NCBI RefSeq assembly: GCF_003253705.1
Contig: NZ_QKYU01000004.1
Span: forward strand, 124,001 to 188,000
From: Humitalea rosea
GTDB lineage: Bacteria > Pseudomonadota > Alphaproteobacteria > Acetobacterales > Acetobacteraceae
Length of the DNA stretch: 64,000 bases
Direction: 5' to 3'
Every line of letters starts with the position of its first letter. Positions within the stretch are counted from its first letter, which is position 1. Below are positions 1 through 64,000 of the stretch, piece by piece. The translations under genes were made by a program, and so were the position numbers. Under the pieces are notes generated by a model. That model saw only the letters and a list, made by a program, of their open reading frames with translations. It was not told where the DNA came from and did not search any database.

Positions 1-1859
1 ACGATGCCGATGATGCGGTCGCCGGGCACTGGGTGGCAGCAGCCGGCATAGGCGACAGGCATGCCGGCGACGAGGCCGGTGATGCCGGTGGCGGCCTCCC
101 CCGCCCGGCGCGGCGGCAAGGCGACGGTCTGGCCCGGCTTGCCCCGTGCCCGGGTGAGCGAGAGCGCATCGGCGACACGGGGCGGGCCGCGCAATTCGGG
201 CTCGGCGGCATAGACCACGTCGCGAGCCGAGATATTGCCGGCGCCGACGGTCAGGTACAGCTCCTCGGGGCTGCCCTGCTTCAGCACCTTGGCGGCACGC
301 TCGACACGCTCGCCGGTGGCCTCGATCCCTTCCTGCCGAAAAGCGCGCGCGATGGCGCCGCGGCCGTTCTCCTGCTGGTCGGCGCGCTGCTTGGCCAGCA
401 CCACCCGGCGGATGCGGGCCCGCGCCTTGCCGGTGACGACAAAGCGTTCCCAGGCCGGATTTGGGGTGCCGCCGCGGGCGGTGATGATCTCGACCTGGTC
501 GCCGTTTTCCAGCGGCTGGCGCAACGGCTTGATCTGGCCGTTGATCTTGGCGCCGACGCAGGCATCGCCGACCGCCGAATGCACCTGGTAGGCGAAATCG
601 ACCGGGGTCGCGCCACGCGGAAGGGCGATCAGCTCGCCCTTCGGCGTAAAGCAGAACACCTGGTCCTGGTGCAGCGCGAGCTTGGTGTTCTCCAGGAACG
701 AGGCGGCCTCGTTGCCGGTATTGTCGAGGATTTCCAGCAGGTCGCGCACCCAGGGGAAGCGCTTGCGCTCCGAGCCGGAATGGCCGCCCTGCTTGTAGAT
801 CCAATGCGCCGCGACGCCGAATTCGGCGACCTCATGCATCTCGCGGGTGCGGATCTGCACCTCGATCTTGGCGTTGCGCCGCGCCGGCACGGTGACACCC
901 GTGTGCAGCGACTGGTAGCCGTTCTGCTTCGGCGTGGAGAGGTAGTCCTTGAACCGCCCCGGCACGACCCGGTAGTGCGAATGCACCGAGCCGAGCGCCG
1001 CGTAGCAGGCGGTCTTGTCCGGCACGATGACGCGGAAGGCCATGATGTCCGAGAGCTGCTCGAACTCGACCTTCTTCTCCTTCATCTTCAGCCAGATCGA
1101 GACCGGGGATTTCTCCCGCCCCGAGACATCGGCGCCCTCGACGCCATCCTCGGCCAGCACCCGCAGCAGGTCGGCACGGATCTCCTCGATCAGATCCGCC
1201 CCCTGGCCGCGCAGGAAGGAGAGGCGCGCGACGATGGTCTGGTAGGCGTCGGGCTCGATCTCGCGGAAGGCGCGGACCTCAAGCTCGGTCTTGATCGCAT
1301 CCATGCCGATGCGTTCGGCCAAGGGCGCGTAGATATCGGCGGTTTCGCGGGCGACGCGGCGGCGCTTCTCGGCCCGCTCGACGAAATGCAAGGTCCGCAT
1401 GTTGTGCAGGCGGTCGGCGAGCTTGACGAGCAGGACACGGATGTCCTCGCTCATCGCCAGTACCAGCTTGCGGAAATTCTCGGCCTGTTTGGTGTGCTCG
1501 GATTGCAGCTCGATCCGGCCGAGCTTGGTCACCCCATCGACCAGCTTCGCCACATCCGCCCCGAAGCGGCGTTCCAGCAGCGCCAGGGAGACGGAGGTAT
1601 CCTCGACCGTGTCATGCAGCAAAGCGGTGAGGATCGAGGCGCTGTCCAGCCGGTAGCCCGCGAGGATATGCGCGACGGCGAGCGGATGGGTGATGTAGGG
1701 GTCGCCATTCTCCCGCCGTTGATCGGCATGGGCGGCGGCGGCGAAGTCGTAGGCCTGCTCGATCAGGGCCTTGTCGGCGGTGGGATCGTAGCTCGCGACC
1801 AGCGCCGCGAGCTCCGCGCCCGGCCCGGTTCCGCCGGGTTCGGTGGCGCTCTGCGCCAC
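1..1859 (-). CDS. rsh: RelA/SpoT-family (p)ppGpp synthetase/hydrolase (3' end outside window)
   Basis: Bifunctional alarmone enzyme that makes and hydrolyses (p)ppGpp in the stringent response. The 619 codons present show an HD hydrolase domain (LLHDTVEDTS, then KLADRLHNMRTL). The synthetase domain has GREKSPVSIWLKM, RFKDYLSTPKQNGYQSLHT and VQIRTREMHEVAEFGVAAHW, and a TGS domain follows. RFKD is the RXKD motif of bifunctional Rsh/SpoT rather than the EXDD of RelA. The C-terminal ACT region is cut off by the window edge. The start is the in-frame GTG at 1859; no ATG lies between the rpoZ stop and the HD domain, and the SD is weak. It is the last visible gene of the acpS-to-rpoZ operon. A long antisense frame over it is a GC-rich shadow. 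Confidence 0.95.
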   Translation of the reverse strand, partial: MAQSATEPGGTGPGAELAALVASYDPTADKALIEQAYDFAAAAHADQRRENGDPYITHPLAVAHILAGYRLDSASILTALLHDTVEDTSVSLALLERRFGADVAKLVDGVTKLGRIELQSEHTKQAENFRKLVLAMSEDIRVLLVKLADRLHNMRTLHFVERAEKRRRVARETADIYAPLAERIGMDAIKTELEVRAFREIEPDAYQTIVARLSFLRGQGADLIEEIRADLLRVLAEDGVEGADVSGREKSPVSIWLKMKEKKVEFEQLSDIMAFRVIVPDKTACYAALGSVHSHYRVVPGRFKDYLSTPKQNGYQSLHTGVTVPARRNAKIEVQIRTREMHEVAEFGVAAHWIYKQGGHSGSERKRFPWVRDLLEILDNTGNEAASFLENTKLALHQDQVFCFTPKGELIALPRGATPVDFAYQVHSAVGDACVGAKINGQIKPLRQPLENGDQVEIITARGGTPNPAWERFVVTGKARARIRRVVLAKQRADQQENGRGAIARAFRQEGIEATGERVERAAKVLKQGSPEELYLTVGAGNISARDVVYAAEPELRGPPRVADALSLTRARGKPGQTVALPPRRAGEAATGITGLVAGMPVAYAGCCHPVPGDRIIGI

Positions 1860-1930
1860 ACGTTCGGCCGAAGGCAGGCCCTCGGGCGCCAGGGCCCGAG
1901 TGTCGGTGGAACCGAAGGGGCGTCCGGCCG

Positions 1931-2329
1931 TCAGCGCTTGCCGCCAGCCAATTCGGCGGCGATCGCGGCTTCGATGTCGTCGGGCGAGAGATCCTCGAGG
2001 CCCATGCCGTCGGGCAAGGTCTCCTCATTGACGTCCATGACGCCGAAGATGTTCTCGTCGATGGCGATGATGTCGCCGACTTCCTCGTCCAGCGGCTCCG
2101 GCTCGGGCGCGCGCAGCAGGCCCTTCACGATATCCTGTTCGAGCAGATTCAGGTCGACGGTCTTCTCGGCGATCTCGCGCAGAGCAACGACGGGGTTCTT
2201 GTCGTTGTCGCGATCCAGGGTCAGTTCCTCGCCCCGGCTGAGGTTGCGCGCGCGCTGGGCGGCGATCAGCACCAGGTCGAACCGGTTCGGGATCTGGAGG
2301 ATGCAGTCTTCGACGGTGACGCGGGCCAT
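1931..2329 (-). CDS. rpoZ: RNA polymerase omega subunit
   Basis: Small subunit that helps assemble and stabilise RNA polymerase and, in many proteobacteria, forms part of a ppGpp site. The 132-residue product opens with MARVTVEDC, followed by the omega core [16 protein letters not shown] and [12 protein letters not shown]. The acidic C-terminal tail is longer than in E. coli, as in other Alphaproteobacteria. It lies directly upstream of the rsh gene, the widespread rpoZ-spoT pairing. A 53-nt gap from recO contains a 6-bp GC hairpin (2350-2369) that could separate the two expression levels. Confidence 0.97.
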
Positions 2330-2382
2330 TGTGTATCCAGAGTCAGAGGCGCGGCGTATTTCGGCCGCGGGAAGGCACTGAT

Positions 2383-3129
2383 TTAGTCACCAGCGCCGGC
2401 CGATGCAAGCAGGCAGACGCGGTCGGCGAAGCGGTCCCGCGCCCCGGGCATGCCCCGGTTGCGCGCACCGAAGACGTCGCGGGCCAGGAACACCCCGGTC
2501 AGGCGCAGCCCGGCGGCCCAATCGGCGGGGCCCGAGGCCGCCGCATCGTCGCGCAGGAACGCCGGCAGCGGCAGCAGCCGGTCGCGGAACAGGCCCGCGC
2601 CGGCCTCGGACACCGCCCGGCCGGATTTGGGGGAGACATAGGGCAGGACCTCCGCCTCCCCGGTCACGGCGCAGGCGGACAGGTCCAGGCCATAGCCCAG
2701 CTCCTGCAACAGCCGCAGCTCCCACCGCACCGCATCCGGCACCGCGAGCAACGTGTCCCGCGCCAGGGTCGCGACCAGGGCCACGGTGTCGTGGAACAGC
2801 AGCCCATGCGCCTCGCGCTCCGGCAGCGCATCGGCGGCGATGGCGCAGCAGGAGGAGAGCAGTGCCGTCGCCAACGGATCGGCCATGGCCAAAGCGGCGG
2901 CGGCATGGACCAATTCCCCCGAAAGGGCCCCGAGCTGTTCCGGCAGGCGGCCGACCCAACGGGCCTCGATCAGATTGCCCGGCATCCAGAGTGCTGCCTG
3001 CCCCCGGCTGGCGCCCCCTTTCACCAAGCCGGCGTGGCGGCCGAACTCCTCGGTGAGGACGGAGACGACAGCGCCCCCCTCACCATGCGGCCGGGCCTCA
3101 AGGACGACCGCGGGCGCCTCCCACTCCAT
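2383..3129 (-). CDS. recO: DNA repair protein RecO
   Basis: RecO anneals single strands and helps RecR load RecA in the RecF recombination pathway. The 248-residue protein has the N-terminal OB-fold ([36 protein letters not shown]) in the form usual for the family and the helical C-terminal part ([20 protein letters not shown]). No zinc-finger cysteine set is obvious, as in other Alphaproteobacteria. It starts 3 nt after the era stop, so it is probably translated from the same transcript as era and rnc. Confidence 0.95.
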
Positions 3130-3132
3130 GGA

Positions 3133-4050
3133 TCAGCCGAGATCCTCAAGCCCGAGGGCGCGGATGCGCGCCTTCTCCTCATCCCAGCCCGAGCGTTCCT
3201 TCACGTTCAGGAACAGATGGATGCGGCGCTCCAGCATGGTTTCCAGCTCGGCGCGGGCGCGGCTGCCGATCTCCTTGATGCGGGCGCCATGGTCGCCGAT
3301 CAGGATCGCCTTCTGGCCCGCGCGGCCGACGTAGATGGTGCAATCCACCCGGGCCGAGCCATCGGGGCGATCCACCCAGGATTCGGTTTCGACCGTCGCG
3401 TGATGCGGCACTTCCTCATGCGTCTGGCGCAGGATCTGCTCGCGCACGGTCTCGGCCGCCAGCATGCGCTCCGGCAGGTCGGAGAGGTCGTCCTCGGGGA
3501 AGAGCCAGGGGCCGGGCGGCATCTTGGCGGCGATGGCCTCCAGCAGCTTGGGCACGCCATCGCCCTTGGTCGCGCTGACCATCCAGGTCTCGGCGAAGGG
3601 CAGCAGCGCGTTCACCTCGGCGATCAGCGGCAGCAGGCTGTCGGGGGTGATGCTGTCGGTCTTGTTCAGGACCAGCCAGGGGGCGCGGGCCGCCTTGGCC
3701 AGGCCGCCGATGATCTTGCGCACCGCATCGGTCAGCCCGAGCTTGGCATCGACGATCAGCAGCGCGAGATCGGCATCCTGCGCGCCGCCCCAGGCGGCGG
3801 CGACCATGGCACGGTCCAGCCGGCGGCGCGGCTGGAAGATGCCGGGGGTGTCGGTCAGCACGATCTGCGCCGCCCCCTGCATCACCACGGCACGGATACG
3901 CATGCGCGTGGTCTGCGGCTTGGGGCTGACGATCGTGACCTTGGCGCCGGCGATGCGGTTGACCAGGGTGGATTTGCCGGCATTCGGGGCGCCGAGGACG
4001 GCAACGATGCCGCAACGGGTGGGCTCTTGACTGGGTGTGGGGTCGGACAT
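3133..4050 (-). CDS. era: GTPase Era
   Basis: Essential GTPase that binds 16S rRNA near its 3' end and acts in 30S subunit maturation. Of 305 residues, the N-terminal G domain has the P-loop GAPNAGKST (about 20-28), G3 DTPG, G4 NKTD and G5 SATKG. The C-terminal KH domain is seen at ILIGDHGARIKEIGSRAR. Length matches the family (about 300). It sits between rnc and recO in the classic rnc-era-recO order. Confidence 0.98.
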   Translation of the reverse strand: MSDPTPSQEPTRCGIVAVLGAPNAGKSTLVNRIAGAKVTIVSPKPQTTRMRIRAVVMQGAAQIVLTDTPGIFQPRRRLDRAMVAAAWGGAQDADLALLIVDAKLGLTDAVRKIIGGLAKAARAPWLVLNKTDSITPDSLLPLIAEVNALLPFAETWMVSATKGDGVPKLLEAIAAKMPPGPWLFPEDDLSDLPERMLAAETVREQILRQTHEEVPHHATVETESWVDRPDGSARVDCTIYVGRAGQKAILIGDHGARIKEIGSRARAELETMLERRIHLFLNVKERSGWDEEKARIRALGLEDLG

Positions 4051-4098
4051 GCGGCCTGCTTTACGCGCGCCGGCGGTTCGGCGCCATGCTTGCGTGGC

Positions 4099-4815
4099 TT
4101 AAGGGGCGATCCCGGCGAGCCAGGCCTCGGCCGCCGCCTGTTCGCTGGCGCGGCGGGTTTCGCCGAGGGCCTCGGCGGCGCGGCCCTCGGCCTCCACCCG
4201 CATCACGAAGACCGGCGCATGCGCGGGGCCCGCGGTGGAGACCAGCGTATAGGCCGGCAATGGCTTGCCACGGCCCAGCAGGTATTCCTGCAACCGGCTC
4301 TTGGCATTCAGCGGCGGCGGCGCGTCGGGGGCCAGGGCATCGGCCCAGGCGGCCCGGATAAAGCGCCGTGCGGCATCCAGCCCGCCATCGACATAGAGTG
4401 CCCCGATCAGTGCCTCGGTGCCATCGGCCAGCACGGTCGCGCGGTTGCGCAACCCGGTGCGGCCCTCCGCGGGGGGAATGCGCAGGGCGGAGCCGAGGCC
4501 GATGCGTTCGCCGACCTCGGTCAGCGTCTCGGCGCAGACCAGCAGCGACAGGCGCTTGCCGAGCGCGCCCTCGCGCTCCTGCGGGAAGCGCTCGGACAGC
4601 CATTCGGCCATGATGAGCCCGAGCACCCGGTCGCCCAGGAACTCCAGCCGCTCGTTGGAATCCAGCTGCTGGCGGGAGGCATCGGCGGCGGAGCGATGCG
4701 TCAGCGCCTGCCGCAGCAGCGCCGGATCGGCGAAGTCATGCCCCAGCCGTGCCGCCAGCGCCGCCACCGCCGGCGGATCGTCGGTGGCGCCGCCGACGCC
4801 TGGCTTGCGGGCCAT
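4099..4815 (-). CDS. rnc: Ribonuclease III
   Basis: Double-strand-specific endoribonuclease processing rRNA precursors and structured mRNAs. The signature NERLEFLGDRVL is at about residues 54-65, and acidic catalytic residues recur at DGTEALIGALY. A double-stranded-RNA-binding domain fills the C-terminus (KSRLQEYLLGRG to AEALGETRRASEQAAAEAWL). The start chosen is the ATG of MARKPGV, which shares one base with the lepB TAA stop (TAATG), suggesting translational coupling. An upstream in-frame start would add 21 unconserved residues inside lepB. Confidence 0.97.
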   Translation of the reverse strand: MARKPGVGGATDDPPAVAALAARLGHDFADPALLRQALTHRSAADASRQQLDSNERLEFLGDRVLGLIMAEWLSERFPQEREGALGKRLSLLVCAETLTEVGERIGLGSALRIPPAEGRTGLRNRATVLADGTEALIGALYVDGGLDAARRFIRAAWADALAPDAPPPLNAKSRLQEYLLGRGKPLPAYTLVSTAGPAHAPVFVMRVEAEGRAAEALGETRRASEQAAAEAWLAGIAP

Positions 4816-5570
4816 TACCGGACGGCGGAGATCAGCCGGCCCCAGCGGATCGAGAAGGGCCAGGTCCAGGGCTGCCACCAGACGGCGCCCTCATCGACCG
4901 AGAAGAAGATGAATTCGGCGCGGCCGACCAGATTCTCGACCGGGATGAAGCCGACCATGTTCTGCGCGCGGGAATCCAGGCTGTTGTCGCGGTTGTCGCC
5001 CATGGCGAAGACATGCCCGGCGGGGACCACGAATTCCTGGGTGTTGTCGAAGGGCCCGTCATCCGAGGCCTCCAGGATCTGGTGCGAGATGGCGGCCTGG
5101 CCGGCGACCGCGGGGATCGTCTCCAGCCAGCGGCGGACGGTGATGCGCGGGCCATCGCCCTCGACCGTATAGGGCCCGAGGCTCTGCCGCTGCACCGCGA
5201 CGCCATTCACATGCAGGATGCCGCCGGTGACCTGGATGCGGTCGCCGGGCAGGCCGATCATGCGCTTGATGTAGTCGGTGGAATTGTCGCGCGGCAGCTT
5301 GAACACCGCGACGTCGCCGCGGGCCGGCAGGCTGCCGAAGATGCGGCCACTGAACAGGTTCGGGCTGAAGGGCATCGAGTGCCGCGAATAGCCGTAGGAA
5401 TACTTGGAGACGAACAGGTAGTCCCCGACCAGCAGCGTCGGGATCATCGACCCGGATGGGATGTTGAAGGGTTCGAAGGCGACGGTACGGATGCCGATCG
5501 CGATCAAAGCGGCGTAAACAATCGTCTTGACGCTCTCGAGCACGCCGCCAGCCTTCTTCTTCGTCACCAT
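4815..5570 (-). CDS. lepB: Signal peptidase I
   Basis: Membrane serine protease that removes signal peptides from secreted proteins. After one N-terminal membrane segment (VKTIVYAALIAIGIRTVAF) come box B PSGSMIPTL with nucleophile Ser41, GDYLFVSKYSYG, box D IKRMIGLPGD with general-base Lys102, and box E GDNRDNSLDSR. Its 251 residues fit the family. The start is MVTKKK; a longer reading from a TTG at 5627 would overlap acpS and lacks a good SD. It belongs to the acpS-lepB-rnc-era run. Confidence 0.96.
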   Translation of the reverse strand: MVTKKKAGGVLESVKTIVYAALIAIGIRTVAFEPFNIPSGSMIPTLLVGDYLFVSKYSYGYSRHSMPFSPNLFSGRIFGSLPARGDVAVFKLPRDNSTDYIKRMIGLPGDRIQVTGGILHVNGVAVQRQSLGPYTVEGDGPRITVRRWLETIPAVAGQAAISHQILEASDDGPFDNTQEFVVPAGHVFAMGDNRDNSLDSRAQNMVGFIPVENLVGRAEFIFFSVDEGAVWWQPWTWPFSIRWGRLISAVR

Positions 5571-5623
5571 GGGGAGGGGATTTCCAACATGCGGCGGCAT
5601 AGGCGTTGCGCTGCGGGAAACTG

Positions 5624-6028
5624 TCAAGGAAGCGGGTCCGCCGAGATGATGACCACCGCCTCCGCATAGGGAAACTCATCCGTCATGGTCAGCGCGATGG
5701 CCGAGCGCATCCCCTCCGGGGTGATCTGCGCGAGCCGCGCCGCGGCCCCCCCGGTCAGCGCCAGGGTTGGCTGGCCGGAGGGCAGGTTCACCACCCCGAT
5801 GTCCCGCCAGAACACGCCGCGGCGAAACCCGGTGCCGAGCGCCTTGGAACAGGCCTCCTTGGCCGCGAAACGCTTGGCATAGGTGCCGATCCGCGTGATC
5901 GGGCGGCGTTCGGCGCGGGCGATCTCGGTGGGGGTGAAGATGCGTTCGAGGAAGCGCTCGCCATGCCGCTCGATGGTGCGCTGGATGCGGCGCAGGTCGG
6001 TCATGTCATTGCCCAGGCCCAGGATCAT
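5624..6028 (-). CDS. acpS: Holo-[acyl-carrier-protein] synthase
   Basis: Transfers 4'-phosphopantetheine from CoA to the acyl carrier protein for fatty-acid synthesis. The 134-residue product shows GLGNDMTDL with Mg-binding Asp8, [15 protein letters not shown] with the catalytic Glu, and the conserved WRDIGV segment. Its ATG overlaps the stop of the preceding isochorismatase-like gene as ATGA, so the two are co-transcribed. lepB follows after 53 nt. In many relatives pdxJ precedes acpS; here it does not. Confidence 0.96.
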
Positions 6029-6483
6029 GCCGCTCCTCCCTGCCCCAGCCCGGCCATCGCCTCCGCCATCGTCAGCACCCGCGCGACCGGGCGCAGGCCG
6101 GCGATGGCGGTTTCATGGAGTTCGGCCGAGAAGGCGGCGCAGCCATCCGGGAGCACCGAGGGGGTGAATTCGCGGACATGTGCCTCCCCTACCGTGGGGG
6201 CGGCACCGCCATTGGTGACGATCCCGGCGGCGATGCCGCGGCGGATGCCAGCCTTCTGCAAGACCCACTTCCGCAAGACCCATTCCAGCCGTGACATGTG
6301 GAAGGCCGAGCAGGCCATTTTCTCCACCATGAAATGCGCGGGTTGCAATGCATCCACCAGCGCCTGGCCCCAGGCGCCGGGGGCGAAATGGCCGCCGCGC
6401 GCATAGGCCCCCTCGGGGTGCAGGACATCATTCTGCAGGTCGCAGAGCAGCAGGGCGGTCTCGGCGGCGGGAATATCGCGCAT
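6025..6483 (-). CDS. Isochorismatase-family (cysteine hydrolase) protein, internally shortened
   Basis: The fold is recognisable from [22 protein letters not shown] (catalytic Asp region) near the start, [10 protein letters not shown] (catalytic Lys region) and the GIVTNGG turn. At 152 residues it is about 30-40 short of the usual family length. The loss is between DLQND and VEK, where the segment normally holding the second strand and helix is missing. The nucleophile position after the turn has no Cys (TNGGAAPTV). It may be a non-hydrolytic relative or a decaying copy. The ATG at 6483 was preferred over an upstream start because homology begins there. It overlaps acpS by ATGA. Confidence 0.7.
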
Positions 6484-6560
6484 GCGGCGGCGGTGATCCT
6501 GGCGACATGGGGGCGGCGTCCCGCCACACATGCCGCCGCACCCATCGTCGTGCAATGGCG

Positions 6561-6585
6561 CAGTTGACTCAGCCCAGTTGACTCA
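6561..6585 (+). repeat. Tandem CAGTTGACTCA direct repeat upstream of the trp leader
   Basis: CAGTTGACTCA occurs twice, at 6561-6571 and 6575-6585, 14 bp apart start to start. Each copy contains TTGACT, close to a -35 hexamer. The pair lies 28-52 nt before the leader-peptide ATG in the divergent gap between the isochorismatase-like gene and trpL. It may mark the promoter or an operator; no convincing -10 was found. Confidence 0.4.
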
Positions 6586-6612
6586 ATCCGGGCGGCGGCG
6601 GAACGTGCCGGC

Positions 6613-6687
6613 ATGACCACCCTGATGACCCGCACACTTTGGCGTTGGCGTCGGCCCCTTCCGGGTGGCCCCGGCGCGCGCCTCTAG
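6613..6687 (+). CDS. trpL: trp operon leader peptide (24 aa, Trp-Arg-Trp)
   Basis: A 24-codon ORF begins ATG ACC ACC CTG and contains two Trp codons separated by one Arg codon (LWRWRR), then ends TAG 97 nt before the anthranilate synthase start. A short leader with clustered Trp codons ahead of trpE(G) is the known attenuation arrangement in Rhizobiaceae and other Alphaproteobacteria. Ribosome stalling at these codons under tryptophan shortage would favour readthrough into trpE(G). The call rests on position and Trp content; the SD is weak. Confidence 0.75.
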   Translation: MTTLMTRTLWRWRRPLPGGPGARL

Positions 6688-6700
6688 TCGCACGCCGGAT

Positions 6701-6722
6701 GCCGCCCCCCACCGCGGGCGGC
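6701..6722 (+). terminator. Candidate trp attenuator hairpin
   Basis: GCCGCCC and GGGCGGC form a perfect 7-bp GC stem with an 8-nt loop, starting 13 nt after the leader-peptide stop. No clear U-tract follows, so termination may be weak or Rho-assisted. The leader mRNA has several competing GC-rich pairings whose exact set cannot be resolved by eye. Confidence 0.5.
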
Positions 6723-6784
6723 CGAATACTCTCCTGGTTTCCCGCGTGGTCCCTGCCCTTTCCTCCCCAGGATCACGACCCCCC

Positions 6785-8974
6785 ATGACTGAAACCTCCT
6801 TCACCTATCGCACCGCGGGCGATGTCGGCGTGCTGCGCCGCGCGACCCGCCTGCCCTATGTCGATGCCGCCGAACCGCTGGTGGGCGAGATCGAGGCGCG
6901 TCGCGGCGCGCTCTTCGCCTCCTCCTTCGAGCAGCCCGACCGCTACACCCGCTGGGACATCGGCTTTTCCGACCCGCCGCTGGCTGCCACCGTGCGTGGC
7001 ACCGCGGTCACCTTCGAGGCACTGACCCCGCGCGGCGCCGTGCTGGTCGCCGCGATCGAGGCGGGGCTGCGCGCCAATGCCCTCGTCGAGGTGACCAGCC
7101 CCGCCGGTGCGGCGACCCTGGTCGCCGGCCCCGCCCCGGCGCCGGTGGACGAGGCCGAGGAGATGCGCTCCCGCCGCGCCTCCGCCTTCACCGTGCTGCG
7201 CGCGGCCATGGCCGGGCTCGCCTCGGAGGAGGACCACCACCTCGGCTTCTACGGCGCCTTCGGCTACGACCTCGTCTTCCAGTTCGAACCCTGCGAGCTG
7301 TCCCGCCCCCGCGCGGCCGACCAGCGCGACGCCGTGCTCTACGTGCCCGACAGCATCCTGGTCGTGGACCACCGGCGCGAGGAAGCGACGCGCTACGACT
7401 ACGACTTCTCCTTCGCCGGCCAGAGCAATGCCGGGATGCCGCGCCCCCAGGTGCCCGCGCCCTATGTCGCCACACCTCCCGCCGTGCTGCCGCCGCTGCG
7501 CGACCACACGCCCGAGGCCTACCAGGCCAATGTCGTCGAGGCCCAAAAACGCTTCGCCTGCGGCGATTTGTTCGAGGCGGTGCTGAGCCAGACCTTCGCG
7601 CGGCCCTGCGCCGATCCGCCGGGCGAGGTGTTTCGGCGGCTGCGCGCCAAGAACCCGGCCCCCTATGGCGGGCTCATCAACCTCGGCGAGGGCGAGTTCC
7701 TCGTCTCCGCGAGCCCGGAGATGTATGTCCGCGTCAACGGCGCCCGGGTCGAGACCTGCCCGATCTCCGGCACCATCGCCCGTGGCGGCGATGCGCTGGA
7801 GGATGCGGCCAGGCTCAAGCAATTGCTGAACTCCGCCAAGGATGAGGCGGAGCTGACCATGTGCACCGACGTCGATCGCAACGACAAGGCGCGCATCTGC
7901 CTGCCCGGCAGCGTGCGCGTGCTGGCGCGCCGGCAGATCGAGGCGACCCCGCGGCTCTACCACACCGTCGATCATGTCGAGGGGATGCTGCGCCCCGGCT
8001 TCGATGCGCTGGATGCCTTCCTGACCCATGCCTGGGCCGTGACCGTGACCGGGGCGCCCAAGGTCTGGGCGATGCGCTTCGTCGAGAAGATGGAGAAGAC
8101 CCCGCGCCGCTGGTACGGCGGCGCCATCGGCTGGCTCGGCTTCGACGGCGATCTGAACACCGGCCTCACGCTGCGCACCGCGCGGATGAAGGATGGCATC
8201 GCCGAGGTTCGCGCCGGCGCCACCCTGCTGCATGACAGCGACCCGGCGGCGGAGGATGCCGAATGCGGGCTGAAGGCCTCCGCGATGCTCGATGCCGTCA
8301 CCAATGCCGCGGTGGCGACGCGCCGGACCACGACCATCGCGCAGCCGCTGCGCGGGCGGCGGGTGCTGCTGGCCGATCACGAGGACAGCTTCGTCCATAC
8401 GCTCGCCGACTATTTGCGCCAGACCGGCGCCACGGTGGAAACGCTGCGGGCGCCGGCCGTGCGGGCGCGTTTGGCGGCGGGCAAAATCCCGGATCTGGTG
8501 GTGCTCTCGCCGGGGCCGGGCAGGCCCACGGATTTCGACCTCTCGGCCACCATCGATGCGGCGCTGGCGCGGGATGTGCCGGTGTTTGGCGTGTGTCTGG
8601 GCTTGCAGGGGATCGTCGAGCATTTCGGCGGCAGCCTCGGGCAATTGCCGGTGCCGATGCATGGCAAGTCCTCGGCGATCCGGGTGCTGGCACCCGGGCG
8701 CTTCTTCGGCGATGTGCCCGATGGCATCGAGGTCGGGCGCTACCATTCGCTGTTCGGCCTGACCCTGCCGAACAGCCTGGTGGTGACCATGGCGACGGAG
8801 GAGGACGCGATCCCGATGGCGATCGAGCATGTCGAACTGCCCGTCGCCGCGGTGCAGTTCCACCCCGAGAGCATCCTGTCGGCCGCCGGTGGGCGGGGGC
8901 TGGCACTGCTGGCGGGCTCGCTGGCCGCGTTGCTGGAGCCTCAGACGACGGCGGTCATGCCCCCATCCACATAG
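6785..8974 (+). CDS. trpE(G): Fused anthranilate synthase, TrpE and TrpG domains
   Basis: Catalyses chorismate plus glutamine to anthranilate, the first committed step of tryptophan synthesis. The 729-residue protein joins both subunits. The TrpE part (about 1-520) shows the PISGTIARGGD feedback and active-site region, TDVDRNDKARIC, VTVTGAPKVWAM and YGGAIGWLGFDGDLNTGLTLRT. The TrpG glutamine amidotransferase part (about 530-729) has FGVCLGLQGIVEHFGG with the nucleophile Cys near 604, and VQFHPES. Such fusions are typical of rhizobia and Azospirillum relatives. The ATG at 6785 is where homology begins. Its 3' end overlaps the convergent SDR gene by 34 bp. Confidence 0.96.
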   Translation: MTETSFTYRTAGDVGVLRRATRLPYVDAAEPLVGEIEARRGALFASSFEQPDRYTRWDIGFSDPPLAATVRGTAVTFEALTPRGAVLVAAIEAGLRANALVEVTSPAGAATLVAGPAPAPVDEAEEMRSRRASAFTVLRAAMAGLASEEDHHLGFYGAFGYDLVFQFEPCELSRPRAADQRDAVLYVPDSILVVDHRREEATRYDYDFSFAGQSNAGMPRPQVPAPYVATPPAVLPPLRDHTPEAYQANVVEAQKRFACGDLFEAVLSQTFARPCADPPGEVFRRLRAKNPAPYGGLINLGEGEFLVSASPEMYVRVNGARVETCPISGTIARGGDALEDAARLKQLLNSAKDEAELTMCTDVDRNDKARICLPGSVRVLARRQIEATPRLYHTVDHVEGMLRPGFDALDAFLTHAWAVTVTGAPKVWAMRFVEKMEKTPRRWYGGAIGWLGFDGDLNTGLTLRTARMKDGIAEVRAGATLLHDSDPAAEDAECGLKASAMLDAVTNAAVATRRTTTIAQPLRGRRVLLADHEDSFVHTLADYLRQTGATVETLRAPAVRARLAAGKIPDLVVLSPGPGRPTDFDLSATIDAALARDVPVFGVCLGLQGIVEHFGGSLGQLPVPMHGKSSAIRVLAPGRFFGDVPDGIEVGRYHSLFGLTLPNSLVVTMATEEDAIPMAIEHVELPVAAVQFHPESILSAAGGRGLALLAGSLAALLEPQTTAVMPPST

Positions 8975-9708
8975 ACCATCGTCCCGTTGACGAAATCCGA
9001 GGCGGGGGCTGCCAGGAATACGGCGGCCCCCACCAGCTCCTCCACCCTGCCCCAGCGCCCGGCGGGCGTGCGCTGGCAGAGCCAGGCGGTGAAGGCGGGA
9101 TCATCGACCAGCGCCTTGGTCAGCTCGGTCGCGAAATAGCCCGGCGCCAGGCTGTTCACCTGCACCCCATGCTTCGCCCATTCGGCGCAGAGGGTGCGGG
9201 TCAGGGTGCGCACCGCGCCCTTGCTCGCGGAATAGGCGGCGGTGCCGGGGCGGCCGAGGTCGCTCTGCACCGAGGCGATGTTGATGATCTTGCCATGCCC
9301 GCGCGCGACCATGCGCTTGCCGGCGGCCTGGGCCATGAAGAACACGCCGTCGAGGTTCACCGCCATGATCTCGCGCCAGACGCTTTCCGGCAGTTCGGTC
9401 GCGGGAAAGCGGCGGGTCATGCCGGCATTGTTCACCAGGATCTCAAGCGGCCCGAGCCGGTCCTCCAGGGCGGCCACCGCGGCCTCGGCCCCGCTGGCCT
9501 CGGTCACGTCGAAGGCGGCGATTTCGGCGGTGATGCCCGCCTCGGCCAGGGTCGCGGCGGCCTTCGCGAGCTTGGCCTCGTCCCGCCCGTTCAGCACCAC
9601 GCGGGCGCCCGCATCGGCAAGGCCGCGGGCCAAGGCGAGGCCGATGCCCTGGCTCGATCCGGTGACCAGCGCGAGCCGCCCGGTCAGGTCGAAGAGGTTC
9701 GGTTTCAT
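8941..9708 (-). CDS. SDR oxidoreductase, gluconate 5-dehydrogenase type
   Basis: Classical short-chain dehydrogenase of 255 residues with TGSSQGIG cofactor motif, NNAG, the Ser region IINIASVQ and YSASK active site, ending in VNGTMVYVDGGMT. The sequence resembles gluconate 5-dehydrogenase (IdnO), which interconverts D-gluconate and 5-keto-D-gluconate with NADP. That assignment is supported by the divergently transcribed neighbours, one of which resembles L-idonate 5-dehydrogenase. An SD (GGGAG) lies 8 nt before the ATG. Only 48 nt separate it from the divergent hydroxyacid dehydrogenase. Confidence 0.8.
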   Translation of the reverse strand: MKPNLFDLTGRLALVTGSSQGIGLALARGLADAGARVVLNGRDEAKLAKAAATLAEAGITAEIAAFDVTEASGAEAAVAALEDRLGPLEILVNNAGMTRRFPATELPESVWREIMAVNLDGVFFMAQAAGKRMVARGHGKIINIASVQSDLGRPGTAAYSASKGAVRTLTRTLCAEWAKHGVQVNSLAPGYFATELTKALVDDPAFTAWLCQRTPAGRWGRVEELVGAAVFLAAPASDFVNGTMVYVDGGMTAVV

Positions 9709-9756
9709 CTTTTGCACTCCCGCGCCATGCTGGCGGCAAGAGTTTGGGGGGATAGA

Positions 9757-10701
9757 ATGATGAGCGACAAGCCGGGGCTGCTGGTGATGGCCCTTCTGCC
9801 GCAGCGCGACCTGGATGCGATGGCCGCGCGGTTCACCTTGCTGAAGCTGTATGAGGCGCCGGAGACCGCCGCCTTCCTCGCCGAACACGGCGCTTCCGTG
9901 CGCGCGGTCGCGACCAAGGGCGAGAACGGCATCGATGCCGCCACCCTGGCGCAACTGCCCCATTGCGGCATCGTCGGCTGCTATGGCGTCGGCGTCGATG
10001 CGATCGACCAGACTGCGACGCGGGCGCGCGGCATCCCCGTCACCAACACGCCGGATGTGCTGACCGAGGAGGTCGCCGATATGGCCATGGCCCTGCTGCT
10101 GGCGGCGGCACGGCGCATTCCGGCGGGCGACGCCTGGGTGCGCAACGGCGACTGGAAGCGGGCCTCCATGCCGCTGACCACGCGGGTCTATGGCAAGCGT
10201 CTCGGCATTGTCGGGCTCGGCAACATCGGGCGGGCGGTGGCGCGGCGGGCGGAAGCTTTTCGGATGCCGATCTCCTATTCCGGGCGAACGCCGAAAGCGG
10301 ATGTGCCCTATGCCTACTACCCCTCGCCCGAGGCGCTGGCGCCGCATGTCGATGTGATGCTGGTCTGCGCCATGGGGGGTGCCACCACGCGCGGGCTGGT
10401 CACCGCGGCGGCCATCGGCGCCCTTCGTCCTGGCGCGATCTTCGTCAATGTCTCGCGCGGGACGGTGGTGGATGAGGCGGCGCTCCTGGCCGCGCTCAAC
10501 TCCGGCGCCATCGCCGCCGCCGGGCTCGACGTCTTCCTCAACGAGCCGGATATCGATCCCGGCTTCCTGCTGCCGCATGTCGTGCTGCAGCCCCACAATG
10601 CCTCGGGCACCATCGAGACGCGCAACGCCATGGGCGACCTGCTGCTGGCGAATCTGGAAGCGCATATCGACGGCAAGCCCTTGCTGACCCCGCTGCCATG
10701 A
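9757..10701 (+). CDS. D-isomer-specific 2-hydroxyacid dehydrogenase
   Basis: NAD(P)-dependent reductase of 2-keto acids such as glyoxylate, hydroxypyruvate or 2-ketogluconate. The 314-residue protein has the substrate loop GCYGVGVDAID, helix LTEEVADMAMALLLAAARR, the Rossmann motif GLGNIGRAVARRA, NVSRGTVVDEAAL and the active-site HNASGT in place of the more common HxGS/A. Two adjacent ATGs occur; a GGGGGGA SD 5 nt ahead favours the first. It overlaps the next gene by ATGA. With the idonate and gluconate enzymes beside it, sugar-acid reduction is the likely role; the exact substrate is not known. Confidence 0.88.
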   Translation: MMSDKPGLLVMALLPQRDLDAMAARFTLLKLYEAPETAAFLAEHGASVRAVATKGENGIDAATLAQLPHCGIVGCYGVGVDAIDQTATRARGIPVTNTPDVLTEEVADMAMALLLAAARRIPAGDAWVRNGDWKRASMPLTTRVYGKRLGIVGLGNIGRAVARRAEAFRMPISYSGRTPKADVPYAYYPSPEALAPHVDVMLVCAMGGATTRGLVTAAAIGALRPGAIFVNVSRGTVVDEAALLAALNSGAIAAAGLDVFLNEPDIDPGFLLPHVVLQPHNASGTIETRNAMGDLLLANLEAHIDGKPLLTPLP

Positions 10702-11741
10702 GCCGCGCCCTCTTCATCCACGCCCCGCACGACCTGCGCGTCGAGGCATTCGCGCCCGGCGAGCCCGGCCCCGGCGAGGTGCTGGTCCGCATGGGCGCGG
10801 GCGGCATCTGCGGGTCGGACCTGCACTACTTCCACCAGGGCGGCTTCGGCGCGGTGCGGCTGCGCCAGCCGATGGTGCTGGGCCATGAGATCGCCGGGAC
10901 CATCGCCGCCCTGGGCCCTGGGGTCACGAGCCTCGCGGTCGGCGATGCCGTGGCGGTGAACCCGTCGCTGCCCTGCGGCACCTGCCGCTTCTGCCGCGAG
11001 GGGGTGCAGCAGCATTGCCTGGACATGCGCTTCTTCGGCAGCGCGATGCGGATGCCGCATGTGCATGGCGGCTTCCGCGACGCGCTGGTCTGCGAGGCGG
11101 TCCGCTGCGTCGCTTTGCCGCCGGGCCTTTCGGTCGAGGTCGCGGCCTTCGCCGAACCCCTCGCCGTCTGCCTGCATGCCGCGGCGCAGGCGGGGCCGCT
11201 GCTCGGCAAGCGCGTGCTGGTCACGGGCGCGGGTCCGATCGGGGTGCTGTCGGTCGCCGTCGCGCGGCTCGGCGGGGCGGCGGAGATCGTGGTGACCGAC
11301 CTTGTCGCGGCCCCCCTCGGCATCGCCGCGCAGATGGGGGCCGACCGCACCATCGCCCTGCGTGAGCAGCCCGATGCGCTCGCCCCCTATGCCGCCGACA
11401 AGGGGTATTTCGACGTGGTGATCGAAGCCTCCGGCAGCGGTGCCGCGCTGCTCGGCGCGATCGAGGCGGCGCGTCCGCGCGCCACCATCGTCCAGCTTGG
11501 CATCGGCGATGATGTGGCCCTGCCGCTCGGCCGGCTGGTCGCCAAGGAGATCACCTTGCGCGGCACCTTCCGCTTCCATGCGGAGTTCGCCGCCGCGGTG
11601 GCGGTGCTGGCGCGAGGGGCGATCGACCCGCGGCCGATGGTGACGGCGCAACTGCCGCTGGATCGCGCCGCCGAGGCCTTCGCCCTGGCCTCCGACCGCG
11701 GGCGTGCCATGAAGGTACAACTGGCCTTCGAGAAGATGTGA
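10698..11741 (+). CDS. Zinc alcohol dehydrogenase, L-idonate 5-dehydrogenase-like
   Basis: Medium-chain zinc dehydrogenase of 347 residues. CGSDLHYF carries the catalytic zinc Cys and GHEIAG the His/Glu pair. The structural zinc loop is NPSLPCGTCRFCREGVQQHC, and the cofactor motif is VTGAGPIGVLSVAVA. The family member that fits best is IdnD, which oxidises L-idonate to 5-keto-D-gluconate. Together with the nearby gluconate dehydrogenase-like SDR it would allow idonate to enter gluconate catabolism. It is translationally coupled (ATGA) to the hydroxyacid dehydrogenase. Confidence 0.85.
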   Translation: MSRALFIHAPHDLRVEAFAPGEPGPGEVLVRMGAGGICGSDLHYFHQGGFGAVRLRQPMVLGHEIAGTIAALGPGVTSLAVGDAVAVNPSLPCGTCRFCREGVQQHCLDMRFFGSAMRMPHVHGGFRDALVCEAVRCVALPPGLSVEVAAFAEPLAVCLHAAAQAGPLLGKRVLVTGAGPIGVLSVAVARLGGAAEIVVTDLVAAPLGIAAQMGADRTIALREQPDALAPYAADKGYFDVVIEASGSGAALLGAIEAARPRATIVQLGIGDDVALPLGRLVAKEITLRGTFRFHAEFAAAVAVLARGAIDPRPMVTAQLPLDRAAEAFALASDRGRAMKVQLAFEKM

Positions 11742-11798
11742 TCTCTGTTGCGTAATCGATGCGGTTACAAACGGCGATCCGAATCGGGGGGATAAGGC

Positions 11799-12659
11799 AT
11801 GAGGGGATTGGTCTTGGTCGCCGCGCTCTGCGCGGCGTTTCCGGCCATGGCGCAGACCGCGCCACAGACGCGCGCGCAGCTGGTGGCGCGCGGCGCTTAT
11901 CTGGTCGAGTCGATCGGCACCTGCGGGAATTGCCACAGCCAGCAGCGCATGGTCGATGGCCGCGCCGAGGTCGTGCCCGGCAGCGAACTCGCCGGCGGCA
12001 TGCCGGATGACGCGCCCTTCGGCCGCTGGATCGGACCCAACATCACCCCCGACCCCGAGACCGGCATCGGCCGCTGGACCGAGGCGCAGATCGCCGTCGC
12101 CATTCGGGAAGGCAAGCGGCCGGATGGCTCCACGATCGGGCCGCCAATGCCCATTGGATATCTGCGCCACACCTCGGACGCCGATATCGCCGCCATCGCC
12201 GCCTATCTGAAAAGCATCCCGCCGATCCGGCGGGACTCCGGGCGCTCGGAATACCGGATGCCGCTGCCGCCGGCCTGGGGGCCGCCGGTCGGCACCGTGG
12301 CCGCGCCCGCCGACACGCCGGTCGCGCGGGGCGAATACCTCGTCACCTTCGCGCATTGCCTGGAGTGCCATACGCCGATGCTGCCCGGCGGGCGGCGGGA
12401 TGCAACGCGCATGGGCGCCGGCGGCTTCGAGATGATGACCCCGGGCGGCATCGTGGTGACCGCCAACATCACGCCGAACCGCGAGCATGGGATCGGCGAT
12501 TGGACCGATGCCCAGATCATCCGGGCCGTCACCACCGGGGTCTCGGCCAATGGGCGTCTGCTGTCGCCACCGATGGGCTACGCCTGGTATCGCCGTGTGA
12601 CCCCGGGGGACCTTGCGGATATCGTCGCCTATCTGCGGACCTTGCCCGCGGTCCCCTGA
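11799..12659 (+). CDS. Periplasmic diheme cytochrome c
   Basis: Secreted electron-transfer protein of 286 residues. A signal peptide (MRGLVLVAALCAAFPAMAQ) is followed by two class I cytochrome c domains, each with one haem motif, CGNCH at 42-46 and CLECH at 187-191, and each preceded by ARGAYLV or ARGEYLV. This tandem layout is that of the small cytochrome subunits serving PQQ or flavin dehydrogenases. The upstream sugar-acid enzymes do not need it, and its partner is not in view. It starts 57 nt after the idonate-type gene and ends 1 nt before the convergent LLM gene. Confidence 0.9.
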   Translation: MRGLVLVAALCAAFPAMAQTAPQTRAQLVARGAYLVESIGTCGNCHSQQRMVDGRAEVVPGSELAGGMPDDAPFGRWIGPNITPDPETGIGRWTEAQIAVAIREGKRPDGSTIGPPMPIGYLRHTSDADIAAIAAYLKSIPPIRRDSGRSEYRMPLPPAWGPPVGTVAAPADTPVARGEYLVTFAHCLECHTPMLPGGRRDATRMGAGGFEMMTPGGIVVTANITPNREHGIGDWTDAQIIRAVTTGVSANGRLLSPPMGYAWYRRVTPGDLADIVAYLRTLPAVP

Positions 12660-12660
12660 G

Positions 12661-13974
12661 CTATCCGGGGTTGCGCAGGTTCTCGCGCAAAGTGCTGCCG
12701 GTATAGGCAGAGCGGAACAGGCCGCGCCGCTGCAACTCCGGCACCACCATCCGCCCGAACTCCTCGAAGGTGGTGGGGAAGATTGTGGGGGGCAGGATGA
12801 AGCCGTCGCAGGCGCCGGCGGTGAACCAGTCCTCCATCTCATCGGCGATCATCTTCGGCGTGCCGGCGAGCAGCGCGCGGGGGCGGCGCACCGCCTCGGC
12901 GAAGGTGATGCCCTTGTCGCGGGCGACCTGCATCATCCGGTCGCGATGGCCCGCCACACCCTGGTTGCTGCCGGGCGCATCCAGCGCCTCGGGCGTGTCG
13001 ATCTTGCTGAGATCGGCGACCACGGACCAGGAGCTGGCGGCCAGCACCAGCTCCGGATCGACCAGGGATTCGAGGAACTCCGCCTTCTCCCGCGCGATCG
13101 ATTCGGTTTCGCCCACCACCACGGTGATCGAGGGCAGCACCGCGCACTCCTGCGGCGGGCGGCCGGCGGCGGCGACGCGGGCGCGCATGTCGGCGCGGAA
13201 GGCCATCGCATCAGCCTTGGTCGCCGGCGCGCAGAACAGCATCTCGGCCCAGCGCGCGGCGAAGGCACGGCCACGCGGCGAGGACCCCGCCTGCATGATC
13301 ACCGGGCGCACCTGCGGGCTGCGCGGGATCGAGAGCGGGCCGCGCGTGCTGACGTAGCGCCCGGCGTAATCGGCGGGGCGGATCTTGGCGGCATCGGCGA
13401 AGACGCCGCTCGCCTTGTCCAGCACCAGCGCGTCATCGTCCCAGCCGTTCCACAGCGCGTCGCAAGCCTCCATCACCTCATCGGCCATGTCGTAGCGCTG
13501 GTCCTTGGGCGGCAGCCCGCCGGGCATGTTGCAGTTCTGGGCTTCGAAGTCGCGCGCGGTGGTGACGACGTTCCAGGCGACGCGGCCCTTGCTCAGCAGA
13601 TCCAGCGAGCCGAGGTAGCGCGCGATGAGGTAGGCCGGCGTGAAGCTGGTGGAGAGGGTGACGCCAAGGCCAAGATGCGTCGTCACCCGCGCCATCATCG
13701 GCAGCAGGGTCATCGGATCGAGCAGGCTGAGCTGCCCGCCGCGCCCGACATAGTCGGCGTAGCTGCCCTTGTAGAGATCGGGGATGCCGAGCCCATCGGC
13801 GAAGAAGCAGGCATCGAAACAGGCCGCCTCCATCACCCGCGCGATGTGTTCCCAGCGCTCCGGCTCGAACAGATCGTCGAGCGTCGCCGAGGGATGCCGC
13901 CAGGTGCTGGGGTAGCTCGTGGAGGGGCCCGCCTTGAGATAGGCGACCAGGTTCATTTTTCGGCGCGCGGCCAT
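12661..13974 (-). CDS. LLM-class flavin-dependent monooxygenase (NtaA/SnaA/DszA type)
   Basis: FMNH2-dependent monooxygenase of the bacterial luciferase superfamily, 437 residues. Family marks are the N-terminal AYLKAGPSTSYPSTWRHP, the NtaA-like ACFDACFFADGLGI and RVAWNVVTTA. Also present are GLPPKDQRYDMADEVMEAC and the C-terminal CDGFILPPTIFPTTFEEF. Relatives attack nitrilotriacetate, dibenzothiophene sulfone or similar small compounds with help from a separate flavin reductase, and none is encoded nearby. The start at 13974 has a GGAG SD; an internal Met seven codons later is possible. Confidence 0.88.
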   Translation of the reverse strand: MAARRKMNLVAYLKAGPSTSYPSTWRHPSATLDDLFEPERWEHIARVMEAACFDACFFADGLGIPDLYKGSYADYVGRGGQLSLLDPMTLLPMMARVTTHLGLGVTLSTSFTPAYLIARYLGSLDLLSKGRVAWNVVTTARDFEAQNCNMPGGLPPKDQRYDMADEVMEACDALWNGWDDDALVLDKASGVFADAAKIRPADYAGRYVSTRGPLSIPRSPQVRPVIMQAGSSPRGRAFAARWAEMLFCAPATKADAMAFRADMRARVAAAGRPPQECAVLPSITVVVGETESIAREKAEFLESLVDPELVLAASSWSVVADLSKIDTPEALDAPGSNQGVAGHRDRMMQVARDKGITFAEAVRRPRALLAGTPKMIADEMEDWFTAGACDGFILPPTIFPTTFEEFGRMVVPELQRRGLFRSAYTGSTLRENLRNPG

Positions 13975-14064
13975 GGCTGCTCCAGCTTCGGCGGTAGGCC
14001 CCGGCCATGCAAAGCACGCGCCGGGCGGGCTGGCGCGATGGCCGCAGCCGGTTAGGCTGGGATC

Positions 14065-15522
14065 ATGCCAAAGATCGCGATCGCCCGCCTCTGGTTCGAG
14101 GGCAATTCCTTCACCCCCACCCCGACCGGATGGGACGCCTTTCGTGGCCGCGAATGGGCCGATGGCCCGGCGGCGATGACCGCCCAGGCCGGCACCGCCA
14201 CCGAACTTGGTGCCGCCGGCGCCTGGTTCGCCGCGCGGCCGGAGTGGACGCCGCAGGTGCTGCGCTGCGCCGCCGCCCAGCCCGGCGGCAAGATGGCGGA
14301 TGAGGTTTTTGAAACCTGGATCGCCGAGGTCACCGCGGCGCTGCGCGCGGCACCGCCCGATGGCGTCTATCTGTCGCTGCATGGCGCCTGCGTCACCGCC
14401 TCCGACCCCGAGGCCGATCTGACCCTGCTGCGGGCGGTGCGGGCGGCGGTGGGGCCTGGGGTGCCGGTCACCGCCTCCTTCGACATGCATGCCAATATGG
14501 CGCCCGAGATCGCGATGCTGCTCGATGGCGCCAGCGCCTATCGCACCTATCCGCATGTGGACATGGATGCGGCGGCGACACGCGCGCTGGCCCTGCTGGA
14601 ACGCGCGCTGTCCGGTGCCGCGCCGCTGCATGGCGCGATCCGAAAGCTGCCGCAGGTGCTGCATTCCTTCCACATGCGCGATGCCGGCGGGCCGATGGCC
14701 GAGGTCTGGGCCGAGGCGGGCATGAGCGAGACCGGCCCGGTCCGCGACGCCAGCCCGTTCGGCGGCTTCGCCTGGGGAGATTCACCCTATGCCGGCCCCT
14801 CGGCCATGGTCTGGGCCGAGACGGCGGCGGCCGCCGAGGCCACGGCGGCGCGGCTGATCGCCTCCCTCGCCGCCCGCCTGCCCCGCTTCGCCGTCAGCCT
14901 GCCGGGACCGGAGGCGGCGCTGGCCACGGCCCTCGCCTCGCCGCCAGGGCTGGTGGCGCTGCTGGACCCGGCCGACAACCCGCTCTCGGGCGGCATCGCC
15001 GATACGCCGGGGCTGCTGCATCTGCTGCGCGATCCGCCGGTCGAGACGGTGCTGGCCTTCCTGCATGATCCGGCGGCGGTGGCGGCGGCGATCGCGGCGG
15101 GTGTGGGCGGGGCGATCGACCGCCCGCTCGCCGGGCAGGTCACCGACGCCTTCGGCCCGCCCATGCCCTTCGCGGGCGTGGTGGAGGCGCTGACCGATGG
15201 GCGCTTCGTCAACACCGGCCCGATGGAACGCGGCACCACGGTGGACCTCGGCCCGACCGCGCTGCTGCGCGCCGGGCGGCTGCGGGTGGTGGTGACCAGC
15301 CGCAAGGAGGCGGCGGTGGACCCGGGCTTCTTCGCGCTGCACGGGATCGACCTGACCCGGGTGCGGCTGCTGGCCGACAAGGGGAAGAACCACTTCCGGG
15401 CGGCGATGGCGCCGCTGTGCAGCGCCATCGTGGAGGCGGATTTCCCGGGGCCGGCCTCGCTCGACCTCGCCGCCCTGCCCTTCCGGCATGTGCCGGAAGG
15501 GTGGCGGCGAAGCCTCGGTTAG
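14065..15522 (+). CDS. M81-family metallopeptidase (MlrC-like)
   Basis: Zinc enzyme related to microcystinase C, 485 residues. Recognisable parts are the start IAIARLWFEGNSFTPTPTG and PDGVYLSLHGACVT with a probable metal His. They also include SFDMHANMAPEI, with paired Asp and His, AYRTYPHVDMDAAA and the C-terminal DKGKNHFRAA. Alphaproteobacteria carry many such genes beside uptake systems for organic acids or peptides; the natural substrate is mostly unknown. Here it sits between a monooxygenase and two Bug binding proteins, so a catabolic role is plausible but unproven. Confidence 0.88.
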   Translation: MPKIAIARLWFEGNSFTPTPTGWDAFRGREWADGPAAMTAQAGTATELGAAGAWFAARPEWTPQVLRCAAAQPGGKMADEVFETWIAEVTAALRAAPPDGVYLSLHGACVTASDPEADLTLLRAVRAAVGPGVPVTASFDMHANMAPEIAMLLDGASAYRTYPHVDMDAAATRALALLERALSGAAPLHGAIRKLPQVLHSFHMRDAGGPMAEVWAEAGMSETGPVRDASPFGGFAWGDSPYAGPSAMVWAETAAAAEATAARLIASLAARLPRFAVSLPGPEAALATALASPPGLVALLDPADNPLSGGIADTPGLLHLLRDPPVETVLAFLHDPAAVAAAIAAGVGGAIDRPLAGQVTDAFGPPMPFAGVVEALTDGRFVNTGPMERGTTVDLGPTALLRAGRLRVVVTSRKEAAVDPGFFALHGIDLTRVRLLADKGKNHFRAAMAPLCSAIVEADFPGPASLDLAALPFRHVPEGWRRSLG

Positions 15523-15523
15523 C

Positions 15524-16516
15524 TCAGTCGAGCTTGGCGCCCGAGACGCGCACGACCTCGGCCCATTTCGTGTTCTCCGAGGCGATCCAGCGCTCGAAGT
15601 CGCTCGCGCCCATCGGCATCGGCTCGGCGCCGAGGTCGCGGAAGCGGGTGATCGTCGTGGGCTCGTTGCAGATCTCCACGATCATCGCGCCAAGGCGGTC
15701 GAGGATCGGCTTCGGGGTGCGGCCCGGCGCCTGCACGCCGAACCAGGCCACCGCCTCGAAGCCCGGAACGCCGCTCTCGATGATGGTCGGGGCATCGGGC
15801 ACCGCGAACCACCGGTCCTTGCTGGTGACGGCCAGGATGCGGAGCCGGTTCTCATGGATATGCGGCAGGTAGGCCGGCAAATTGTCGATGGAGATCTCGA
15901 CGCGGCCGGCCAGCAGGTCGGCCATGATGGTGGCGCTGCCGCGATAGGGGACATGGGCGATGTCGATGCCCGCCTTCACCTTCAGCAGCTCGCCGCACAT
16001 GTGGCCGGAGGTGCCGTTGCCCGGGGTCGCGTAGTTGAACTTGCCCGGGTTGGCCTTGACCAGGGCGAGGAAGCTGCGGAAATCCTGCGCCGGCATCGCC
16101 GTCGGATGCACCATGACGCCATTGGCGACCGCATTGGCATTGGCGACCGCGACCAGATCGGTGTCCGGATTGTAGGGCAGGCGGGCATAGAGGTAGCGGT
16201 TGATGCTGGCGGTGCCGATCGTGCACATCAGCAGCGTGTGCCCGTCCGGATCGGATTTGGCGACGGCATCGGCGCCGATCGTCCCGCCGGCACCTGGCCG
16301 GTTGTCGATCACCACCGGCTGGCCGAGCCGGGTGCTCAGCCCCTCGGCCAGGATGCGGGCGGTGACATCGGTGGCCCCGCCGCCGCTGAAGGGCACCACG
16401 AGGCGGACCGGACGGCTGGGCATCCACTGCCCCTGGGCCTGGGCCCGCATGGGACGAGCGGCAAGGGCCCCCGTGGCGGCAGCGGCCAAAGCGGTGCGGC
16501 GGGTGATCAAGGTCAT
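15524..16516 (-). CDS. Bug-family periplasmic substrate-binding protein (TctC type)
   Basis: Tripartite tricarboxylate transporter-type binding protein of 330 residues. It has a twin-arginine-like leader (RRTALAAAATGALAA) and the Bug motifs WMPSRPVRLVVPFSGGGATD, ILAEGLSTRLGQPVVIDNRPGAGG and FNYATPGNGTSGH. Bug proteins bind carboxylates in the periplasm. No TctA or TctB membrane genes are in the window, so it is an orphan, which is common for this family. It ends 1 nt after the convergent M81 gene and follows a second Bug gene. Confidence 0.93.
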   Translation of the reverse strand: MTLITRRTALAAAATGALAARPMRAQAQGQWMPSRPVRLVVPFSGGGATDVTARILAEGLSTRLGQPVVIDNRPGAGGTIGADAVAKSDPDGHTLLMCTIGTASINRYLYARLPYNPDTDLVAVANANAVANGVMVHPTAMPAQDFRSFLALVKANPGKFNYATPGNGTSGHMCGELLKVKAGIDIAHVPYRGSATIMADLLAGRVEISIDNLPAYLPHIHENRLRILAVTSKDRWFAVPDAPTIIESGVPGFEAVAWFGVQAPGRTPKPILDRLGAMIVEICNEPTTITRFRDLGAEPMPMGASDFERWIASENTKWAEVVRVSGAKLD

Positions 16517-16554
16517 GTTCGAATCCTCGGCGGGTTTGCGCCTTGGTGGACGCA

Positions 16555-16582
16555 GCGCCCCGGGGAGGCAACCCCGGGGCGC
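16555..16582 (-). terminator. 11-bp perfect hairpin between two Bug genes
   Basis: GCGCCCCGGGG and its exact complement enclose a 6-nt loop, 7 nt after the stop codon of the upstream Bug gene. No U-tract follows. It could terminate the first gene or protect its mRNA 3' end and so set different levels for the two binding proteins. Confidence 0.6.
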
Positions 16583-16589
16583 CCTGTCG

Positions 16590-17594
16590 TCACTCGAGTT
16601 TCACACCGGCGCGGTTAACGATCTCTCCCCATTTTGTAATCTCCGAACGGATGAAGCTGGCGAAGGCGGCAGGGGTCGTGCCGCCATCCGGGGTCAGCGC
16701 CGGCGGCATCCCGCCCAGTTCGGCGATCCTCGCCGCGGTCGCGGGTTCCTTGACGATGGCATCGATCGCCGCCCCCAGCCTGTCCAGGATCGGCCGCGGC
16801 GTGCCGGCGGGCGCCTGCACGCCGAACCAAGCGGTCGCCTCGACGCCGGGGAATCCCGCCTCGGCCGTCGTCGGCACCTCCGGCAGTGCCGGGGTGCGGG
16901 TCGCGGTCGTCACCGCCAGCGCCCGCAGCCGCCCGTCGCGCAGATGCCCGATGACCGAGGGCAGGTTGTCCACGCCGACCTCGACACGCCCGGCGATCAC
17001 CTCGGCCAGCATCGGCCCGGCGCCGCGGAAGGGGATGTGCGTCATCTCGATCCCGGCCTCCAGCTTCAGCAACTCGCCGGTCATGTGCAGGCTGGTGCCG
17101 GCGCCGGAGGAGCCGATGTTGAGCTTGCCCGGGTTCGCCTTGGCATAGGCCACAAGCTCCGCCAGCGTGTTCACCGGCAGCGCATTGGTGACGAAGATGG
17201 CATTCGGCACCCGCAGCATCAGCCCGACCGCGGCCAGATCCTCGGGCTTGTAGGGCATCCGCCCCGCATAGAGCCCGTAGTTGATCGCGCCCGAGGAGAT
17301 CGTCTGCATCAGCAGCGTGTAGCCATCCGGATCGGCCTTGGCGACGACGTCGCTGCCGATGTTGCCGCCCGCCCCCGGGCGGTTGTCGATGGTGAAGGGC
17401 TGGCCGAGGCGCGCGTGCAGCCGCTCCGCCAGGATCCGCGCGGCGATGTCGGTGGTCCCGGCCGGGGCGAAGGGCACCACGAGGCGGACCGGCCGCATCG
17501 GGTACTGGCCCTGGGCCAGCGCCGGGGATGCGAGCGGTGCGGCCAGCAGGGCGCCGAGCACGATGCGGCGGCCGAAACGGTCGTTTGACGTCAT
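16590..17594 (-). CDS. Bug-family periplasmic substrate-binding protein, second copy
   Basis: A 334-residue TctC-type binding protein with leader GRRIVLGALLAAPLASPALAQ and the same family motifs (RPVRLVVPFAPAGTTD, RPGAGGNIGSD, LNIGSSGAGTSLHMTGELLKLEAG). It is clearly diverged from the downstream Bug gene, so ligands probably differ. The two genes form a tandem minus-strand unit separated by a strong hairpin. No transporter membrane partner is nearby. Confidence 0.93.
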   Translation of the reverse strand: MTSNDRFGRRIVLGALLAAPLASPALAQGQYPMRPVRLVVPFAPAGTTDIAARILAERLHARLGQPFTIDNRPGAGGNIGSDVVAKADPDGYTLLMQTISSGAINYGLYAGRMPYKPEDLAAVGLMLRVPNAIFVTNALPVNTLAELVAYAKANPGKLNIGSSGAGTSLHMTGELLKLEAGIEMTHIPFRGAGPMLAEVIAGRVEVGVDNLPSVIGHLRDGRLRALAVTTATRTPALPEVPTTAEAGFPGVEATAWFGVQAPAGTPRPILDRLGAAIDAIVKEPATAARIAELGGMPPALTPDGGTTPAAFASFIRSEITKWGEIVNRAGVKLE

Positions 17595-17756
17595 GGTGTT
17601 TCCATCCCCAGGTGGCCTCGGGTCTGTTGGCGCCCGGGGCTTCCACCTCTGCCCTTCTCCTGCCGCAAGGATGTGGCGTCTTGCAAGGCTTCATAAGGTG
17701 GCGTCCAACCGCGGCGCGGCACGGCGCGCTGTGGGCGCGGATCACAGGAGGGCGGC

Positions 17757-19535
17757 ATGCGCTTCATCGCGACCTATCGGCAGGTTCTGGCGCTGCTTGC
17801 GCCCGACCGGGGCGTCGCCTGGTTCCTCGCCTTCGCGAGCCTGGCCCTGGCCGGGCTCTCCTTCCTCGAGCCGGTGCTGTTCGGGCGGGTGGTGGACCTG
17901 CTCTCCCGCACCGATGTGATGCCGGCCGACCGGGTCTGGATGGAGGCGACCACCCTGCTCGGCCTTTGGGCCGCGGTCGGGCTGGCGGGCATCGTGGCCG
18001 GCGTCGCGACCGCGCTGCTGGCCGACCGCATGGCGCATCGCAACCGGCTGCGGATCATGCACCTCTATTTCCAGCATGTGCTGGCGATGCCGCTCTCCTT
18101 CCACGGCGACACCCAGACCGGGCGGCTGATGAAGGTGATGCTGGTCGGCACGGATAATCTGTTCTCGCTCTGGCTGTCCTTCTTCCGCGAGCATCTGACG
18201 ACCCTGTTCGCGGTGATCGTGCTGCTGCCGTTGACGCTGTTCATGAACTGGCGGCTGGCGAGCCTGCTGATCGTGCTGGTCGCGGTGTTCTGCGTGGTCG
18301 CGACCATGGTGGTGAAGCGCACGGAGAAAGCGCAGGCACGGGTCGAACAGCTGCATTCCCGGCTGGCCGGCACCGCCCAGGACACGCTGGCCAATGTGAT
18401 GGTGGTGCAGGCCTTCACCCGGCTTTCGGCCGAGGCGCGGCTGTTCGGCGACATCATGCGCCAGGTGATCGACAACCAGTATCCGGTGCTGACCTGGTGG
18501 GCGATCGTCTCGGTGCTGACGCGCTCGGCCAGCACCATCTGCGTCATCTCCATCTTCATCCTCGGCACCGTGCTGCACATGCGGGGGGCGGCCAGCGTCG
18601 GTGAGATCGTCGCCTTCATGGGCCTCGCGACCCTGCTGATCGGGCGGCTGGAGGGGGCTGTCGCCTTCCTCGCGCGCCTCGTGTTCCAGATGCCGGGGCT
18701 GGAGGAGCTGTTCGGCATCCTGGCGGCCAAATCCACGGTGCCGGAACGGCCGGACGCGCTGGACCTGCCGCAGGCCCAGGGCGCGGTGGCCTTCGAGGAT
18801 GTCGGCTTCGCCTATCCCGGCGGCCCGCCGATCCTGACCGCGGTGACCTTCACCGCCGCCCCCGGCCGCACCATCGCCCTGGTCGGGCAGACCGGGGCGG
18901 GCAAATCCACCTGCATGGCGCTGCTGCAACGGCTCTGGGACCCGAGCAGCGGGCGCATCACGCTGGATGGCCACGACCTGCGCGACCTGACCCTGGACAG
19001 CCTGCGCCGGCACATCGGCGTGGTGTTCCAGGACAGCATGCTGTTCAACCGCACCATCCGCGAGAACCTGCTGGTCGGCCGCCCGGATGCCACGCCCGAG
19101 CAGCTTGAGCACGCGGCCCGCATGGCCGAGGCCTGGGACTTCATCCTGCGCCAGCCGAAGGGGCTCGACACCACCGTGGGCGAACGCGGCTCCACCCTCT
19201 CGGGCGGGCAGAAGCAGCGGCTGGCGATCGCCCGCGCCCTGTTGAAGGACCCGCCGGTGCTGATCCTGGACGAGGCGACCAGCGCGCTCGACACCGCGAC
19301 CGAGGCGCGGGTGCAGAAGGCGCTGGCGGCGCTGATGCACGGCCGCACCACCTTCATCATCGCCCATCGCCTTTCCACCGTGCGCGATGCCGATGAGATC
19401 CTGGTGTTCGAGAGCGGGGAGATCGTCGAGCGCGGCGGCTTCTCGGAGCTGGTGCAGATGGATGGCCGCTTCGCCGGGCTGGTGAAGACCCAGCTTGCGG
19501 TCCAGGCCTTGCCGAAGGTGCCCGAGGCGGTCTGA
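17757..19535 (+). CDS. ABC exporter, membrane and ATPase fused (NdvA/ChvA glucan type)
   Basis: Inner-membrane half transporter of 592 residues. A six-helix type I exporter domain (about 1-330; FLEPVLFGRVVDLL, SFHGDTQTGRLMKVMLVGTDNLFSLW) precedes an ATPase with Walker A GQTGAGKS (about 377-384), signature STLSGGQKQRLAIARA and Walker B VLILDEATSALD. It resembles NdvA/ChvA, which export cyclic beta-glucans. No glucan synthase gene is in view, so the substrate is inferred from similarity only. AGGAGGG lies 4 nt before the ATG. The next gene encodes a CBS protein 112 nt downstream. Confidence 0.88.
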   Translation: MRFIATYRQVLALLAPDRGVAWFLAFASLALAGLSFLEPVLFGRVVDLLSRTDVMPADRVWMEATTLLGLWAAVGLAGIVAGVATALLADRMAHRNRLRIMHLYFQHVLAMPLSFHGDTQTGRLMKVMLVGTDNLFSLWLSFFREHLTTLFAVIVLLPLTLFMNWRLASLLIVLVAVFCVVATMVVKRTEKAQARVEQLHSRLAGTAQDTLANVMVVQAFTRLSAEARLFGDIMRQVIDNQYPVLTWWAIVSVLTRSASTICVISIFILGTVLHMRGAASVGEIVAFMGLATLLIGRLEGAVAFLARLVFQMPGLEELFGILAAKSTVPERPDALDLPQAQGAVAFEDVGFAYPGGPPILTAVTFTAAPGRTIALVGQTGAGKSTCMALLQRLWDPSSGRITLDGHDLRDLTLDSLRRHIGVVFQDSMLFNRTIRENLLVGRPDATPEQLEHAARMAEAWDFILRQPKGLDTTVGERGSTLSGGQKQRLAIARALLKDPPVLILDEATSALDTATEARVQKALAALMHGRTTFIIAHRLSTVRDADEILVFESGEIVERGGFSELVQMDGRFAGLVKTQLAVQALPKVPEAV

Positions 19536-19647
19536 GGCACCGCGGATGCTGCGCCGCACAGTGAATATCTTGCATGTATGTAATGCGATGGCGCAGGCTT
19601 CCCTACCATCCGGCATCGCAAGCCGGGCGGCCGGGAGGCCACCATCC

Positions 19648-20079
19648 ATGATCATCGCCACCATCCTGAGTCAGAAGGGCTCCAACGTCGTCACCGTCCG
19701 GCCCGAGGATGACCTCGGCACGATCGCGGCGACCCTTGCCTCCAACCGCATCGGCGCGGTGCTGGTGCTGGATGCCGCGGGCGCGCTCGTCGGCATCGTC
19801 TCGGAGCGCGACATCGTGCGCCATCTCGCGCAAGCCGGGGCGGCGGCGCTGGCCCAGCGCGCCTCGCTGGTGATGACCCGCGGTCTGCATACGGTCACGC
19901 CGCAGACGAGCGTGACCGAGGCGATGGGCATGATGACCGATCGCCGCATCCGGCACCTGCCGGTGCTGGACGAGGGGCGCCTGGCCGGCATGGTCTCGAT
20001 CGGCGACCTCGTGAAGGTGCGGATGAGCGAGATCGAACAGGAAGCCGAACACCTGCGTGCCTTCGTCACCGCGGCTTGA
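19648..20079 (+). CDS. CBS-domain protein
   Basis: A 143-residue protein made of two CBS motifs in tandem (VVTVRPEDDLGTIAATLASNRIGAVLVLD and VTPQTSVTEAMGMMTDRRIRHLPVLDEG). Each ends in the usual GIVSERDIVR or GMVSIGDLVK. Such stand-alone CBS pairs bind adenine nucleotides and act as energy sensors. The ATG at 19648 has a GGGAGG SD 9 nt ahead. The upstream gap includes an AT-rich patch around 19565-19590 that could be its promoter. Confidence 0.92.
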   Translation: MIIATILSQKGSNVVTVRPEDDLGTIAATLASNRIGAVLVLDAAGALVGIVSERDIVRHLAQAGAAALAQRASLVMTRGLHTVTPQTSVTEAMGMMTDRRIRHLPVLDEGRLAGMVSIGDLVKVRMSEIEQEAEHLRAFVTAA

Positions 20080-20117
20080 GCACAGCGCCGCGCGCAAACG
20101 CGCATTATTGTGGGGCA

Positions 20118-20141
20118 GATGCCGCCCAAGCCGGCGGCATC
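20118..20141 (+). terminator. 9-bp perfect hairpin after the CBS gene
   Basis: GATGCCGCC and GGCGGCATC pair perfectly around a 6-nt loop, 38 nt after the CBS stop codon. There is no following U-tract. It separates the CBS gene from the TRAP operon and may be a terminator. Confidence 0.5.
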
Positions 20142-20256
20142 GGCGTGACGAGGCCGTGGCCCCGGCGTCCGCGGCGCTTGCCTTGCCCCTTGCGGCGGCC
20201 TCCCGCCGTCGCTGATACTGGCCGCTGAACATCCAGAAAACTGTGGGAGCCTTCAA

Positions 20257-21258
20257 ATGACGACCCAATTCACCCGCCGCCAGACTCTGGTGGCCGGGGC
20301 CGGTCTCGCCGCCGCGGCTTTCATGCCGCGTTTTGCCCAGGCCGCGACCACGACCTGGCAGATGGCGACCGCCTATCCCGACGGGAACTTCCACACCAAG
20401 AATATCGTCACCTTCCTCAGCGATCTGAAGACCGCGACCGGTGGCCGCCTCGAAGTGCAACTGCACAGCAACGCCTCGCTGCTGCCGATGCCGCAGATCA
20501 AGCGCGGCGTGCAGCAGGGCCAGGTGCAGCTCGGCGAGATCCTGCTCTCCGCCTTTGGCAACGAGGACCCGTTCTTCGAGGTCGACGGCATACCCCAGCT
20601 CGTCACCACCTTCGCCCAGGCCAAGCGCCTGGCCGACCTCGCCCGCCCCTACATCGAGGCGCGCTTCCAGCGCCAGGGCGTGTCCCTGCTCTATATGGTG
20701 CCCTGGCCGCCGTCGGGCTTCTACACGCCGAACCCGGTCGCCACGATCGAGAATCTGCGCGGCACCCGCATGCGCACCTACAACACCATGACCAACCGCT
20801 TCGCGACCGCGGTCGGCGCCGCGCCCACGCTGGTGCAGTCGGCCGAGGTGGCGCAGGCCTTCGCGACCGGCATCGTCAACGCCATGGTCACCTCCGCCGC
20901 GACCGGCGTGGACACCCAGGCCTGGGATTATGTGAAGGTCTTCACGCCCATCGGCTTCACCTTCACCCGCAACGCCGTATTCGTGCAGCGCCGCGCGCTT
21001 GAGGCGCTGTCCGCCGCCGACCAGGCCGCCGTCCGTGCGGCCGCGGCCACCGCCGAAACCCGCGGCTGGGCCGCCGCCGAAGCCGCCAAGTCCAGCGCGC
21101 AGGCCACCCTCGCCTCGCATGGGATGACGGTGTCCGAGCCGACGCCGGAGCTGCTGGCCGGTATGGACCGCGTCAGCGCCAGCATGGTGGACGAGTGGCT
21201 GACCCGCACCGGCGAGGATGGCCAGAAGCTGATCGCCGCCTATCGCGCCGGAGCCTGA
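20257..21258 (+). CDS. TRAP transporter periplasmic binding protein (DctP type)
   Basis: Solute receptor of a tripartite ATP-independent periplasmic transporter, 333 residues. A twin-arginine leader (TRRQTLVAGAGLAAAAFMPRFAQA) precedes a DctP fold with FHTKNIVTFLSDLKTATGGRLEVQLHSN, IKRGVQQGQVQLGEILLSAFG and the conserved Arg region ENLRGTRMRTYN. It heads an operon with both membrane subunits. The ligand, probably an organic acid, cannot be named from sequence. Confidence 0.93.
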   Translation: MTTQFTRRQTLVAGAGLAAAAFMPRFAQAATTTWQMATAYPDGNFHTKNIVTFLSDLKTATGGRLEVQLHSNASLLPMPQIKRGVQQGQVQLGEILLSAFGNEDPFFEVDGIPQLVTTFAQAKRLADLARPYIEARFQRQGVSLLYMVPWPPSGFYTPNPVATIENLRGTRMRTYNTMTNRFATAVGAAPTLVQSAEVAQAFATGIVNAMVTSAATGVDTQAWDYVKVFTPIGFTFTRNAVFVQRRALEALSAADQAAVRAAAATAETRGWAAAEAAKSSAQATLASHGMTVSEPTPELLAGMDRVSASMVDEWLTRTGEDGQKLIAAYRAGA

Positions 21259-21262
21259 GCGG

Positions 21263-21799
21263 GTGCTGCGCCGGGCGCTCGACGCGCTTTACATCGCGAG
21301 CGCCGGCCTCGCCTCGCTCTGCCTCTTCGGTATCTTCGCGATGATGATGGCCCAGGTCGGCATGCGCGAAGCAGGGCTTCAGCTGGTCGGCGCCGATGAT
21401 TTGACCACCTATCTCTGCGTCGCCACCGCCTTCTTCGCCCTGGCCCATACGTTCCGGCGCGGCGAGCTGATCCGGGTCAACATGGTGTTTTCCCTGGTCG
21501 GCCCCGCCGGCAAGCGCGTGCTGGAGGGCATGGCCCTGTCCCTGGCCGTGATCGTCGTCGGTACCATCGTCTGGTACACCGCTGCCGATGTCCTGTTCTC
21601 CTATGAGATCGAGGATGTCGCCCAGGGCACCATCGCCTTCCCGCTCTGGGTGCCGAAGCTCGCCATGCCGATCGGGGCCGGCACGCTGCTGATCGCGATC
21701 CTGGACGAGGCGGTGCGGGTGCTGCGTGGCGAAATTCCGAACTACGTACTCGAGGCCGAGGCCCGCGCCGCGCGCGGCGATTTCTCGGCGGAGGTCTGA
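21263..21799 (+). CDS. TRAP transporter small membrane subunit (DctQ type)
   Basis: Four-helix small permease subunit of 178 residues (for example SAGLASLCLFGIFAMMMAQVGM and VLEGMALSLAVIVVGTIVW). It carries the family's central DLTTYLCVATAFFALAHTFRRGELIRV. It begins at a GTG 4 nt after the binding-protein stop, so it is co-transcribed with it. Confidence 0.93.
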   Translation: MLRRALDALYIASAGLASLCLFGIFAMMMAQVGMREAGLQLVGADDLTTYLCVATAFFALAHTFRRGELIRVNMVFSLVGPAGKRVLEGMALSLAVIVVGTIVWYTAADVLFSYEIEDVAQGTIAFPLWVPKLAMPIGAGTLLIAILDEAVRVLRGEIPNYVLEAEARAARGDFSAEV

Positions 21800-21804
21800 T
21801 CGCC

Positions 21805-23109
21805 TTGGAACTTCTCGAACTTTCGCTTCTGCTGCTTGTGTTGCTTTTCGCGCTGCTGGGGACTGGGCTCTGGATCTCGATGTCGCTGGCCGCCATCGGC
21901 TGGATCGCGATGGCGACGGTGCACCCCGAACCGGGGCCGTTCCTTGCCAGCGCCATGTGGGAATCCACCGGCTCCTGGACCCTGGCCGCGCTGCCGATGT
22001 TCGTCTGGATGGGCGAGATCCTGTTCCGCACCAAGCTGTCGGAGGAGCTGTTCAACGGCCTCGCCCCCTGGGTTCGGCGCATCCCTGGCGGGCTCCTGCA
22101 TGTGAACATCCTCGCCTGCGGCATCTTCGGCTCGGTCTCCGGCTCCTCCGCCGCGACCTCGGCGACGGTCGCCAAGATCGCGCTGCCGGAGCTGCGCAAG
22201 CGCGGCTATGACGACGACGTCTCGATCGGGAGCCTGGCGACCTCAGGCACGCTCGGCATCCTGATCCCGCCCTCGATCATCATGGTGGTCTATGCGGTGG
22301 CGGCCGAGGTTTCGATCATCCGCATCTTCATCGCCGGCTGCCTGCCCGGGCTTGTGGTGATGGCGCTCTTCTCCGGCTACATCGCGGTCTGGGCGATGCT
22401 GAACCCGCACAAGCAGCCGCCGCCGGAACCGCGGCTGTCCTTCGGCGGCAAGATGCGGGCCTCGGCGCAGCTGATCCCCTGCGCGCTGCTGATCATCGCC
22501 ACCATCGGCTCGATGTTCGTCGGCTGGGCGACGGCGACCGAGGCCGCGGCCTTCGGCGTCGCCGGCTCGCTGATCCTGGCGGCGGTGACCGGAATGCTGA
22601 CCTGGGAGAGCTTCCTCGACAGCCTCAAGGGCGCGACCCGGCTGTCCTGCATGATCCTGTTCATCCTGGCCGGCGCCGCCTTCCTGTCCAAGGCGATGGC
22701 GCTGACCGGCATCCCTGGCGCGCTGGCCGCGGGGGTCGCGGCCCTCGACCTCGGCCCCTATGGCGTCATCGCGCTGCTGGCGGTGGTCTATGTGGTCCTC
22801 GGCACCGCGCTCGATGGCGTGTCGATGATCGTGCTGACCACCTCCATCGTCATCCCGATCGTCCAGCACGCGGGCTTCGACCTCGTATGGTTCGGCATCT
22901 TCATCGTGCTGCTGGTGGAGATCGCCGAGATCACGCCCCCGGTCGGCTTCAACCTCTTCGTCATGCAGACCATGACCGGCAAGGAACAGGGCGAGGTCGC
23001 GCGCGCCTCGCTGCCCTTCTTCGCGATGCTGGTGCTCACCATCGTGCTGATCACCCTGTTCCCACAGACCCTGGTCACGGGCCTGGGGGATTGGCTGCTG
23101 GCCCGCTGA
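21805..23109 (+). CDS. TRAP transporter large membrane subunit (DctM type)
   Basis: Twelve-helix Na+-coupled permease subunit, 434 residues. Typical features are AALPMFVWMGEILFRTKLSEELFNGLAPW, GSVSGSSAATSATVAKIALPEL, ATSGTLGILIPPS and VEIAEITPPVGFNLFVMQ. The best start is a TTG with GGAGG 10 nt upstream, just after the DctQ stop. Its 3' end overlaps the convergent DUF1003 gene by 35 bp. Confidence 0.93.
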   Translation: MELLELSLLLLVLLFALLGTGLWISMSLAAIGWIAMATVHPEPGPFLASAMWESTGSWTLAALPMFVWMGEILFRTKLSEELFNGLAPWVRRIPGGLLHVNILACGIFGSVSGSSAATSATVAKIALPELRKRGYDDDVSIGSLATSGTLGILIPPSIIMVVYAVAAEVSIIRIFIAGCLPGLVVMALFSGYIAVWAMLNPHKQPPPEPRLSFGGKMRASAQLIPCALLIIATIGSMFVGWATATEAAAFGVAGSLILAAVTGMLTWESFLDSLKGATRLSCMILFILAGAAFLSKAMALTGIPGALAAGVAALDLGPYGVIALLAVVYVVLGTALDGVSMIVLTTSIVIPIVQHAGFDLVWFGIFIVLLVEIAEITPPVGFNLFVMQTMTGKEQGEVARASLPFFAMLVLTIVLITLFPQTLVTGLGDWLLAR

Positions 23110-23587
23110 TCTGCCTCGCGGCCTCCAGGACCGCGAGGCGTTCCAGCGTCTCGTGCAGCATCGCCGTCATCTCCCGCAGTTGCTGTTCGCGCAGCAGATC
23201 CATCTTCTCGTGCAGCAAGGCGATGGCGGCCTCCGCCCGGATGTTCACGCGGTAGTCGGCGAAGGCGCGGTGGCGGTCGATCCGCCCCTGGCGGTTCTGG
23301 CTCATCATGATGATGGGCGCGGTATAGGCCGCCTGGAACGACAGCAGCAGGTTCAGCAGGATGAAGGGATAAGGGTCCCAGGCGCCTGGCCCGATCCAGG
23401 AATTGCCGACCAGCCAGGCGCTGAGCAGCAGCGACTGCAACACCACGAATCGCCAGGAGCCGACGGTCGCGGCCACCAGGTCCGACAGCCGGGGGCCAAG
23501 GCCAAGCTGCCGCGCCCGGCGTCGGCGCTTGGCCCGCGCGATGGCGGCGCGCAGGAGGGATTTCTCGACCGCAGTGTGTGCAACCAT
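23075..23587 (-). CDS. DUF1003 family membrane protein
   Basis: Protein of 170 residues with two central membrane helices (SWRFVVLQSLLLSAWLVGNSW and PYPFILLNLLLSFQAAYTAPIIMM). The DUF1003 signature SQNRQGRIDRHRAFADYRVNIRAE follows, then a helical tail that could form a coiled coil (LLHEKMDLLREQQLREM). Function is unknown. The start was set at MVAHTAVEK, which has GGAG 7 nt ahead, rather than an ATG seven codons earlier. It is divergent from mscL. Confidence 0.88.
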   Translation of the reverse strand: MVAHTAVEKSLLRAAIARAKRRRRARQLGLGPRLSDLVAATVGSWRFVVLQSLLLSAWLVGNSWIGPGAWDPYPFILLNLLLSFQAAYTAPIIMMSQNRQGRIDRHRAFADYRVNIRAEAAIALLHEKMDLLREQQLREMTAMLHETLERLAVLEAARQISGPAANPPGP

Positions 23588-23667
23588 GTGCCGACTCCGA
23601 AGAAGCATGCTGCGCGGCCCGGCGGGCCTGAGTTAAGAACGATGGAACCCAATAGGGAGCGAACGCC

Positions 23668-24141
23668 ATGGCACTGCCAATCACCCTCACGCGGCCCGTC
23701 TGGATCGAGGAATTCCGCTCCTTCATCCTGCGCGGCAGCGTTATTGACCTCGCCGTCGGCATCGTGATCGGGGCCGCCTTCACCGCCATCGTCGGCAGCC
23801 TCGTCGAGGATCTGCTGAACCCGGTGATCGGCCTGCTGATCGGCGGCGTCGATTTCTCCAATGTCTTCGTCGTGCTCTCGGGCCAGCGGATGCCGAGCCT
23901 GGAGGCCACCCGCGAGGGCGGTGCGGCGGTGCTCGCCATCGGCAAGTTCGTCAACGCCATCATCAAGTTCCTGATCGTCGCCATGGCGATCTTCTGGATG
24001 CTGCGGGTGCTGACCAGGCTGCACCTGAACCAGCCCAAGGGGCCCAAGCCGCCGCCGGGCCCCACGGCCACCGAGACTCTGCTGGCGGAGATCCGCGACG
24101 AGCTGCGCCAGATCCGCGTCCCTACCCCGCCCGAGGGCTGA
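23668..24141 (+). CDS. mscL: Large-conductance mechanosensitive channel
   Basis: Homopentameric inner-membrane channel that opens under membrane tension to release solutes on osmotic downshock. The 157-residue product has the gate helix FRSFILRGSVIDLAVGIVIGAAFTAIVGSLVEDLLNPVIG. Its second helix is VLAIGKFVNAIIKFLIVAMAIFWML, and a C-terminal helix ends ETLLAEIRDELRQ. The 3' end overlaps the convergent helicase gene by 20 bp. Confidence 0.96.
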   Translation: MALPITLTRPVWIEEFRSFILRGSVIDLAVGIVIGAAFTAIVGSLVEDLLNPVIGLLIGGVDFSNVFVVLSGQRMPSLEATREGGAAVLAIGKFVNAIIKFLIVAMAIFWMLRVLTRLHLNQPKGPKPPPGPTATETLLAEIRDELRQIRVPTPPEG

Positions 24142-27100
24142 TCCGCCCGGACCCTGCCAGGATCGCGACCCGGGCGGCGATGGCCGGGGCTGCCTGGGGC
24201 TCCAGCCCCAGCAGCGCATGGACGGCATCGGCCAGCGCCGCCTCGCCGGCCAGCGGCAGGGTTTCGAGCAGCAGCACCGCCGCGGCCTCGATCTCGGCCG
24301 GCGGCACCATTGCCGCGCGGCGCAGATGCGGCGCCGCCGCGCGGCGGTCGCGCGGGGCGATGACGCTATCGGGCATGGCCCAAAATCCCGCCGCCTCGAT
24401 CGCCCCATGCAGCCCGCGCGCGAGGCGCAGCGCCTGGGCGATGGCGGTGCGGTCCTCGGGCGACAGCGCAGCCTCGCCTGACGCCAGCCGCAGCCGCTCG
24501 GCGATGGCCTCGGGGTGGATCGGCGCCTCGGCGGCGAGGATCTCCACGATCACCTCGGCCAGGCTGGCGAAGGGCACCGCCGCCGGCGCCCGCTCCAGCA
24601 CGACCGTCGCCTCGACATAGGCGCCGGCCAGCCCGGTCGCGGCGGGCAGTGCCGCCACGGCCGGGGCGATTCCGGCGGCGGCGAGCAGCCGCGCGCCCTC
24701 CGCCTCCGGCCGTTGCAGCCAGGCGAGGTGCCAGGCCCGATGCAGCCGCCAGCCCATCATCACCAGCGCCTGGGCACGGCCACGCTCGCGGTCCCGCGCT
24801 GCGGTGACGGCTGAGCGGTCGGCGCCATCCGCCTCCACCCCGATCAGCCAGGCGCCTTCCCGGCGCGCCGCCACATCCAGGAACAGCCCGGCGAGGCCGA
24901 TCCGCGTCCCCGCCTGCAACCCGGCACCGGTCAGCGCCGTCGCCATGGTCCCGGCGAGCGGCCCGGCATCGCCGGTCGTCACCGCATCGCGCCCCGGCGC
25001 GGGCCCGCCCGCGGCATAGGCGAGGAAGGCGCGCAGCGCCGCCTCTCCGCCATTGCCATCGGTGCGGGCGAGGTCGATCTCCTCCGCCCCGATCGAGGAG
25101 AAGACCACAAGCTGCCGCTTGGCGCGGGTGATCAGCACGTTCAGCCGCCGCTCGCCGCCCTGCTGGCCGACCGGGCCGAAGCGCATGGCCATCCGGCCCT
25201 CGGCGTCGCGGCCATAGCCGATCGAGAGGAAGATGCTGTCGCGCTCGTCGCCCTGCACGTTTTCCAGGTTCTTCACGAAAAAAGGCTCGGCCGGATGGGC
25301 GGCGAAGAAGGCCTCGGCCGAGGGGTCGGCGCGGCGCTTCTCCTCCAGCGCATCCAGGATCGCGTCGCGCTGGCGGATGGAGAAGGCGGCGACGCCGAGG
25401 GTTTCGCCGGGGCTTGCCTTGGCGTGGGCCATGACGGCATCGGCGACAGCCGCGGCCTCGACAGGGTTGCTGCCCTGGGTCGCGACGCCCGCGACCCGCA
25501 CCATCGACAGCCCGAACCCCGCATCGCGCGGGCGCGGTGACGGCAGCACGTTCAGCCGCCCGCCATAGAATTGCGCGTTGCTGACGGCGATCAGGCTCTC
25601 GTGCCGGCTGCGGTAATGCCAGCGCAGCAGCGCCGAAGGCATGCCGCGCGCATTGCACAGCCCAAGGATGCTCTCCACCTCCCGCGCCGCCGGGCCGTCG
25701 GTTGCCTCATCGGGCGCCTCGTCGTCGTCGGTCATGCGCTGGAAGAAGCGGGTCGGCGGCATCTGGCGATCGTCGCCCACCACCACCAGCTGGCCGCAGC
25801 GGGCGATGGCGCCGAGCGCATCGACCGGCTCGACCTGGGACGCCTCATCCATCACCAGCAGGTCGAAGCGCGCATCCTGCGGCAGGAATTGCGCGACCGA
25901 GAGCGGGCTCGCCATCACGATCGGCTTGGCCAGCGCGATGGCGTCGCCGGCGCGGCGCAGGAGTTCGCGCACCGGCAGATGGCCGCGCTTCTTCTCCCAT
26001 TCCCCGCGCAGCACGGCATAGCCGGGGCGCGCGCGCGCGGTGGCGACGGCCGCGGCATGGGCGTGGGCCGTCTCCTCCCGCGCGATGGTGAGGCGCTGTT
26101 CCGCGGCCTCTCCGAATTCGGTGACGGTCCGGTCCATGGCCTCGCCATCGAAGCCGGCCAGCGCCGGGCGGTCGCGCAGCGCCACGGCGAGCAGCGCGTC
26201 ATGCACCGCGCGGTTCCAGGTTCCGGCGGCGGCCTCGGGGGGCAGGCTGCCATCGGCCAGAGCCTCGGCCAGTGGAGCCTCAGCCAGCAGAGCCTCGGCC
26301 AGCGGCGCGAGATCGGGGCCCGCCGCCTCACGCGCGGCGCACCAGGCGCGCCAGGCGGGCAGCCCCTCGGGATCGGCGGCCCAATCGGCGAGGCGCAGCG
26401 CCACGGTGGAGAGTTCGGGCGTGGCGGTGCCGAAGCCCGCCTCGGGCTCCAGCCCCGTTGCCGCGCGCAGCGCCCTCCAGCTTGTGGCGGCGGCGAGCAG
26501 CACAGGGTCGGGCGGCAGCGGGATGCCGCGCGTCTCGACGAAGCCGACCAGCGCCAGCAGCGCCGCTGGATCGCGGCCCCAGAGTTGGCCGAAGGCGGCG
26601 CGGCCAAGCGCATCGCCCTGCCGCAGCGCCTGCCCGGCCAAGGCGGCGGCAAAGGCCGGCAGCGCCGCCGCCGGGTCCCGCGCCACACGCGCCGCCACCG
26701 CCTGCGCGGCCCGCCGCGTGCCGGAGAGGAAGCCAAACATCCCCGCCGGTTCCGACAGCGCGTCCCGCGCCGCGACGATGCCGTCCACATCCAGCGCGCC
26801 TGGGGCGAGCAACGCCGGATTGGCGGCGGCGGCGGCCTCGGCCAGGGCGCGCAGCCGCGCGGGATCGGCCCAGGCGGGATTGGCCATGGTCAGGGGGTCG
26901 TGCACGGGCGCGGCCGCGACCAGCGCCTCGGCGGCGAGGGCGGCCTCGGCGTCCGCGACGGTGCCGGGGGTGGCGGCGAGGCTCCGAATCCAGCCCGGCA
27001 GCGCGCCCAGGATGCGTTCGGCGCCGCCCGGCCCGGCGCCCACACCGCGCCAGGGGCCACGCGCCGCCGGTGCCAGCGCCGCCAGGGCGGCCGCATGGCG

Positions 27101-28477
27101 CTGGTTGGCCTCGATCCGCGCCGCGTCCCAGGAGCCGGCGTCGGTGAGGCGGAAGGGCGCCGGCGCCACGCCCGCGGCGCGCAGGGCGACCAGCCGGCCG
27201 ACCACCTCATGCAGCGGCAGGCCCGATTCCCCTGCCCCCGCCCGCATCGCCGCCGCATGCTGGTTCAGCCGCCCGCGCAAGGCACCCAACCGCCGCACCG
27301 CCTGCGCCTTGTCGGGCACCGGCGGCAGCGGCAAGGCGAAGGCGTCGCGCAGCCCGTCGAGAAAGCCGCGGCGGGACGCCGCCTGATCATGCAGGTCGAG
27401 GCAGGCGGCGCCGAGGCCGATGGCGCCGAGCCGGCGCTGCACCACCTCCAGTGCCGCCCGCTTCTCGGCCAGGAACAGGACCGAGCGGCCATCCAGGATG
27501 GCATTGGCCAGGATGTTGACGATCACCTGGCTCTTGCCGGTGCCGGGCGGGCCCTGGATCACGAGATGCCCGGGCGCCTCGGCCGCCGGCAGGCCACGAG
27601 CGGCGCGGAAGGCGGCACCGCCCCGGCGCACGGTCTCATTGGCCAGGGCCTGGCTGGCGTCGAGGTCCAGCACCTGGTCCAGCACCTCGACCGGGATCTC
27701 GGCATCGACATCGGCGCTGTCATCGAGCGGCGTGGCGGCAGCCATCGTGCCGCCGCCCACCAGCGCCTGCACCAGCGGATGCACGGCAAGGCCGGGGTTG
27801 GTCGCCGGGTCCAGGTCCCGCCACATCAGGAAGCGGGCGAAGGAGAAGATGCCGAGCGACATCGCCTCCGGCTCGACCGACCAGCCCGGACGGCCGGCGA
27901 CAAGGGCGGCGACCGCCTGCCCCCAGGCCTCGGGCGCATAGGCCTCGGGGAAGGGCGGCAGGTCGAGACCGAATTCCGCGTGCAGCTTTTCGCGGAGGCA
28001 GGGGTTGTCCTCGGGCTCGGCGCCCGGTGCGGCACGCAGAGAAAACACCTGCCGCGCCCCGCTGCGTTCCAACACCACGGGCAGGAAGGCGAGCGGCGCC
28101 CGGCGCGCGACCGCGGGGGTGCCGGGATCGTGCCAGACCAGCACGCCGATCGCGAGGAACAGCGCCGGCACGCCGGTCTCCTCCCGCAGGGTCCGGGCGT
28201 CGAGCGCGAGGCCGCGCAGCCGGCGCGTCGCCATCGCCTCGGGCAAGGCGAGGCGTAGTTTGGTGTCGCTCTGCCAAGCGGTGTCGGTGCCGCCGAGGTC
28301 ATGCTCGAAGCCATAGGCCTTGCCGTCGAGCAGCCGCGCCAGCACCGGCGCGGCGGCCTCCCCCGCCAGCGGCAGGATACCGGGCGAGGAGGCGGGCAGC
28401 GCCAGCAGCCGGTTGCGGGTGGAGAGGTCGAGCAGCGCGCGACGCGCCTCGGCCAAAGCTGGGCCGATCTCAGCCAT
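24122..28477 (-). CDS. DUF4011 superfamily 1 helicase with C-terminal nuclease-like domain
   Basis: Large 1451-residue protein. The N-terminus is DUF4011 (ARRALLDLSTRNRLLALP). The helicase core has Walker A VIQGPPGTGKSQVIVNILAN (about 305-320), Walker B FDLLVMDEASQVEPVDAL (about 870), the motif III-like VVVGDDRQMPPT, LRWHYRSRHESLIAVSNAQFY and NVLITRAKRQLVVFSS. A Vsr/DUF559-like nuclease fold follows (LFLDVAARREGAWLIGVEADG, RDRERGRAQALVMMGWRLHRAW), then a DUF3320-like tail. Homologues are often 1700-2000 residues, so this one is compact. Similar proteins occur in anti-phage contexts, but here it is a single gene overlapping an antiporter by 8 bp. Defence is possible, not shown. Confidence 0.88.
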   Translation of the reverse strand: MAEIGPALAEARRALLDLSTRNRLLALPASSPGILPLAGEAAAPVLARLLDGKAYGFEHDLGGTDTAWQSDTKLRLALPEAMATRRLRGLALDARTLREETGVPALFLAIGVLVWHDPGTPAVARRAPLAFLPVVLERSGARQVFSLRAAPGAEPEDNPCLREKLHAEFGLDLPPFPEAYAPEAWGQAVAALVAGRPGWSVEPEAMSLGIFSFARFLMWRDLDPATNPGLAVHPLVQALVGGGTMAAATPLDDSADVDAEIPVEVLDQVLDLDASQALANETVRRGGAAFRAARGLPAAEAPGHLVIQGPPGTGKSQVIVNILANAILDGRSVLFLAEKRAALEVVQRRLGAIGLGAACLDLHDQAASRRGFLDGLRDAFALPLPPVPDKAQAVRRLGALRGRLNQHAAAMRAGAGESGLPLHEVVGRLVALRAAGVAPAPFRLTDAGSWDAARIEANQRHAAALAALAPAARGPWRGVGAGPGGAERILGALPGWIRSLAATPGTVADAEAALAAEALVAAAPVHDPLTMANPAWADPARLRALAEAAAAANPALLAPGALDVDGIVAARDALSEPAGMFGFLSGTRRAAQAVAARVARDPAAALPAFAAALAGQALRQGDALGRAAFGQLWGRDPAALLALVGFVETRGIPLPPDPVLLAAATSWRALRAATGLEPEAGFGTATPELSTVALRLADWAADPEGLPAWRAWCAAREAAGPDLAPLAEALLAEAPLAEALADGSLPPEAAAGTWNRAVHDALLAVALRDRPALAGFDGEAMDRTVTEFGEAAEQRLTIAREETAHAHAAAVATARARPGYAVLRGEWEKKRGHLPVRELLRRAGDAIALAKPIVMASPLSVAQFLPQDARFDLLVMDEASQVEPVDALGAIARCGQLVVVGDDRQMPPTRFFQRMTDDDEAPDEATDGPAAREVESILGLCNARGMPSALLRWHYRSRHESLIAVSNAQFYGGRLNVLPSPRPRDAGFGLSMVRVAGVATQGSNPVEAAAVADAVMAHAKASPGETLGVAAFSIRQRDAILDALEEKRRADPSAEAFFAAHPAEPFFVKNLENVQGDERDSIFLSIGYGRDAEGRMAMRFGPVGQQGGERRLNVLITRAKRQLVVFSSIGAEEIDLARTDGNGGEAALRAFLAYAAGGPAPGRDAVTTGDAGPLAGTMATALTGAGLQAGTRIGLAGLFLDVAARREGAWLIGVEADGADRSAVTAARDRERGRAQALVMMGWRLHRAWHLAWLQRPEAEGARLLAAAGIAPAVAALPAATGLAGAYVEATVVLERAPAAVPFASLAEVIVEILAAEAPIHPEAIAERLRLASGEAALSPEDRTAIAQALRLARGLHGAIEAAGFWAMPDSVIAPRDRRAAAPHLRRAAMVPPAEIEAAAVLLLETLPLAGEAALADAVHALLGLEPQAAPAIAARVAILAGSGRISPRAG

Positions 28478-30047
28478 GGGAGCGCCCGGTGCCGAGCAAC
28501 TGGCGCAGGCGCAATTCCTCGAAATCCAGATCCTGCGTCACCTTCTGCAGCAGGTCATCGGGCAGGTCGGAGGCCTCGTTGTGCGCCAGCAGCCGCGCCC
28601 GCCCGGCGCGCAGCGCGGCGAGGCGCATCTGCAGCCGCGCGGTCAGTTCGGCGCGGCTGGCGCCCTTGGCGACACCGAGGAAGACGCGCGCCTTGTCACG
28701 GTATTCCGGGATCAGATCGGCGGCGATGGCACCATCCAGCGGGCTTTCCAGCCGCCCCTGCAGATCGGCCAGCGAGGCATCGGCGACGAGACGCAACACC
28801 TCGGCCTCCGCCAGATCCAGCCCGGCAGGCATCGGCTCCTCGGCCCCCATGCGCTTGATCACCCATTCCAGCGTGGTGCCCTGGACCACCAGGGTCGCAA
28901 GGATGGCGCAGAAGGCGAGGAAGGCAATGAGGTTGCGTTCGGGGAAATCCAGCGGCAGCGCCAGCGCGGCCGCCAGCGACACCACCCCCCGCATCCCCGC
29001 CCAGGCGACGACCATGGTGTGCCGCCAGGGTGGCAAGGGATCGCGCCGCGCCACCGCCGGGATCAGCCGCGCCAGCAAGGTCGCGGGAAACACCCAGATG
29101 AAGCGCGAGAGGATCAACGCGACGGACAGCGTCACCGCGACCACGGCGATGAACCAGGGGTTGCGCCCGGCCAGCCCGTCCAGGATGTCGTTGAGTTGCA
29201 GCCCGACCAGGATGAAGACCAGGCTGGTCAGCACGAAATCCACGAACTCCCAGACCGCGCTCGCCGCCAGCCGTGTCTGGGGTGAGTAGATGATGAGGAA
29301 CCGGCGCCCGACCAGTATGCCCGCCGTGACCACGGCGATGACGCCTGAGGCATGCACCGCCTCCGCCGCCAGATAGGCCGCGAAGCAGCAGAGAAACGAA
29401 AGCGCGGTCTCCAACAGGGTGTCGTCCAGGCGCCGGCTGATCCAGATCAGCCCCTTTCCGAACCCGTAGCCGATCGCGACACCGCCTAGCGCCGCGATCA
29501 GGAAGGCCACCCCGACGCCATCGAGCGAGACGCTGCCCGCCGCCACCGCCGCCACCGCGAAGCGGTAGAGCACCAGCGCCGTCGCGTCGTTCACCAGGCT
29601 CTCGCCTTCCAGGATGGTGACGATGCGGCGGGAGATGCGCAGCCGTTGCAACACCGCCGCCGCCGCCACCGCATCGGGCGGCGCGACGATGGCCCCGAGT
29701 GCGGCCGCCGCCGCCCAGGGCAGGTCCGGCAGCAGGAACCTGGCGACCACGGCGATGGCGACGGTGGTGAACAGCACCGCCCCCACCGCCAGCACCAGGA
29801 TCGGGCGGAGCGAGGCGCGGAAGGCGCGCCAGTCGGTCCTGAGCGCGCTGCCCATCAGCAGCGGCGGCAGGAAGAAGGCCAGCGCCAGTTCAGGGTCGAG
29901 CGAGACTTTCGGCAGCCCCGGCACAAAGGCCAGCGCCGAGCCGCCGAGCACCAGAACCACCGCATAGGGCAGCCCGGCCCAACGCGCGATGAGCGCGAGC
30001 ACCACGCAGGCTGCAAGGAGACCAAGGAGCGCTTCGACAATCGCCAT
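28470..30047 (-). CDS. Na+/H+ antiporter, CPA1 family
   Basis: Membrane exchanger of 525 residues with about 12 hydrophobic segments in the first 400 (for example WAAAAALGAIVAPPDAVAAAAVL, with the conserved acidic residue of the ion site). A cytoplasmic helical C-terminal tail follows (LADLQGRLESPLDG to QDLDFEELRLRQLL). GESLVNDATALVLYR is the CPA1 hallmark. Likely role is pH and Na+ homeostasis. The helicase gene starts inside its last codons, which couples their translation. Confidence 0.92.
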   Translation of the reverse strand: MAIVEALLGLLAACVVLALIARWAGLPYAVVLVLGGSALAFVPGLPKVSLDPELALAFFLPPLLMGSALRTDWRAFRASLRPILVLAVGAVLFTTVAIAVVARFLLPDLPWAAAAALGAIVAPPDAVAAAAVLQRLRISRRIVTILEGESLVNDATALVLYRFAVAAVAAGSVSLDGVGVAFLIAALGGVAIGYGFGKGLIWISRRLDDTLLETALSFLCCFAAYLAAEAVHASGVIAVVTAGILVGRRFLIIYSPQTRLAASAVWEFVDFVLTSLVFILVGLQLNDILDGLAGRNPWFIAVVAVTLSVALILSRFIWVFPATLLARLIPAVARRDPLPPWRHTMVVAWAGMRGVVSLAAALALPLDFPERNLIAFLAFCAILATLVVQGTTLEWVIKRMGAEEPMPAGLDLAEAEVLRLVADASLADLQGRLESPLDGAIAADLIPEYRDKARVFLGVAKGASRAELTARLQMRLAALRAGRARLLAHNEASDLPDDLLQKVTQDLDFEELRLRQLLGTGRSHG

Positions 30048-30091
30048 GCCGCGACGGTATGGCCAAGCGCACCCCGGTTGGGAAGCGGTGG

Positions 30092-30217
30092 TTAGAGGCG
30101 GACGCCCGAGGTGGCGAAGGCGACATCAACCGGGCGCTGCACCTCGCCCTGCAGCACCACCGAGGCGCCGACAGCGATGACCACCGCGACGACCAGCCCG
30201 CTGATGAATGCCTTCAT
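30092..30217 (-). CDS. Small single-span membrane protein (41 aa)
   Basis: The ATG at 30217 has a strong SD, GGAGGA, 8 nt upstream. The 41-residue product has one membrane helix (ISGLVVAVVIAVGASVVLQG) followed by a short polar tail, RPVDVAFATSGVRL. It was judged real because of the SD and clean hydrophobic profile in a gap between mobA and the antiporter. I do not recognise a named family; no function is proposed. Confidence 0.7.
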   Translation of the reverse strand: MKAFISGLVVAVVIAVGASVVLQGEVQRPVDVAFATSGVRL

Positions 30218-30243
30218 GACTGCTGTCCTCCGTTCCGGCGCCA

Positions 30244-30852
30244 TTACGGCGCGGCTGCGCCTGGATGCAAGAGCGCTTCGGCCTCGGCCAGTTCCTCGGG
30301 CGTGTTGGCGTTGAAAAACGGGTCGCGCGGGGTCGCGGGCCATTCCACCGCGACGCAGCCGTGGCGCGCGGTCCAGCGATCGATCTTGCGCTCCCCGGCC
30401 GCGATCGCGGCGGCGAGGTCCCCCCGCAGCGCGACCGGCCAGAGGCCGATCGGCGGATGCGTCCAGCCGCCGGAGGCCGCACAAGCCAGCGGCCCCGCCG
30501 CCCGCAGCCGCGCCACCAGATCATCCGGCAGGAAGGGCGAATCGCCCGGCGCGGTGACGACGTAGTCCAGGTCGGGCCGCATCGCCGCCGCCCAGTCCAG
30601 TGCTGCGAGGATACCGGCCAGCGGCCCCGGGTGGTCCGGCAGGCTGTCCGGCACCACCGGCAGGCCGAAACCCGCGAAGCGCGCGGGGTCGCCATTGGCG
30701 TTGAGGATCACCGCCTGCGCCTGCGGCGCCAGCCGTTCCAGCACATGCGCCAGCAGCGGCCGGCCGCCGAGGGTCCGCAACGGCTTGTCCCCGCCACCCA
30801 TCCGGCGCGCGAGGCCGCCGGCCAGCACGCAGGCCAGCACGTCGCTCGTCAT
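30244..30852 (-). CDS. mobA: Molybdenum cofactor guanylyltransferase
   Basis: Attaches GMP to molybdopterin to form the guanine-dinucleotide cofactor of DMSO reductase-type enzymes such as formate dehydrogenase. The 202-residue protein has the nucleotide loop [18 protein letters not shown], the [14 protein letters not shown] metal-binding Asp region and [10 protein letters not shown]. It overlaps fdhD by ATGA, a logical pairing because FdhD and Mob both serve formate dehydrogenase maturation. Confidence 0.95.
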
Positions 30853-31730
30853 TCCGCCGTCTCGCGGCTGTTGCGGCGCCAGTGGCGGGCGTCCTCGGGC
30901 GGGACCTGGTCAGGGTCGGTGTCGAAGACGATCCGCGATTGCCCGGCCAGGGCCACGAAGCGCTTGCCCTTGCAGCGGCCGATCAGGGTCAGGTTCGCCT
31001 CCCGCGCCAGATCCACCGCCCAGGCGGTGAAGCCCGAGCGGCTGAGCAGGATCGGGATGCCCATGCGGACGGATTTGATCACCATCTCCGAGGTCAGCCG
31101 GCCGGTGGTGTAGAAGATCTTGTCGGCACCGGAGACGCCCTCGCGGAACATCCAGCCGGCGATCTTGTCCACCGCATTGTGCCGGCCGACGTCCTCCATA
31201 TAGACCAGCGGCGCATCGGCCCGCGCCAGCGCGCAGCCGTGGATGGCACCGGCCTCCAGATACAGCGTCGGCAGCGTGTTGATCGTGCGCAGCAGCCCAT
31301 AGAGCCAGGAGGTGCGCAGCACCGCATCCGGCGCCAGGGTCACATTGGCAAAGCCTTCCATCAGGTCGCCGAAGGCGGTGCCCTGGGCGCAGCCGCTGGT
31401 CAGCGTCTTCTTGCGCAGCTTCTGTTCGAAATCGGTGCGGGTGTCGGTGCGGACGACGACCACGCCGAGGTCCTCGTCATGATCGACCGCCGTCACCGTG
31501 TCCTGCGGCCGCAGCATCCCCTGGTTCAGCAGATAGCCGACCGCCAGATCCTCCGGCCGGTCGCCGATCGTCATCATGGTCACGATCTCCTGCCCGTTCA
31601 GGTAGAGGGTGAGCGGGCGTTCGACGGTGACCGAGGTCTCGATCTCCTGGCCGGTATGGTCGAGGCCGGTGACGCGGCGGGTCAGCCGCGGGTCGGAGGG
31701 GTCGGGCTGGACAAGGAGGGGCGCGGTCAT
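30849..31730 (-). CDS. fdhD: Formate dehydrogenase accessory sulfurtransferase FdhD
   Basis: Transfers sulfur from IscS to the molybdenum cofactor of formate dehydrogenase. The 293-residue protein has [32 protein letters not shown], the catalytic loop [10 protein letters not shown] and [16 protein letters not shown]. The loop keeps only one Cys (Cys114), whereas E. coli FdhD has a CxxC pair there. Single-Cys forms are known in the family, so activity is still likely. No formate dehydrogenase is in the window. Confidence 0.95.
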
Positions 31731-31766
31731 CGCATGCAGATGCGACCGCGCCCCGAATGCCGCAAG

Positions 31767-32198
31767 CTATCCCCTGATCGACATCGGCCGCATCAGGAAC
31801 ACCGTGCCCCAGCCAAAAGCCCCGTTCAGCAGCAGCGCCCGCCACATCCGGTCGAACACCCAGAGCCCGTCGAAGGGCGGCAGCCCCTTCATGGCGGTGA
31901 CGACGTACCAGCCGAAGGCGCTGCATACGATGGCGCCGAAGAGGAAGCCGAACAGCAGGTCCGGCACCGGCAGCAACCGCAGGCACAGCGCGATCACGAT
32001 TCCCCAGATCCCGCCCCAGAACATCAGCGAGAACAGCTGCGGCACCCCATAGGGCGGGACCGGCCGGAAGCTGAACCCCGGTGTAGGCATCAGCCCGGCC
32101 AGGTGATGCAGCAGGAACACCGTGCCCTGGTGGAAGATCAGCACGGACAGGGCGCCGGCCAGGAAGCCGAGCGGAATGGCGCGTTTGAGGTGGTTCAT
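31767..32198 (-). CDS. Four-helix membrane protein of unknown function
   Basis: A 143-residue protein with about four membrane segments (AIPLGFLAGALSVLIFHQG, FSLMFWGGIWGIVIALCLRLL, LLFGFLFGAIVCSAFGWYVV and LLLNGAFGWGTVFLM). Its conserved-looking tracts, FHQG and FWGGIWG, recall uncharacterised alphaproteobacterial membrane proteins, but I cannot name a family with confidence. It lies upstream of fdhD on the same strand with a 36-nt gap. Confidence 0.75.
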   Translation of the reverse strand: MNHLKRAIPLGFLAGALSVLIFHQGTVFLLHHLAGLMPTPGFSFRPVPPYGVPQLFSLMFWGGIWGIVIALCLRLLPVPDLLFGFLFGAIVCSAFGWYVVTAMKGLPPFDGLWVFDRMWRALLLNGAFGWGTVFLMRPMSIRG

Positions 32199-32328
32199 CT
32201 GCTGTGGTCCCCGATCGTGCGAATCCTGCGCCGCACAGCGAGGAGCGGCAAGACCAGTCGCGCGGACGAAAACCAAGGCGCGTCCGGGGTGTTATGGCAG
32301 GAGGCCCGCCCAACGCAGGAGGCTTCTC

Positions 32329-32478
32329 ATGCGCACCCGCAGCACCGCGCCCGCAATGGCGGGCGAGCCGATGCGCGAGCCGCATCTGGCGGCCATCACC
32401 GCGGCGCGGGAAGCGGTGCGGCGGCGCGGGGGGCGGGAGGCATTGCGCCAGATCGACCAGGCCCTCGGCGCCGGCTGA
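32329..32478 (+). CDS. Small basic protein of unknown function (49 aa)
   Basis: AGGAGG sits 6 nt before this ATG, one of the clearest SD sequences in the region. The 49-residue product is Arg- and Ala-rich and probably helical (HLAAITAAREAVRRRGGREA, then LRQIDQALGAG). It lies 86 nt upstream of the TPP-enzyme gene on the same strand. I do not recognise it. Confidence 0.55.
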   Translation: MRTRSTAPAMAGEPMREPHLAAITAAREAVRRRGGREALRQIDQALGAG

Positions 32479-32564
32479 GCGCGCTTGGCGTTTTTCCCGC
32501 CCGGCGGGGTTGCGGGGCCAGGGAGGCCCGCGCACCCTTGCAAGAACAATCGGGAGCAAACGCA

Positions 32565-34103
32565 GTGAACGGTGCCGAAAGCCTGGTGCATTCCCTTCTC
32601 GCGAGCGGGGTGACGACCTGCTTCAGCAACCCCGGCACCAGCGAGATGCATTTCGTCGCGGCGCTGGACCGGATCCCGGGGATGCGCTGCGTGCTCGGAT
32701 TGCAGGAAAACGTCGTCACCGGCATGGCCGATGGCTATTGGCGGATGACCGGCGATCCCGCCTGCACCCTGCTGCATTGCGGGCCGGGCCTGGCCAATGG
32801 CCTGGCCAATCTGCACAATGCCCGCCGCGCGCGCAGCGGCATCGTCAACATCGTCGGTGACCAGGCGACCTACCATCGCCCATTGGACGCCCAGTTGACC
32901 GCCGATACCGAAGGCTTTGCCCGCGGCGTCTCCGCCTGGGTCCGCACCGCGACCGATGCCAAGACCGTGGGCGCCGAGGCCGCCATCGCCGCCCAGGTCG
33001 CCCGCACCCATCCCGGCCAGATCGCGACCCTGATCCTGCCCGCCGACACCGCCTGGAACGAGGGCGGCGTGCCCGCCGCGCGCCTGCCCGATCCGATCTC
33101 GCCGCAGGCCGATCCGCATGCCATCCAGACCGTGGCGGATGTGCTGCGGACCCGAAAGAACGTGCTGATCCTGCTCGGCGGCCCGGCGCTGCGGGGCAAG
33201 GCCCAGGCTTTGGCCCATCGCATCGCCGCCGCCACCGGCGCGCGCATCCTGGCCGAGATGAGCAGCGCCCGCGTCGAGCGCGGCCGTGGCCGCCCGCAGT
33301 TGGAACGGGTGCCCTACCCCGTCGATGTCGCCGTCGCCGCACTGGCCGATGTCGAGCATCTGGTGCTGGTGAACAGCAAGGCGCCGGTCGGCTTCTTCGC
33401 CTATCCGGGCAAGCCCAGCCTGCATTACCCACCCACCGCCGGGGTGCATGTGCTGACGCGCTACGAGCAGGAGCCGATCGCCGCCCTGACCACCTTGGCC
33501 GAGATGCTGGGCGCGCCCGAGGCCGCCATCCCCGACCCCGGCCCCCGCCCCGATATCGCCCGCGGGGCGCCGACGCCGGAGGGCCTGGCCCGCTGCGTCG
33601 CCGCCACCATCCCGGAGGACTGCATCATCGCCGATGAGAGCGTGAGCTTCGGCCGTGGCTTTTATGCCGAGACCCATGCCGCCCCCCCGCATGACTGGCT
33701 GCAGATCACCGGCGGCGCCATCGGCTGCGGCCTGCCACTCGCGACCGGGGCCGCGATCGGCGGCGGCGGCCGGCGGGTGCTGAGCCTGCAGGCGGATGGC
33801 TCGGCGATGTACACGCTCCAGGCGCTCTGGACCCAGGCGCGGGAGAAGCTGCCGGTGACGACCGTCATCCTCGCCAACCGGAAATACCAGATCCTGCTGG
33901 GCGAATATCAGGGCGTCGGCGCCAACCCCGGCCGCACCGCCATGGATATGCTGGATATCGGCAACCCGGATCTGGACTGGACCAAGCTCGCGGGCGGCAT
34001 GGGCGTGGAGGCGGCCAAGGCCCATTCGCTGGAAGAATGCGCCGACCTCATGCGCCAATCCTTCGCCCAGCCCGGACCCTTCGTCGTGGAGTTGGTGATA
34101 TGA
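32565..34103 (+). CDS. Thiamine diphosphate enzyme, acetolactate synthase large subunit-like
   Basis: A 512-residue ThDP-dependent enzyme. The PYR domain carries the cofactor-activating Glu in LGLQENVVTGMADGYWRMTG. The central domain is poor in FAD-type motifs, and the PP domain binds ThDP/Mg at LQADGSAMYTLQALWTQ to ILANRKYQI. It is shorter than true IlvB (about 570) and has no regulatory subunit gene, so it may be a decarboxylase or carboligase of the benzoylformate or oxalyl type. The GTG start has GGGAG 8 nt upstream. It overlaps the following SDR gene by ATGA. Confidence 0.85.
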   Translation: MNGAESLVHSLLASGVTTCFSNPGTSEMHFVAALDRIPGMRCVLGLQENVVTGMADGYWRMTGDPACTLLHCGPGLANGLANLHNARRARSGIVNIVGDQATYHRPLDAQLTADTEGFARGVSAWVRTATDAKTVGAEAAIAAQVARTHPGQIATLILPADTAWNEGGVPAARLPDPISPQADPHAIQTVADVLRTRKNVLILLGGPALRGKAQALAHRIAAATGARILAEMSSARVERGRGRPQLERVPYPVDVAVAALADVEHLVLVNSKAPVGFFAYPGKPSLHYPPTAGVHVLTRYEQEPIAALTTLAEMLGAPEAAIPDPGPRPDIARGAPTPEGLARCVAATIPEDCIIADESVSFGRGFYAETHAAPPHDWLQITGGAIGCGLPLATGAAIGGGGRRVLSLQADGSAMYTLQALWTQAREKLPVTTVILANRKYQILLGEYQGVGANPGRTAMDMLDIGNPDLDWTKLAGGMGVEAAKAHSLEECADLMRQSFAQPGPFVVELVI

Positions 34104-34879
34104 GCTTCGACCTCGGCCTCAGTGGCCAGAAAGTGCTCATCACGGGCGGCAGCAAGGGCATTGGCCTCGCCTGCGCCCATGGCTTCGCCGCCGCCGGCTG
34201 CGATGTGGTGCTGGCCTCGCGCAATGCCGAGGCCCTCGCCGCCGCGGCGGATGAGGTGCGCGGCAAGGCGCAGGTCTCGGTCGCGATCCATGCGGGCGAC
34301 CTCGGCGATGCCGCCACCCGCACGGCCCTGGCCGAGGCCCATCCGGACATCGACATACTGGTGAACAACGCCGGCGCCATCCCCGGCGGCAGCGTGGCGG
34401 ATTTCAGCTTCGAGCGTTGGTCCGAGGCCTGGGCGCTCAAGGTCATGGGCTACATCCATCTGACCATGCTCTATCTGCCGCGGATGCAGGCCCGCCGGTC
34501 CGGCGTGATCCTGAACATCATCGGCATGGCCGGGCGCTCCCCCCGCGCGGATTACATCTGCGGCGCCAGCGGCAATGCCGCCCTGATCGCCTTCACCGAG
34601 GCCGTCGGCGGCCGTAGCCTGGACCACAATGTCCGCGTGCTCGGGCTGAACCCGGCGGCGACCAATACCGACCGGATCAAATCCCTCGCCCGCACCCGCG
34701 CCAAGGCGCGCTTCGGCGATGAGGAGCGCTGGCAGGAGACGCTGGCGGGGCTGCCGCTGGGCCGGGCGATCGAACCCTCCGAATGCGGCGACCTTGCGGT
34801 ATTCCTGGCCAGCGAGCGCGCAGGATATATCAGCGGCACTGTCGTCGACCTCGATGGCGGCGGGCGCAACCGGTCCTGA
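34100..34879 (+). CDS. SDR-family protein with altered active site
   Basis: A 259-residue Rossmann protein with cofactor motif TGGSKGIG and NNAGAIPGG, ending ISGTVVDLDGGG. The catalytic Ser position reads LNIIGMAG and the YxxxK position reads YICGASGN, so Ser and Lys are not where a classical SDR has them; the Tyr is kept. It may use another proton relay or not be a dehydrogenase. It is coupled by ATGA to the TPP enzyme, so the two probably act on one pathway. Confidence 0.85.
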   Translation: MSFDLGLSGQKVLITGGSKGIGLACAHGFAAAGCDVVLASRNAEALAAAADEVRGKAQVSVAIHAGDLGDAATRTALAEAHPDIDILVNNAGAIPGGSVADFSFERWSEAWALKVMGYIHLTMLYLPRMQARRSGVILNIIGMAGRSPRADYICGASGNAALIAFTEAVGGRSLDHNVRVLGLNPAATNTDRIKSLARTRAKARFGDEERWQETLAGLPLGRAIEPSECGDLAVFLASERAGYISGTVVDLDGGGRNRS

Positions 34880-35040
34880 GACGCGATAAGGCCGCGCATC
34901 GCCTGAAAGGCGTGGCCCCGCTCACTAAAAGGTGCAAAGCTCAGAAGCATTTTTAGTGCCCCGTTTCTTGTAGGGCCACCCGTCGCGCGCCTGTCTCGCT
35001 TTTCCGACCAGCAACCACGCGACAATCGGGGGGTAAGGCC
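34880..35040. promoter_or_regulatory. AT-richer leader region with two inverted repeats
   Basis: This gap is less GC-rich than its surroundings. An imperfect GC hairpin at 34890-34917 may end the SDR transcript. A second inverted repeat has arms ACTAAAA (34924-34930) and TTTTAGT (34951-34957) with an inner TGC/GCA pair. It could be an operator for the following c-di-GMP gene or a bidirectional terminator. GGGGGGTAAGG at 35028-35038 is the only SD-like stretch before that gene. Confidence 0.45.
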
Positions 35041-37536
35041 ATCGTAGAACAACTCTTTGGGTGGCTGGCCGATTTCTCGGGGCTGGCGCCCCATGGTTAC
35101 CGCCTGCTCTGGGAGCCGTGGCTGATCTGGACCGATGCGCTGAGCGATATCGCCATCGGCGCCAGCTACTACGCGATTCCGCTGGTGCTTCTGTATGCCT
35201 CCCGGCGCCGCCCCGATCTGGCCCATGCGCCGGTCCTCTGGATGTCCGCCGCCTTCATCCTGCTCTGCGGCACGACCCACTGGCTTGATGTCCTGACCCT
35301 CTGGGTGCCGGCCTATTCGACGCAGGTCATCGCCAAGGCCGTCACCGCGGCGATTTCATTCCTCACCGCCGTGACGCTCTGGCGCTTTCTGCCACGGCTG
35401 CTGGCGCTGCCATCGCCGGCGCAGATGCGCGCCGCGAACCAGGACCTGCAACAGGTCGTGCAGGAGCGTGAGAAGGCGCTCGAAGCCCTCCGCGCCAGCG
35501 AAAGGCGCTACCGCGCCCTGACCGAGGTCCGCGCCGGCTCGAGCGCGTTCTGGATCGCCGAACCCACCGGCGCGGTCCGCGAGATGCGTGGATGGGAGGC
35601 GCTGGCCGCCCGCCCCGAGGCGAGCATGCAGGGCCTGGCCTGGATGGGCTCGATCCATCCCGAGGATCGCGCGGCGACCATCGAGTCCTGGAAGCAGGCG
35701 CGGGCGACGCAAGACCCGCTCGATCTGGAATTCCGCGTGGCCACGGGCGGCCAGGGCTGGCGCTGGGTCGGGTCCCGTGGCGTGCCGGTGTTCGACGAGG
35801 ACCAGCGCCTCGTCGAATGGGTCGGCATGATCGAGGATGTGCATGAGCGCCGCCAGGCCACCGAGGATCTGCGCCGCACGCGCACGATGCTCGACCAGGT
35901 GATCAAGAATATTCCGGCGATGATCTTCGTGAAGGACATGAAAACCGGCCGTTTCACCTTCATCAACCGCGCGGGCGAGGAGTTGCTTGGCGTGACCTCC
36001 GCCGCCCTGCTCGGCACCACCGACCATGACCATTTCCCGAAAGAGCAGGCGGATTTCTTCATCGCGCATGATCGGGCGGTCGCCGCCTCCGGCCTGGCAC
36101 AGGTGATCGAGGAAGAGGCGATCGATACGCCGAGCGGCACCCGGCTGCTGCGCACAACCAAGATCCCGATGCCCGGCAGTGAGGGCGGCCCGAACCTGCT
36201 GCTGGGCTTCTGCCAGGACATCACCGATCGCAAGCAGGCCGAGGCGCATATCCGCCACCTCGCGCTGCATGATCCGCTGACCGGCCTCGCCAATCGCCAT
36301 CTGCTCAACGAGAGCATCCGCGAGGCGGCCGCCAGGGGCGCGAGGTTCGCCGTGCTGTGCCTGGACCTCGACGCGTTCAAGCGGGTCAATGACACGCGGG
36401 GGCACGAGGCCGGCGACCGGCTTCTGGTCCAGGTCGCGGAGCGGCTGCGCGGGGTGGTGCGGGAAGGCGATGTCTTGGCCCGCCTCGGCGGCGATGAATT
36501 CGTGATTCTGCAGATGGGCGTGACGGAGCCTGAGGCCGTGACCGCCTATGCCCGCCGCGTGGTGGACGAGATGGCAAGGCCCTTCGACCTGGACCTGCAG
36601 CAGGTGGTGATCGGCGCCAGCATCGGGATCGCCATGTGCCCCGCTGACGGGACGAACCTGCAAGACCTCCTGCGCCACGCCGATACCGCGCTCTACAAGG
36701 CCAAGGCGGATGGCCGGGGCCGGTTCCAGCGCTTCAACACGATCATGAACACCAATCTGCAGGATCGCTACCAGCTCGAAGCCGACCTGCGCGAGGCGAT
36801 CGAGGCCCGCCATCTGCTGCTGCATTACCAACCGATCTGCGACGCCAAGGACGGCGCCATCCTAGGCTTCGAGGCGCTGGCGCGATGGTGCCACCCGGTC
36901 CGCGGCAATATCCCGCCTGGCGTCTTCGTGCCGATGGCGGAGGAATGCGGGCTGATCATCCCGCTGGGCCGCCTGGTCCTGGAGACGGCCTGCGCCGAGG
37001 CGGCAGGCTGGGCCGAGCCCGCCCGCATCGCGGTGAACGTCTCGCCGGCGCAGTTCCGCGTGGAGGATCTGGCGGGCGAGATCGCGGAGATCCTGCGCCG
37101 CACCGGGCTTTCCGGCGACCGGCTGGAGCTGGAGGTCACCGAAAGCCTGATGATCGATGACCCGGAACGGGTGCTGCGGATCATGCTCGAGCTGAAGCAG
37201 CTCGGGGTGCGCATCGCGCTCGACGATTTCGGCACCGGCTATGCCAGCCTCATCTACCTGCGCCGCTTCCCCTTCGACCAGATCAAGATCGACCAGTCCT
37301 TCGTGCGGGGGCTGGACCAGGAGGGAGAGGGCCTGTTGCTGTTCAGCGCCATCCTCAACCTCGGCATCTCGCTCGGGCTCGAGGTCCTGACCGAAGGGGT
37401 CGAGACCGAGGCCCAGCTTGAGATCATCCGGGGCCTGGGGGGCAGGATGGTGCAGGGCTACCTCTTCGGCCGCCCGGGTCCGGCAGCGGAGGCGCGGGAG
37501 CGCCTCGCCCATGGCCACGCCCCCTGTTACCCCTGA
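35041..37536 (+). CDS. Ethylene-receptor-like membrane sensor with PAS-PAS-GGDEF-EAL
   Basis: Predicted membrane regulator of cyclic di-GMP, 831 residues. Three helices (about 28-135) match the plant ETR1 ethylene-binding domain without gaps: D36, Y43, I46, P47, F72, C76 and H80 correspond to ETR1 D25, Y32, I35, P36, F61, C65 and H69. Two PAS domains follow (about 155-280 and 285-400). GGDEF has RLGGDEF at 481-487 and an I-site REGD five residues before it. EAL keeps FEALARW, NVSPAQF, EVTESL, DDFGTGYASL, IKIDQSF and EGVET, so both enzymes look intact. No ATG, GTG or TTG occurs before 35185, which is inside helix 1-2. Homology needs a start near the ATC at 35041, so the true start is unsettled. 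Confidence 0.85.
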   Translation: MVEQLFGWLADFSGLAPHGYRLLWEPWLIWTDALSDIAIGASYYAIPLVLLYASRRRPDLAHAPVLWMSAAFILLCGTTHWLDVLTLWVPAYSTQVIAKAVTAAISFLTAVTLWRFLPRLLALPSPAQMRAANQDLQQVVQEREKALEALRASERRYRALTEVRAGSSAFWIAEPTGAVREMRGWEALAARPEASMQGLAWMGSIHPEDRAATIESWKQARATQDPLDLEFRVATGGQGWRWVGSRGVPVFDEDQRLVEWVGMIEDVHERRQATEDLRRTRTMLDQVIKNIPAMIFVKDMKTGRFTFINRAGEELLGVTSAALLGTTDHDHFPKEQADFFIAHDRAVAASGLAQVIEEEAIDTPSGTRLLRTTKIPMPGSEGGPNLLLGFCQDITDRKQAEAHIRHLALHDPLTGLANRHLLNESIREAAARGARFAVLCLDLDAFKRVNDTRGHEAGDRLLVQVAERLRGVVREGDVLARLGGDEFVILQMGVTEPEAVTAYARRVVDEMARPFDLDLQQVVIGASIGIAMCPADGTNLQDLLRHADTALYKAKADGRGRFQRFNTIMNTNLQDRYQLEADLREAIEARHLLLHYQPICDAKDGAILGFEALARWCHPVRGNIPPGVFVPMAEECGLIIPLGRLVLETACAEAAGWAEPARIAVNVSPAQFRVEDLAGEIAEILRRTGLSGDRLELEVTESLMIDDPERVLRIMLELKQLGVRIALDDFGTGYASLIYLRRFPFDQIKIDQSFVRGLDQEGEGLLLFSAILNLGISLGLEVLTEGVETEAQLEIIRGLGGRMVQGYLFGRPGPAAEARERLAHGHAPCYP

Positions 37537-37619
37537 CCGCCCAGCCCGGTCGCGGGCCCTGCTTCTCGGCTTCGGCTTAGTCTGGTTCAATCCGCCTTCG
37601 TGACCCGGGAGGACACACC

Positions 37620-38357
37620 ATGGCCGAAGGCCTGACTGGAAAAATCGCCGTCGTCACCGGAGGCGCGCGCGGGATCGGCCTTGCGGTCGCCGAACGCCTC
37701 GCCTCGGATGGCGCGCGCGTGGCGTTGTGGGAGGCGGATCTGGTGGAGGCCAAATCCGTCGCCGAGCGCCTCGGCGGCCATGCCGTCGCCTGCGATGTGA
37801 CGGATGAGGCGGCGGTGGCCGCGGCCCTCGCCTCGACCGAGGCCGCCCTCGGCCCCGTCGATATCCTGGTCGCCAATGCCGGCATCACCGGGCCGAACCT
37901 GCCGGTCGCGACCTATCCGGTCGCGGACTGGCGACGGGTGATCGAGGTGGACCTGACCGGCGTCTTCCTCTGCTGCCAGGCGGTGGTGCCGGGGATGAGC
38001 AAGCGGGGCTGGGGGCGGATCGTCAACATCGCCTCGGTCGCCGGCAAGGAGGGCAACCCGAACGCCGCCGCCTATTCCGCGGCCAAGGCGGGGGTGATCG
38101 GGCTGACGAAATCGCTCGGCAAGGAGCTGGCGCAATCGGGGGTGCTGGTGAACTGCGTGACCCCGGCCGCGGCCAAGACCGCGATCTTCGACCAGATGAC
38201 GCCGGAACACATCGCCTACATGCTCAGCAAGATCCCGATGGGCCGCTTCGTCGAGGTGGCCGAGATCGCCGGGCTGGTGCGCTGGCTCGCGGGGCCCGAG
38301 TGCGGCTTCTCCACCGGGGCGGTGTTCGACATCTCGGGCGGGCGCGCGACCTATTGA
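37620..38357 (+). CDS. SDR-family NAD(P)-dependent oxidoreductase
   Basis: Classical SDR of 245 residues with TGGARGIG, VANAGITGPN, the Ser motif NIASVAGKEGNPNAAAYSAAK including YxxxK, and the C-terminal FSTGAVFDISGGRATY. It resembles the FabG-like group often annotated as 3-oxoacyl-ACP reductase or sugar dehydrogenase; the substrate is unknown. GGAGG lies 8 nt before the ATG. A flavoprotein gene follows 66 nt later on the same strand. Confidence 0.88.
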   Translation: MAEGLTGKIAVVTGGARGIGLAVAERLASDGARVALWEADLVEAKSVAERLGGHAVACDVTDEAAVAAALASTEAALGPVDILVANAGITGPNLPVATYPVADWRRVIEVDLTGVFLCCQAVVPGMSKRGWGRIVNIASVAGKEGNPNAAAYSAAKAGVIGLTKSLGKELAQSGVLVNCVTPAAAKTAIFDQMTPEHIAYMLSKIPMGRFVEVAEIAGLVRWLAGPECGFSTGAVFDISGGRATY

Positions 38358-38423
38358 GGCGTGGGCGTTGCGGGATGCGGGCGCGGCCTCCATCCTGCGC
38401 GCCTGGCCCACCGAAGGATCGCC

Positions 38424-39851
38424 ATGCCCGCGCGGAGCCTTGTCGCCCTTGAAGCCGAGATCGCGCGCGATCTGGACCTGACCGCCCATCCCCGCGCCCC
38501 CTGGCTCGCGGCCAAGACCTGCCAGGGCGAACCCGTCCTGGACTGCCTGATCATCGGCGCCGGGCAATGCGGGATCGCCGCCGCCCATGCGCTGAAGCGC
38601 GATCGGGTGGACAATATCCTGGTCATCGACCGCGCGGCTTACGGCCGGGAAGGCCCCTGGGTCACCTATGCCCGGATGCACACGCTGCGCTCCTGGAAGG
38701 ACCAGACCGGCCCCGACCTCAAGACCCCGAGCCTGACCTACCAGGCCTGGCACGAGGCGCAGTGGGGACCTGAGCATTTCCTGGCACTGCGCTGGATCGC
38801 CAAGGAACATTGGAACGATTACCTGCTCTGGTTCCGGCGGGTGACCCGGCTGCCGGTGCGCAACGGCATCACCGCCGGGCAGGTCACGCCCTGCCGCACC
38901 GATGACGACCTGCCCTGCCTCGCCATCGAAACCTCGGCCGGGGTTTTGCGTGCGCGCAAGGTGATCCTGGCGACCGGGCAGGAGGGCGCCGGGCGCTGGT
39001 GGATGCCGGAGTTCGTCGAGGCATTGCCAAAGCCGCTGCGCAGCCATGCGGTCGAGGACATCGATTTCGCCGCCCTGCGCGACAGGACCGTCGCGGTGCT
39101 GGGGGCCGGCGCCTCGGCCTTCGACAATGCCGCGACGGCGCTGGAGGCGGGCGCGGCCGAGGTCCATCTGTTCTGCCGCCGGGCGGAGCCCATGGTGATC
39201 CAGCCCTATCGCTGGCTGACCTTCGCGGGCTTCCTGCGCCATATGCATGAGATGGAGGATGCTTGGCGCTGGCGCTTCATGGCCAAGATTCTGGGCCTGC
39301 GCGAAGGCTTTCCGGCCGATACCTATGCCCGCGTGCTGAAATTCCCCAATTTTTTCATGCATGTCGGCCGCCCTTGGACCGGGGCGCGGGAGGTTGCGGG
39401 ACGCGTCGAGCTCGACACCACCCGGGGGCCGTTCACCGCCGATCATGTGATCTGCGGCACCGGCGCGTTGATGGATGCCGGCGCGGTGCCGATGCTGGCC
39501 GGCTGCGCCGACAATATCGCCACCTGGGCCGACCGCTACACACCCCCGCCCGAGGAGGCGAATGAGCGCATCGGCCGGTTCCCCTACCTCGATGCCGGCT
39601 ATGCCTTCACCGAGAAGCGGCCGGGCGAGACGCCCTGGATCGCCGATATCCATCTCTTCGGGATCGGCACCAGCCTGTCCTTCGGGCCGGCCGGGTCCTC
39701 GATCAATGCGATGGGCATCGCCGTCCCCCGCCTTGCGGCGGCGGTGACGCGGGGGCTGTTCGCCGCCGACCTGCCCCGGCTATGGGCGGAGCTTGGCGCC
39801 TATGACCTCAAGCAGGTGGAGCTGGACCCGAGCCGGATCGCGGCGGATTAG
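38424..39851 (+). CDS. FAD/NAD(P)-binding flavoprotein, monooxygenase-like
   Basis: A 475-residue oxidoreductase with two dinucleotide folds, CLIIGAGQCGIAAAHAL near residue 45 and VAVLGAGASAFDNAATALE near 225, and the linker ILATGQEGAGRWWMPEF. The layout is that of flavin monooxygenases or Baeyer-Villiger-type enzymes, but no strict FxGxxxHxxxW motif was seen. The ATG at 38424 has AAGGA upstream; an earlier GTG would add 21 unconserved residues. The preceding SDR may be a pathway partner. Confidence 0.85.
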   Translation: MPARSLVALEAEIARDLDLTAHPRAPWLAAKTCQGEPVLDCLIIGAGQCGIAAAHALKRDRVDNILVIDRAAYGREGPWVTYARMHTLRSWKDQTGPDLKTPSLTYQAWHEAQWGPEHFLALRWIAKEHWNDYLLWFRRVTRLPVRNGITAGQVTPCRTDDDLPCLAIETSAGVLRARKVILATGQEGAGRWWMPEFVEALPKPLRSHAVEDIDFAALRDRTVAVLGAGASAFDNAATALEAGAAEVHLFCRRAEPMVIQPYRWLTFAGFLRHMHEMEDAWRWRFMAKILGLREGFPADTYARVLKFPNFFMHVGRPWTGAREVAGRVELDTTRGPFTADHVICGTGALMDAGAVPMLAGCADNIATWADRYTPPPEEANERIGRFPYLDAGYAFTEKRPGETPWIADIHLFGIGTSLSFGPAGSSINAMGIAVPRLAAAVTRGLFAADLPRLWAELGAYDLKQVELDPSRIAAD

Positions 39852-39856
39852 GCCTG

Positions 39857-39892
39857 GAGCCGTTTCCGTTCGCTTGCGCCCACTTCAACCGC
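39857..39892 (+). repeat. Dispersed 36-nt intergenic repeat, copy 1
   Basis: This 36-nt stretch, beginning GAGCCGTTTCCGTTCGCTTG, matches 31 of 36 bases at 63947-63982. Both copies lie just after the stop of a plus-strand gene and in the same orientation, which suggests a genome-wide intergenic repeat family. Confidence 0.7.
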
Positions 39893-39960
39893 GCCAGCCT
39901 GTTGTTTTGTCGTATTTTCCGAGTCGCCAGGCGAGTCTGCCTGACGTGAAATTGCTCTAA

Positions 39961-40118
39961 CAGGCTGCTGAAGAACGACGCTTGGCTCCGGCGAAACCGC
40001 AATGTTCGGCAGGAATGAATCCAAAGGCGCTGCGTGTTGAAGGATTCATTCGTGTTGCGCGATCATCGCGAAACAATCGGTCGCCGCTTGCTGGCGAAGG
40101 TTCTTTTTCAGCAGCCTG
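39961..40118. mobile_element. 158-bp MITE-like element with inverted ends and CTAA target duplication
   Basis: The ends share the perfect 12-bp inverted repeat CAGGCTGCTGAA. Allowing a 3-nt gap, matching extends to CAGGCTGCTGAAGAAC against CAGGCTGCTGAAAAAGAAC. CTAA flanks both sides (39957-39960 and 40119-40122), as expected for a 4-bp target duplication. Inside lies a perfect 10-bp hairpin, GAATGAATCC (40013-40022) with GGATTCATTC (40042-40051). There is no room for a transposase. The right copy of CTAA is also the mlaC stop codon. Confidence 0.75.
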
Positions 40119-40796
40119 CTAACGGCCTTCGGCGGCCGCCAGGGTCGCGATCTGGCCGCGCATCGCATCCAGCAGCGGCGCGACCTTGCCGCTATTGCGC
40201 GTGATCACCGAGGAATACTCGCTGCGCTGCGTCAGGCGCAGCGAGGTGCCCTCGGCGATCACATCCACGACCCTCGGCTGGCCATTGACCTCGCCCACGC
40301 GCCAGTCGAGGCCAAAGGGGGCGCTGTTCGGGCGTTCCACGATGGTGCTGACCAACACGTCATCCTCCGCCCGCGCCTGCACACGGCCAAGGGTGAAGCG
40401 CACGCCCTGGTACTCGCCGAAGCGGGAGGAGAGGTTGCGGATCAGCATTTCCTCGAACAGGCGCTGGTATTGCTGCTGCTCGTCGGACGTCGCGATCCGC
40501 CACCAGCGGCCGAGGATAAAACGGCCCACGCCATCCAGATCGACGGCGCGGCGCAGCACCGCGGCAACCTGCTCCCGGCGCTCGCCGATCGGGGCCTGGG
40601 CATTGATTGCCGCGACCAGTTCCTCACCGGTCTTGCGGATGAACTCCCCCGCGCGGCTGGGATCGACCTGGGCGCGCGCGCCCGGGGCGACAAGCGCCAG
40701 GCCCAGGCCGAGCGGGAGCAGCCAGAACCGCCGCCGTGGCATCATGGCGGGCGCGCCGGGGCCGGTCACCAGATCATTGTCATCTTTGAGCGTCAT
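40119..40796 (-). CDS. mlaC: MlaC-family phospholipid transport protein
   Basis: Periplasmic lipid carrier of the Mla system that moves phospholipids between the outer and inner membranes. The 225-residue product has a hydrophobic export segment (RRRFWLLPLGLGLALVAPGARA) near residues 20-42. Family motifs follow: FIRKTGEELVAAINA, FILGRWWRIATSDEQQQYQRLFEEMLI and VDWRV-like LDWRVGEVNGQPRVVDVIAEG. The start at 40796 has GAGGA; a later MMPRRR start is possible. Its TAG stop is formed by the CTAA duplication of the adjacent element. mlaA lies 11 nt upstream. Confidence 0.92.
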   Translation of the reverse strand: MTLKDDNDLVTGPGAPAMMPRRRFWLLPLGLGLALVAPGARAQVDPSRAGEFIRKTGEELVAAINAQAPIGERREQVAAVLRRAVDLDGVGRFILGRWWRIATSDEQQQYQRLFEEMLIRNLSSRFGEYQGVRFTLGRVQARAEDDVLVSTIVERPNSAPFGLDWRVGEVNGQPRVVDVIAEGTSLRLTQRSEYSSVITRNSGKVAPLLDAMRGQIATLAAAEGR

Positions 40797-40807
40797 AAGA
40801 CTTTTCC

Positions 40808-41587
40808 TCAGCGCCGCAGGCCGGAGCCGATTGCACTACCAGTGGCGTCCGCACGCCCGGTTTCGCCCCGATTGCTGATGTCCGCCGCGCGCCGCTGGCG
40901 ATAGGCCGAACGCAGGGCCGCATAAGGGTCGAGCGAATTGGCGGTCAGCGTATCCAGCGGCTCGATCAGCCCCTCGCGCGCATCCAGCACGCCCGCGACG
41001 CTCCGCACGACCATCGCGTTTTCCAGCGCCGTCGAGCCGCTGATCCAGGTGAGCGGCTGGGCCGCGAGGTCCACACCGAAGCCGGTCAGGTCACGCGGGT
41101 TGGACGGCCCGAGCACCGGGATGAACAGGAAGGGGCCTTCGCCTGCGCCCCAGACCGCCAGGGTCTGGCCGAAATCCTCCGAATGTGGCGGCAGGCCAAA
41201 GTCGGTCGCCACCTCGAAGATACCGCCGACGCCGAGCATGGTGTTCAGCACGAACCGCCCGAGGGTGGTGCCGAAGCGCTGGGTCTCGCCCTGCAGCGCA
41301 TCATTCAGCAGCACAACGGGCGTGCGGAGGTTGGACAGCACATTGCGGATGCCGGTGCGGATCGGGGGCGCCAGAAGCGTGCGATAGATCTCGGCGGCCG
41401 GGCGCAGCGCCAGTGTGTCGATGGCGTTGTGAACGCCATAGGAGACGCGGTTCAAAGGCTCGATCGGATCGTTCAGAGCGTTGAACTCGGCCACCGATTC
41501 GGGATCGGAGGCGGGAGGCGGGGTGGCGCAGGCGGCAAGCCCGAGACAAGCCACGACAAGGATGGGGAACATACGGGTCGGACGCAT
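40808..41587 (-). CDS. mlaA: MlaA (VacJ) outer-membrane lipoprotein
   Basis: Outer-membrane lipoprotein that passes mislocalised phospholipids from the outer leaflet to MlaC. A lipoprotein signal with lipobox LAAC precedes the VacJ core: FNALNDPIEPLNRVSYGVHNAID, LSNLRTPVVLLNDALQGE, FGTTLGRFVLNTMLGVGGIFEVA and FIPVLGPSNPRDLTGFGVD. The chosen start (MRPTRM) gives 259 residues and a signal peptide of normal length; another Met five codons upstream is possible. The transporter genes mlaFED are not nearby. Confidence 0.94.
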   Translation of the reverse strand: MRPTRMFPILVVACLGLAACATPPPASDPESVAEFNALNDPIEPLNRVSYGVHNAIDTLALRPAAEIYRTLLAPPIRTGIRNVLSNLRTPVVLLNDALQGETQRFGTTLGRFVLNTMLGVGGIFEVATDFGLPPHSEDFGQTLAVWGAGEGPFLFIPVLGPSNPRDLTGFGVDLAAQPLTWISGSTALENAMVVRSVAGVLDAREGLIEPLDTLTANSLDPYAALRSAYRQRRAADISNRGETGRADATGSAIGSGLRR

Positions 41588-41740
41588 GATGGGGCGGGTC
41601 ATCCTGAGCGGGGTAGTGGCACGGAAAGCATGGCACATGCCACCGGCCTGCACCCGTCTCATAACGCAACAGCCCGCGATGCGTCACCCCGTCCCTTCAT
41701 TGCTCTTCTAGGGCGCGCCGGTCACCGCTATGTGTGCGGC

Positions 41741-42691
41741 ATGGACGGCACCCCTCCCCCCCAATCCCCGCCCCCTCCCGGCACCCTCGCGCGCTGGCTG
41801 ACCGGCCCCCGCTTCGGTGCGCTGCCGGCGCCGACCGACCTGCCGCCGCCGGCGCTGTCCTTCGAATTCTTTCCGCCGAAGACGGATAAGCTGGAGGAAC
41901 AGCTCTGGGCCTGCATCCGCCGGCTGGAGCCGCTGGCGCCCCGATTCGTTTCGGTCACCTATGGCGCCGGCGGCACCACCCAGGCGCGGACCCATGCGAC
42001 CGTCGCGCGGCTCGCGGCCGAGACCAGCCTCACCCCCGCGGCGCACCTCACCTGCGTCGGTGCCACGCGCGATGAGGTCGATGCCGTGGCCCGGCAGTAT
42101 TGGGAGGCCGGGGTGCGCCACATCGTCGCCCTGCGTGGCGACCCCCCGGCAGGCACGGAGACGTATGCGCCGCATCCGGGCGGCTATGCCCAGGCGGCGG
42201 ATCTGGTCGCGGGGCTGAAGCGGGTCGCGCCCTTCGAGATCAGCGTCGGCGCCTATCCCGAGACGCATCCGACCGCGGTCTCGGCCGAGGCGGATCTGGA
42301 CAATCTGAAGCGCAAGATCGATGCGGGCGCCAATCGGGCGATCACCCAGTACTTCTTCGAAACGGATGTCTTCCTCCGCTTCCTCGACCGCGCGCTGGCG
42401 GCCGGGATCACCGTGCCGATCGTGCCGGGAATCCTGCCCGTGTCCAACTTCACGCAGGTGGCCAAGTTCTCGGCCATGTGCGGCGCCTCGGTGCCTGGCT
42501 GGATGGCGCGGCTGTTCGAGGGGCTGGAAGAGGATACCACCACCCGGACCATGATCGGCGCGGTCGTGGCGGCCGAGCAGGCGCGGCTGCTGCAGGCGAA
42601 TGGGGTGGATGAGATCCATTTCTACACGCTGAACCGGCCGGATCTGACCTATGCGATCAGCCATTTGCTGGGGGCGCGGCCGAAGGCGTGA
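41741..42691 (+). CDS. metF: 5,10-methylenetetrahydrofolate reductase
   Basis: FAD enzyme reducing methylene-THF to methyl-THF for methionine synthesis. The 316-residue TIM-barrel protein has FEFFPPKTDKLEEQLW, SVTYGAGGTTQARTHAT, HIVALRGDPP, AYPETHP, NRAITQYFFETDVFLRFLD and PIVPGILPV, the usual folate- and FAD-binding segments. It begins with a Pro-rich extension of about 30 residues. The divergent gap to mlaA shows no SAM riboswitch that I could recognise. It is coupled to the next gene by GTGA. Confidence 0.94.
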   Translation: MDGTPPPQSPPPPGTLARWLTGPRFGALPAPTDLPPPALSFEFFPPKTDKLEEQLWACIRRLEPLAPRFVSVTYGAGGTTQARTHATVARLAAETSLTPAAHLTCVGATRDEVDAVARQYWEAGVRHIVALRGDPPAGTETYAPHPGGYAQAADLVAGLKRVAPFEISVGAYPETHPTAVSAEADLDNLKRKIDAGANRAITQYFFETDVFLRFLDRALAAGITVPIVPGILPVSNFTQVAKFSAMCGASVPGWMARLFEGLEEDTTTRTMIGAVVAAEQARLLQANGVDEIHFYTLNRPDLTYAISHLLGARPKA

Positions 42692-43251
42692 CGACCACGG
42701 CGGCGGGGGACCACAACGCGGGCGGCAAGGTCCGCCTCAAGGTCGCGGATCACATTGTCTCTGACGCGCGCTTCGGCGGCGAGCGGAACTGCTACCGCTA
42801 CTGGCTGGAACGGCGGTGGGACGGCAAGCCCTTCGGCAGCCCCGGCTATGCGGTGCAGATCGGCATGAATCCCTCGGTCGCCGACGTTGATTTCGACGAC
42901 CCCACCGTGGCGCGCTGCGTGGAACGGGCGAAGCTCTGGGGCTGCGGCGGCATGGTGATGCTCAATGCCTTCGCCTACCGCTGCACGGACAAGCTGCGGC
43001 TGCTGGAGGTGGCGGACCCGGTGGGGCCGGAGAATGACGCGACGATCCGCCGCTATGCCGCACAGGCCAAGGTCGTGGTGGTCGGATGGGGCCAGCCGCC
43101 GGCAGTACTTCGCGGCCGCGGCGCCGAGGTGGCAGCGCAGCTGCGCGCGGCGGGGGTGATGCCGATGTGCTTCAAGGTGAACAAGGACGGCAGCCCGAAG
43201 CATCCGCTCTATGTCGCGATCCGCGCCGGGCTGATCCCGTTTCCGGCCTAG
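42688..43251 (+). CDS. DUF1643 domain protein
   Basis: A 187-residue protein with the DUF1643 layout: RNCYRYWLERRWDG, the signature IGMNPSVADVDFDDPTVARC, MVMLNAFAYRCTD, VVVGWGQ and a C-terminal KHPLYV. Its molecular function is unknown. The GTG start overlaps the metF stop as GTGA, so expression should follow metF; whether this is functional or only packing is open. Confidence 0.88.
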   Translation: MTTTAAGDHNAGGKVRLKVADHIVSDARFGGERNCYRYWLERRWDGKPFGSPGYAVQIGMNPSVADVDFDDPTVARCVERAKLWGCGGMVMLNAFAYRCTDKLRLLEVADPVGPENDATIRRYAAQAKVVVVGWGQPPAVLRGRGAEVAAQLRAAGVMPMCFKVNKDGSPKHPLYVAIRAGLIPFPA

Positions 43252-43257
43252 CCGCCC

Positions 43258-44184
43258 TCAGGCCAGCTTCCGGTAAAACCCCCGCAACATCGCCGGCCCC
43301 AAAAACAGCGGAAACTGGCAGATCGCGAAGAACAGCAGCAGATCCTTATCCGCCGTGGCCGGCAGCACCGCCAGGAACAGCGCCAGGTTCCGGTTCCCCC
43401 CGAGCAGCCCCGCCGAGAGCGCCAGCCGTCGCCCAAAGGGCGCGAAGACCAGCGCCGTCACGATGTTCAGCCCGAAATTCCCGGCAAAGGCGAGCGCGAT
43501 GCCGCCCAGCACCCAGCCGGGCTCCCGCAGCAGCAGCGCCAGCATCCCATCCATCACGCCGAAGCCGTAGATCACCACCAGCCAGACCACGCCGCCATCG
43601 ACCGCGCCGCCCACCCGGCGCAGCCGTTCCGGCCCCGCGAGGGCGCGGATCACCATGGCGATCGCCGCCGGCAGCAGCACCACCAGCGCGAGGCGCCCCA
43701 TCAGCCCCGCGACCGAAATCGACAGGTCGATCCCGAGCAGCCCCAGCGCCAGCGGTGGCGCGGTGAAGGGCACCAGCACGGTGGTGACGAGCGACACCAC
43801 CAGCGCCATCTCCCCATCCAGCCCCACCAGCCTGGCGAAGGCGGGCGAGGAGGTGGCGGCACAGGCCGCCGCCATCATCACCAGCCCCGCCCCCATCGGC
43901 CCCTGGAAGCCGGTCAGCCACACCACCGCGAAGACCAGCAGCGGCGAGACCAGCAGCACGAAGCCCGACATCGCCAGCATCAGCACCGGCCGCCGCAGGT
44001 AGCCCAGCACCTGCACCGGATCGACCCGCAGCAGCACCAGGGTCATCAAGGTCGCGATCATGGGCGTCAGCACGTCGCGGAAGGCGGCGGCCAGCGGTGG
44101 GATCAGCAGCCCGCCGAAAATGCTGGCAGCGAGCAGCAGCCCGCCCTGGCGGGCCGACCATTCGAAGAATCGGAGCAGGTGCAC
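43258..44184 (-). CDS. Bile acid:sodium symporter (BASS) family transporter
   Basis: Polytopic membrane protein of about 308 residues with nine or ten helices. Typical parts are GGLLLAASIFGGLLIPPLA, VVWLTGFQGPMGAGLVMMAAACAATSS and GNFGLNIVTALVFAPFGRRLALSAGLLGGNRNLALFL. The BASS family carries organic anions or arsenite-like solutes; the substrate here is unknown. The GTG at 44184 was chosen because upstream residues are not hydrophobic or conserved; an earlier GTG at 44250 is possible. Confidence 0.82.
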   Translation of the reverse strand: MHLLRFFEWSARQGGLLLAASIFGGLLIPPLAAAFRDVLTPMIATLMTLVLLRVDPVQVLGYLRRPVLMLAMSGFVLLVSPLLVFAVVWLTGFQGPMGAGLVMMAAACAATSSPAFARLVGLDGEMALVVSLVTTVLVPFTAPPLALGLLGIDLSISVAGLMGRLALVVLLPAAIAMVIRALAGPERLRRVGGAVDGGVVWLVVIYGFGVMDGMLALLLREPGWVLGGIALAFAGNFGLNIVTALVFAPFGRRLALSAGLLGGNRNLALFLAVLPATADKDLLLFFAICQFPLFLGPAMLRGFYRKLA

Positions 44185-44264
44185 CCGGGCAGACTGGCCC
44201 CACCCGGCGCCGGCGTGAAGGCGTGCGGCTTGGTGCCTTGTTCGCGGCACTCTATATCCCGACC

Positions 44265-44801
44265 GTGATCACCTCCCCCAAAATCCCCGCCCTGGCCTCG
44301 CTCCTCGCGGCCTTCCTGCTCGTGGCCCCCCTGCTGATGGCCCTCGGCCTGCTCGGTCCGGCCCAGGCTGCCTGCACCGATGCCGCCGGCCCCGGGGTCG
44401 ATTGGCGCCGCTGCCTGATGGAGGGCAGCAACCTGAACGGGGCAGACCTCACCGGGGCGGTATTGCGCGATGCCTCGCTGACGCGCTCGCAGATGGTGGG
44501 CGCCAAGCTGCTGCGGGCGGAGGCGCAGGACTCCCGCTTCGTCTCCGCCGACCTCACACGGTTGGATGCGACCGGGGCCAACCTCCGCGGCGCCGATTTC
44601 ACCCGCACGACCCTGGTCGAGGCGGTCTTCGCCGGCGCCGACCTGCGCGGCGCCCGCTTCTTCCGCGCCGACCTCACCGGCGCCAATTTCAGCGGGGCGA
44701 GCGTCGCCGCGGCCGATTTCTCCGGCGCGACCATGGCCGGCGTGCTCTGGATCGATGGCGTCAAGCGCTGTGCCGCCAATAGCGTGGGTGCCTGCCGATG
44801 A
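44265..44801 (+). CDS. Secreted pentapeptide-repeat protein
   Basis: A 178-residue protein with a hydrophobic signal segment ending near AQA, then a run of A(D/N)LxG-type repeats (LNGADLTGAVLRDASLTRSQ, FFRADLTGANFSGAS and others) that should form a right-handed quadrilateral helix. Two Cys frame the mature domain, and the C-terminus has CAANSVGAC. The likely location is the periplasm, unlike Qnr-type pentapeptide proteins. It overlaps the helicase gene by ATGA, an odd partner for a secreted protein. The GTG start lacks a clear SD. Confidence 0.75.
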   Translation: MITSPKIPALASLLAAFLLVAPLLMALGLLGPAQAACTDAAGPGVDWRRCLMEGSNLNGADLTGAVLRDASLTRSQMVGAKLLRAEAQDSRFVSADLTRLDATGANLRGADFTRTTLVEAVFAGADLRGARFFRADLTGANFSGASVAAADFSGATMAGVLWIDGVKRCAANSVGACR

Positions 44802-46972
44802 GCGAGGAGAGCTACCTCGCGCGCCTGAACCCGGAACAGCGGGCGGCGGTCGAGGCGGTGGATGGCCCGTTGCTGGTGCTGGCCGGGGCGGGCACCGGCA
44901 AGACGCGCGTGCTGACGACCCGCTTCGCCCATATCCTGCACAGCGGCCGCGCCCAGCCCTGGCAGGTCCTGGCCGTGACCTTCACCAACAAGGCCGCGCG
45001 GGAGATGCGGGAGCGCGTCGCCGCGATCATCGGCCAGCCGGCCGAGGGCCTCTGGCTCGGCACCTTCCACGCGCTTTGCGCCCGGATGCTGCGGCGACAT
45101 GCGGAGGCGGCGGGGCTCACCTCCTCCTTCACCATCCTCGACACCGACGACCAGATGCGGCTGCTGAAGCAGGTGATGGAAGCCCGCCAGATCGACGTCA
45201 AGCGCTGGCCGCCCCAGGTGCTGATGGCCACCATCCAGCGCTGGAAGGACCGCGGCCTCACCCCCGCCCGGGTTTCGCCGACCGATGAGGCGGAGGTCGC
45301 CAACCCCCGCTCCATCGCCTTCTACGCCGCCTACCAGCAGCGCCTGCTCGACATCAACGCCGCCGATTTCGGCTGCCTGCTGCTGCATGTGGTGGAGATC
45401 TTCCGCGCGCGGCCGGACATCCTGGAACAATACCACCGCCAGTTCCGCTACATCCTGGTGGACGAATACCAGGACACCAACCAGGTCCAGTACCAGTGGC
45501 TGCGCCTGCTGGCCCAGGCGCGGAAAAACATCTGCTGCGTCGGCGATGACGACCAGTCGATCTATTCCTGGCGTGGCGCCGAGGTGGAGAACATCCTGCG
45601 CTTCGAGCAGGATTTCCCCGGTGCCACCATCGTCCGGCTGGAGAGCAACTACCGCTCCACCGCGCCGATCCTGGCCACCGCCTCGCATCTGATCACGCAT
45701 AACGAGGGAAGGCTGGGCAAGACCCTGCGCCCCGGCCGCAATGATTCCTCCGGGGAGAAGGTCCAGGTCGTCAGCCTCTGGGATTCCGAGGAGGAGGCCC
45801 GGATGGTCGGCGAGCGCATCGAGCAGGCCCAGCGCGAGAAGATCTCCCTCAACGAAATGGCGGTGCTGGTCCGCGCCGGCTTCCAGACCCGGTCCTTCGA
45901 GGATCGGCTGATCGTGCTCGGCGTGCCCTATCGCGTGGTCGGCGGCCTGCGCTTCTACGAGCGCGCGGAGATCCGCGACGCCATGGCCTATCTGCGCCTG
46001 CTGCATCAGCCGGCGGATGACCTGGCCTTTGAGCGCATCGTGAACACCCCCCGCCGCGGCCTCGGCGACAGCACCATCGCCGCCATGCATCTGGCCGCGC
46101 GCGAGCAGGGCATCCCGATGATGGCCGCGGCGCGTGAGCTCGTCGAAACCCTCAAGCCCCGCCCCCGCTCCGCGCTGCGCGAGCTGATGGCCGGCTTCGA
46201 CCGCTGGCGCGAGGCGCTGGAGACCCATGGCCACGTCCGCACCGCCGAGATCGTGCTGGAGGAAAGCGGCTACATCGCCATGCTGAAGGCGGACAAGTCG
46301 CCCGAAGCGCCGGGGCGGCTGGACAACCTCAAGGAACTCACCCGCGCCATGGGCGAGTTCGAGACCCTGGCCGGCTTCCTCGACCACACCGCTTTGGTGA
46401 TGGAGAACAATGAGGAAGCGGGTGCGGAGCGGGTCTCGCTGATGACCCTGCATGGCGCCAAGGGGCTGGAATTCGACCTCGTCTTCCTGCCGGGCTGGGA
46501 GGAAGGCGTCTTCCCGAACCAGCGCTCGCTGGATGAGACCGGCAACAAGGGGTTGGAGGAGGAGCGCCGCCTCGCCTATGTCGGCATCACCCGCGGCCGC
46601 AAGCGGGTCATCATCAGCCATGCCGCCAATCGCCGCATCTATGGCAACTGGACCTCGGCGGTGCCCTCGCGCTTCCTCGACGAACTGCCGGAGGCCGAGA
46701 TTTCCCGCGAGGGCGCCCAGCGCCAGCGGGTCGCGGACTCCGTCTTCAACGGCCCGATGGCCGCCCGCCGCCCGCCCCGCATCATCGAGGCCGATGGCTG
46801 GGCCGTCGCCCCCCGCCCGGCCGCGACCAGCACCTACAAGCGCGGCGGCCGCGTGTTCCACCAGAAATTCGGCTACGGCACTGTCACCGGGGTCGAGGAC
46901 AACAAGCTGGACGTCTCCTTCGACAAGGCCGGCCAGAAACGCGTTTTGGACAGCTTCCTGGAGCCCGGATGA
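44798..46972 (+). CDS. uvrD: UvrD/PcrA-type DNA helicase
   Basis: Superfamily 1A 3'-5' helicase for nucleotide-excision and mismatch repair, 724 residues. Motifs in order are Q-motif LNPEQRAAV, Walker A LAGAGTGKTRVL, Ia TFTNKAAREM, II VDEYQDTN, III GDDDQSIYSWRGA, IV VRLESNYRS, V TLHGAKGLEFDLVFLPG and VI RRLAYVGITRGRK. The C-terminal Tudor-like module (FHQKFGYGTVTGVEDNKLDVSFD) binds RNA polymerase in PcrA/UvrD. prmA starts at its stop codon with an ATGA overlap. Confidence 0.96.
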   Translation: MSEESYLARLNPEQRAAVEAVDGPLLVLAGAGTGKTRVLTTRFAHILHSGRAQPWQVLAVTFTNKAAREMRERVAAIIGQPAEGLWLGTFHALCARMLRRHAEAAGLTSSFTILDTDDQMRLLKQVMEARQIDVKRWPPQVLMATIQRWKDRGLTPARVSPTDEAEVANPRSIAFYAAYQQRLLDINAADFGCLLLHVVEIFRARPDILEQYHRQFRYILVDEYQDTNQVQYQWLRLLAQARKNICCVGDDDQSIYSWRGAEVENILRFEQDFPGATIVRLESNYRSTAPILATASHLITHNEGRLGKTLRPGRNDSSGEKVQVVSLWDSEEEARMVGERIEQAQREKISLNEMAVLVRAGFQTRSFEDRLIVLGVPYRVVGGLRFYERAEIRDAMAYLRLLHQPADDLAFERIVNTPRRGLGDSTIAAMHLAAREQGIPMMAAARELVETLKPRPRSALRELMAGFDRWREALETHGHVRTAEIVLEESGYIAMLKADKSPEAPGRLDNLKELTRAMGEFETLAGFLDHTALVMENNEEAGAERVSLMTLHGAKGLEFDLVFLPGWEEGVFPNQRSLDETGNKGLEEERRLAYVGITRGRKRVIISHAANRRIYGNWTSAVPSRFLDELPEAEISREGAQRQRVADSVFNGPMAARRPPRIIEADGWAVAPRPAATSTYKRGGRVFHQKFGYGTVTGVEDNKLDVSFDKAGQKRVLDSFLEPG

Positions 46973-47901
46973 GCCACGCTTTGTATGCCGGACCCCGTGC
47001 CCGCCGACCCGCCCTGCTGGAATGCGTCTGGTTGGACGATCTGCCGCATGACGTGCTGGACCATTTCGAGGCCGCCTTCACCGCCGCCTGCAAGACCGTC
47101 GCCTTCTTCTTCGACGAGGACGCCGATACCTGGCGGATCGAGGGCGTGCGCGAACAGGGCGAGGATGATGCCACGCTGATCTCGGGGCTGGCCCTGGCCG
47201 CGCTGGTCTCGGGCTATGCCGCGCCGCCGTTCTCCCGCGCGCCGGTGGAGGCCGAGGGCTGGCTCGCCCGCACCGCCGCCGCCTTCCCCGAACAGCCGAT
47301 CGGCACGCGCTTCCTCATCCGCCCCACCCATGTGCCCGACACCAGGCGCTGGGACCGAAAGGTGCTGAAGCTCGATGCCGGCGTCGCCTTCGGCAGTGGC
47401 GAACATGCGAGCACCCAGGGCTGCCTGATGGCGCTGGAAGCCATCGCGCATCGGCGCCCCCGGCGCGTGCTGGATCTGGGCAGCGGCTCCGGCATCCTGG
47501 CCATGGCATCGGTGCATCTGTTCCACCGCCCGGTGCTGGCGACGGATATCGACCCCTGGTCGGTGCGGATCATCGGCGAGAACGCCATCCGCAACGGCAT
47601 GCGGAACTTTGTCCGCGGGCGCCTCGCGGATGGCTGGAAGCACCGCCGGGTCGCGGCCGAGGGGCCCTATGATCTGGTCTTCGCCAATATCCTGGCGCGG
47701 CCGCTCTGCGCCATGGCGCGCAGCCTGGCGTCGTCGCTCGCCCCAGGCGGCACCGCGATCCTGGCCGGGCTGCTGAATACCCAGGCACGACGGGTGCTCG
47801 CCGCGCACCGGCGCTGTGGGCTGACGCTGGAGCGCCGGCTGGTGGTGGGCGCCTGGACGACGCTGGTGCTGCGCGCGCCTCAGTCCACCGCGAAGCAGTA
47901 G
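46969..47901 (+). CDS. prmA: Ribosomal protein L11 methyltransferase
   Basis: SAM-dependent enzyme that methylates L11 of the 50S subunit. The 310-residue product has the PrmA linker FLIRPTHVPD, the GVAFGSGEHASTQGCL motif, SAM-binding VLDLGSGSGILAMA and the catalytic FANILARPL. It is the last gene of the pentapeptide-uvrD-prmA run. The 3' end overlaps the convergent lectin-like gene by 22 bp. Confidence 0.95.
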   Translation: MSHALYAGPRARRPALLECVWLDDLPHDVLDHFEAAFTAACKTVAFFFDEDADTWRIEGVREQGEDDATLISGLALAALVSGYAAPPFSRAPVEAEGWLARTAAAFPEQPIGTRFLIRPTHVPDTRRWDRKVLKLDAGVAFGSGEHASTQGCLMALEAIAHRRPRRVLDLGSGSGILAMASVHLFHRPVLATDIDPWSVRIIGENAIRNGMRNFVRGRLADGWKHRRVAAEGPYDLVFANILARPLCAMARSLASSLAPGGTAILAGLLNTQARRVLAAHRRCGLTLERRLVVGAWTTLVLRAPQSTAKQ

Positions 47902-48533
47902 AACAGCCCCGCCCCGCCCGAGGCCTGCAAGGCCGGGGCGGAACAGCCGCGCGAGGGGTGCGAAGTGTTCCAGGACACCGATTCCGCATCGTCGCGCAGC
48001 CCGATGCGATCCGAATGCCCGACCATGGCCGCCCCCTCCGTGCTGCTGGTCCAGTTGCGGCAGGTGCGGTCCTCCCCGGCCGGGAAGGCGGTGCCGTCGG
48101 GCTGCGATCCGGTCAGGATATCATGCGTGTTGGGCGTATCGCCGCGCCCGTTCACCACCGCCCCTGCCTCGGTCAGCGCCGTCTGCTTGGTCAGGGCGTT
48201 GGCTGCGCTGTGCAGATCGGCGACGCTCTGCGCGATCACCACCCCGCTCCGGTTGCGCCAGGGGCCACGGCCGATGCGGTCCCGCGCATGCACCGCCCCG
48301 GCCCCCTGGGTGCTGAGATAGGCGCGCCAGCTATGGCCGCCCGCCCCGGCGGCCTGGGCGAGGCGCTGGCAATGGGCATCGGCCCCGGCCAGCCCGCCCA
48401 GATCGGCGCCTTGGCCCGGGCCGGCGCTGGTGACGAAGAAGCTCATCTCGCCCGGTTGCTGCGCGGCTGCCGGCGTGAGAAAGCCCAGGGCCAGAAGCAC
48501 CGCGGGTAGAGCCCGCTTTCCTGTATGTGCCAT
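47880..48533 (-). CDS. Secreted lectin-like protein
   Basis: Exported protein of 217 residues with a signal peptide (MAHTGKRALPAVLLALGFLTPAAAQQ). The mature part has FFVTSAGPGQGADLGGLAGADAHCQRLA, SWRAYLS, CRNWTSS and a C-terminal GLFYCFAVD. Four Cys could make two disulfides. The pattern resembles the C-type lectin/endostatin-like fold of proteins called lectin in related genomes. Ligand and role are unknown. GGGAG stands 10 nt before the ATG. Confidence 0.7.
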   Translation of the reverse strand: MAHTGKRALPAVLLALGFLTPAAAQQPGEMSFFVTSAGPGQGADLGGLAGADAHCQRLAQAAGAGGHSWRAYLSTQGAGAVHARDRIGRGPWRNRSGVVIAQSVADLHSAANALTKQTALTEAGAVVNGRGDTPNTHDILTGSQPDGTAFPAGEDRTCRNWTSSTEGAAMVGHSDRIGLRDDAESVSWNTSHPSRGCSAPALQASGGAGLFYCFAVD

Positions 48534-48671
48534 TTTCGTTGCACTCCCGTTGGGCGAAGCCTGCGCCATCGCGCAGCCCTTGGGCAAGGCAAAGCCGCAT
48601 GCCGCGCCCGCCGGCTTGCGGCCCGCCGGCGAGTTCGTATCCTCGGCCAGAGGATCCGAGAAAGACATGCG

Positions 48672-50303
48672 ATGACCAACATCCAGGCCGATGCCTTCGA
48701 CTATGTCATCGTGGGCGCGGGCGCCGCCGGCTCGGTCCTCGCCAACCGGCTGAGTGCCGACCCGACCCTCACCGTCTGCGTGCTGGAGGCCGGGCCGCCC
48801 GACCGCAACCCCTTCATCCATATCCCGGCCGGCTTCATCAAGACGCTGGCCGATCCCTCCGTCACCTGGCAGTTCAAGACCGAGCCGCTGGAGATGACCG
48901 GCGGGCGCCGCATCAGCACCGTGCAGGGGCGCACCCTCGGCGGTTCCTCCTCGGTCAATGGCATGATCTACAACCGCGGCCAGCCGGGGGATCTGGACTC
49001 CTGGGCGCAGCGCGGCAATCGCGGCTGGGGCTATGCCGATTGCCTGCCCTACTACCGCCGCACCGAGAACCGCATCGGCGAGGCCGGGGAGACGCGCGGC
49101 AAGAACGCGGAAGGCATCCCGGTCACCGACATGGATTGGAGCCATCCGGTCTCCGAGGCCTTCATCCAGGGCTGCCTCGGGCTCGGGATTCCGCGCACGC
49201 GGGATTACAACTCCGGCGACCAGGCCGGCGTCGGATACTACCAGCGCACCATCCGCAACGGCCGCCGCGTCTCCGCCGCGCGCGCCTTCCTCAAGCCCGC
49301 GATGAAGCGGCCGAACCTTGAGGTGCGCACCAATGCCCGCGCCAGCCGCATCCTGTTCGAGGGCAAGCGCGCCATCGGCGTGCAATACCTCTCCGCCCCC
49401 GGCGCGCCTGCGCGCGAGGTGCGTGCCCGGCGGGAGGTGGTGCTCTCCGCCGGCACGGTGAACACGGCGCGGCTGTTGCAGGTCTCGGGCGTCGGGCCGG
49501 CCGATCTGCTGGGCTCGCTCGGCGTGCCGGTGGTGCATGCGGTGCGTGGCGTCGGGGCGAATTTCCGCGACCACTACGCCTCCCGCTTCGTGATGCGCGC
49601 GCGCAAGGGTGTGGAGACGCTGAACGAGCTGTCGCGCGGGCTGCGCCTCGGCAGCCAGATCGCGCGCTGGGCGATGGGCAAGCCGAGCATCCTGGCGACC
49701 ACGCCATCCCATGTGCATGTGTTCTGGAAGAGTTTTCCGGAGTTGGACCAGCCGGATCTGCAATGCGTCTTCACCCCCGGCTCCTATGCCGAGGGCAAGG
49801 TCTATATCCTCGACGATTATCCCGGCGTGACCGCCGGCGCCTGGCAGCACCGGCCGGAAAGCCATGGCTGGGTGCGGGCGCGCAGCGCCAACGTGTTCGA
49901 GGACCCGGAGATCAATCCGAACTACCTCTCCGACCCCATGGATGTGCGCGTCCACCTCGCCGGCATGCGGCTGCTGCGGCGGATGCTGGCGACGCCCGAA
50001 CTCGGCAAATTCATCGAGGCCGAGACCCTGCCCGGCCCGAAGGTGCAAAGCGATGACGAGATGCTGGATTTTGCCAAGAGGAACGGCAGCACCACCTACC
50101 ATTTGAACGGCACGGCGCGGATGGGGCCGGAGACGGACCCTGGCGCGGTGGTCAGCGACCGGCTGCTGGTGCATGGCATGCAAGGGCTGCGGATCGCCGA
50201 TGCCTCGATCATGCCGAGCATGCCCTCGGCCAATACCTATGCGACGACCTTGATGATCGCGGAGAAGGCGGCCGATTTCATCAAGGGCGTGGAGGCGGCC
50301 TAA
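48672..50303 (+). CDS. GMC-family FAD oxidoreductase
   Basis: Glucose-methanol-choline oxidoreductase of 543 residues. It has the FAD motif YVIVGAGAAGSVLANRLS, GMC signature 1 near RTLGGSSSVNGMIYNRG, signature 2 SAGTVNTARLLQVSGVGP and C-terminal active-site segments TTYHLNGTARMG and PSANTYATTLMIAEKAAD. It resembles choline or alcohol dehydrogenases of this class. The start follows homology. It is divergent from the lectin-like gene and overlaps the convergent ABC ATPase gene by 4 bp. Confidence 0.92.
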   Translation: MTNIQADAFDYVIVGAGAAGSVLANRLSADPTLTVCVLEAGPPDRNPFIHIPAGFIKTLADPSVTWQFKTEPLEMTGGRRISTVQGRTLGGSSSVNGMIYNRGQPGDLDSWAQRGNRGWGYADCLPYYRRTENRIGEAGETRGKNAEGIPVTDMDWSHPVSEAFIQGCLGLGIPRTRDYNSGDQAGVGYYQRTIRNGRRVSAARAFLKPAMKRPNLEVRTNARASRILFEGKRAIGVQYLSAPGAPAREVRARREVVLSAGTVNTARLLQVSGVGPADLLGSLGVPVVHAVRGVGANFRDHYASRFVMRARKGVETLNELSRGLRLGSQIARWAMGKPSILATTPSHVHVFWKSFPELDQPDLQCVFTPGSYAEGKVYILDDYPGVTAGAWQHRPESHGWVRARSANVFEDPEINPNYLSDPMDVRVHLAGMRLLRRMLATPELGKFIEAETLPGPKVQSDDEMLDFAKRNGSTTYHLNGTARMGPETDPGAVVSDRLLVHGMQGLRIADASIMPSMPSANTYATTLMIAEKAADFIKGVEAA

Positions 50304-51088
50304 CCGCCCCCGCTGAAGATCCCATGGAAGCGGCCGAGGAATTTCTGCAGCCGCTCACTGTCGGGGCGGTCGAAGACCTCGGAGGGGGCGCCCGACTGGG
50401 CCACCTTCCCCTCGTCCATGAACACGACATGGTGAGACACGTCACGGACGAAGAGCATCTCATGGCTCACCACCAACATGGTCATCCCGCTCTCGGCCAG
50501 CGCCTTCATCACGCCCAGCACCTCGGCGACCAGCTCCGGGTCCAGCGCCGAGGTCACCTCGTCGAACAGCAGCAGCCGTGGGTCCATGGCGACGGCGCGG
50601 GCGATCGCGACCCGCTGCTGCTGCCCGCCGGAGAGTTGGTAGGGGTAGTGCCCCCGCCGCGCCTCCAGCCCGACCTTGCCGAGCCAGTGGCCGGCGATCT
50701 CGCGCGCCTCCGCCTTCGACTTGCCCAGCACCTTGGTCAGGCCGAGCATCACATTCTCCTCCGCCGTCAGATGCGGGAAGAGGTTGAAGCTCTGGAACAC
50801 CATGCCGATGCGGGCGCGCTGGGCGGAGACCTTGGCCTCGCTGAGCCGGCGGCGGCGAGAGCCGTCCATGCGGTAGCCGATCGGCTCGCCATCCAGCAGG
50901 ATGTCGCCGGCGTCATGCTCCTCCAGCATGTTCACGCAGCGCAGGAAGGTGGTCTTGCCGGAGCCGGAGGCGCCGATCAGCGACACCACCTGGCCCTGGC
51001 GCACTTCGAGGTCGATGCCCTTCAGCACCTCCAGCGCGCCGAAGCTTTTCCGGACGCCCTCGGCGCGCAGCAGAATCTGTTCGGCCAT
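50300..51088 (-). CDS. Polar amino acid ABC transporter ATP-binding protein
   Basis: ATPase of 262 residues with Walker A LIGASGSGKTTFLRC, Q-loop FQSFNLFPHLTAEENV, signature YQLSGGQQQRVAIARA, Walker B LLLFDEVTSALDPELV and the switch His in VVSHEM. This is the GlnQ/HisP type. It is the last gene of a four-gene importer operon with two permeases and a binding protein upstream. Confidence 0.95.
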   Translation of the reverse strand: MAEQILLRAEGVRKSFGALEVLKGIDLEVRQGQVVSLIGASGSGKTTFLRCVNMLEEHDAGDILLDGEPIGYRMDGSRRRRLSEAKVSAQRARIGMVFQSFNLFPHLTAEENVMLGLTKVLGKSKAEAREIAGHWLGKVGLEARRGHYPYQLSGGQQQRVAIARAVAMDPRLLLFDEVTSALDPELVAEVLGVMKALAESGMTMLVVSHEMLFVRDVSHHVVFMDEGKVAQSGAPSEVFDRPDSERLQKFLGRFHGIFSGGG

Positions 51089-51098
51089 GCCGGTTCCC

Positions 51099-51773
51099 TC
51101 AGTAGCGCAGATAGGAGAAGCGCCGTTCCAGCGCGGCGCCGAGCTGGGCGATCGAGAAATTGATGATCAGGTAGAGCAGCCCGGCGACGAGGTAGAAATC
51201 GATGATCATGTAGTTCCGCGCGACGATCTGCTGCGTGGACAGCAGCAATTCGACCACCCCGATCACCGAGAGCAGCGTGGTGCCCTTCACGATCTCCAGC
51301 CCGGTATTGACCCATGGCGGCAGCATGCGGCGGATGGCCTGGGGCAGGACCACGTAGCGCAGCCGTTGCGGGAAGCGCAGGCCGATCGCCTTGGCCGCCT
51401 CCATCTGCCCCGCAGGCACCGATTGCACGGCACCCCGCAGGTTCTCCGCGACATGCGCGGTGGCGAAGGCCGACAGCGCGATCACCCCGGCCCAGAAGGC
51501 CGGCACGTTGATGCCGAACAGCGCGAGCCCGTAATAGGTGAAGAGGATCAGCACCAGCACCGGAATGCCGCGCAGGATATCGACGTAGAGCCTGGCCAGC
51601 AGCCGCAGCGGCCACCAGCCATAGGCCAGGATGGTGCCCAGCAGGACGCCCATCACCGTCGCCGCCACGATGGTCAGGCCGGAGGCGAGCAGCGTCGCTG
51701 AGATGCCGCGCAGCAGCGAGAAGCGCGCCTGCCAGAGCTCGAAGGTGAAGGTGCCGGGTATCGTGAATCCCAT
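51099..51773 (-). CDS. Amino acid ABC transporter permease
   Basis: HisM/GlnP-type permease of 224 residues with about five membrane helices. The ATPase-contact EAA loop is EAAKAIGLRFPQRLRYVVLP. Typical segments are LYVDILRGIPVLVLILFTYYGLALFG and IVKGTTLLSVIGVVELL. It pairs with the next upstream permease to form a heterodimeric pore. Confidence 0.95.
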   Translation of the reverse strand: MGFTIPGTFTFELWQARFSLLRGISATLLASGLTIVAATVMGVLLGTILAYGWWPLRLLARLYVDILRGIPVLVLILFTYYGLALFGINVPAFWAGVIALSAFATAHVAENLRGAVQSVPAGQMEAAKAIGLRFPQRLRYVVLPQAIRRMLPPWVNTGLEIVKGTTLLSVIGVVELLLSTQQIVARNYMIIDFYLVAGLLYLIINFSIAQLGAALERRFSYLRY

Positions 51774-51782
51774 CGCGAGGCC

Positions 51783-52451
51783 CTACCGGATCGAGGCGTA
51801 GCGGCGTTCGAGCAGCCGCAGCCCCATCGCCATCAGATAGGCGGTCGCGAGGTACATGCCGCTCGCGGCAAGCCAGACCTCCATGACCCGGAAGGTGTTC
51901 GCGTTGATCTGGCGCGCGGTGAAGGTCAGCTCCGGGATCGCGATCGCCGCGGCCAGGGACGTGTCCTTGAACAGCGAGATCAAATTGTTCCCGACCGAAG
52001 GCAGCGTGATGCGGAACATCACCGGCAGCACCACCCAGCGCTGGCGCTGCCAGGGCCGCAGGCCGATCGCCTTGGCCGCTTCCACATACTGCTTCGGAAT
52101 CGAGGCGAGCCCCGCGCGAAACACCTCGCTCATATAGGCGCCGGCATAGAGCGACAGCGTCAGGATGAAGCTCTGGGTCTTGTCGAGGACGTAGATACCG
52201 AACTCGGGCAGGCCGAAATAGACGAAGAAGATCAGCAGCAGCAGCGGCGTGCAGCGGATCACCTCGACATAGGCCCAGACCGGGGTGGAGAGCCATTTGT
52301 TGCCCGAGACCCGGGCATAGGCCGCGGCGAGGCCGATCACGCAGCCGATCGCCAGCGACACCACGGCAAGCCCGAGGCCGAGCCCAAGGGCCGCCACGAA
52401 CTTGTCCGCATTGCGGGTGATGACGGTCCAGTCGAAATGATAATCGATCAT
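51783..52451 (-). CDS. Amino acid ABC transporter permease, second subunit
   Basis: HisQ-type permease of 222 residues with the EAA loop EAAKAIGLRPWQRQRWVVLP, VEVIRCTPLLLLIFFVYFGLP and SLFKDTSLAAAIAIPELTF. It lies 9 nt before the other permease and 55 nt after the binding protein, with a stem-loop in that gap. Confidence 0.95.
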   Translation of the reverse strand: MIDYHFDWTVITRNADKFVAALGLGLGLAVVSLAIGCVIGLAAAYARVSGNKWLSTPVWAYVEVIRCTPLLLLIFFVYFGLPEFGIYVLDKTQSFILTLSLYAGAYMSEVFRAGLASIPKQYVEAAKAIGLRPWQRQRWVVLPVMFRITLPSVGNNLISLFKDTSLAAAIAIPELTFTARQINANTFRVMEVWLAASGMYLATAYLMAMGLRLLERRYASIR

Positions 52452-52473
52452 GGAACCGCAGCGCCCGGTGGAT

Positions 52474-52494
52474 GGGAGGGGCGATGCCCCTCCC
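52474..52494 (-). promoter_or_regulatory. Intercistronic 9-bp stem-loop after the binding-protein gene
   Basis: GGGAGGGGC and GCCCCTCCC pair perfectly around a 3-nt loop between the binding-protein stop and the first permease. Stem-loops at this position in ABC importer operons are known to stabilise the upstream mRNA and keep binding protein in excess over permease; a similar role is inferred here. Confidence 0.6.
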
Positions 52495-52506
52495 GGCCCA
52501 GCGTGA

Positions 52507-53397
52507 TCAGGAGAATTCGGCCGGGAAGCCGACCTTGGGCGTGGCGAGCTCGATGCCGAACCAACGCTTGTAGGAGGCGGCGAAGCCGTCGAAATCCACC
52601 CCCATCATGGCTTCCTTGTAGACGGTATTGACCCAGTTCAGCCAAATCGGATCCCCGGGCTTCACCGCCGAGGCATAGGAATTCGGCATCCAGCCATAGC
52701 CGCCATCGACGAAGCGGCCCGGCGCCTGGGCCATCAGCCAGCGCATCGCCGACTGGTCGGCCATATAGGCATCGACACGGCGGGCATTCAGCGCCTGCAG
52801 GGTGGCATCGGGGCTTTCGAAGGCATCGACCTTGGCCAGGGGCAGCGCCTTGTGGATCCACTCCTCCAGGAAGACGTTCTGCATGCCGCCGATCTTGGCA
52901 TCGGCGCCTGCCGCCTTGACCTGGTCGAAGGTGGTGAAGCGGCCGCCGCGGGCCAGCATCATCAGGCCAACGCCCTCACGGTAGTAGGGGATGGTGAATT
53001 CCACCTGCTGCGCGCGGCCGGGCGTCACCGTCATCCACTGCACCACGATGTCCACCTTGTCGGTGATCAGCGAGGGGATGCGGGCATCCGAGCCCTGGAG
53101 CACGAATTCCACCTTGGTGGGGTCATCGAACAGCGACTTGGCCAGCAGCCGGGCGAGGTCGATATCCATGCCGACCAACTGGCCGCTCGCATCCTCGAAA
53201 TGCCAGGGCGGGTTGGTGCTGCCGGTGCCGACGATCAGCTTGCCGCGGTCCTTGATGGTCTGCAGCTTGCTGCGCGGGGCGGTCTGCGCATGGGCGATGC
53301 GGGGGGCGAACAGGGCCGCGGCCCCGCCCAGCGCCGCGCCGGCACCCAGCAATCCGCGCCGCACCGTGCTCGCGTTCTTGTCTTGAGTCTCGTCCAT
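52507..53397 (-). CDS. Amino acid ABC transporter substrate-binding protein
   Basis: Periplasmic receptor (SBP family 3) of 296 residues. A twin-arginine-like leader (TVRRGLLGAGAALGGAAALF to AHAQ) is followed by KDRGKLIVGTGSTNPPWHFED, LVGMDIDLARLLAKSLF, IPSLITDKVDIVVQWMTVTPGRAQQV and FTIPYYREGV. Binding of polar amino acids is the family norm; the exact ligand is unknown. It is the first gene of the importer operon. Confidence 0.94.
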   Translation of the reverse strand: MDETQDKNASTVRRGLLGAGAALGGAAALFAPRIAHAQTAPRSKLQTIKDRGKLIVGTGSTNPPWHFEDASGQLVGMDIDLARLLAKSLFDDPTKVEFVLQGSDARIPSLITDKVDIVVQWMTVTPGRAQQVEFTIPYYREGVGLMMLARGGRFTTFDQVKAAGADAKIGGMQNVFLEEWIHKALPLAKVDAFESPDATLQALNARRVDAYMADQSAMRWLMAQAPGRFVDGGYGWMPNSYASAVKPGDPIWLNWVNTVYKEAMMGVDFDGFAASYKRWFGIELATPKVGFPAEFS

Positions 53398-53483
53398 ACG
53401 TGATCCCCTTTCGGCAGCCGCCTCGGCCTGAACGCCAAGTCTGGCACTGGATTGGGGGGGAACGCCACCCTCAAGGCGCGGGC

Positions 53484-54209
53484 TCAGCCGGCGGGCGCGA
53501 CCGAAAGGCCGCGGACCCCGTGGCGCTCGATCAGCCCGGCGACGAAGCCGGAGGCCTTCGCCTCCTCCACGAAATCGCGCAGGAAGGCCGCCGCCGCCAC
53601 GTTCCGGCGCGGGGTGCCGATGGCCTGCTGCACGGTCATGAAGTACCCGGGCAGGATACGCGCGCCGGGCAGCCGCTCGACATCGGTCAGCAGACGCGGG
53701 CGCAGCCCGGCCAGGACGTCGAGCTTCTGCGTCGTGAAGAGTTCGTAGGCGCCATCGATGCTTTCGGCGCGCAGCACCTCGGCCTTGTGGATGTTGCGCT
53801 CCAGCCAGAGGTCATAGGCGGCGCGCGCGGTGCTGGCGATGCGGAAGCCCGCGCGGTCCACATCCGCCAGGGTTTCGGCCGGGGAGCCGGCGGGGACCAT
53901 GTAGGTCGCCTCGATCTCGGCATAGGCGGCGGAGAAGGCGATCTTCTCGGCCCGCTGCGGCTCGGCGCCGATCAGCCCGATGTCCCAGACACCGTCATCC
54001 ACCGCATCGGCCAACTCGCCCGGCCGTGGGAAGGGCACGTAGCGCACCTCCACCCCCAGCCGCTCGGCCACCGCGCGGGCCATGGAGGGCGAGACGCCGG
54101 CCGGCTCGCCGGAGGCGGTCTTGCTGTTCACCAGCAGGAAGTTGCTCATGTTGATGCCGGCGCGCAGGACGCCGGTGGGGGCAAGCTGGGCGAGGATCTC
54201 GGGGGTCAT
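53484..54209 (-). CDS. SBP family 3-like protein without signal peptide
   Basis: The fold of an amino-acid binding protein is clear: GVLRAGINMSNFLLVNSKTA, PAGVSPSMARAVAERLGVEV, VWDIGLIGAEPQRAEKIAFS and GTPRRNVAAAAFLRDFVEEA. The 241-residue protein starts directly with the domain (MTPEILAQLAPTG). Only 3 nt separate it from the upstream ketopantoate reductase-like gene, so no leader can be hidden upstream. It is probably cytoplasmic, perhaps an enzyme or sensor derived from a binding protein, like the cyclohexadienyl dehydratase lineage. Confidence 0.82.
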   Translation of the reverse strand: MTPEILAQLAPTGVLRAGINMSNFLLVNSKTASGEPAGVSPSMARAVAERLGVEVRYVPFPRPGELADAVDDGVWDIGLIGAEPQRAEKIAFSAAYAEIEATYMVPAGSPAETLADVDRAGFRIASTARAAYDLWLERNIHKAEVLRAESIDGAYELFTTQKLDVLAGLRPRLLTDVERLPGARILPGYFMTVQQAIGTPRRNVAAAAFLRDFVEEAKASGFVAGLIERHGVRGLSVAPAG

Positions 54210-54212
54210 GGC

Positions 54213-55277
54213 TCAGTTCAACCGCAGTTCGAGGATGTGACGGGGATCGGCCGCGATCTCGCCGCGCTCGATGCGCTTGACCAGATCGGTCAGCGCCGCA
54301 TTCGCCGGGGTCGGCAGGCCCATCGGCTTGGCCTGGGCGGCGACGAAGCCGTTGATGTATTCGATCTCGGTGCGCCGGCCCTTCATCATGTCCTGCCCCA
54401 TCGAGGGGCGATGCGCGCCGCCGCCCGGCTTGTTCGCCTCGGCGATGCGATGCGAATCGTAGTCGGCCTTGGCCGCCGCATCGCCCTCACCGGCGCGGGC
54501 GATGATCTCGGGGTCGAGGTGGTGGATATCCTCCAGCGCATAGCCGAGCGCCTGGCCGACGCGGATCGCCTCGCTGCCCAGGCGCGCGGTGAAATGGCGC
54601 AGCCTCTCGTCCAGCAGGATGTCGCGGCTGACGAGGCCGGTCGCGGCCGACATGCCATTGGCCATGGCATTCGTCACGAGCTTGGACCAGCGCTCGCCCC
54701 AGAGATTCGCCGTCACCAGCGTGCTGTCGGACAGCGCGGTGAGGCGCCCGACCTCCCGCGCGCGATCGGTGATGCGGCCATGCACCTCGCCCACGCGATA
54801 GACGGTATGCGCGGCGCCCCCCTTGCCCGAGGCGCGGCGCACATGCCCCGGTTCGCAAAGCTCGACGGTGATGGAGCTGGCAATGGCGCCGAGGGTGCGG
54901 CCCCAGCCGACGATGCCGGCGATCGTCTCCTCATTCATGCAGTTCTGCAGGCTGACGACATAGCCGCCGGGTGCCAGATACTGCTGCGCCATCATCGTGG
55001 CCCAGGCGGTGTCGTAGGATTTGACGCAGATGAAGACGATGTCGAAGGGGCGGCCCCTGGCGATGCCCTGCAACTCGGTCAGGTGCAGCGCCCGCACCTT
55101 CACCGTGAACTCGGGAACATCCTTGATGTGGGAGATGCGCAGGCCCTGGTTGCGCATGACCTCGACATTCTCGGGCCACATATCGACGAAGGTCACATCC
55201 TCCCCCGCCTGCACCATATGCGCGCCGGCATAGCCGCCGACCGCGCCGGCGCCGATGATGGCGATTCGATTGCCCAT
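54213..55277 (-). CDS. Ketopantoate reductase (PanE/ApbA)-family protein
   Basis: A 354-residue NADPH-dependent reductase with the N-terminal motif IAIIGAGAVGGYAGAHMVQAG, IVFICVKSYDTAWATM, SLQNCMNEETIAGIVG and the C-terminal helical domain with WSKLVTNAMANG and RTEIEYINGFV. It is longer than E. coli PanE (303), as are many paralogues of unknown substrate, so a pantothenate role is not certain. It is in a tight pair with the signal-less binding-protein homologue. Confidence 0.88.
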   Translation of the reverse strand: MGNRIAIIGAGAVGGYAGAHMVQAGEDVTFVDMWPENVEVMRNQGLRISHIKDVPEFTVKVRALHLTELQGIARGRPFDIVFICVKSYDTAWATMMAQQYLAPGGYVVSLQNCMNEETIAGIVGWGRTLGAIASSITVELCEPGHVRRASGKGGAAHTVYRVGEVHGRITDRAREVGRLTALSDSTLVTANLWGERWSKLVTNAMANGMSAATGLVSRDILLDERLRHFTARLGSEAIRVGQALGYALEDIHHLDPEIIARAGEGDAAAKADYDSHRIAEANKPGGGAHRPSMGQDMMKGRRTEIEYINGFVAAQAKPMGLPTPANAALTDLVKRIERGEIAADPRHILELRLN

Positions 55278-55339
55278 GGATGTTTCCCCTGACCGCGGCG
55301 CTTGTTTCGCGGCAGGCTAGCGTGGCCGAATGCCGGGCG

Positions 55340-56686
55340 CTACAGGGCGGCCGGCACCCCCGCCGCGGCCAGGGCCTGGGCCTGACGTTCCGCGACCTCG
55401 GCTTCCTTCAAATCATGGGTCAGCTCCTCGAACATGCGGTGCCAGTTGATCTCCGCCTTCAGCCGCAGGAACACGCTGCCAAGCCCGATCGCCGCGCGGT
55501 CCATCAGCACGAATTCGCGCGGGATGGTGACGCCGCCGCTTTTCTTCAGCCCGGCATGGACGGTTTCGGCGACCTTGCGGCCGAATTGCGGATCGTCGGA
55601 TTCCTGGATGGGCCGCACGCGATCCTGCATCAGCGGCTCGTACAGGAAGCGCGCCCAGAGCGAGAGCACCTGCATCGTCTCGCGCGACAGGTTCACGAAA
55701 CCCCAGACGCGGTACGCCTCGGCGGCCTTCTCCTCGTCATTGTCGCGCACCGCTTCGTAAAGCATGATAACGCCACTCACGAATTTCGGCGGGAAGACGC
55801 GGATGGCGCCGTAGTCGAGCAAATTGACCCCGTCCCGCCCCGGCCGCGCCTGGTAGTTACCGAGATGCGGATCGCCGTGGATCACGCCATAGCGGTAGAA
55901 CGGCAAATAGTAGGCAAGGAACAGCCCGCGCGCATAGGCAGCGCGTTCCTCCGGCGGCGGGTCTTCCTCCAGGCGCTTTTGCAGCGAACGGCCCTCGACC
56001 CAGCTCATGGTCAGCAGCCGGTGAGTGGTGAATTCCGGCACCGGGACCGGCACCGTCACCTCCGGCGTGTCGCGCAGCATGTTGCCGTAGAGCCGCATCT
56101 GCGCGGCCTCACGCGTGTAATCCAATTCCTCGCGCAGCCGGGCTGCCAACTCGTCATAGACCTCGTGGTTCTTCAGCGCCGTGTCCATGCGCCCATAGAG
56201 CGAGATCGCGATCTTCACCTGCTTGAGATCGGCCTCCACCACGCTGGCCATGTCGGGGTATTGCAGCTTGCAGGCGACGTCGCGCCCATCCGGCAGGATC
56301 GCGCGATGCACCTGGCCGAGCGAGGCGGCGGCCGCCGCCTCCTGCGAGAAACTGGCGAAGCGGGACTGCCATTGCGGCCCCAATTCGCTCGCCATGCGGC
56401 GGCGGACGAAGGCCCAGCCCATCGGCGGCGCATTGGCCTGCAAGGTTGCAAGCTCCGCCGCATATTCCGCCGGCAGCGCGTCGGGGACGGTTGACAGGAA
56501 CTGCGCCACCTTCATCAGCGGCCCCTTCAGCCCGCCCAGCAGCGCCTTCAGATCCTCGGCATGGGCCGCCTTGTCGGTCTTGATGCCGAGGAAGCGCTCA
56601 CCGGCGACGCGGGCGGCGATGCCGCCGACCGCGCCCGAGGTGCGGACCATGCGCCGCATCTCGCCAAAGATATTGCTGCCGCTCAT
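55340..56686 (-). CDS. ABC1/AarF (UbiB-like) atypical kinase
   Basis: Protein-kinase-like protein of 448 residues. It has the ABC1 KxGQ-like stretch LKGPLMKVAQFLSTVPDALP, AAAASLGQVHRAILPDGRDVACKLQYP (A-rich loop and ATP Lys), HGDPHLGNYQ and LLDYGAIRVF as the DFG equivalent. UbiB relatives support ubiquinone synthesis. Its ATG overlaps the stop of the upstream oligoendopeptidase gene as ATGA. C-terminal membrane helices of true UbiB were not seen. Confidence 0.92.
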   Translation of the reverse strand: MSGSNIFGEMRRMVRTSGAVGGIAARVAGERFLGIKTDKAAHAEDLKALLGGLKGPLMKVAQFLSTVPDALPAEYAAELATLQANAPPMGWAFVRRRMASELGPQWQSRFASFSQEAAAAASLGQVHRAILPDGRDVACKLQYPDMASVVEADLKQVKIAISLYGRMDTALKNHEVYDELAARLREELDYTREAAQMRLYGNMLRDTPEVTVPVPVPEFTTHRLLTMSWVEGRSLQKRLEEDPPPEERAAYARGLFLAYYLPFYRYGVIHGDPHLGNYQARPGRDGVNLLDYGAIRVFPPKFVSGVIMLYEAVRDNDEEKAAEAYRVWGFVNLSRETMQVLSLWARFLYEPLMQDRVRPIQESDDPQFGRKVAETVHAGLKKSGGVTIPREFVLMDRAAIGLGSVFLRLKAEINWHRMFEELTHDLKEAEVAERQAQALAAAGVPAAL

Positions 56687-58512
56687 GCAGGGTCCTGCTC
56701 AAGCTCATCGATGAAGCCTGAGATGACATCGAGACCCTTGGCCCAGAAGGCGGGCTCGGAGGCATCGAGCCCGAAGGGCGCCAGCAGCTCCTTGTGCCGC
56801 TTGGTGCCGCCGGCCCGCAGCAGCTCCAGGTATTTCTGCTGGAAGTCGGGGATGCCGCCCTCCTGGAACACGCCATAGAGCGCGTTCACCAGGCAATCGC
56901 CGAAGGCATAGGCATAGACATAGAAGGGCGTGTGCACGAAGTGCGGGATATAGGCCCAGTAGACCGCATAATCCGGCGTGAAGTCGAAGGCCGGGCCGAG
57001 GCTGCGGACCTGCACCTCCATCCAGATCTCGCCGATGCGCTCGGGGGTCAACTCGCCCTTGCGGCGTTCGTCATGCAGCGCCGCCTCGAACTGGTAGAAG
57101 GCGATCTGCCGGACGACGGTGTTCAGCATGTCCTCCACCTTGCCGGCCAGCAGGGCGCGCCGCTTGCGGACATCCGTGGTGGCATCGAGCACGGACCGAA
57201 ACGTCATCATCTCGCCGAAGACGCTGGCGGTTTCGGCCAGGGTCAGCGGCGTGCCGCTCATCAGATACCCCTGTTCGGCCGCCAGCACCTGATGCACGCC
57301 ATGGCCCAACTCATGGGCCAGCGTCATCACATCCCGCGTCTTGCCGTGATAGTTCAGCAGCAGATAGGGATGCGCCGAGGGCACTGTCGGATGCGCGAAG
57401 GCCCCACCCGATTTGCCCGGACGCGGCGCCGCATCGATCCAGGCATGGTCGAAGAACTTCTGGCCCACCTTGGCAAGCTCGGGCGAGAAACCCGCATAGG
57501 CATCCAGCACCCGCTTGGTGGCGACGGGCCAGGGGATCTTGCTGTCATCCTCATCCGGCAGCGGCGCGTTGCGGTCCCAATGCTGCAACTTCTCCAGGCC
57601 CAGCCACTTCGCCTTCAGCGTGTAGTAGCGGTGGGCCAGGCGCGGATAGGAGGCCTCGACCGCCGAGACCAGCGCATCGACAACCTCATCCTCCACCATG
57701 TTGGAGCGGTTGCGGTAGGAGGCGGGGCGCGGGTAGTGGCGCCACGCGTCGATGATCTGCTTGTCCTTGGCCAGCGTGTTGGTGATCAGCGAGAACAGTT
57801 TCTGGCGCTCGGCAAAGGCCGCCGAGATGCCCACGGCCGCGGCGGCCCGCACCGAACGATCGGCATCCGACAGCTTGTTCAGCGCGGCGGAGACGGTCAG
57901 GCTTTCCTCCCCCACCTTCACCCGCATGCCGGCGACGGTCTCGTCGAACAGCCGGTTCCAGGCGCTGCGGCCGGTGACCTCCTTCTCGTGCAGCAGCCGT
58001 TCCAGCTCGTCGTCGAGCTGATGCGGGCGGAACACGCGCAGGTCGCGCAGCCAGGGCCGAAACCGCGAGAGCGCGGCCGAGCCCGCGAATTTTTCCTCCA
58101 GCACCGAATCCTCGATGCGGTTCAGCTCCAAGGTGAAGAACAGCATGTGGGAGGAGATCACCGTCCCCCGCTCCTGCATGGTCTGGTAGAAGCGGCCATT
58201 CTCGCCATCCTCCGCATTCTCGGAGAATTTCAGCCCGGCGAAGGACATGACGCGGCCGAGGACCTCCTCCATCCGCTCATAGACCTCCAGCGCCAGGGCC
58301 AGGGCATCCCCCGGCAGGCCCGCGAGCTTATCGACATAGGTGGCCCGGAAGGCGCTGGCCTCGTCCTCCACCCGATCGAGGTCGGCGGCGAGCTTGGGGT
58401 CGTCGAAGCCAGCATAGAGGTCGCTGAGGTCCCAGGCGGGAAGGGCTTCATGGCCTCCCCCACCCTGGACGGCGGCATCGCGGGGAATCGGCTGGCGGGT
58501 CTGATGGGTCAC
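56683..58512 (-). CDS. pepF: M3-family oligoendopeptidase F
   Basis: Cytoplasmic zinc metallopeptidase cleaving short peptides, 609 residues. The active site MTLAHELGHGVHQVLA carries the HExxH motif, and the third ligand Glu lies in LAETASVFGEMM. The N-terminal helical part (ALPAWDLSDLYAGFDDPKLAADLDRVE) and the C-terminal KYLELLRAGGTKRHKELLAPFG are typical of PepF. The GTG at 58512 is the nearest start to the homologous region; the open frame continues far upstream without homology. It is coupled to the ABC1 gene. Confidence 0.94.
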   Translation of the reverse strand: MTHQTRQPIPRDAAVQGGGGHEALPAWDLSDLYAGFDDPKLAADLDRVEDEASAFRATYVDKLAGLPGDALALALEVYERMEEVLGRVMSFAGLKFSENAEDGENGRFYQTMQERGTVISSHMLFFTLELNRIEDSVLEEKFAGSAALSRFRPWLRDLRVFRPHQLDDELERLLHEKEVTGRSAWNRLFDETVAGMRVKVGEESLTVSAALNKLSDADRSVRAAAAVGISAAFAERQKLFSLITNTLAKDKQIIDAWRHYPRPASYRNRSNMVEDEVVDALVSAVEASYPRLAHRYYTLKAKWLGLEKLQHWDRNAPLPDEDDSKIPWPVATKRVLDAYAGFSPELAKVGQKFFDHAWIDAAPRPGKSGGAFAHPTVPSAHPYLLLNYHGKTRDVMTLAHELGHGVHQVLAAEQGYLMSGTPLTLAETASVFGEMMTFRSVLDATTDVRKRRALLAGKVEDMLNTVVRQIAFYQFEAALHDERRKGELTPERIGEIWMEVQVRSLGPAFDFTPDYAVYWAYIPHFVHTPFYVYAYAFGDCLVNALYGVFQEGGIPDFQQKYLELLRAGGTKRHKELLAPFGLDASEPAFWAKGLDVISGFIDELEQDPA

Positions 58513-58599
58513 GGTGGCTCTGGCATCCGACTGGGGTTCCCTCCGATATAAGCGTGCAAACGGCCGGGCCAAGCCGGTCAGGACGGGACGGAGACGCGC

Positions 58600-60270
58600 G
58601 TGGCCGAAAACGAGTGGAACAGCCTGCCGTCGATGCTGTTCGATTGCGCCCGGCGCTGGCCGGATCGGCCGATGCTGCGGGTGTGGCGGGGCGGCGGCTG
58701 GCAGACGACCTCCTGGGGCGATTTCGCGCTCTCCGTGGCCCGGATCGCCGCCTGGCTGCGGGCCGAAGGGGTCTCGCCGGGGGATCGCGTGCTGCTGGTG
58801 GCCGAGAACCGCCCCGAATTCCCCATCGCCGATACCGCCATCATGGCGATCGGCGCGGTCACGGTGCCGACCTATGTGACCAACACCGTCGCCGACCACG
58901 CCCATATCCTGCGCGATTCGGGGGCCAGGGCCGCGATCGTCGCGACCGCCCGGCTGGCCGGGGCGATCGACCAGGCGGCCGAGGCCGGGCTCGACCTGAG
59001 GCTCTGCATGGAGACGGCGGAAGGCTGGCATGGCTGGGCCGAGGCCGATGCCACCCCCGCGGACGCCGCCATGCTGATGGCCGAGGCCGAGGCGATCCCG
59101 CCGGGGCGCCTCGCCTGTCTCGTCTATACCAGCGGCACCGGCGGGCTGCCGAAGGGGGTGATGCAGCCGCATCGCGCGCTTCTCGCCAATCGCGCCGGCG
59201 TCGCGGAGGTCGCCCGCAGGCTTGGGCTGGATGGCACCTGCTACCTCAGCTTCCTGCCGCTGTCGCATTCCTACGAGCATACCGTCGGCTGCTTCCTGCT
59301 GCCTTCGCTCGGCATCGAGGTGGTCTATTCGCGCGGTGCGGAGCGCCTCGCGGCGGAACTCGCCGACATCCGCCCCAGCATCGTGACCGCGGTGCCACGG
59401 TTGTTCGAGGTGCTGCGCGCCCGCATCCTGGGCCAGATGGAGAAAGCGGGCCCCATGGCGCGCTGGCTGTTCGACCGCGCGTTGGCCCAGGGGCTGCGGC
59501 GGATGGACGGCCCCCCGCTGAACCCCCTGGAGCGGCTGCTGGACCTGGTCCTGGACCGGCTGGTGCGCCGCAAGATCCAGGCGCGCTTCGGTGGGCGGCT
59601 GGTGGCCATGGTCTCCGGGGGGGCGCGGCTGGACCCTGACCTCTCGGGCTTCTTCCTCGCCCTCGGCGTGCCCGTGCTGCAGGGCTATGGCCAGACCGAG
59701 GCCGGGCCGGTGATCAGCGTCAACTTGCCCTGGGACAACCACCGCCGCACCGTCGGCCCGCCGCTCTCCGGCGTCGAGGCGCGGATCGCCGCGGATGGCG
59801 AGTTGCTGGTGCGCGGCCCGCTGGTCATGGATGGCTATTGGAACGACCCCGAGGCCACCGCCAGCGCCATCCAGGATGGCTGGCTGCATACCGGCGATGT
59901 CGGGGTGCTGGAGAACGGGCGGCTGGTCATCACCGACCGCAAGCGCGACTTCATCAAGACCCTGGGCGGGGACATGATCAGCCCGGCCAAGATCGAGAGC
60001 CTGCTGATGGCCGAGCCCGAGATTCTCCAGGCGGTGATCGCGGGCGAGGGCCGCCCGAACCTCGTCGCCCTGGTGGTCCCGGCCGAGGGCGCGGATGCCG
60101 AAGCCGCGTTGAAGCGGATCAACGCCCGCGTGTCGCCGGTGGAGCGCATCCGCCGGTTCGCGGTCGTCCCCGCCTTCACGCTGGAGAACGGCCTGCTGAC
60201 GCCAACCATGAAGGTAAAGCGGCGCGCGGTGCTGGAGGCGCATGAGGGCGGCATCGCCGCCCTCTACTGA
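58600..60270 (+). CDS. AMP-dependent acyl-CoA ligase (long-chain type)
   Basis: Adenylate-forming enzyme of 556 residues that probably activates fatty acids to CoA thioesters. Motifs are A3 LVYTSGTGGLPKGVMQPHRA, A5 GYGQTEAGPVIS, A7 LHTGDVGVLENGRLVITDRK and A8 RDFIKTLGGDMISPAKIE. A typical A10 Lys is in TPTMKVKRRAV. The sequence is closest to the FAA1/FadD15-like long-chain ligases. It starts with GTG, divergent from pepF. Confidence 0.92.
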   Translation: MAENEWNSLPSMLFDCARRWPDRPMLRVWRGGGWQTTSWGDFALSVARIAAWLRAEGVSPGDRVLLVAENRPEFPIADTAIMAIGAVTVPTYVTNTVADHAHILRDSGARAAIVATARLAGAIDQAAEAGLDLRLCMETAEGWHGWAEADATPADAAMLMAEAEAIPPGRLACLVYTSGTGGLPKGVMQPHRALLANRAGVAEVARRLGLDGTCYLSFLPLSHSYEHTVGCFLLPSLGIEVVYSRGAERLAAELADIRPSIVTAVPRLFEVLRARILGQMEKAGPMARWLFDRALAQGLRRMDGPPLNPLERLLDLVLDRLVRRKIQARFGGRLVAMVSGGARLDPDLSGFFLALGVPVLQGYGQTEAGPVISVNLPWDNHRRTVGPPLSGVEARIAADGELLVRGPLVMDGYWNDPEATASAIQDGWLHTGDVGVLENGRLVITDRKRDFIKTLGGDMISPAKIESLLMAEPEILQAVIAGEGRPNLVALVVPAEGADAEAALKRINARVSPVERIRRFAVVPAFTLENGLLTPTMKVKRRAVLEAHEGGIAALY

Positions 60271-60274
60271 GGCG

Positions 60275-60775
60275 TCAGAAGCGGGCGGTGCCGGACTCCG
60301 CCGTCTGCTCGGGCTCGCCGGTCAGCGCTGCACGCACGGAGCCGAACAGCCCCGCCATGGCGCCGGACCGCCCATCCCAATACTCGGCCGAAATCGCGGT
60401 GACCTGGAGCAGCGCCAGATCGGGGCTTTGCGCCCCCTCCGGGAACCAGGGGCGGGCCTCCTCGGTCCAGAGCCGTTCGGCCATCGCCGGATCGTGCCGC
60501 ACCGCGGCGGTGCCCTGGACGGAGACGTAATCCTGGTTGGCCGGATTCGCGTAGGTCAGCAGGACCTCGCGATCGGCCGCGATCTCCGAGGTCTTGCCGG
60601 TATGGCCCTTGGTGAAGAACCAGAGCGTGCCGTCGGGATCGGTCTGAAGCGCATGCATCGGCCGCGCCCGCAGGCCGCCCACGGCATCGTGGGTGACCAG
60701 CATGGCCACGCGGATGTCCTTGATCATCTCCAGCGCCTTGGCGCGGGCCGCGGCGGGATCGGTTGGCTGGGTCAT
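60275..60775 (-). CDS. Pyridoxamine 5'-phosphate oxidase-like general stress protein
   Basis: Small flavin-binding split-barrel protein of 166 residues of the general-stress 26 type. Typical pieces are IRVAMLVTHDAVGGLRARPM, LWFFTKGHTGKTSEIAADREVLLTY and DYVSVQGTAAVRHD. It probably binds FMN or F420-like cofactors; the reaction is unknown. Its SD (AGGAG) lies within the 3' arm of a 14-bp perfect hairpin immediately upstream, so translation may be controlled by that structure. Confidence 0.9.
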   Translation of the reverse strand: MTQPTDPAAARAKALEMIKDIRVAMLVTHDAVGGLRARPMHALQTDPDGTLWFFTKGHTGKTSEIAADREVLLTYANPANQDYVSVQGTAAVRHDPAMAERLWTEEARPWFPEGAQSPDLALLQVTAISAEYWDGRSGAMAGLFGSVRAALTGEPEQTAESGTARF

Positions 60776-60777
60776 CG

Positions 60778-60811
60778 CGTTGTCTCCTCTGCGGTGTCAG
60801 AGGAGACAACG
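60778..60811 (-). promoter_or_regulatory. 14-bp perfect hairpin sequestering a Shine-Dalgarno sequence
   Basis: Read on the minus strand, CGTTGTCTCCTCTG and CAGAGGAGACAACG are exact complements around a 6-nt loop. The AGAGGAG in the 3' arm is the SD of the stress-protein gene whose ATG follows 2 nt after the stem. It could act as an mRNA switch or as a dimer-binding operator; there is no U-tract for termination. Confidence 0.75.
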
Positions 60812-60831
60812 GCGCGCGACGCCCCTGGTTG

Positions 60832-61116
60832 CTACATGCCCAGGGCGCGGCGGTAGAGGTCGAGCAGGGTCTCCTGCTCCTCCACCTCGGCCGGCTCCTT
60901 CTTGCGGATGGAGATGATCTGGCGGATCACCTTGGCATCGAAGCCGGCCGACTTGGCCTCCTGCATGATGTCCTTGATGTCGCCGGACAGGGCCTTCTTC
61001 TCTTCTTCCAGGCGTTCCACGCGCTCGATGATGCTGCGCAGGCGATCGGCGGCGATGCCGCCGACGTCGGCGTCCTTCTCCGGCGTGTCCTGGATGCTGG
61101 TGGGTGGGTTCGCCAT
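60832..61116 (-). CDS. gapR: GapR-family DUF2312 DNA-binding protein
   Basis: Small helical protein of 94 residues typical of Alphaproteobacteria. The core is AADRLRSIIERVERLEEEKK, then ALSGDIKDIMQEAKSAGFDA and KVIRQIISIRKKEPAEVEEQ. In Caulobacter, GapR binds overtwisted AT-rich DNA ahead of polymerases and supports chromosome replication. Here it is between the stress flavoprotein and the TetR gene on the same strand, with hairpins on both sides, so it is probably its own transcription unit. Confidence 0.93.
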   Translation of the reverse strand: MANPPTSIQDTPEKDADVGGIAADRLRSIIERVERLEEEKKALSGDIKDIMQEAKSAGFDAKVIRQIISIRKKEPAEVEEQETLLDLYRRALGM

Positions 61117-61143
61117 GGGATGCTTTCGGCCTGGGTCAGAAGG

Positions 61144-61191
61144 GGGCGGGATATACCCCCCGCCCGGCGCCGCGCCAACCAGGGGCGCGGC
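61144..61191 (-). terminator. Two tandem GC hairpins after the TetR gene
   Basis: GCCGCGCC (61169-61176) pairs with GGCGCGGC (61184-61191), and GGGCGGG (61144-61150) pairs with CCCGCCC (61159-61165). The first begins 1 nt after the tetR stop codon. They likely end tetR transcription before gapR, although U-tracts are absent. Confidence 0.55.
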
Positions 61192-61192
61192 C

Positions 61193-61702
61193 CTAGGGGA
61201 TGAGCCGCGCGATCAGCGCCTCCTGATCCGGTGCCGGGATGGCGCCATCCAGCAGCAGATGCGCGAGCCCGTGCACCAGGCCCCAGGCGCGCAAGGCCTC
61301 ATCCGGCGAAGAGGCGGCGGCGCTCAGTGCCGCAAAGGCGGCGCGGGAGGCCGCCGCCAGCTCGGGATGCGCCGCCGCGCGCGCCAGCAGCGGGCCGAAC
61401 ATCAGCCGGAACCGCCCCGGCCGGGCCAGGGCGAAGCGGATATAGGCACGGCCCATCCCCGTCAGCGACGCCCCCGCCAGGGCCGTGCCGAAATCGGCAT
61501 AGTGCCGCGCCGCCAGCGCCGCGAGCAGCGCCTCCTTGTCCGCGAAATGGCGATAGGCGGCGGTGGCCGAGACCCCGGCGGCGCGGGCGACCTCCCGCAG
61601 GCTGATCGCGCCATCGCCGCCGGCGTCGAGCAGCGCATCGGCGCGGTCGAGCATGGCCGCGCGCAGATCACCGTGATGGTATGGGGATCTTGATGTTGAC
61701 AC
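61193..61702 (-). CDS. TetR/AcrR-family transcriptional regulator
   Basis: A 169-residue repressor with the N-terminal helix-turn-helix (SLREVARAAGVSATAAYRHFADKEALLAALA) and a ligand domain of the WHG/TetR_C type (FRLMFGPLLARAA, ALRAWGLVHGLAHLLLDGA). It starts at a GTG that lies within one arm of a TTGACA inverted repeat. It probably represses itself and the divergent CrtI-like gene; the inducer is unknown. Confidence 0.9.
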   Translation of the reverse strand: MSTSRSPYHHGDLRAAMLDRADALLDAGGDGAISLREVARAAGVSATAAYRHFADKEALLAALAARHYADFGTALAGASLTGMGRAYIRFALARPGRFRLMFGPLLARAAAHPELAAASRAAFAALSAAASSPDEALRAWGLVHGLAHLLLDGAIPAPDQEALIARLIP

Positions 61703-61736
61703 CGATCACATAACCCGCATGTTTATGATGTCAACT
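61696..61736. promoter_or_regulatory. Divergent promoter/operator with GTTGACA inverted repeat
   Basis: GTTGACA (61696-61702) and TGTCAAC (61730-61736) are inverted around 27 bp, so each strand carries a perfect TTGACA -35 hexamer. On the minus strand TATGTG (61708-61713) is a possible -10 with 16-bp spacing, making the tetR mRNA nearly leaderless. On the plus strand the -10 is less clear (ATGTTT or nearby). Control by the adjacent TetR is inferred. Confidence 0.5.
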
Positions 61737-61754
61737 TCCCCGCGAAGGAGGGCC

Positions 61755-61781
61755 ATGTCCATGGGCCGGCACCGCAAGTGA
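61755..61781 (+). CDS. Eight-residue leader ORF (MSMGRHRK)
   Basis: ATG at 61755 follows an AAGGAGGG SD by 2-4 nt, although that SD also serves a second ATG two codons later. The ORF encodes MSMGRHRK and its TGA overlaps the GTG start of the CrtI-like gene as GTGA. The large gene has no SD of its own at the right distance, so its translation probably depends on this short ORF. Confidence 0.5.
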   Translation: MSMGRHRK

Positions 61782-63892
61782 AGACCTTTCTCCGCGTGCA
61801 TCTCGGGCTCGGGCCGATGATTCTCTACCTCGTCGGGCTCTGGCTCGGCTGGGCCACGGCCGCGGCGGGGCTGGCGGCGGCGATGGCGCTGGCGCGCGCC
61901 CTCTGGCTCTGGCGCCGCGGCACATGGCGGCCGCTGGAGCTGGCCATGCTGGCGGGGCTGGCGAGCCTGCTGGCCGCGCATCTGCTGCCGCTGCCGCTGG
62001 TGGAACGCCATGCGATGGCGGTGCTGATGGGCTGGCTCGCGCTGGGAGCCGCGGCGAGCCTGGCGCTCGGCCGTCCCTGGACCGCGGATTTTTCCAGCGC
62101 CGATTACGCGGGGGCGACGCAGACCCCGCTGTTCCTGTCGATGAACCGGGCGATTTCGGGGCTCTGGGCCGGGCTTTTCGCCTGGCTCGCGCTGACCGAT
62201 GTGATGGCCGCGCCCGGCTGGCTGCATTGGGGACCGCTGGCGCTGGGCAGCCTGGCCTCGGTGGCCTTGCCGCCCTGGCTGGTGCGGCGGGGCCTTGCCG
62301 CCATGGTCCGCGCGCGGGACCCCGAACCCTGGCCCGCCCCGGCCCTGCTGCGGGCCGGCGCACCGCCGGTGCGCATCATCGGCGCCGGGATCGGCGGGCT
62401 GACCGCGGCCGCCCTGCTGGCCGATGCCGGCGTCCAGGTGAGCGTGCATGAACAGCACGACCTGCTCGGCGGCTTCGCGCACACCTGGGTGCGGCGGGCG
62501 CGGGGGGGTGATCCGGCGACCGGCGAACCCCTGCGCTTCCGCTTCGATTCCGGGGTGCATGACATTTCGGGCTGGCAGGAAGGCGGCCCGGTGCGCGCGG
62601 TCTTCGAGCGTCTGGGCATCGCGGAGGACGTGCCGATGCGCCGGCTGGACCACCGCTTCTGGACGCCGGAGGGCAGTTTTGACCCGCCACGCGACCCGGC
62701 CGCGCATGTCGCCGCCCTGGCCGCGCTGCACCCCGAGGATGCGACCGGGCTGCGCGACTTCTTCGCCGAGCTGCGCATGATCTATGATGCGATGTTCAGC
62801 ACCGGCGCCGGACGCTGCGGGATTCCGGGGACGCCGGCTTCGCCCCAGGCGCTGCTCGGCTTCGCCCGGGCGCATCCGCTGGCGGTGGCCTGGATGCCGC
62901 GGCTTTGGGATGAGTTTGTCACGCGGCATCTGCGGGGCGAGGGCGCCAAACACCGCGTCTCGGCGCTGGCCGGCTACCTCACCGACCGGCCGGAGACGCT
63001 GACCGTCGCGCGGATGGTCCCGCTGTTCGGCTATGCCTTCCACGGCGGGGTCTATCCGCTGGGCGGCTCCGGGCGCCTGGCCGAGGCGCTGGCCAGCGCC
63101 ATCCGCGCCCGTGGCGGGGAGGTGCACCGGGGCCATGAGGTCCGGCGCATCCTGGCCGAGGGCGGGCAGGCGAGCGGCATCCTCCTCCGCGATGCCTCGG
63201 GCCGGGACCAGGAGCTGGCGGCCGCCGCGGTGGTGCTGAACGGCGATCCCATCGCCGCCGCGCGGCATCTGCTGCCGGCGGGCGCCCTCTCCCCTGCCCT
63301 GGCCGCCGCGGCGCCGGCCTGTTCGGCCTTTGGTGTGCATCTGGGGCTGCGCGGGGCGCTGGACCTGCCGCCGGTGCTGCATGCGCAGACGCGGCTGGGG
63401 CCGGTCGGGATGGTGGTGCCCTCGGTGGTGGACCCCTCCGCCGCCCCGCCCGGGCATGCCACGCTGGAACTGCTGGTGCTGCTGTCGCAGCGGGAGGCGG
63501 CGGAGTGGATGCCGCCGGATCCGGGATTTCCGCCGGCGCTGGAGGCCTGGCGGCGCTCGGCCGACTACCGTGCGCGCAAGGCGGAGATGGGCGAGCGGCT
63601 GATCGCCCGCGCCGCCGAGGTGATCCCCGACCTGCGCGAACGGATTGTGGCCCGCGCCGATGCCTCGCCGGTCACCTTCGCGCGCTATGCCTGGAGCACG
63701 GGGGGCGCGATCTATGGCATCGACCATACCCTGCCCACGAAGCAGCCGCTGCCCGGGCTGGTGCTGGCGGGGGCGGCGACGCATGGCGCGGGGATCGAGG
63801 CCGTGGTGATTTCCGGCGCCCTGGCCGCCGAGGCGCTGGTGCCGGGGCTGCTGGGGCGGACACCGGCGCGCCGCGTGCTCGCGGACGCCTAA
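61778..63892 (+). CDS. Membrane-anchored CrtI-like FAD oxidoreductase
   Basis: Fusion of 704 residues. The first 180 or so contain five or six hydrophobic helices (MILYLVGLWLGWATAAAGLA, LELAMLAGLASLLAAHLLPL, AMAVLMGWLALGAAASLALG and more). The rest is a phytoene desaturase/carotene isomerase-type flavoprotein with RIIGAGIGGLTAAALLADAG and HEQHDLLGGFAHTW near 203-240, FDSGVHDISGW, YPLGGSGRLAEALA and C-terminal GLVLAGAATHGAGIEAVVISG. The substrate is unknown; no carotenoid genes are near. The GTG start overlaps a leader ORF, and a divergent TetR regulator faces it. Confidence 0.85.
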   Translation: MKTFLRVHLGLGPMILYLVGLWLGWATAAAGLAAAMALARALWLWRRGTWRPLELAMLAGLASLLAAHLLPLPLVERHAMAVLMGWLALGAAASLALGRPWTADFSSADYAGATQTPLFLSMNRAISGLWAGLFAWLALTDVMAAPGWLHWGPLALGSLASVALPPWLVRRGLAAMVRARDPEPWPAPALLRAGAPPVRIIGAGIGGLTAAALLADAGVQVSVHEQHDLLGGFAHTWVRRARGGDPATGEPLRFRFDSGVHDISGWQEGGPVRAVFERLGIAEDVPMRRLDHRFWTPEGSFDPPRDPAAHVAALAALHPEDATGLRDFFAELRMIYDAMFSTGAGRCGIPGTPASPQALLGFARAHPLAVAWMPRLWDEFVTRHLRGEGAKHRVSALAGYLTDRPETLTVARMVPLFGYAFHGGVYPLGGSGRLAEALASAIRARGGEVHRGHEVRRILAEGGQASGILLRDASGRDQELAAAAVVLNGDPIAAARHLLPAGALSPALAAAAPACSAFGVHLGLRGALDLPPVLHAQTRLGPVGMVVPSVVDPSAAPPGHATLELLVLLSQREAAEWMPPDPGFPPALEAWRRSADYRARKAEMGERLIARAAEVIPDLRERIVARADASPVTFARYAWSTGGAIYGIDHTLPTKQPLPGLVLAGAATHGAGIEAVVISGALAAEALVPGLLGRTPARRVLADA

Positions 63893-63922
63893 CCTGGGTC
63901 CGGGGCCTCAACCAGCGGGGTT

Positions 63923-63941
63923 CCAGGGGCGGCGCCCCTGG
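63923..63941 (+). terminator. 8-bp perfect hairpin after the CrtI-like gene
   Basis: CCAGGGGC and GCCCCTGG pair around a 3-nt loop 30 nt after the stop codon. It has no U-tract, but its position fits a transcript end, directly before the second copy of the dispersed repeat. Confidence 0.55.
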
Positions 63942-63946
63942 CCTCA

Positions 63947-63982
63947 GAGCGGTTTCCGTCCGCTTGCGCTCACGTCAACCAC
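63947..63982 (+). repeat. Dispersed 36-nt intergenic repeat, copy 2
   Basis: This stretch, beginning GAGCGGTTTCCGTCCGCTTG, matches 31 of 36 bases at 39857-39892 in the same orientation. Like that copy it follows the stop of a plus-strand gene. Confidence 0.7.
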
Positions 63983-64000
63983 TCTAGATCGCCCGGTTCG

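Follow-up and report, generated by a model that had tools for sequence, protein, structure and literature searches.

An ETR1-type ethylene-binding domain joined to GGDEF and EAL domains in Humitalea rosea

Domain layout and neighbourhood of the gene

The window, a stretch of 64,000 nucleotides from Humitalea rosea (Acetobacteraceae), carries on its forward strand an uninterrupted frame at 35041 to 37536 that encodes a single chain of 831 residues. From the N to the C terminus, Pfam places the domains ETR1_N, PAS_3, PAS_4, GGDEF, and EAL in this chain (Table 1). The ETR1_N match (PF25487) has an E value of 1.3e-30 and scores 105.9 bits against a cutoff of 27, which bears out the original prediction of an ethylene-receptor-type sensor and rules out an unrelated membrane family as the identity of the N-terminal domain. 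The matches to GGDEF (E value, 5.7e-46) and EAL (9.9e-70) are stronger still. No HisKA or HATPase match was found by Pfam anywhere in the protein, GGDEF-EAL standing in the place of the kinase, and because the kinase is missing, the protein is, judged by its domains, not an ethylene receptor kinase.

Table 1. Coordinates of features at the EBD-GGDEF-EAL locus (EBD, ethylene-binding domain)
Feature	Position	Strand	Details and basis
EBD-PAS-PAS-GGDEF-EAL protein	35041..37536	+	831 aa, stop codon included
Putative Shine-Dalgarno sequence, GGGGGG then TAAGG, ahead of the presumed start	35028..35038	+	Sequence reading
ATC codon at the expected start position	35041..35043	+	16 codons ahead of the PHG motif
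Shorter ORF expected from a standard gene caller	35185..37536	+	GTG start, 783 aa, without most of helix 1
ETR1-type EBD	35122..35409	+	Residues 28-123, PF25487; AlphaFold2 helices 26-56, 63-86, 92-121
Helix 1 ligand residues D36, Y43, I46, P47	35146..35181	+	Sequence alignment
Helix 2 residues F72, C76, H80 (C76 and H80, presumed Cu(I) ligands)	35254..35280	+	Sequence alignment
K99, equivalent of ETR1 K91	35335..35337	+	Alignment; role from PMC11819568
Signalling helix (predicted)	35416..35517	+	Residues 126-159, AlphaFold2, block pLDDT 92-98; runs toward first PAS
PAS domain 1 (PAS_3)	35614..35829	+	Residues 192-263, Pfam
PAS domain 2 (PAS_4)	35908..36237	+	Residues 290-399, Pfam
GGDEF domain with RxxD inhibitory site	36262..36720	+	Residues 408-560, Pfam and motif reading
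EAL domain	36781..37476	+	Residues 581-812, Pfam and motif reading

Structure prediction of the sensor (AlphaFold2, alignment of 39 EBDs; mean pLDDT, 87.5) gave three membrane helices followed by a signalling helix. Sequence and fold searches of the PDB with the window EBD returned only chance matches and no solved EBD structure, which fits the account of the membrane domain of ETR1 as a computed model (PMC6586836).

The sequence shows the RxxD inhibitory site, the GGDEF motif, and the motifs usual for EAL domains in intact form. The GGDEF side has REGD-VLARL-GGDEF (474-487) and LDLDAFKRVNDTRGHEAGD (441-459), and the EAL side has YQP (596), FEAL (610), VNVS (665), EVTES (698), DDFGTGY (728), KID (749), EGVE (785), and QGY (805). 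Pfam order and motif reading thus agree with the PAS-PAS-GGDEF-EAL output, with both catalytic sets and the inhibitory site, that had been proposed, and by its domains and predicted catalytic motifs the protein is a hybrid GGDEF-EAL c-di-GMP enzyme. Hybrids with both sites intact can act in either direction, CdgB being one example (PMC9683572), so that the response could be of either sign.

The neighbours of the gene are metabolic: upstream lie an acetolactate-synthase-like enzyme and an SDR, and downstream another SDR and a flavin oxidoreductase. No neighbours are common to this locus and those of its relatives (one of which, L111, was compared with little flank), and no pathway is suggested; a scan upstream of the gene found neither promoter nor terminator. 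The host genome has ten EAL domains; it has neither an ACC deaminase nor a photosynthetic reaction centre that would hint at a niche on plants or in light. It also encodes a second protein with an EBD, an EBD-PAS-histidine kinase (L001, 1423-3045; G000 contig C1, about 221488), which has G in place of D25 and M in place of K91 (ETR1 numbering). It would not be expected to bind ethylene normally because D25 is among the seven residues required in ETR1.

Start of translation

Codon 1 of the frame is ATC, which the original prediction had missed. There is no in-frame ATG, GTG, or TTG from the stop at 34954 up to the GTG at 35185, which is codon 49, and a complete sensor therefore requires initiation at the ATC. 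A start at the GTG would drop D36, Y43, I46, and P47, four of the seven ligand residues, together with most of helix 1. The complete sensor that had been claimed thus stands as far as its residues are concerned but lacks a normal start codon and needs an AUC start. If the ATC arose from an ATG by mutation, translation may begin at the GTG and give a PAS-PAS-GGDEF-EAL protein whose membrane domain is broken, or the gene may be in decay; little or none of the sensor half would then be made. The missing start codons speak for this, as does the presence of a normal start 10 to 24 codons (mostly 14 to 16) ahead of the PHG motif in 136 of 141 relatives. Against it, GC at third codon positions rises from 0.57 just upstream to 0.79 in codons 1 to 48, indicating that the coding signal begins at about 35041; the region is conserved with the relatives through the whole of helix 1, free of stops and frameshifts; and the ATC occupies precisely the place where the relatives start, after a G-rich Shine-Dalgarno-like stretch. 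Taken together, these features favour translation from about 35041, and we consider loss of the sensor half unlikely. The ATC itself could mean that the gene is AUC initiated, that its start has mutated recently, or that the sequence is in error. The genus is represented by a single genome.

The ligand site and the family of fusions

All seven residues needed for copper and ethylene binding in ETR1 (D25, Y32, I35, P36, F61, C65, and H69) are present in the window protein in a gap-free alignment (D36, Y43, I46, P47, F72, C76, and H80), and the distance from D36 to H80, 44 residues, is that from D25 to H69. The original prediction was accurate on this point, and K99 can be added to its list. In the ETR1 sequence used, all seven ligand residues fall on the published numbers. 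From composition, seven of seven residues at fixed spacing would arise by chance with a probability of about 6e-11, although the profile match makes a chance explanation irrelevant. K91 of ETR1 (K98 in AzoEtr1) is the predicted partner of D25 (PMC11819568). In an alignment of 138 distinct EBDs, 95 of which have the complete seven-residue set, K91 is absent in 13 of the 22 EBDs without D25 compared to 6 of the 116 with it (Fisher p, 1.5e-8), but once kinship is considered, only one supported independent pair is left. The joint loss fits the proposed D25-K91 contact, though relatedness may explain it, and we take it as a lead only.

The EBD itself is widespread. It was found in 73 of 397 genomes of the host's family, spread over 33 of 102 genera, in 27 of 385 genomes of a class sample, in 29 of 398 of a phylum sample, and in 18 plasmid records, among them the Azospirillum megaplasmid bearing AzoEtr1, while no EBD was found in phages. 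Judged by its named relatives, the host probably sits close to Belnapia and Roseococcus, in the broadly defined family of acetic acid bacteria. Kinases follow the EBD in 115 of the 138 distinct reading frames and GGDEF-EAL in 4; the remaining 19, with no recognised output, are short, cut off, or divergent. The EBD-GGDEF-EAL architecture is thus uncommon but recurrent.

Several other EBD proteins were noted in passing. Stand-alone frames of 142 to 239 aa without an output domain occur (L124, L132, L121, G905:C2:162692, and G1000:C5:71417). Belnapia species have several EBD kinases each (L041, L042, L044, L045, L047, and L062), most of them with N in place of D25 and with C65 and H69 kept. EBD histidine kinases are also found in the methanotrophs Methylosinus, Methylocystis, and Methylicorpusculum (L051, L052, L053, L054, L058, L061, and L068). 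These organisms are copper dependent and co-oxidise ethylene, and the ligand or the role of copper in these kinases would for that reason be of interest.

The four GGDEF-EAL fusions among the 138 EBDs are the window protein and proteins of Belnapia mucosa T6 (L043), genome G389 (L111), and a Rhodospirillales metagenome bin (L055), the last three confirmed by Pfam. The class sample yielded a fifth (L203, 673-4212), encoded in a 1.5-Mb genome, with a PAS-GGDEF-EAL chain behind a degenerate EBD; having lost the copper cysteine (C65), this EBD should be unable to bind copper in the usual way. At least four fusions besides the window protein therefore exist, two of them with all seven residues, and the architecture is not unique to this genome. 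In a tree of 48 EBDs (125 columns), the window protein groups with L043 and L111 in a single clade (bootstrap, 100; SH-aLRT, 98). The full proteins are 42 to 44% identical over more than 820 residues (44% over 838 residues between the window protein and L111), with a common layout, and we regard them as a small conserved lineage and not a one-off. The two relatives resemble the window protein in domain order as well as in the ligand residues, but they have ordinary ATG starts where the window gene has ATC, L043 is without the RxxD site, and the PAS sequences have diverged. D25 is replaced by N in most of the kinase EBDs nearest to this clade, whereas D is kept in all three of its members. L055, in which N replaces D25 and M replaces K91, groups with kinase EBDs in the tree, and it may nevertheless belong with the other three fusions, for which a single origin is not rejected (p-AU, 0.246). 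With the degenerate L203 included, a single origin of all five is rejected (p-AU, 0.018), and the trees thus place L203 as a separate fusion event.

The losses in L055 and L203 mean that the fusion architecture does not always retain the ligand site, and they lend some weight to a reading in which the EBD chiefly anchors the protein in the membrane and dimerises it, the real signal coming from the two PAS domains that sit between the sensor and the enzymes. An anchor would not need the seven ligand residues, however, and all of them are kept in the window's clade across three diverged genomes, which makes this explanation improbable.

Proposed function and comparison with known systems

Profile, predicted helices, and residues all assign the sensor to the ETR1-type EBD family, and from sequence and model the protein is most likely a copper-dependent gas receptor, probably for ethylene, that sets c-di-GMP within one protein. 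We put the probability of the full scheme, from a Cu(I)/ethylene EBD dimer through PAS to the GGDEF-EAL balance of c-di-GMP, at about 50%. In this scheme, the three-helix membrane sensors would dimerise and hold Cu(I) by C76 and H80; the copper would in turn bind ethylene or a comparable small pi-ligand. The signal would travel down helix 3 and the helix at 126-159 and then through the two PAS domains, shifting the balance between synthesis by GGDEF and breakdown by EAL and, with it, attachment versus motility. Of all this, the analysis establishes what the domains are, which ligand and catalytic residues they keep, how the helices are arranged in the model, and that the fusion lineage is conserved. 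The host would presumably then change its c-di-GMP in response to ethylene. Only tentatively would we extend this to an Acetobacteraceae-type lineage of single-protein ethylene-to-c-di-GMP receptors that operate without a phosphorelay and that, in the host, are AUC initiated.

The same copper-bound, c-di-GMP-controlling sensor could have a ligand other than ethylene: CO, O2, NO, another alkene, or the copper or redox state. MHYT, another copper-using membrane domain found on GGDEF-EAL, senses diatomic gases; it caps CdgB, MucR, and NbdA (PMC9683572), and CO sensing by CoxC needs copper (PMC11347149). Methanotrophs, moreover, carry EBDs without an obvious plant partner. Yet the seven-residue EBDs tested so far, those of AzoEtr1, SynEtr1, and plant ETR1, bind ethylene (PMC11819568, PMC6682694), and Pfam found no MHYT (none at E values up to 1) or other gas domain in the window protein, so that a different ligand appears rather unlikely.

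If ethylene is the ligand, a hormone-type gas would directly set a bacterial second messenger, and a lifestyle switch on ethylene would be possible. In Azospirillum and Synechocystis, ethylene affects biofilm formation by way of kinases about whose downstream steps little is known; the fusion would connect a plant gas to biofilm control in two steps that can be tested and would also provide a ready chassis for reading EBD signalling with a c-di-GMP reporter. Ethylene also raises the cellulose output of Komagataeibacter, where cellulose synthase is activated by c-di-GMP and no receptor is known (PMC4686702).

According to a review, the outputs of bacterial EBD proteins vary (PMC7700396). We found no description or test of a fusion of an EBD to c-di-GMP enzymes in the open-access literature, although subscription reviews or Lacey and Binder 2016 may figure one, and ethylene is not mentioned in surveys of alphaproteobacterial and Azospirillum c-di-GMP proteins. 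The closest characterised relative is AzoEtr1 of Azospirillum brasilense, whose residues 1-130 bind ethylene saturably and which affects biofilm (PMC11819568). The window EBD is 48.7 to 49.6% identical to Azospirillum EBDs, strain Sp7 included, and 49% identical to that of AzoEtr1, which likewise has the seven residues followed by PAS. AzoEtr1 has a histidine kinase as its output and relies on a separate response regulator, in contrast to the GGDEF-EAL in the same chain here. SynEtr1/UirS of Synechocystis and plant ETR1 share the three-helix EBD and the seven residues with the window protein, but their outputs are GAF or cyanobacteriochrome plus kinase, with no c-di-GMP enzyme in the chain.

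On the output side, CdgD of A. brasilense (CHASE-PAS-DGC-EAL) also has a plant-hormone-receptor-type sensor on PAS-GGDEF-EAL, although that sensor is an extracytoplasmic, cytokinin-type CHASE domain and not an EBD (PMC7804937). The MHYT-PAS-GGDEF-EAL proteins CdgB, MucR, NbdA, and YkoW resemble the window layout in that a copper-using gas sensor, proposed or shown, is placed on GGDEF-EAL, while the MHYT domain has seven helices, is unrelated in sequence to the EBD, and has CO, NO, or O2 as its ligands. By analogy, the window protein presumably works like these proteins, in which another kind of copper-using gas sensor is coupled to the same enzymes. ETR1-type EBDs on kinases are known, and the uncommon feature of the protein encoded here is that such a domain is joined, as read from its sequence, to GGDEF-EAL.

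Follow-up and report, generated by a model that had tools for sequence, protein, structure and literature searches.

In the 64,000-nucleotide stretch of Humitalea rosea DNA analyzed here (the window), a perfect 14-bp hairpin covers the Shine-Dalgarno (SD) sequence of a general stress flavoprotein gene. We consider that this hairpin probably provides fold-back insulation: it would mask the SD in RNA reading through from the upstream gene gapR and leave RNA made from the gene's own sigma-EcfG promoter free. The hairpin would thus most likely silence the wrong transcript rather than regulate the right one. The features concerned are as follows.

60275..60775, minus strand: general stress flavoprotein gene, 166 aa (domain match to Pyrid_ox_like, PF16242)
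60778..60791, minus strand: hairpin 3′ arm (arm search)
60784..60788, minus strand: AGGAG, the Shine-Dalgarno sequence, part of the 3′ arm and 8 nt from the ATG (60775-60773)
60792..60797, minus strand: hairpin loop, 6 nt (arm search and folding)
60797..60802, minus strand: predicted start site of the stress mRNA, with 60798 as the preferred position (from published spacings)
60798..60811, minus strand: hairpin 5′ arm, the anti-SD strand, predicted only in RNA entering from gapR (arm search and folding)
60808..60811, minus strand: -10 element CGTT of the putative promoter, forming the outer end of the hairpin 5′ arm (motif search; conserved before orthologues)
60828..60832, minus strand: -35 element GCAAC of the putative sigma-EcfG promoter (motif search; conserved before orthologues)
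60832..61116, minus strand: gapR, encoding a GapR-like DNA-binding protein (PF10073), upstream and co-directional, whose RNA would read through

The palindrome spans 60778-60811 and consists of two 14-nt arms that are 100% complementary (14/14 positions paired). On the minus strand, gapR is followed by 20 nt, the hairpin, a two-nucleotide gap (CG), and the ATG of the flavoprotein gene. The initial annotation had reported a perfect palindrome with the SD in its 3′ arm and the start codon within 2 nt, in front of a stress flavoprotein gene. These points were borne out, with 14 bp, a 6-nt loop and zero mismatches, AGGAG at 8 nt from the ATG, and a product matching PF16242. Its further claim, that the stem masks the SD, would hold for any RNA carrying both arms (predicted probability of an unpaired SD, 0.000).

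Folding of the 101-nt context gave a z score of -2.76, with 2 of 200 shuffled sequences folding equally well, and no other perfect stem of at least 14 bp occurs in the 64-kb window. The genome does have other hairpins of this kind: a 400-kb sample of it contains two perfect stems of at least 14 bp (and 15 of at least 11 bp); three base-shuffled copies of that sample, 1.2 Mb altogether, contained no stem above 13 bp. What is exceptional is the position of the hairpin over an SD. Among 394 predicted gene starts (464 kb), only the flavoprotein gene has its SD within a perfect stem of more than 9 bp (14 bp), the next-longest SD-covering stems being 9, 8, and 8 bp. Gene starts, upstream genes, and orientations were not read from annotation; throughout, they were called with a small predictor based on codon usage, for which 55 open reading frames of the same genome had served as training set. 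These counts bear on the possibility that the hairpin has no selected function: the pairing of the pyrimidine-rich stretch behind the -10 element with the purine-rich SD would follow from their composition, and the long match would be due to chance. This is in keeping with the two or so stems of such length per 400 kb and with the finding that the exchanged arms of other orthologues pair nearly as well as their own. However, all 14 pairs are formed, including those between CGTT and AACG outside the SD, and neither the shuffled sequences nor the other predicted starts yielded a comparable stem; we regard chance as distinctly unlikely.

The sequence GCAAC-N16-CGTT at 60832-60808 corresponds to the consensus of sigma-EcfG (SigT), the alphaproteobacterial general stress sigma factor, with a G-to-C variant in the -35 element. 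This variant ranks second in frequency in Sphingopyxis (PMC7083833, in part). The motif, on which the initial annotation is silent, emerged as a common element of the orthologues' upstream regions. The gapR stop codon abuts the promoter, and the -35 element begins on the last base of that codon. We searched for the motif (GGAAC or GCAAC, 16-17 nt, CGTT) within 200 nt of the start of 64 orthologues in the family, found among 299 genomes at E values up to 1e-25. The strict form was present before 43 of the 64, the window's own gene included, and a relaxed form before 58; shuffled upstream sequences gave maxima of 2 and 4, respectively. Counted by genus, 17 of 25 carried the strict and 21 of 25 the relaxed motif. 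The distance from the -10 element to the ATG was nearly constant (median 35 nt, quartiles 33-38), with 36 nt in the window. Named genomes were also scanned: a single protein query gave nothing, whereas a later, alignment-based scan contributed 41 further loci, of which at least 3 are repeats; 19 had the strict and 24 the relaxed motif. The named relatives with the stress gene were largely Roseomonas-type Acetobacteraceae. Genome-wide, the motif was not enriched (85 sites versus 112 for a reversed control), so it counts only through its position and conservation.

On this basis, a sigma-EcfG promoter before the stress flavoprotein gene is well supported, as judged from sequence conservation. 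The gene for "general stress protein 26" of Sphingomonas melonis is among the top EcfG-dependent genes and carries GCAAC...TCGTT 34 nt before its coding sequence (PMC6599016, in part), and a Sphingopyxis granuli gsp promoter with GCAAC and CGTT was transcribed in vitro by EcfG (PMC7083833, in part). EcfG dependence of the flavoprotein promoter is thus predicted by analogy with homologous gsp promoters in which it has been demonstrated. The general stress response genes are present: the genome encodes PhyR (PF22029, 43.7 bits, with a Response_reg domain), an EcfG-like sigma factor, like PhyR above its Pfam cut-off, a borderline NepR-like frame (24.2 bits, just below the cut-off of 25.7), and, in the same locus as PhyR, a HisKA_2-type kinase.

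As a separate observation, the orthologues from Rufibacter and one from Sabulibacter (loci L275, L276, L302, L309, L310, L321, and L322) share upstream GAACC and CGTATTC boxes, which resemble another ECF-type promoter in place of the alphaproteobacterial one. Because the protein at these loci closely resembles its Acetobacteraceae counterpart, a transfer between phyla may have occurred.

The promoter lies in the DNA that encodes the 5′ strand of the hairpin. In Caulobacter, the SigT motif is located at -34 of a mapped start (PMC4287350, in part), and in Bradyrhizobium an ECF start lies 6 bp past its -10 element (PMC3420878, in part); applied here, these spacings give starts at 60798 and 60802. 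By this analogy, the stress mRNA should lack most or all of the 5′ arm. We then folded RNAs with successive 5′ ends, counted from the first base of CGTT. The probability that the SD is unpaired was 0.000 up to 4 nt, 0.003 at 6, 0.22 at 7, 0.40 at 8, 0.59 at 9, and 0.76-0.87 at offsets 10-14. Predicted SD accessibility is therefore 0.00 in gapR read-through RNA versus 0.59-0.87 in the gene's own transcript. With a 5′ end just 4-6 nt past the first base of CGTT, the SD is still masked, and the model of an open own transcript and a shut read-through RNA thus requires a start at least about 8 nt past that base.

From these elements we infer the following mechanism, including the exact start site and read-through from gapR. 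The sigma-EcfG promoter would fill the space that follows gapR, and its DNA between the -10 element and the transcription start would double as the anti-SD strand. RNA entering from gapR would contain both arms and fold, burying the SD so that no stress protein is made in unstressed cells. RNA initiated by sigma-EcfG would have its 5′ end at the inner edge of the 5′ arm or close to it, lack the partner strand, and be translated. Masking would, on this reading, be the selected function of the palindrome.

The initial annotation had instead placed the hairpin in the stress mRNA itself, to be opened by a helicase, an RNA-binding protein, temperature, or a small RNA. Of that interpretation, the masked SD and the stress gene stand; regulation of the stress mRNA by the hairpin probably does not, because the start is predicted inside the palindrome, an outcome that the annotation itself had named as counting against its proposal and that the sigma-EcfG -10 element within the 5′ arm now favors. 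If the gene's own transcript starts inside the hairpin with an accessible SD, no helicase, temperature change, or small RNA is required to free it. Transcripts starting upstream of the 5′ arm would contain the hairpin, but the conserved promoter places the start within the arm, and neither a sigma-70-like promoter near the hairpin nor an Rfam thermometer or riboswitch match (E values up to 1, 60300-61300) was found. A perfect stem of -25 kcal/mol would also be stiff for a thermometer. We consider a hairpin acting in the stress mRNA the most improbable of the explanations weighed here.

The main rival to insulation is that the hairpin is chiefly a gapR 3′-end hairpin, terminator-like or protecting the mRNA end, and that its overlap with promoter and SD saves space; this is compatible with insulation. 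Seven of the eight intergenic perfect stems of at least 11 bp in the 400-kb sample follow a stop codon at a distance of 1-38 nt, and most of these lack a U tract; the hairpin here lies 20 nt from the gapR stop. In several relatives (for example, at loci L024, L030, and L042), a different hairpin directly follows gapR. However, no U-rich terminator or terminator-like site was found at 60500-61400, the bases following the stem being CGCGATGACC; most of the other intergenic stems have a higher G+C content and a shorter loop, and a 3′-end role leaves unexplained why the arms reach from the -10 element as far as the start codon. We judge such a role, as the main purpose of the hairpin, to be unlikely. 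A conserved neighborhood of gapR and the stress gene was considered and rejected, as gapR was present in 2 of 21 stress-gene loci, both in the window's own genome.

It had also been proposed that the palindrome is a DNA operator, which would overlap the transcription start. A site between the -10 element and the SD would suit a repressor, but this alternative found no support: the palindrome sequence is unique in the genome, no corresponding sequence is conserved in the orthologues, and the nearby TetR-type regulator gene, upstream of gapR, comes with an inverted repeat of another sequence (61695-61735). We hold an operator to be very unlikely. As a genome repeat, the arm had 24 further sites with 2 mismatches versus 23 for a reversed control pattern, and a repeated operator or regulon motif was rejected because the arm is unique.

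We examined conservation of the insulating hairpin by several tests. The strong hairpin showed no clear conservation across the family, as judged from the orthologue arms (pairing in 52 of 57 segments, 30-60 nt long, of the promoter survey) and from RNAalifold, which found six weak pairs or none in the orthologue leaders. In an in silico exchange of arms between orthologues, native pairs outperformed swapped ones among 55 sequences including the window (5/5000 permutations) and within genus g16 (14 sequences, 110/5000). The result was not significant for 40 sequences of other genera (1019/5000), nor for that part of g16 alone, a subclade, whose upstream gene is co-directional (0.27, or 0.04 with the window included). 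Near-duplicates (at least 90% alike) had been removed from the arm exchange within g16 or overall and from the first orientation set described below within each genus.

If the hairpin guards against read-through, a co-directional upstream gene should go with a stronger hairpin. In the first orthologue set, with the window left out, the median hairpin z score was -1.07 for 19 co-directional loci versus -0.02 for 34 others (p 0.0035). The effect had a p value of 0.025 without genera g1 and g16, occurred in 69 of 5000 permutations within genus, and was weaker when measured by energy difference (p 0.065) or accessibility (p 0.0185). Three further sets were compared. Of 80 further stress-gene loci, 39 were already in the first set; 41 were counted as new. 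At least 3 of these (L245, L307, and L320) repeat first-set loci that lacked a motif close to the start, and 17 of the 41 were without a motif. After removal of 2 near-duplicates, the remainder showed no orientation trend (3 of 22 co-directional, p 0.72). For PRC-barrel genes, 16 of 70 loci from among the matches listed were used (2 lacked a start codon, 50 a usable motif, and 1 an upstream open reading frame, and 1 was a near-duplicate); the trend had the right sign and was nonsignificant (p 0.09 with the genome's own copy, 0.18 without). The same was true of the genome's other promoters. The three extra sets combined gave 4387/20000, and all four sets 99/20000, a value dominated by the first set. 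A co-directional upstream gene was therefore rejected as a general predictor of the hairpin, as it holds in the first set and not in the three further sets. Because related species are not independent, the effect of orientation on hairpin strength in these sequence comparisons is only suggestive.

A second instance of the layout was found in the same genome. The PRC-barrel stress gene at L115:1501-1983 (contig C2) has a sigma-EcfG-type motif just past a co-directional stop codon and a hairpin of -18.1 kcal/mol running from the -10 region to the SD; the predicted probability of an unpaired SD is 0.13 in read-through RNA versus 0.72 in the gene's own RNA. Most of the other sigma-EcfG-type promoters of the genome lacked such a hairpin among the 15 sites examined, these being 15 of 21 motif sites with an SD and a start codon (6 were omitted by reading-frame judgement). 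A tentative and somewhat doubtful extension is that the general stress regulon of these Acetobacteraceae uses fold-back insulation repeatedly, wherever a stress gene is packed directly behind a co-directional one; the DNA between the -10 element and the transcription start would in that case evolve into an anti-SD strand, acting as promoter in DNA and as lock in read-through RNA.

Insulation of this kind has precedents. The leaders of IS10 and similar transposase genes are protected from read-through by fold-back inhibition, in which read-through RNA masks the translation start and RNA from the element's own promoter does not. The hairpin described here would resemble these leaders, except that they belong to mobile elements and it precedes a stress gene. 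In phage T4, the longer upstream transcripts of gene e (lysozyme), soc, 49, and I-TevI fold a helix over the SD or AUG, and a later promoter in the DNA of the 5′ strand gives rise to a transcript that lacks this strand and is translated (PMC3014915, in part). As in gene e, the SD here lies in a helix formed, by prediction, only by longer transcripts, and the DNA of the helix 5′ strand houses the gene's putative promoter; unlike gene e, the predicted arrangement would belong to a bacterial chromosome and depend on a stress sigma factor, not a phage late sigma factor. The Sphingomonas and Sphingopyxis gsp promoters share the -35 and -10 elements, their spacing, a similar distance to the start codon, and the kind of target gene, but a hairpin from -10 element to SD, present here, is not described in the excerpted text of those reports (PMC6599016, PMC7083833). 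In the library searched, no paper joined four of the five terms general stress response, EcfG, 5′ UTR, hairpin, and Shine-Dalgarno. The logic of the device is thus already known from phage T4; what would be new is a chromosomal gene that combines it with a stress sigma factor. If the proposal is true, a stress gene directly behind another gene could be kept silent without a classical terminator, and the sigma factor would decide both the synthesis of an RNA and its translatability. The case also advises caution: the promoter should be located before an SD-covering hairpin is called a thermometer or riboswitch, as it may sit inside the hairpin.

Several minor observations were made elsewhere in the window and genome. 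At window positions 61695-61735, a GTTGACA/TGTCAAC inverted repeat lies between the TetR-type gene (minus strand) and a gene for an FAD oxidoreductase (plus strand) and is plausibly the operator of the adjoining TetR regulator. At 16555-16582, a perfect, G+C-rich 11-bp stem stands 7 nt past a predicted stop codon and is typical of this genome's gene-end hairpins, which mostly lack a U tract. The general stress locus of the genome (L137:2554-7817, contig C10) comprises the NepR-like frame, two ECF sigma factor genes, and the genes for PhyR and the HisKA_2-type kinase, and two small genes within it carry the sigma-EcfG motif at distances of 56 and 59 nt upstream of their starts.
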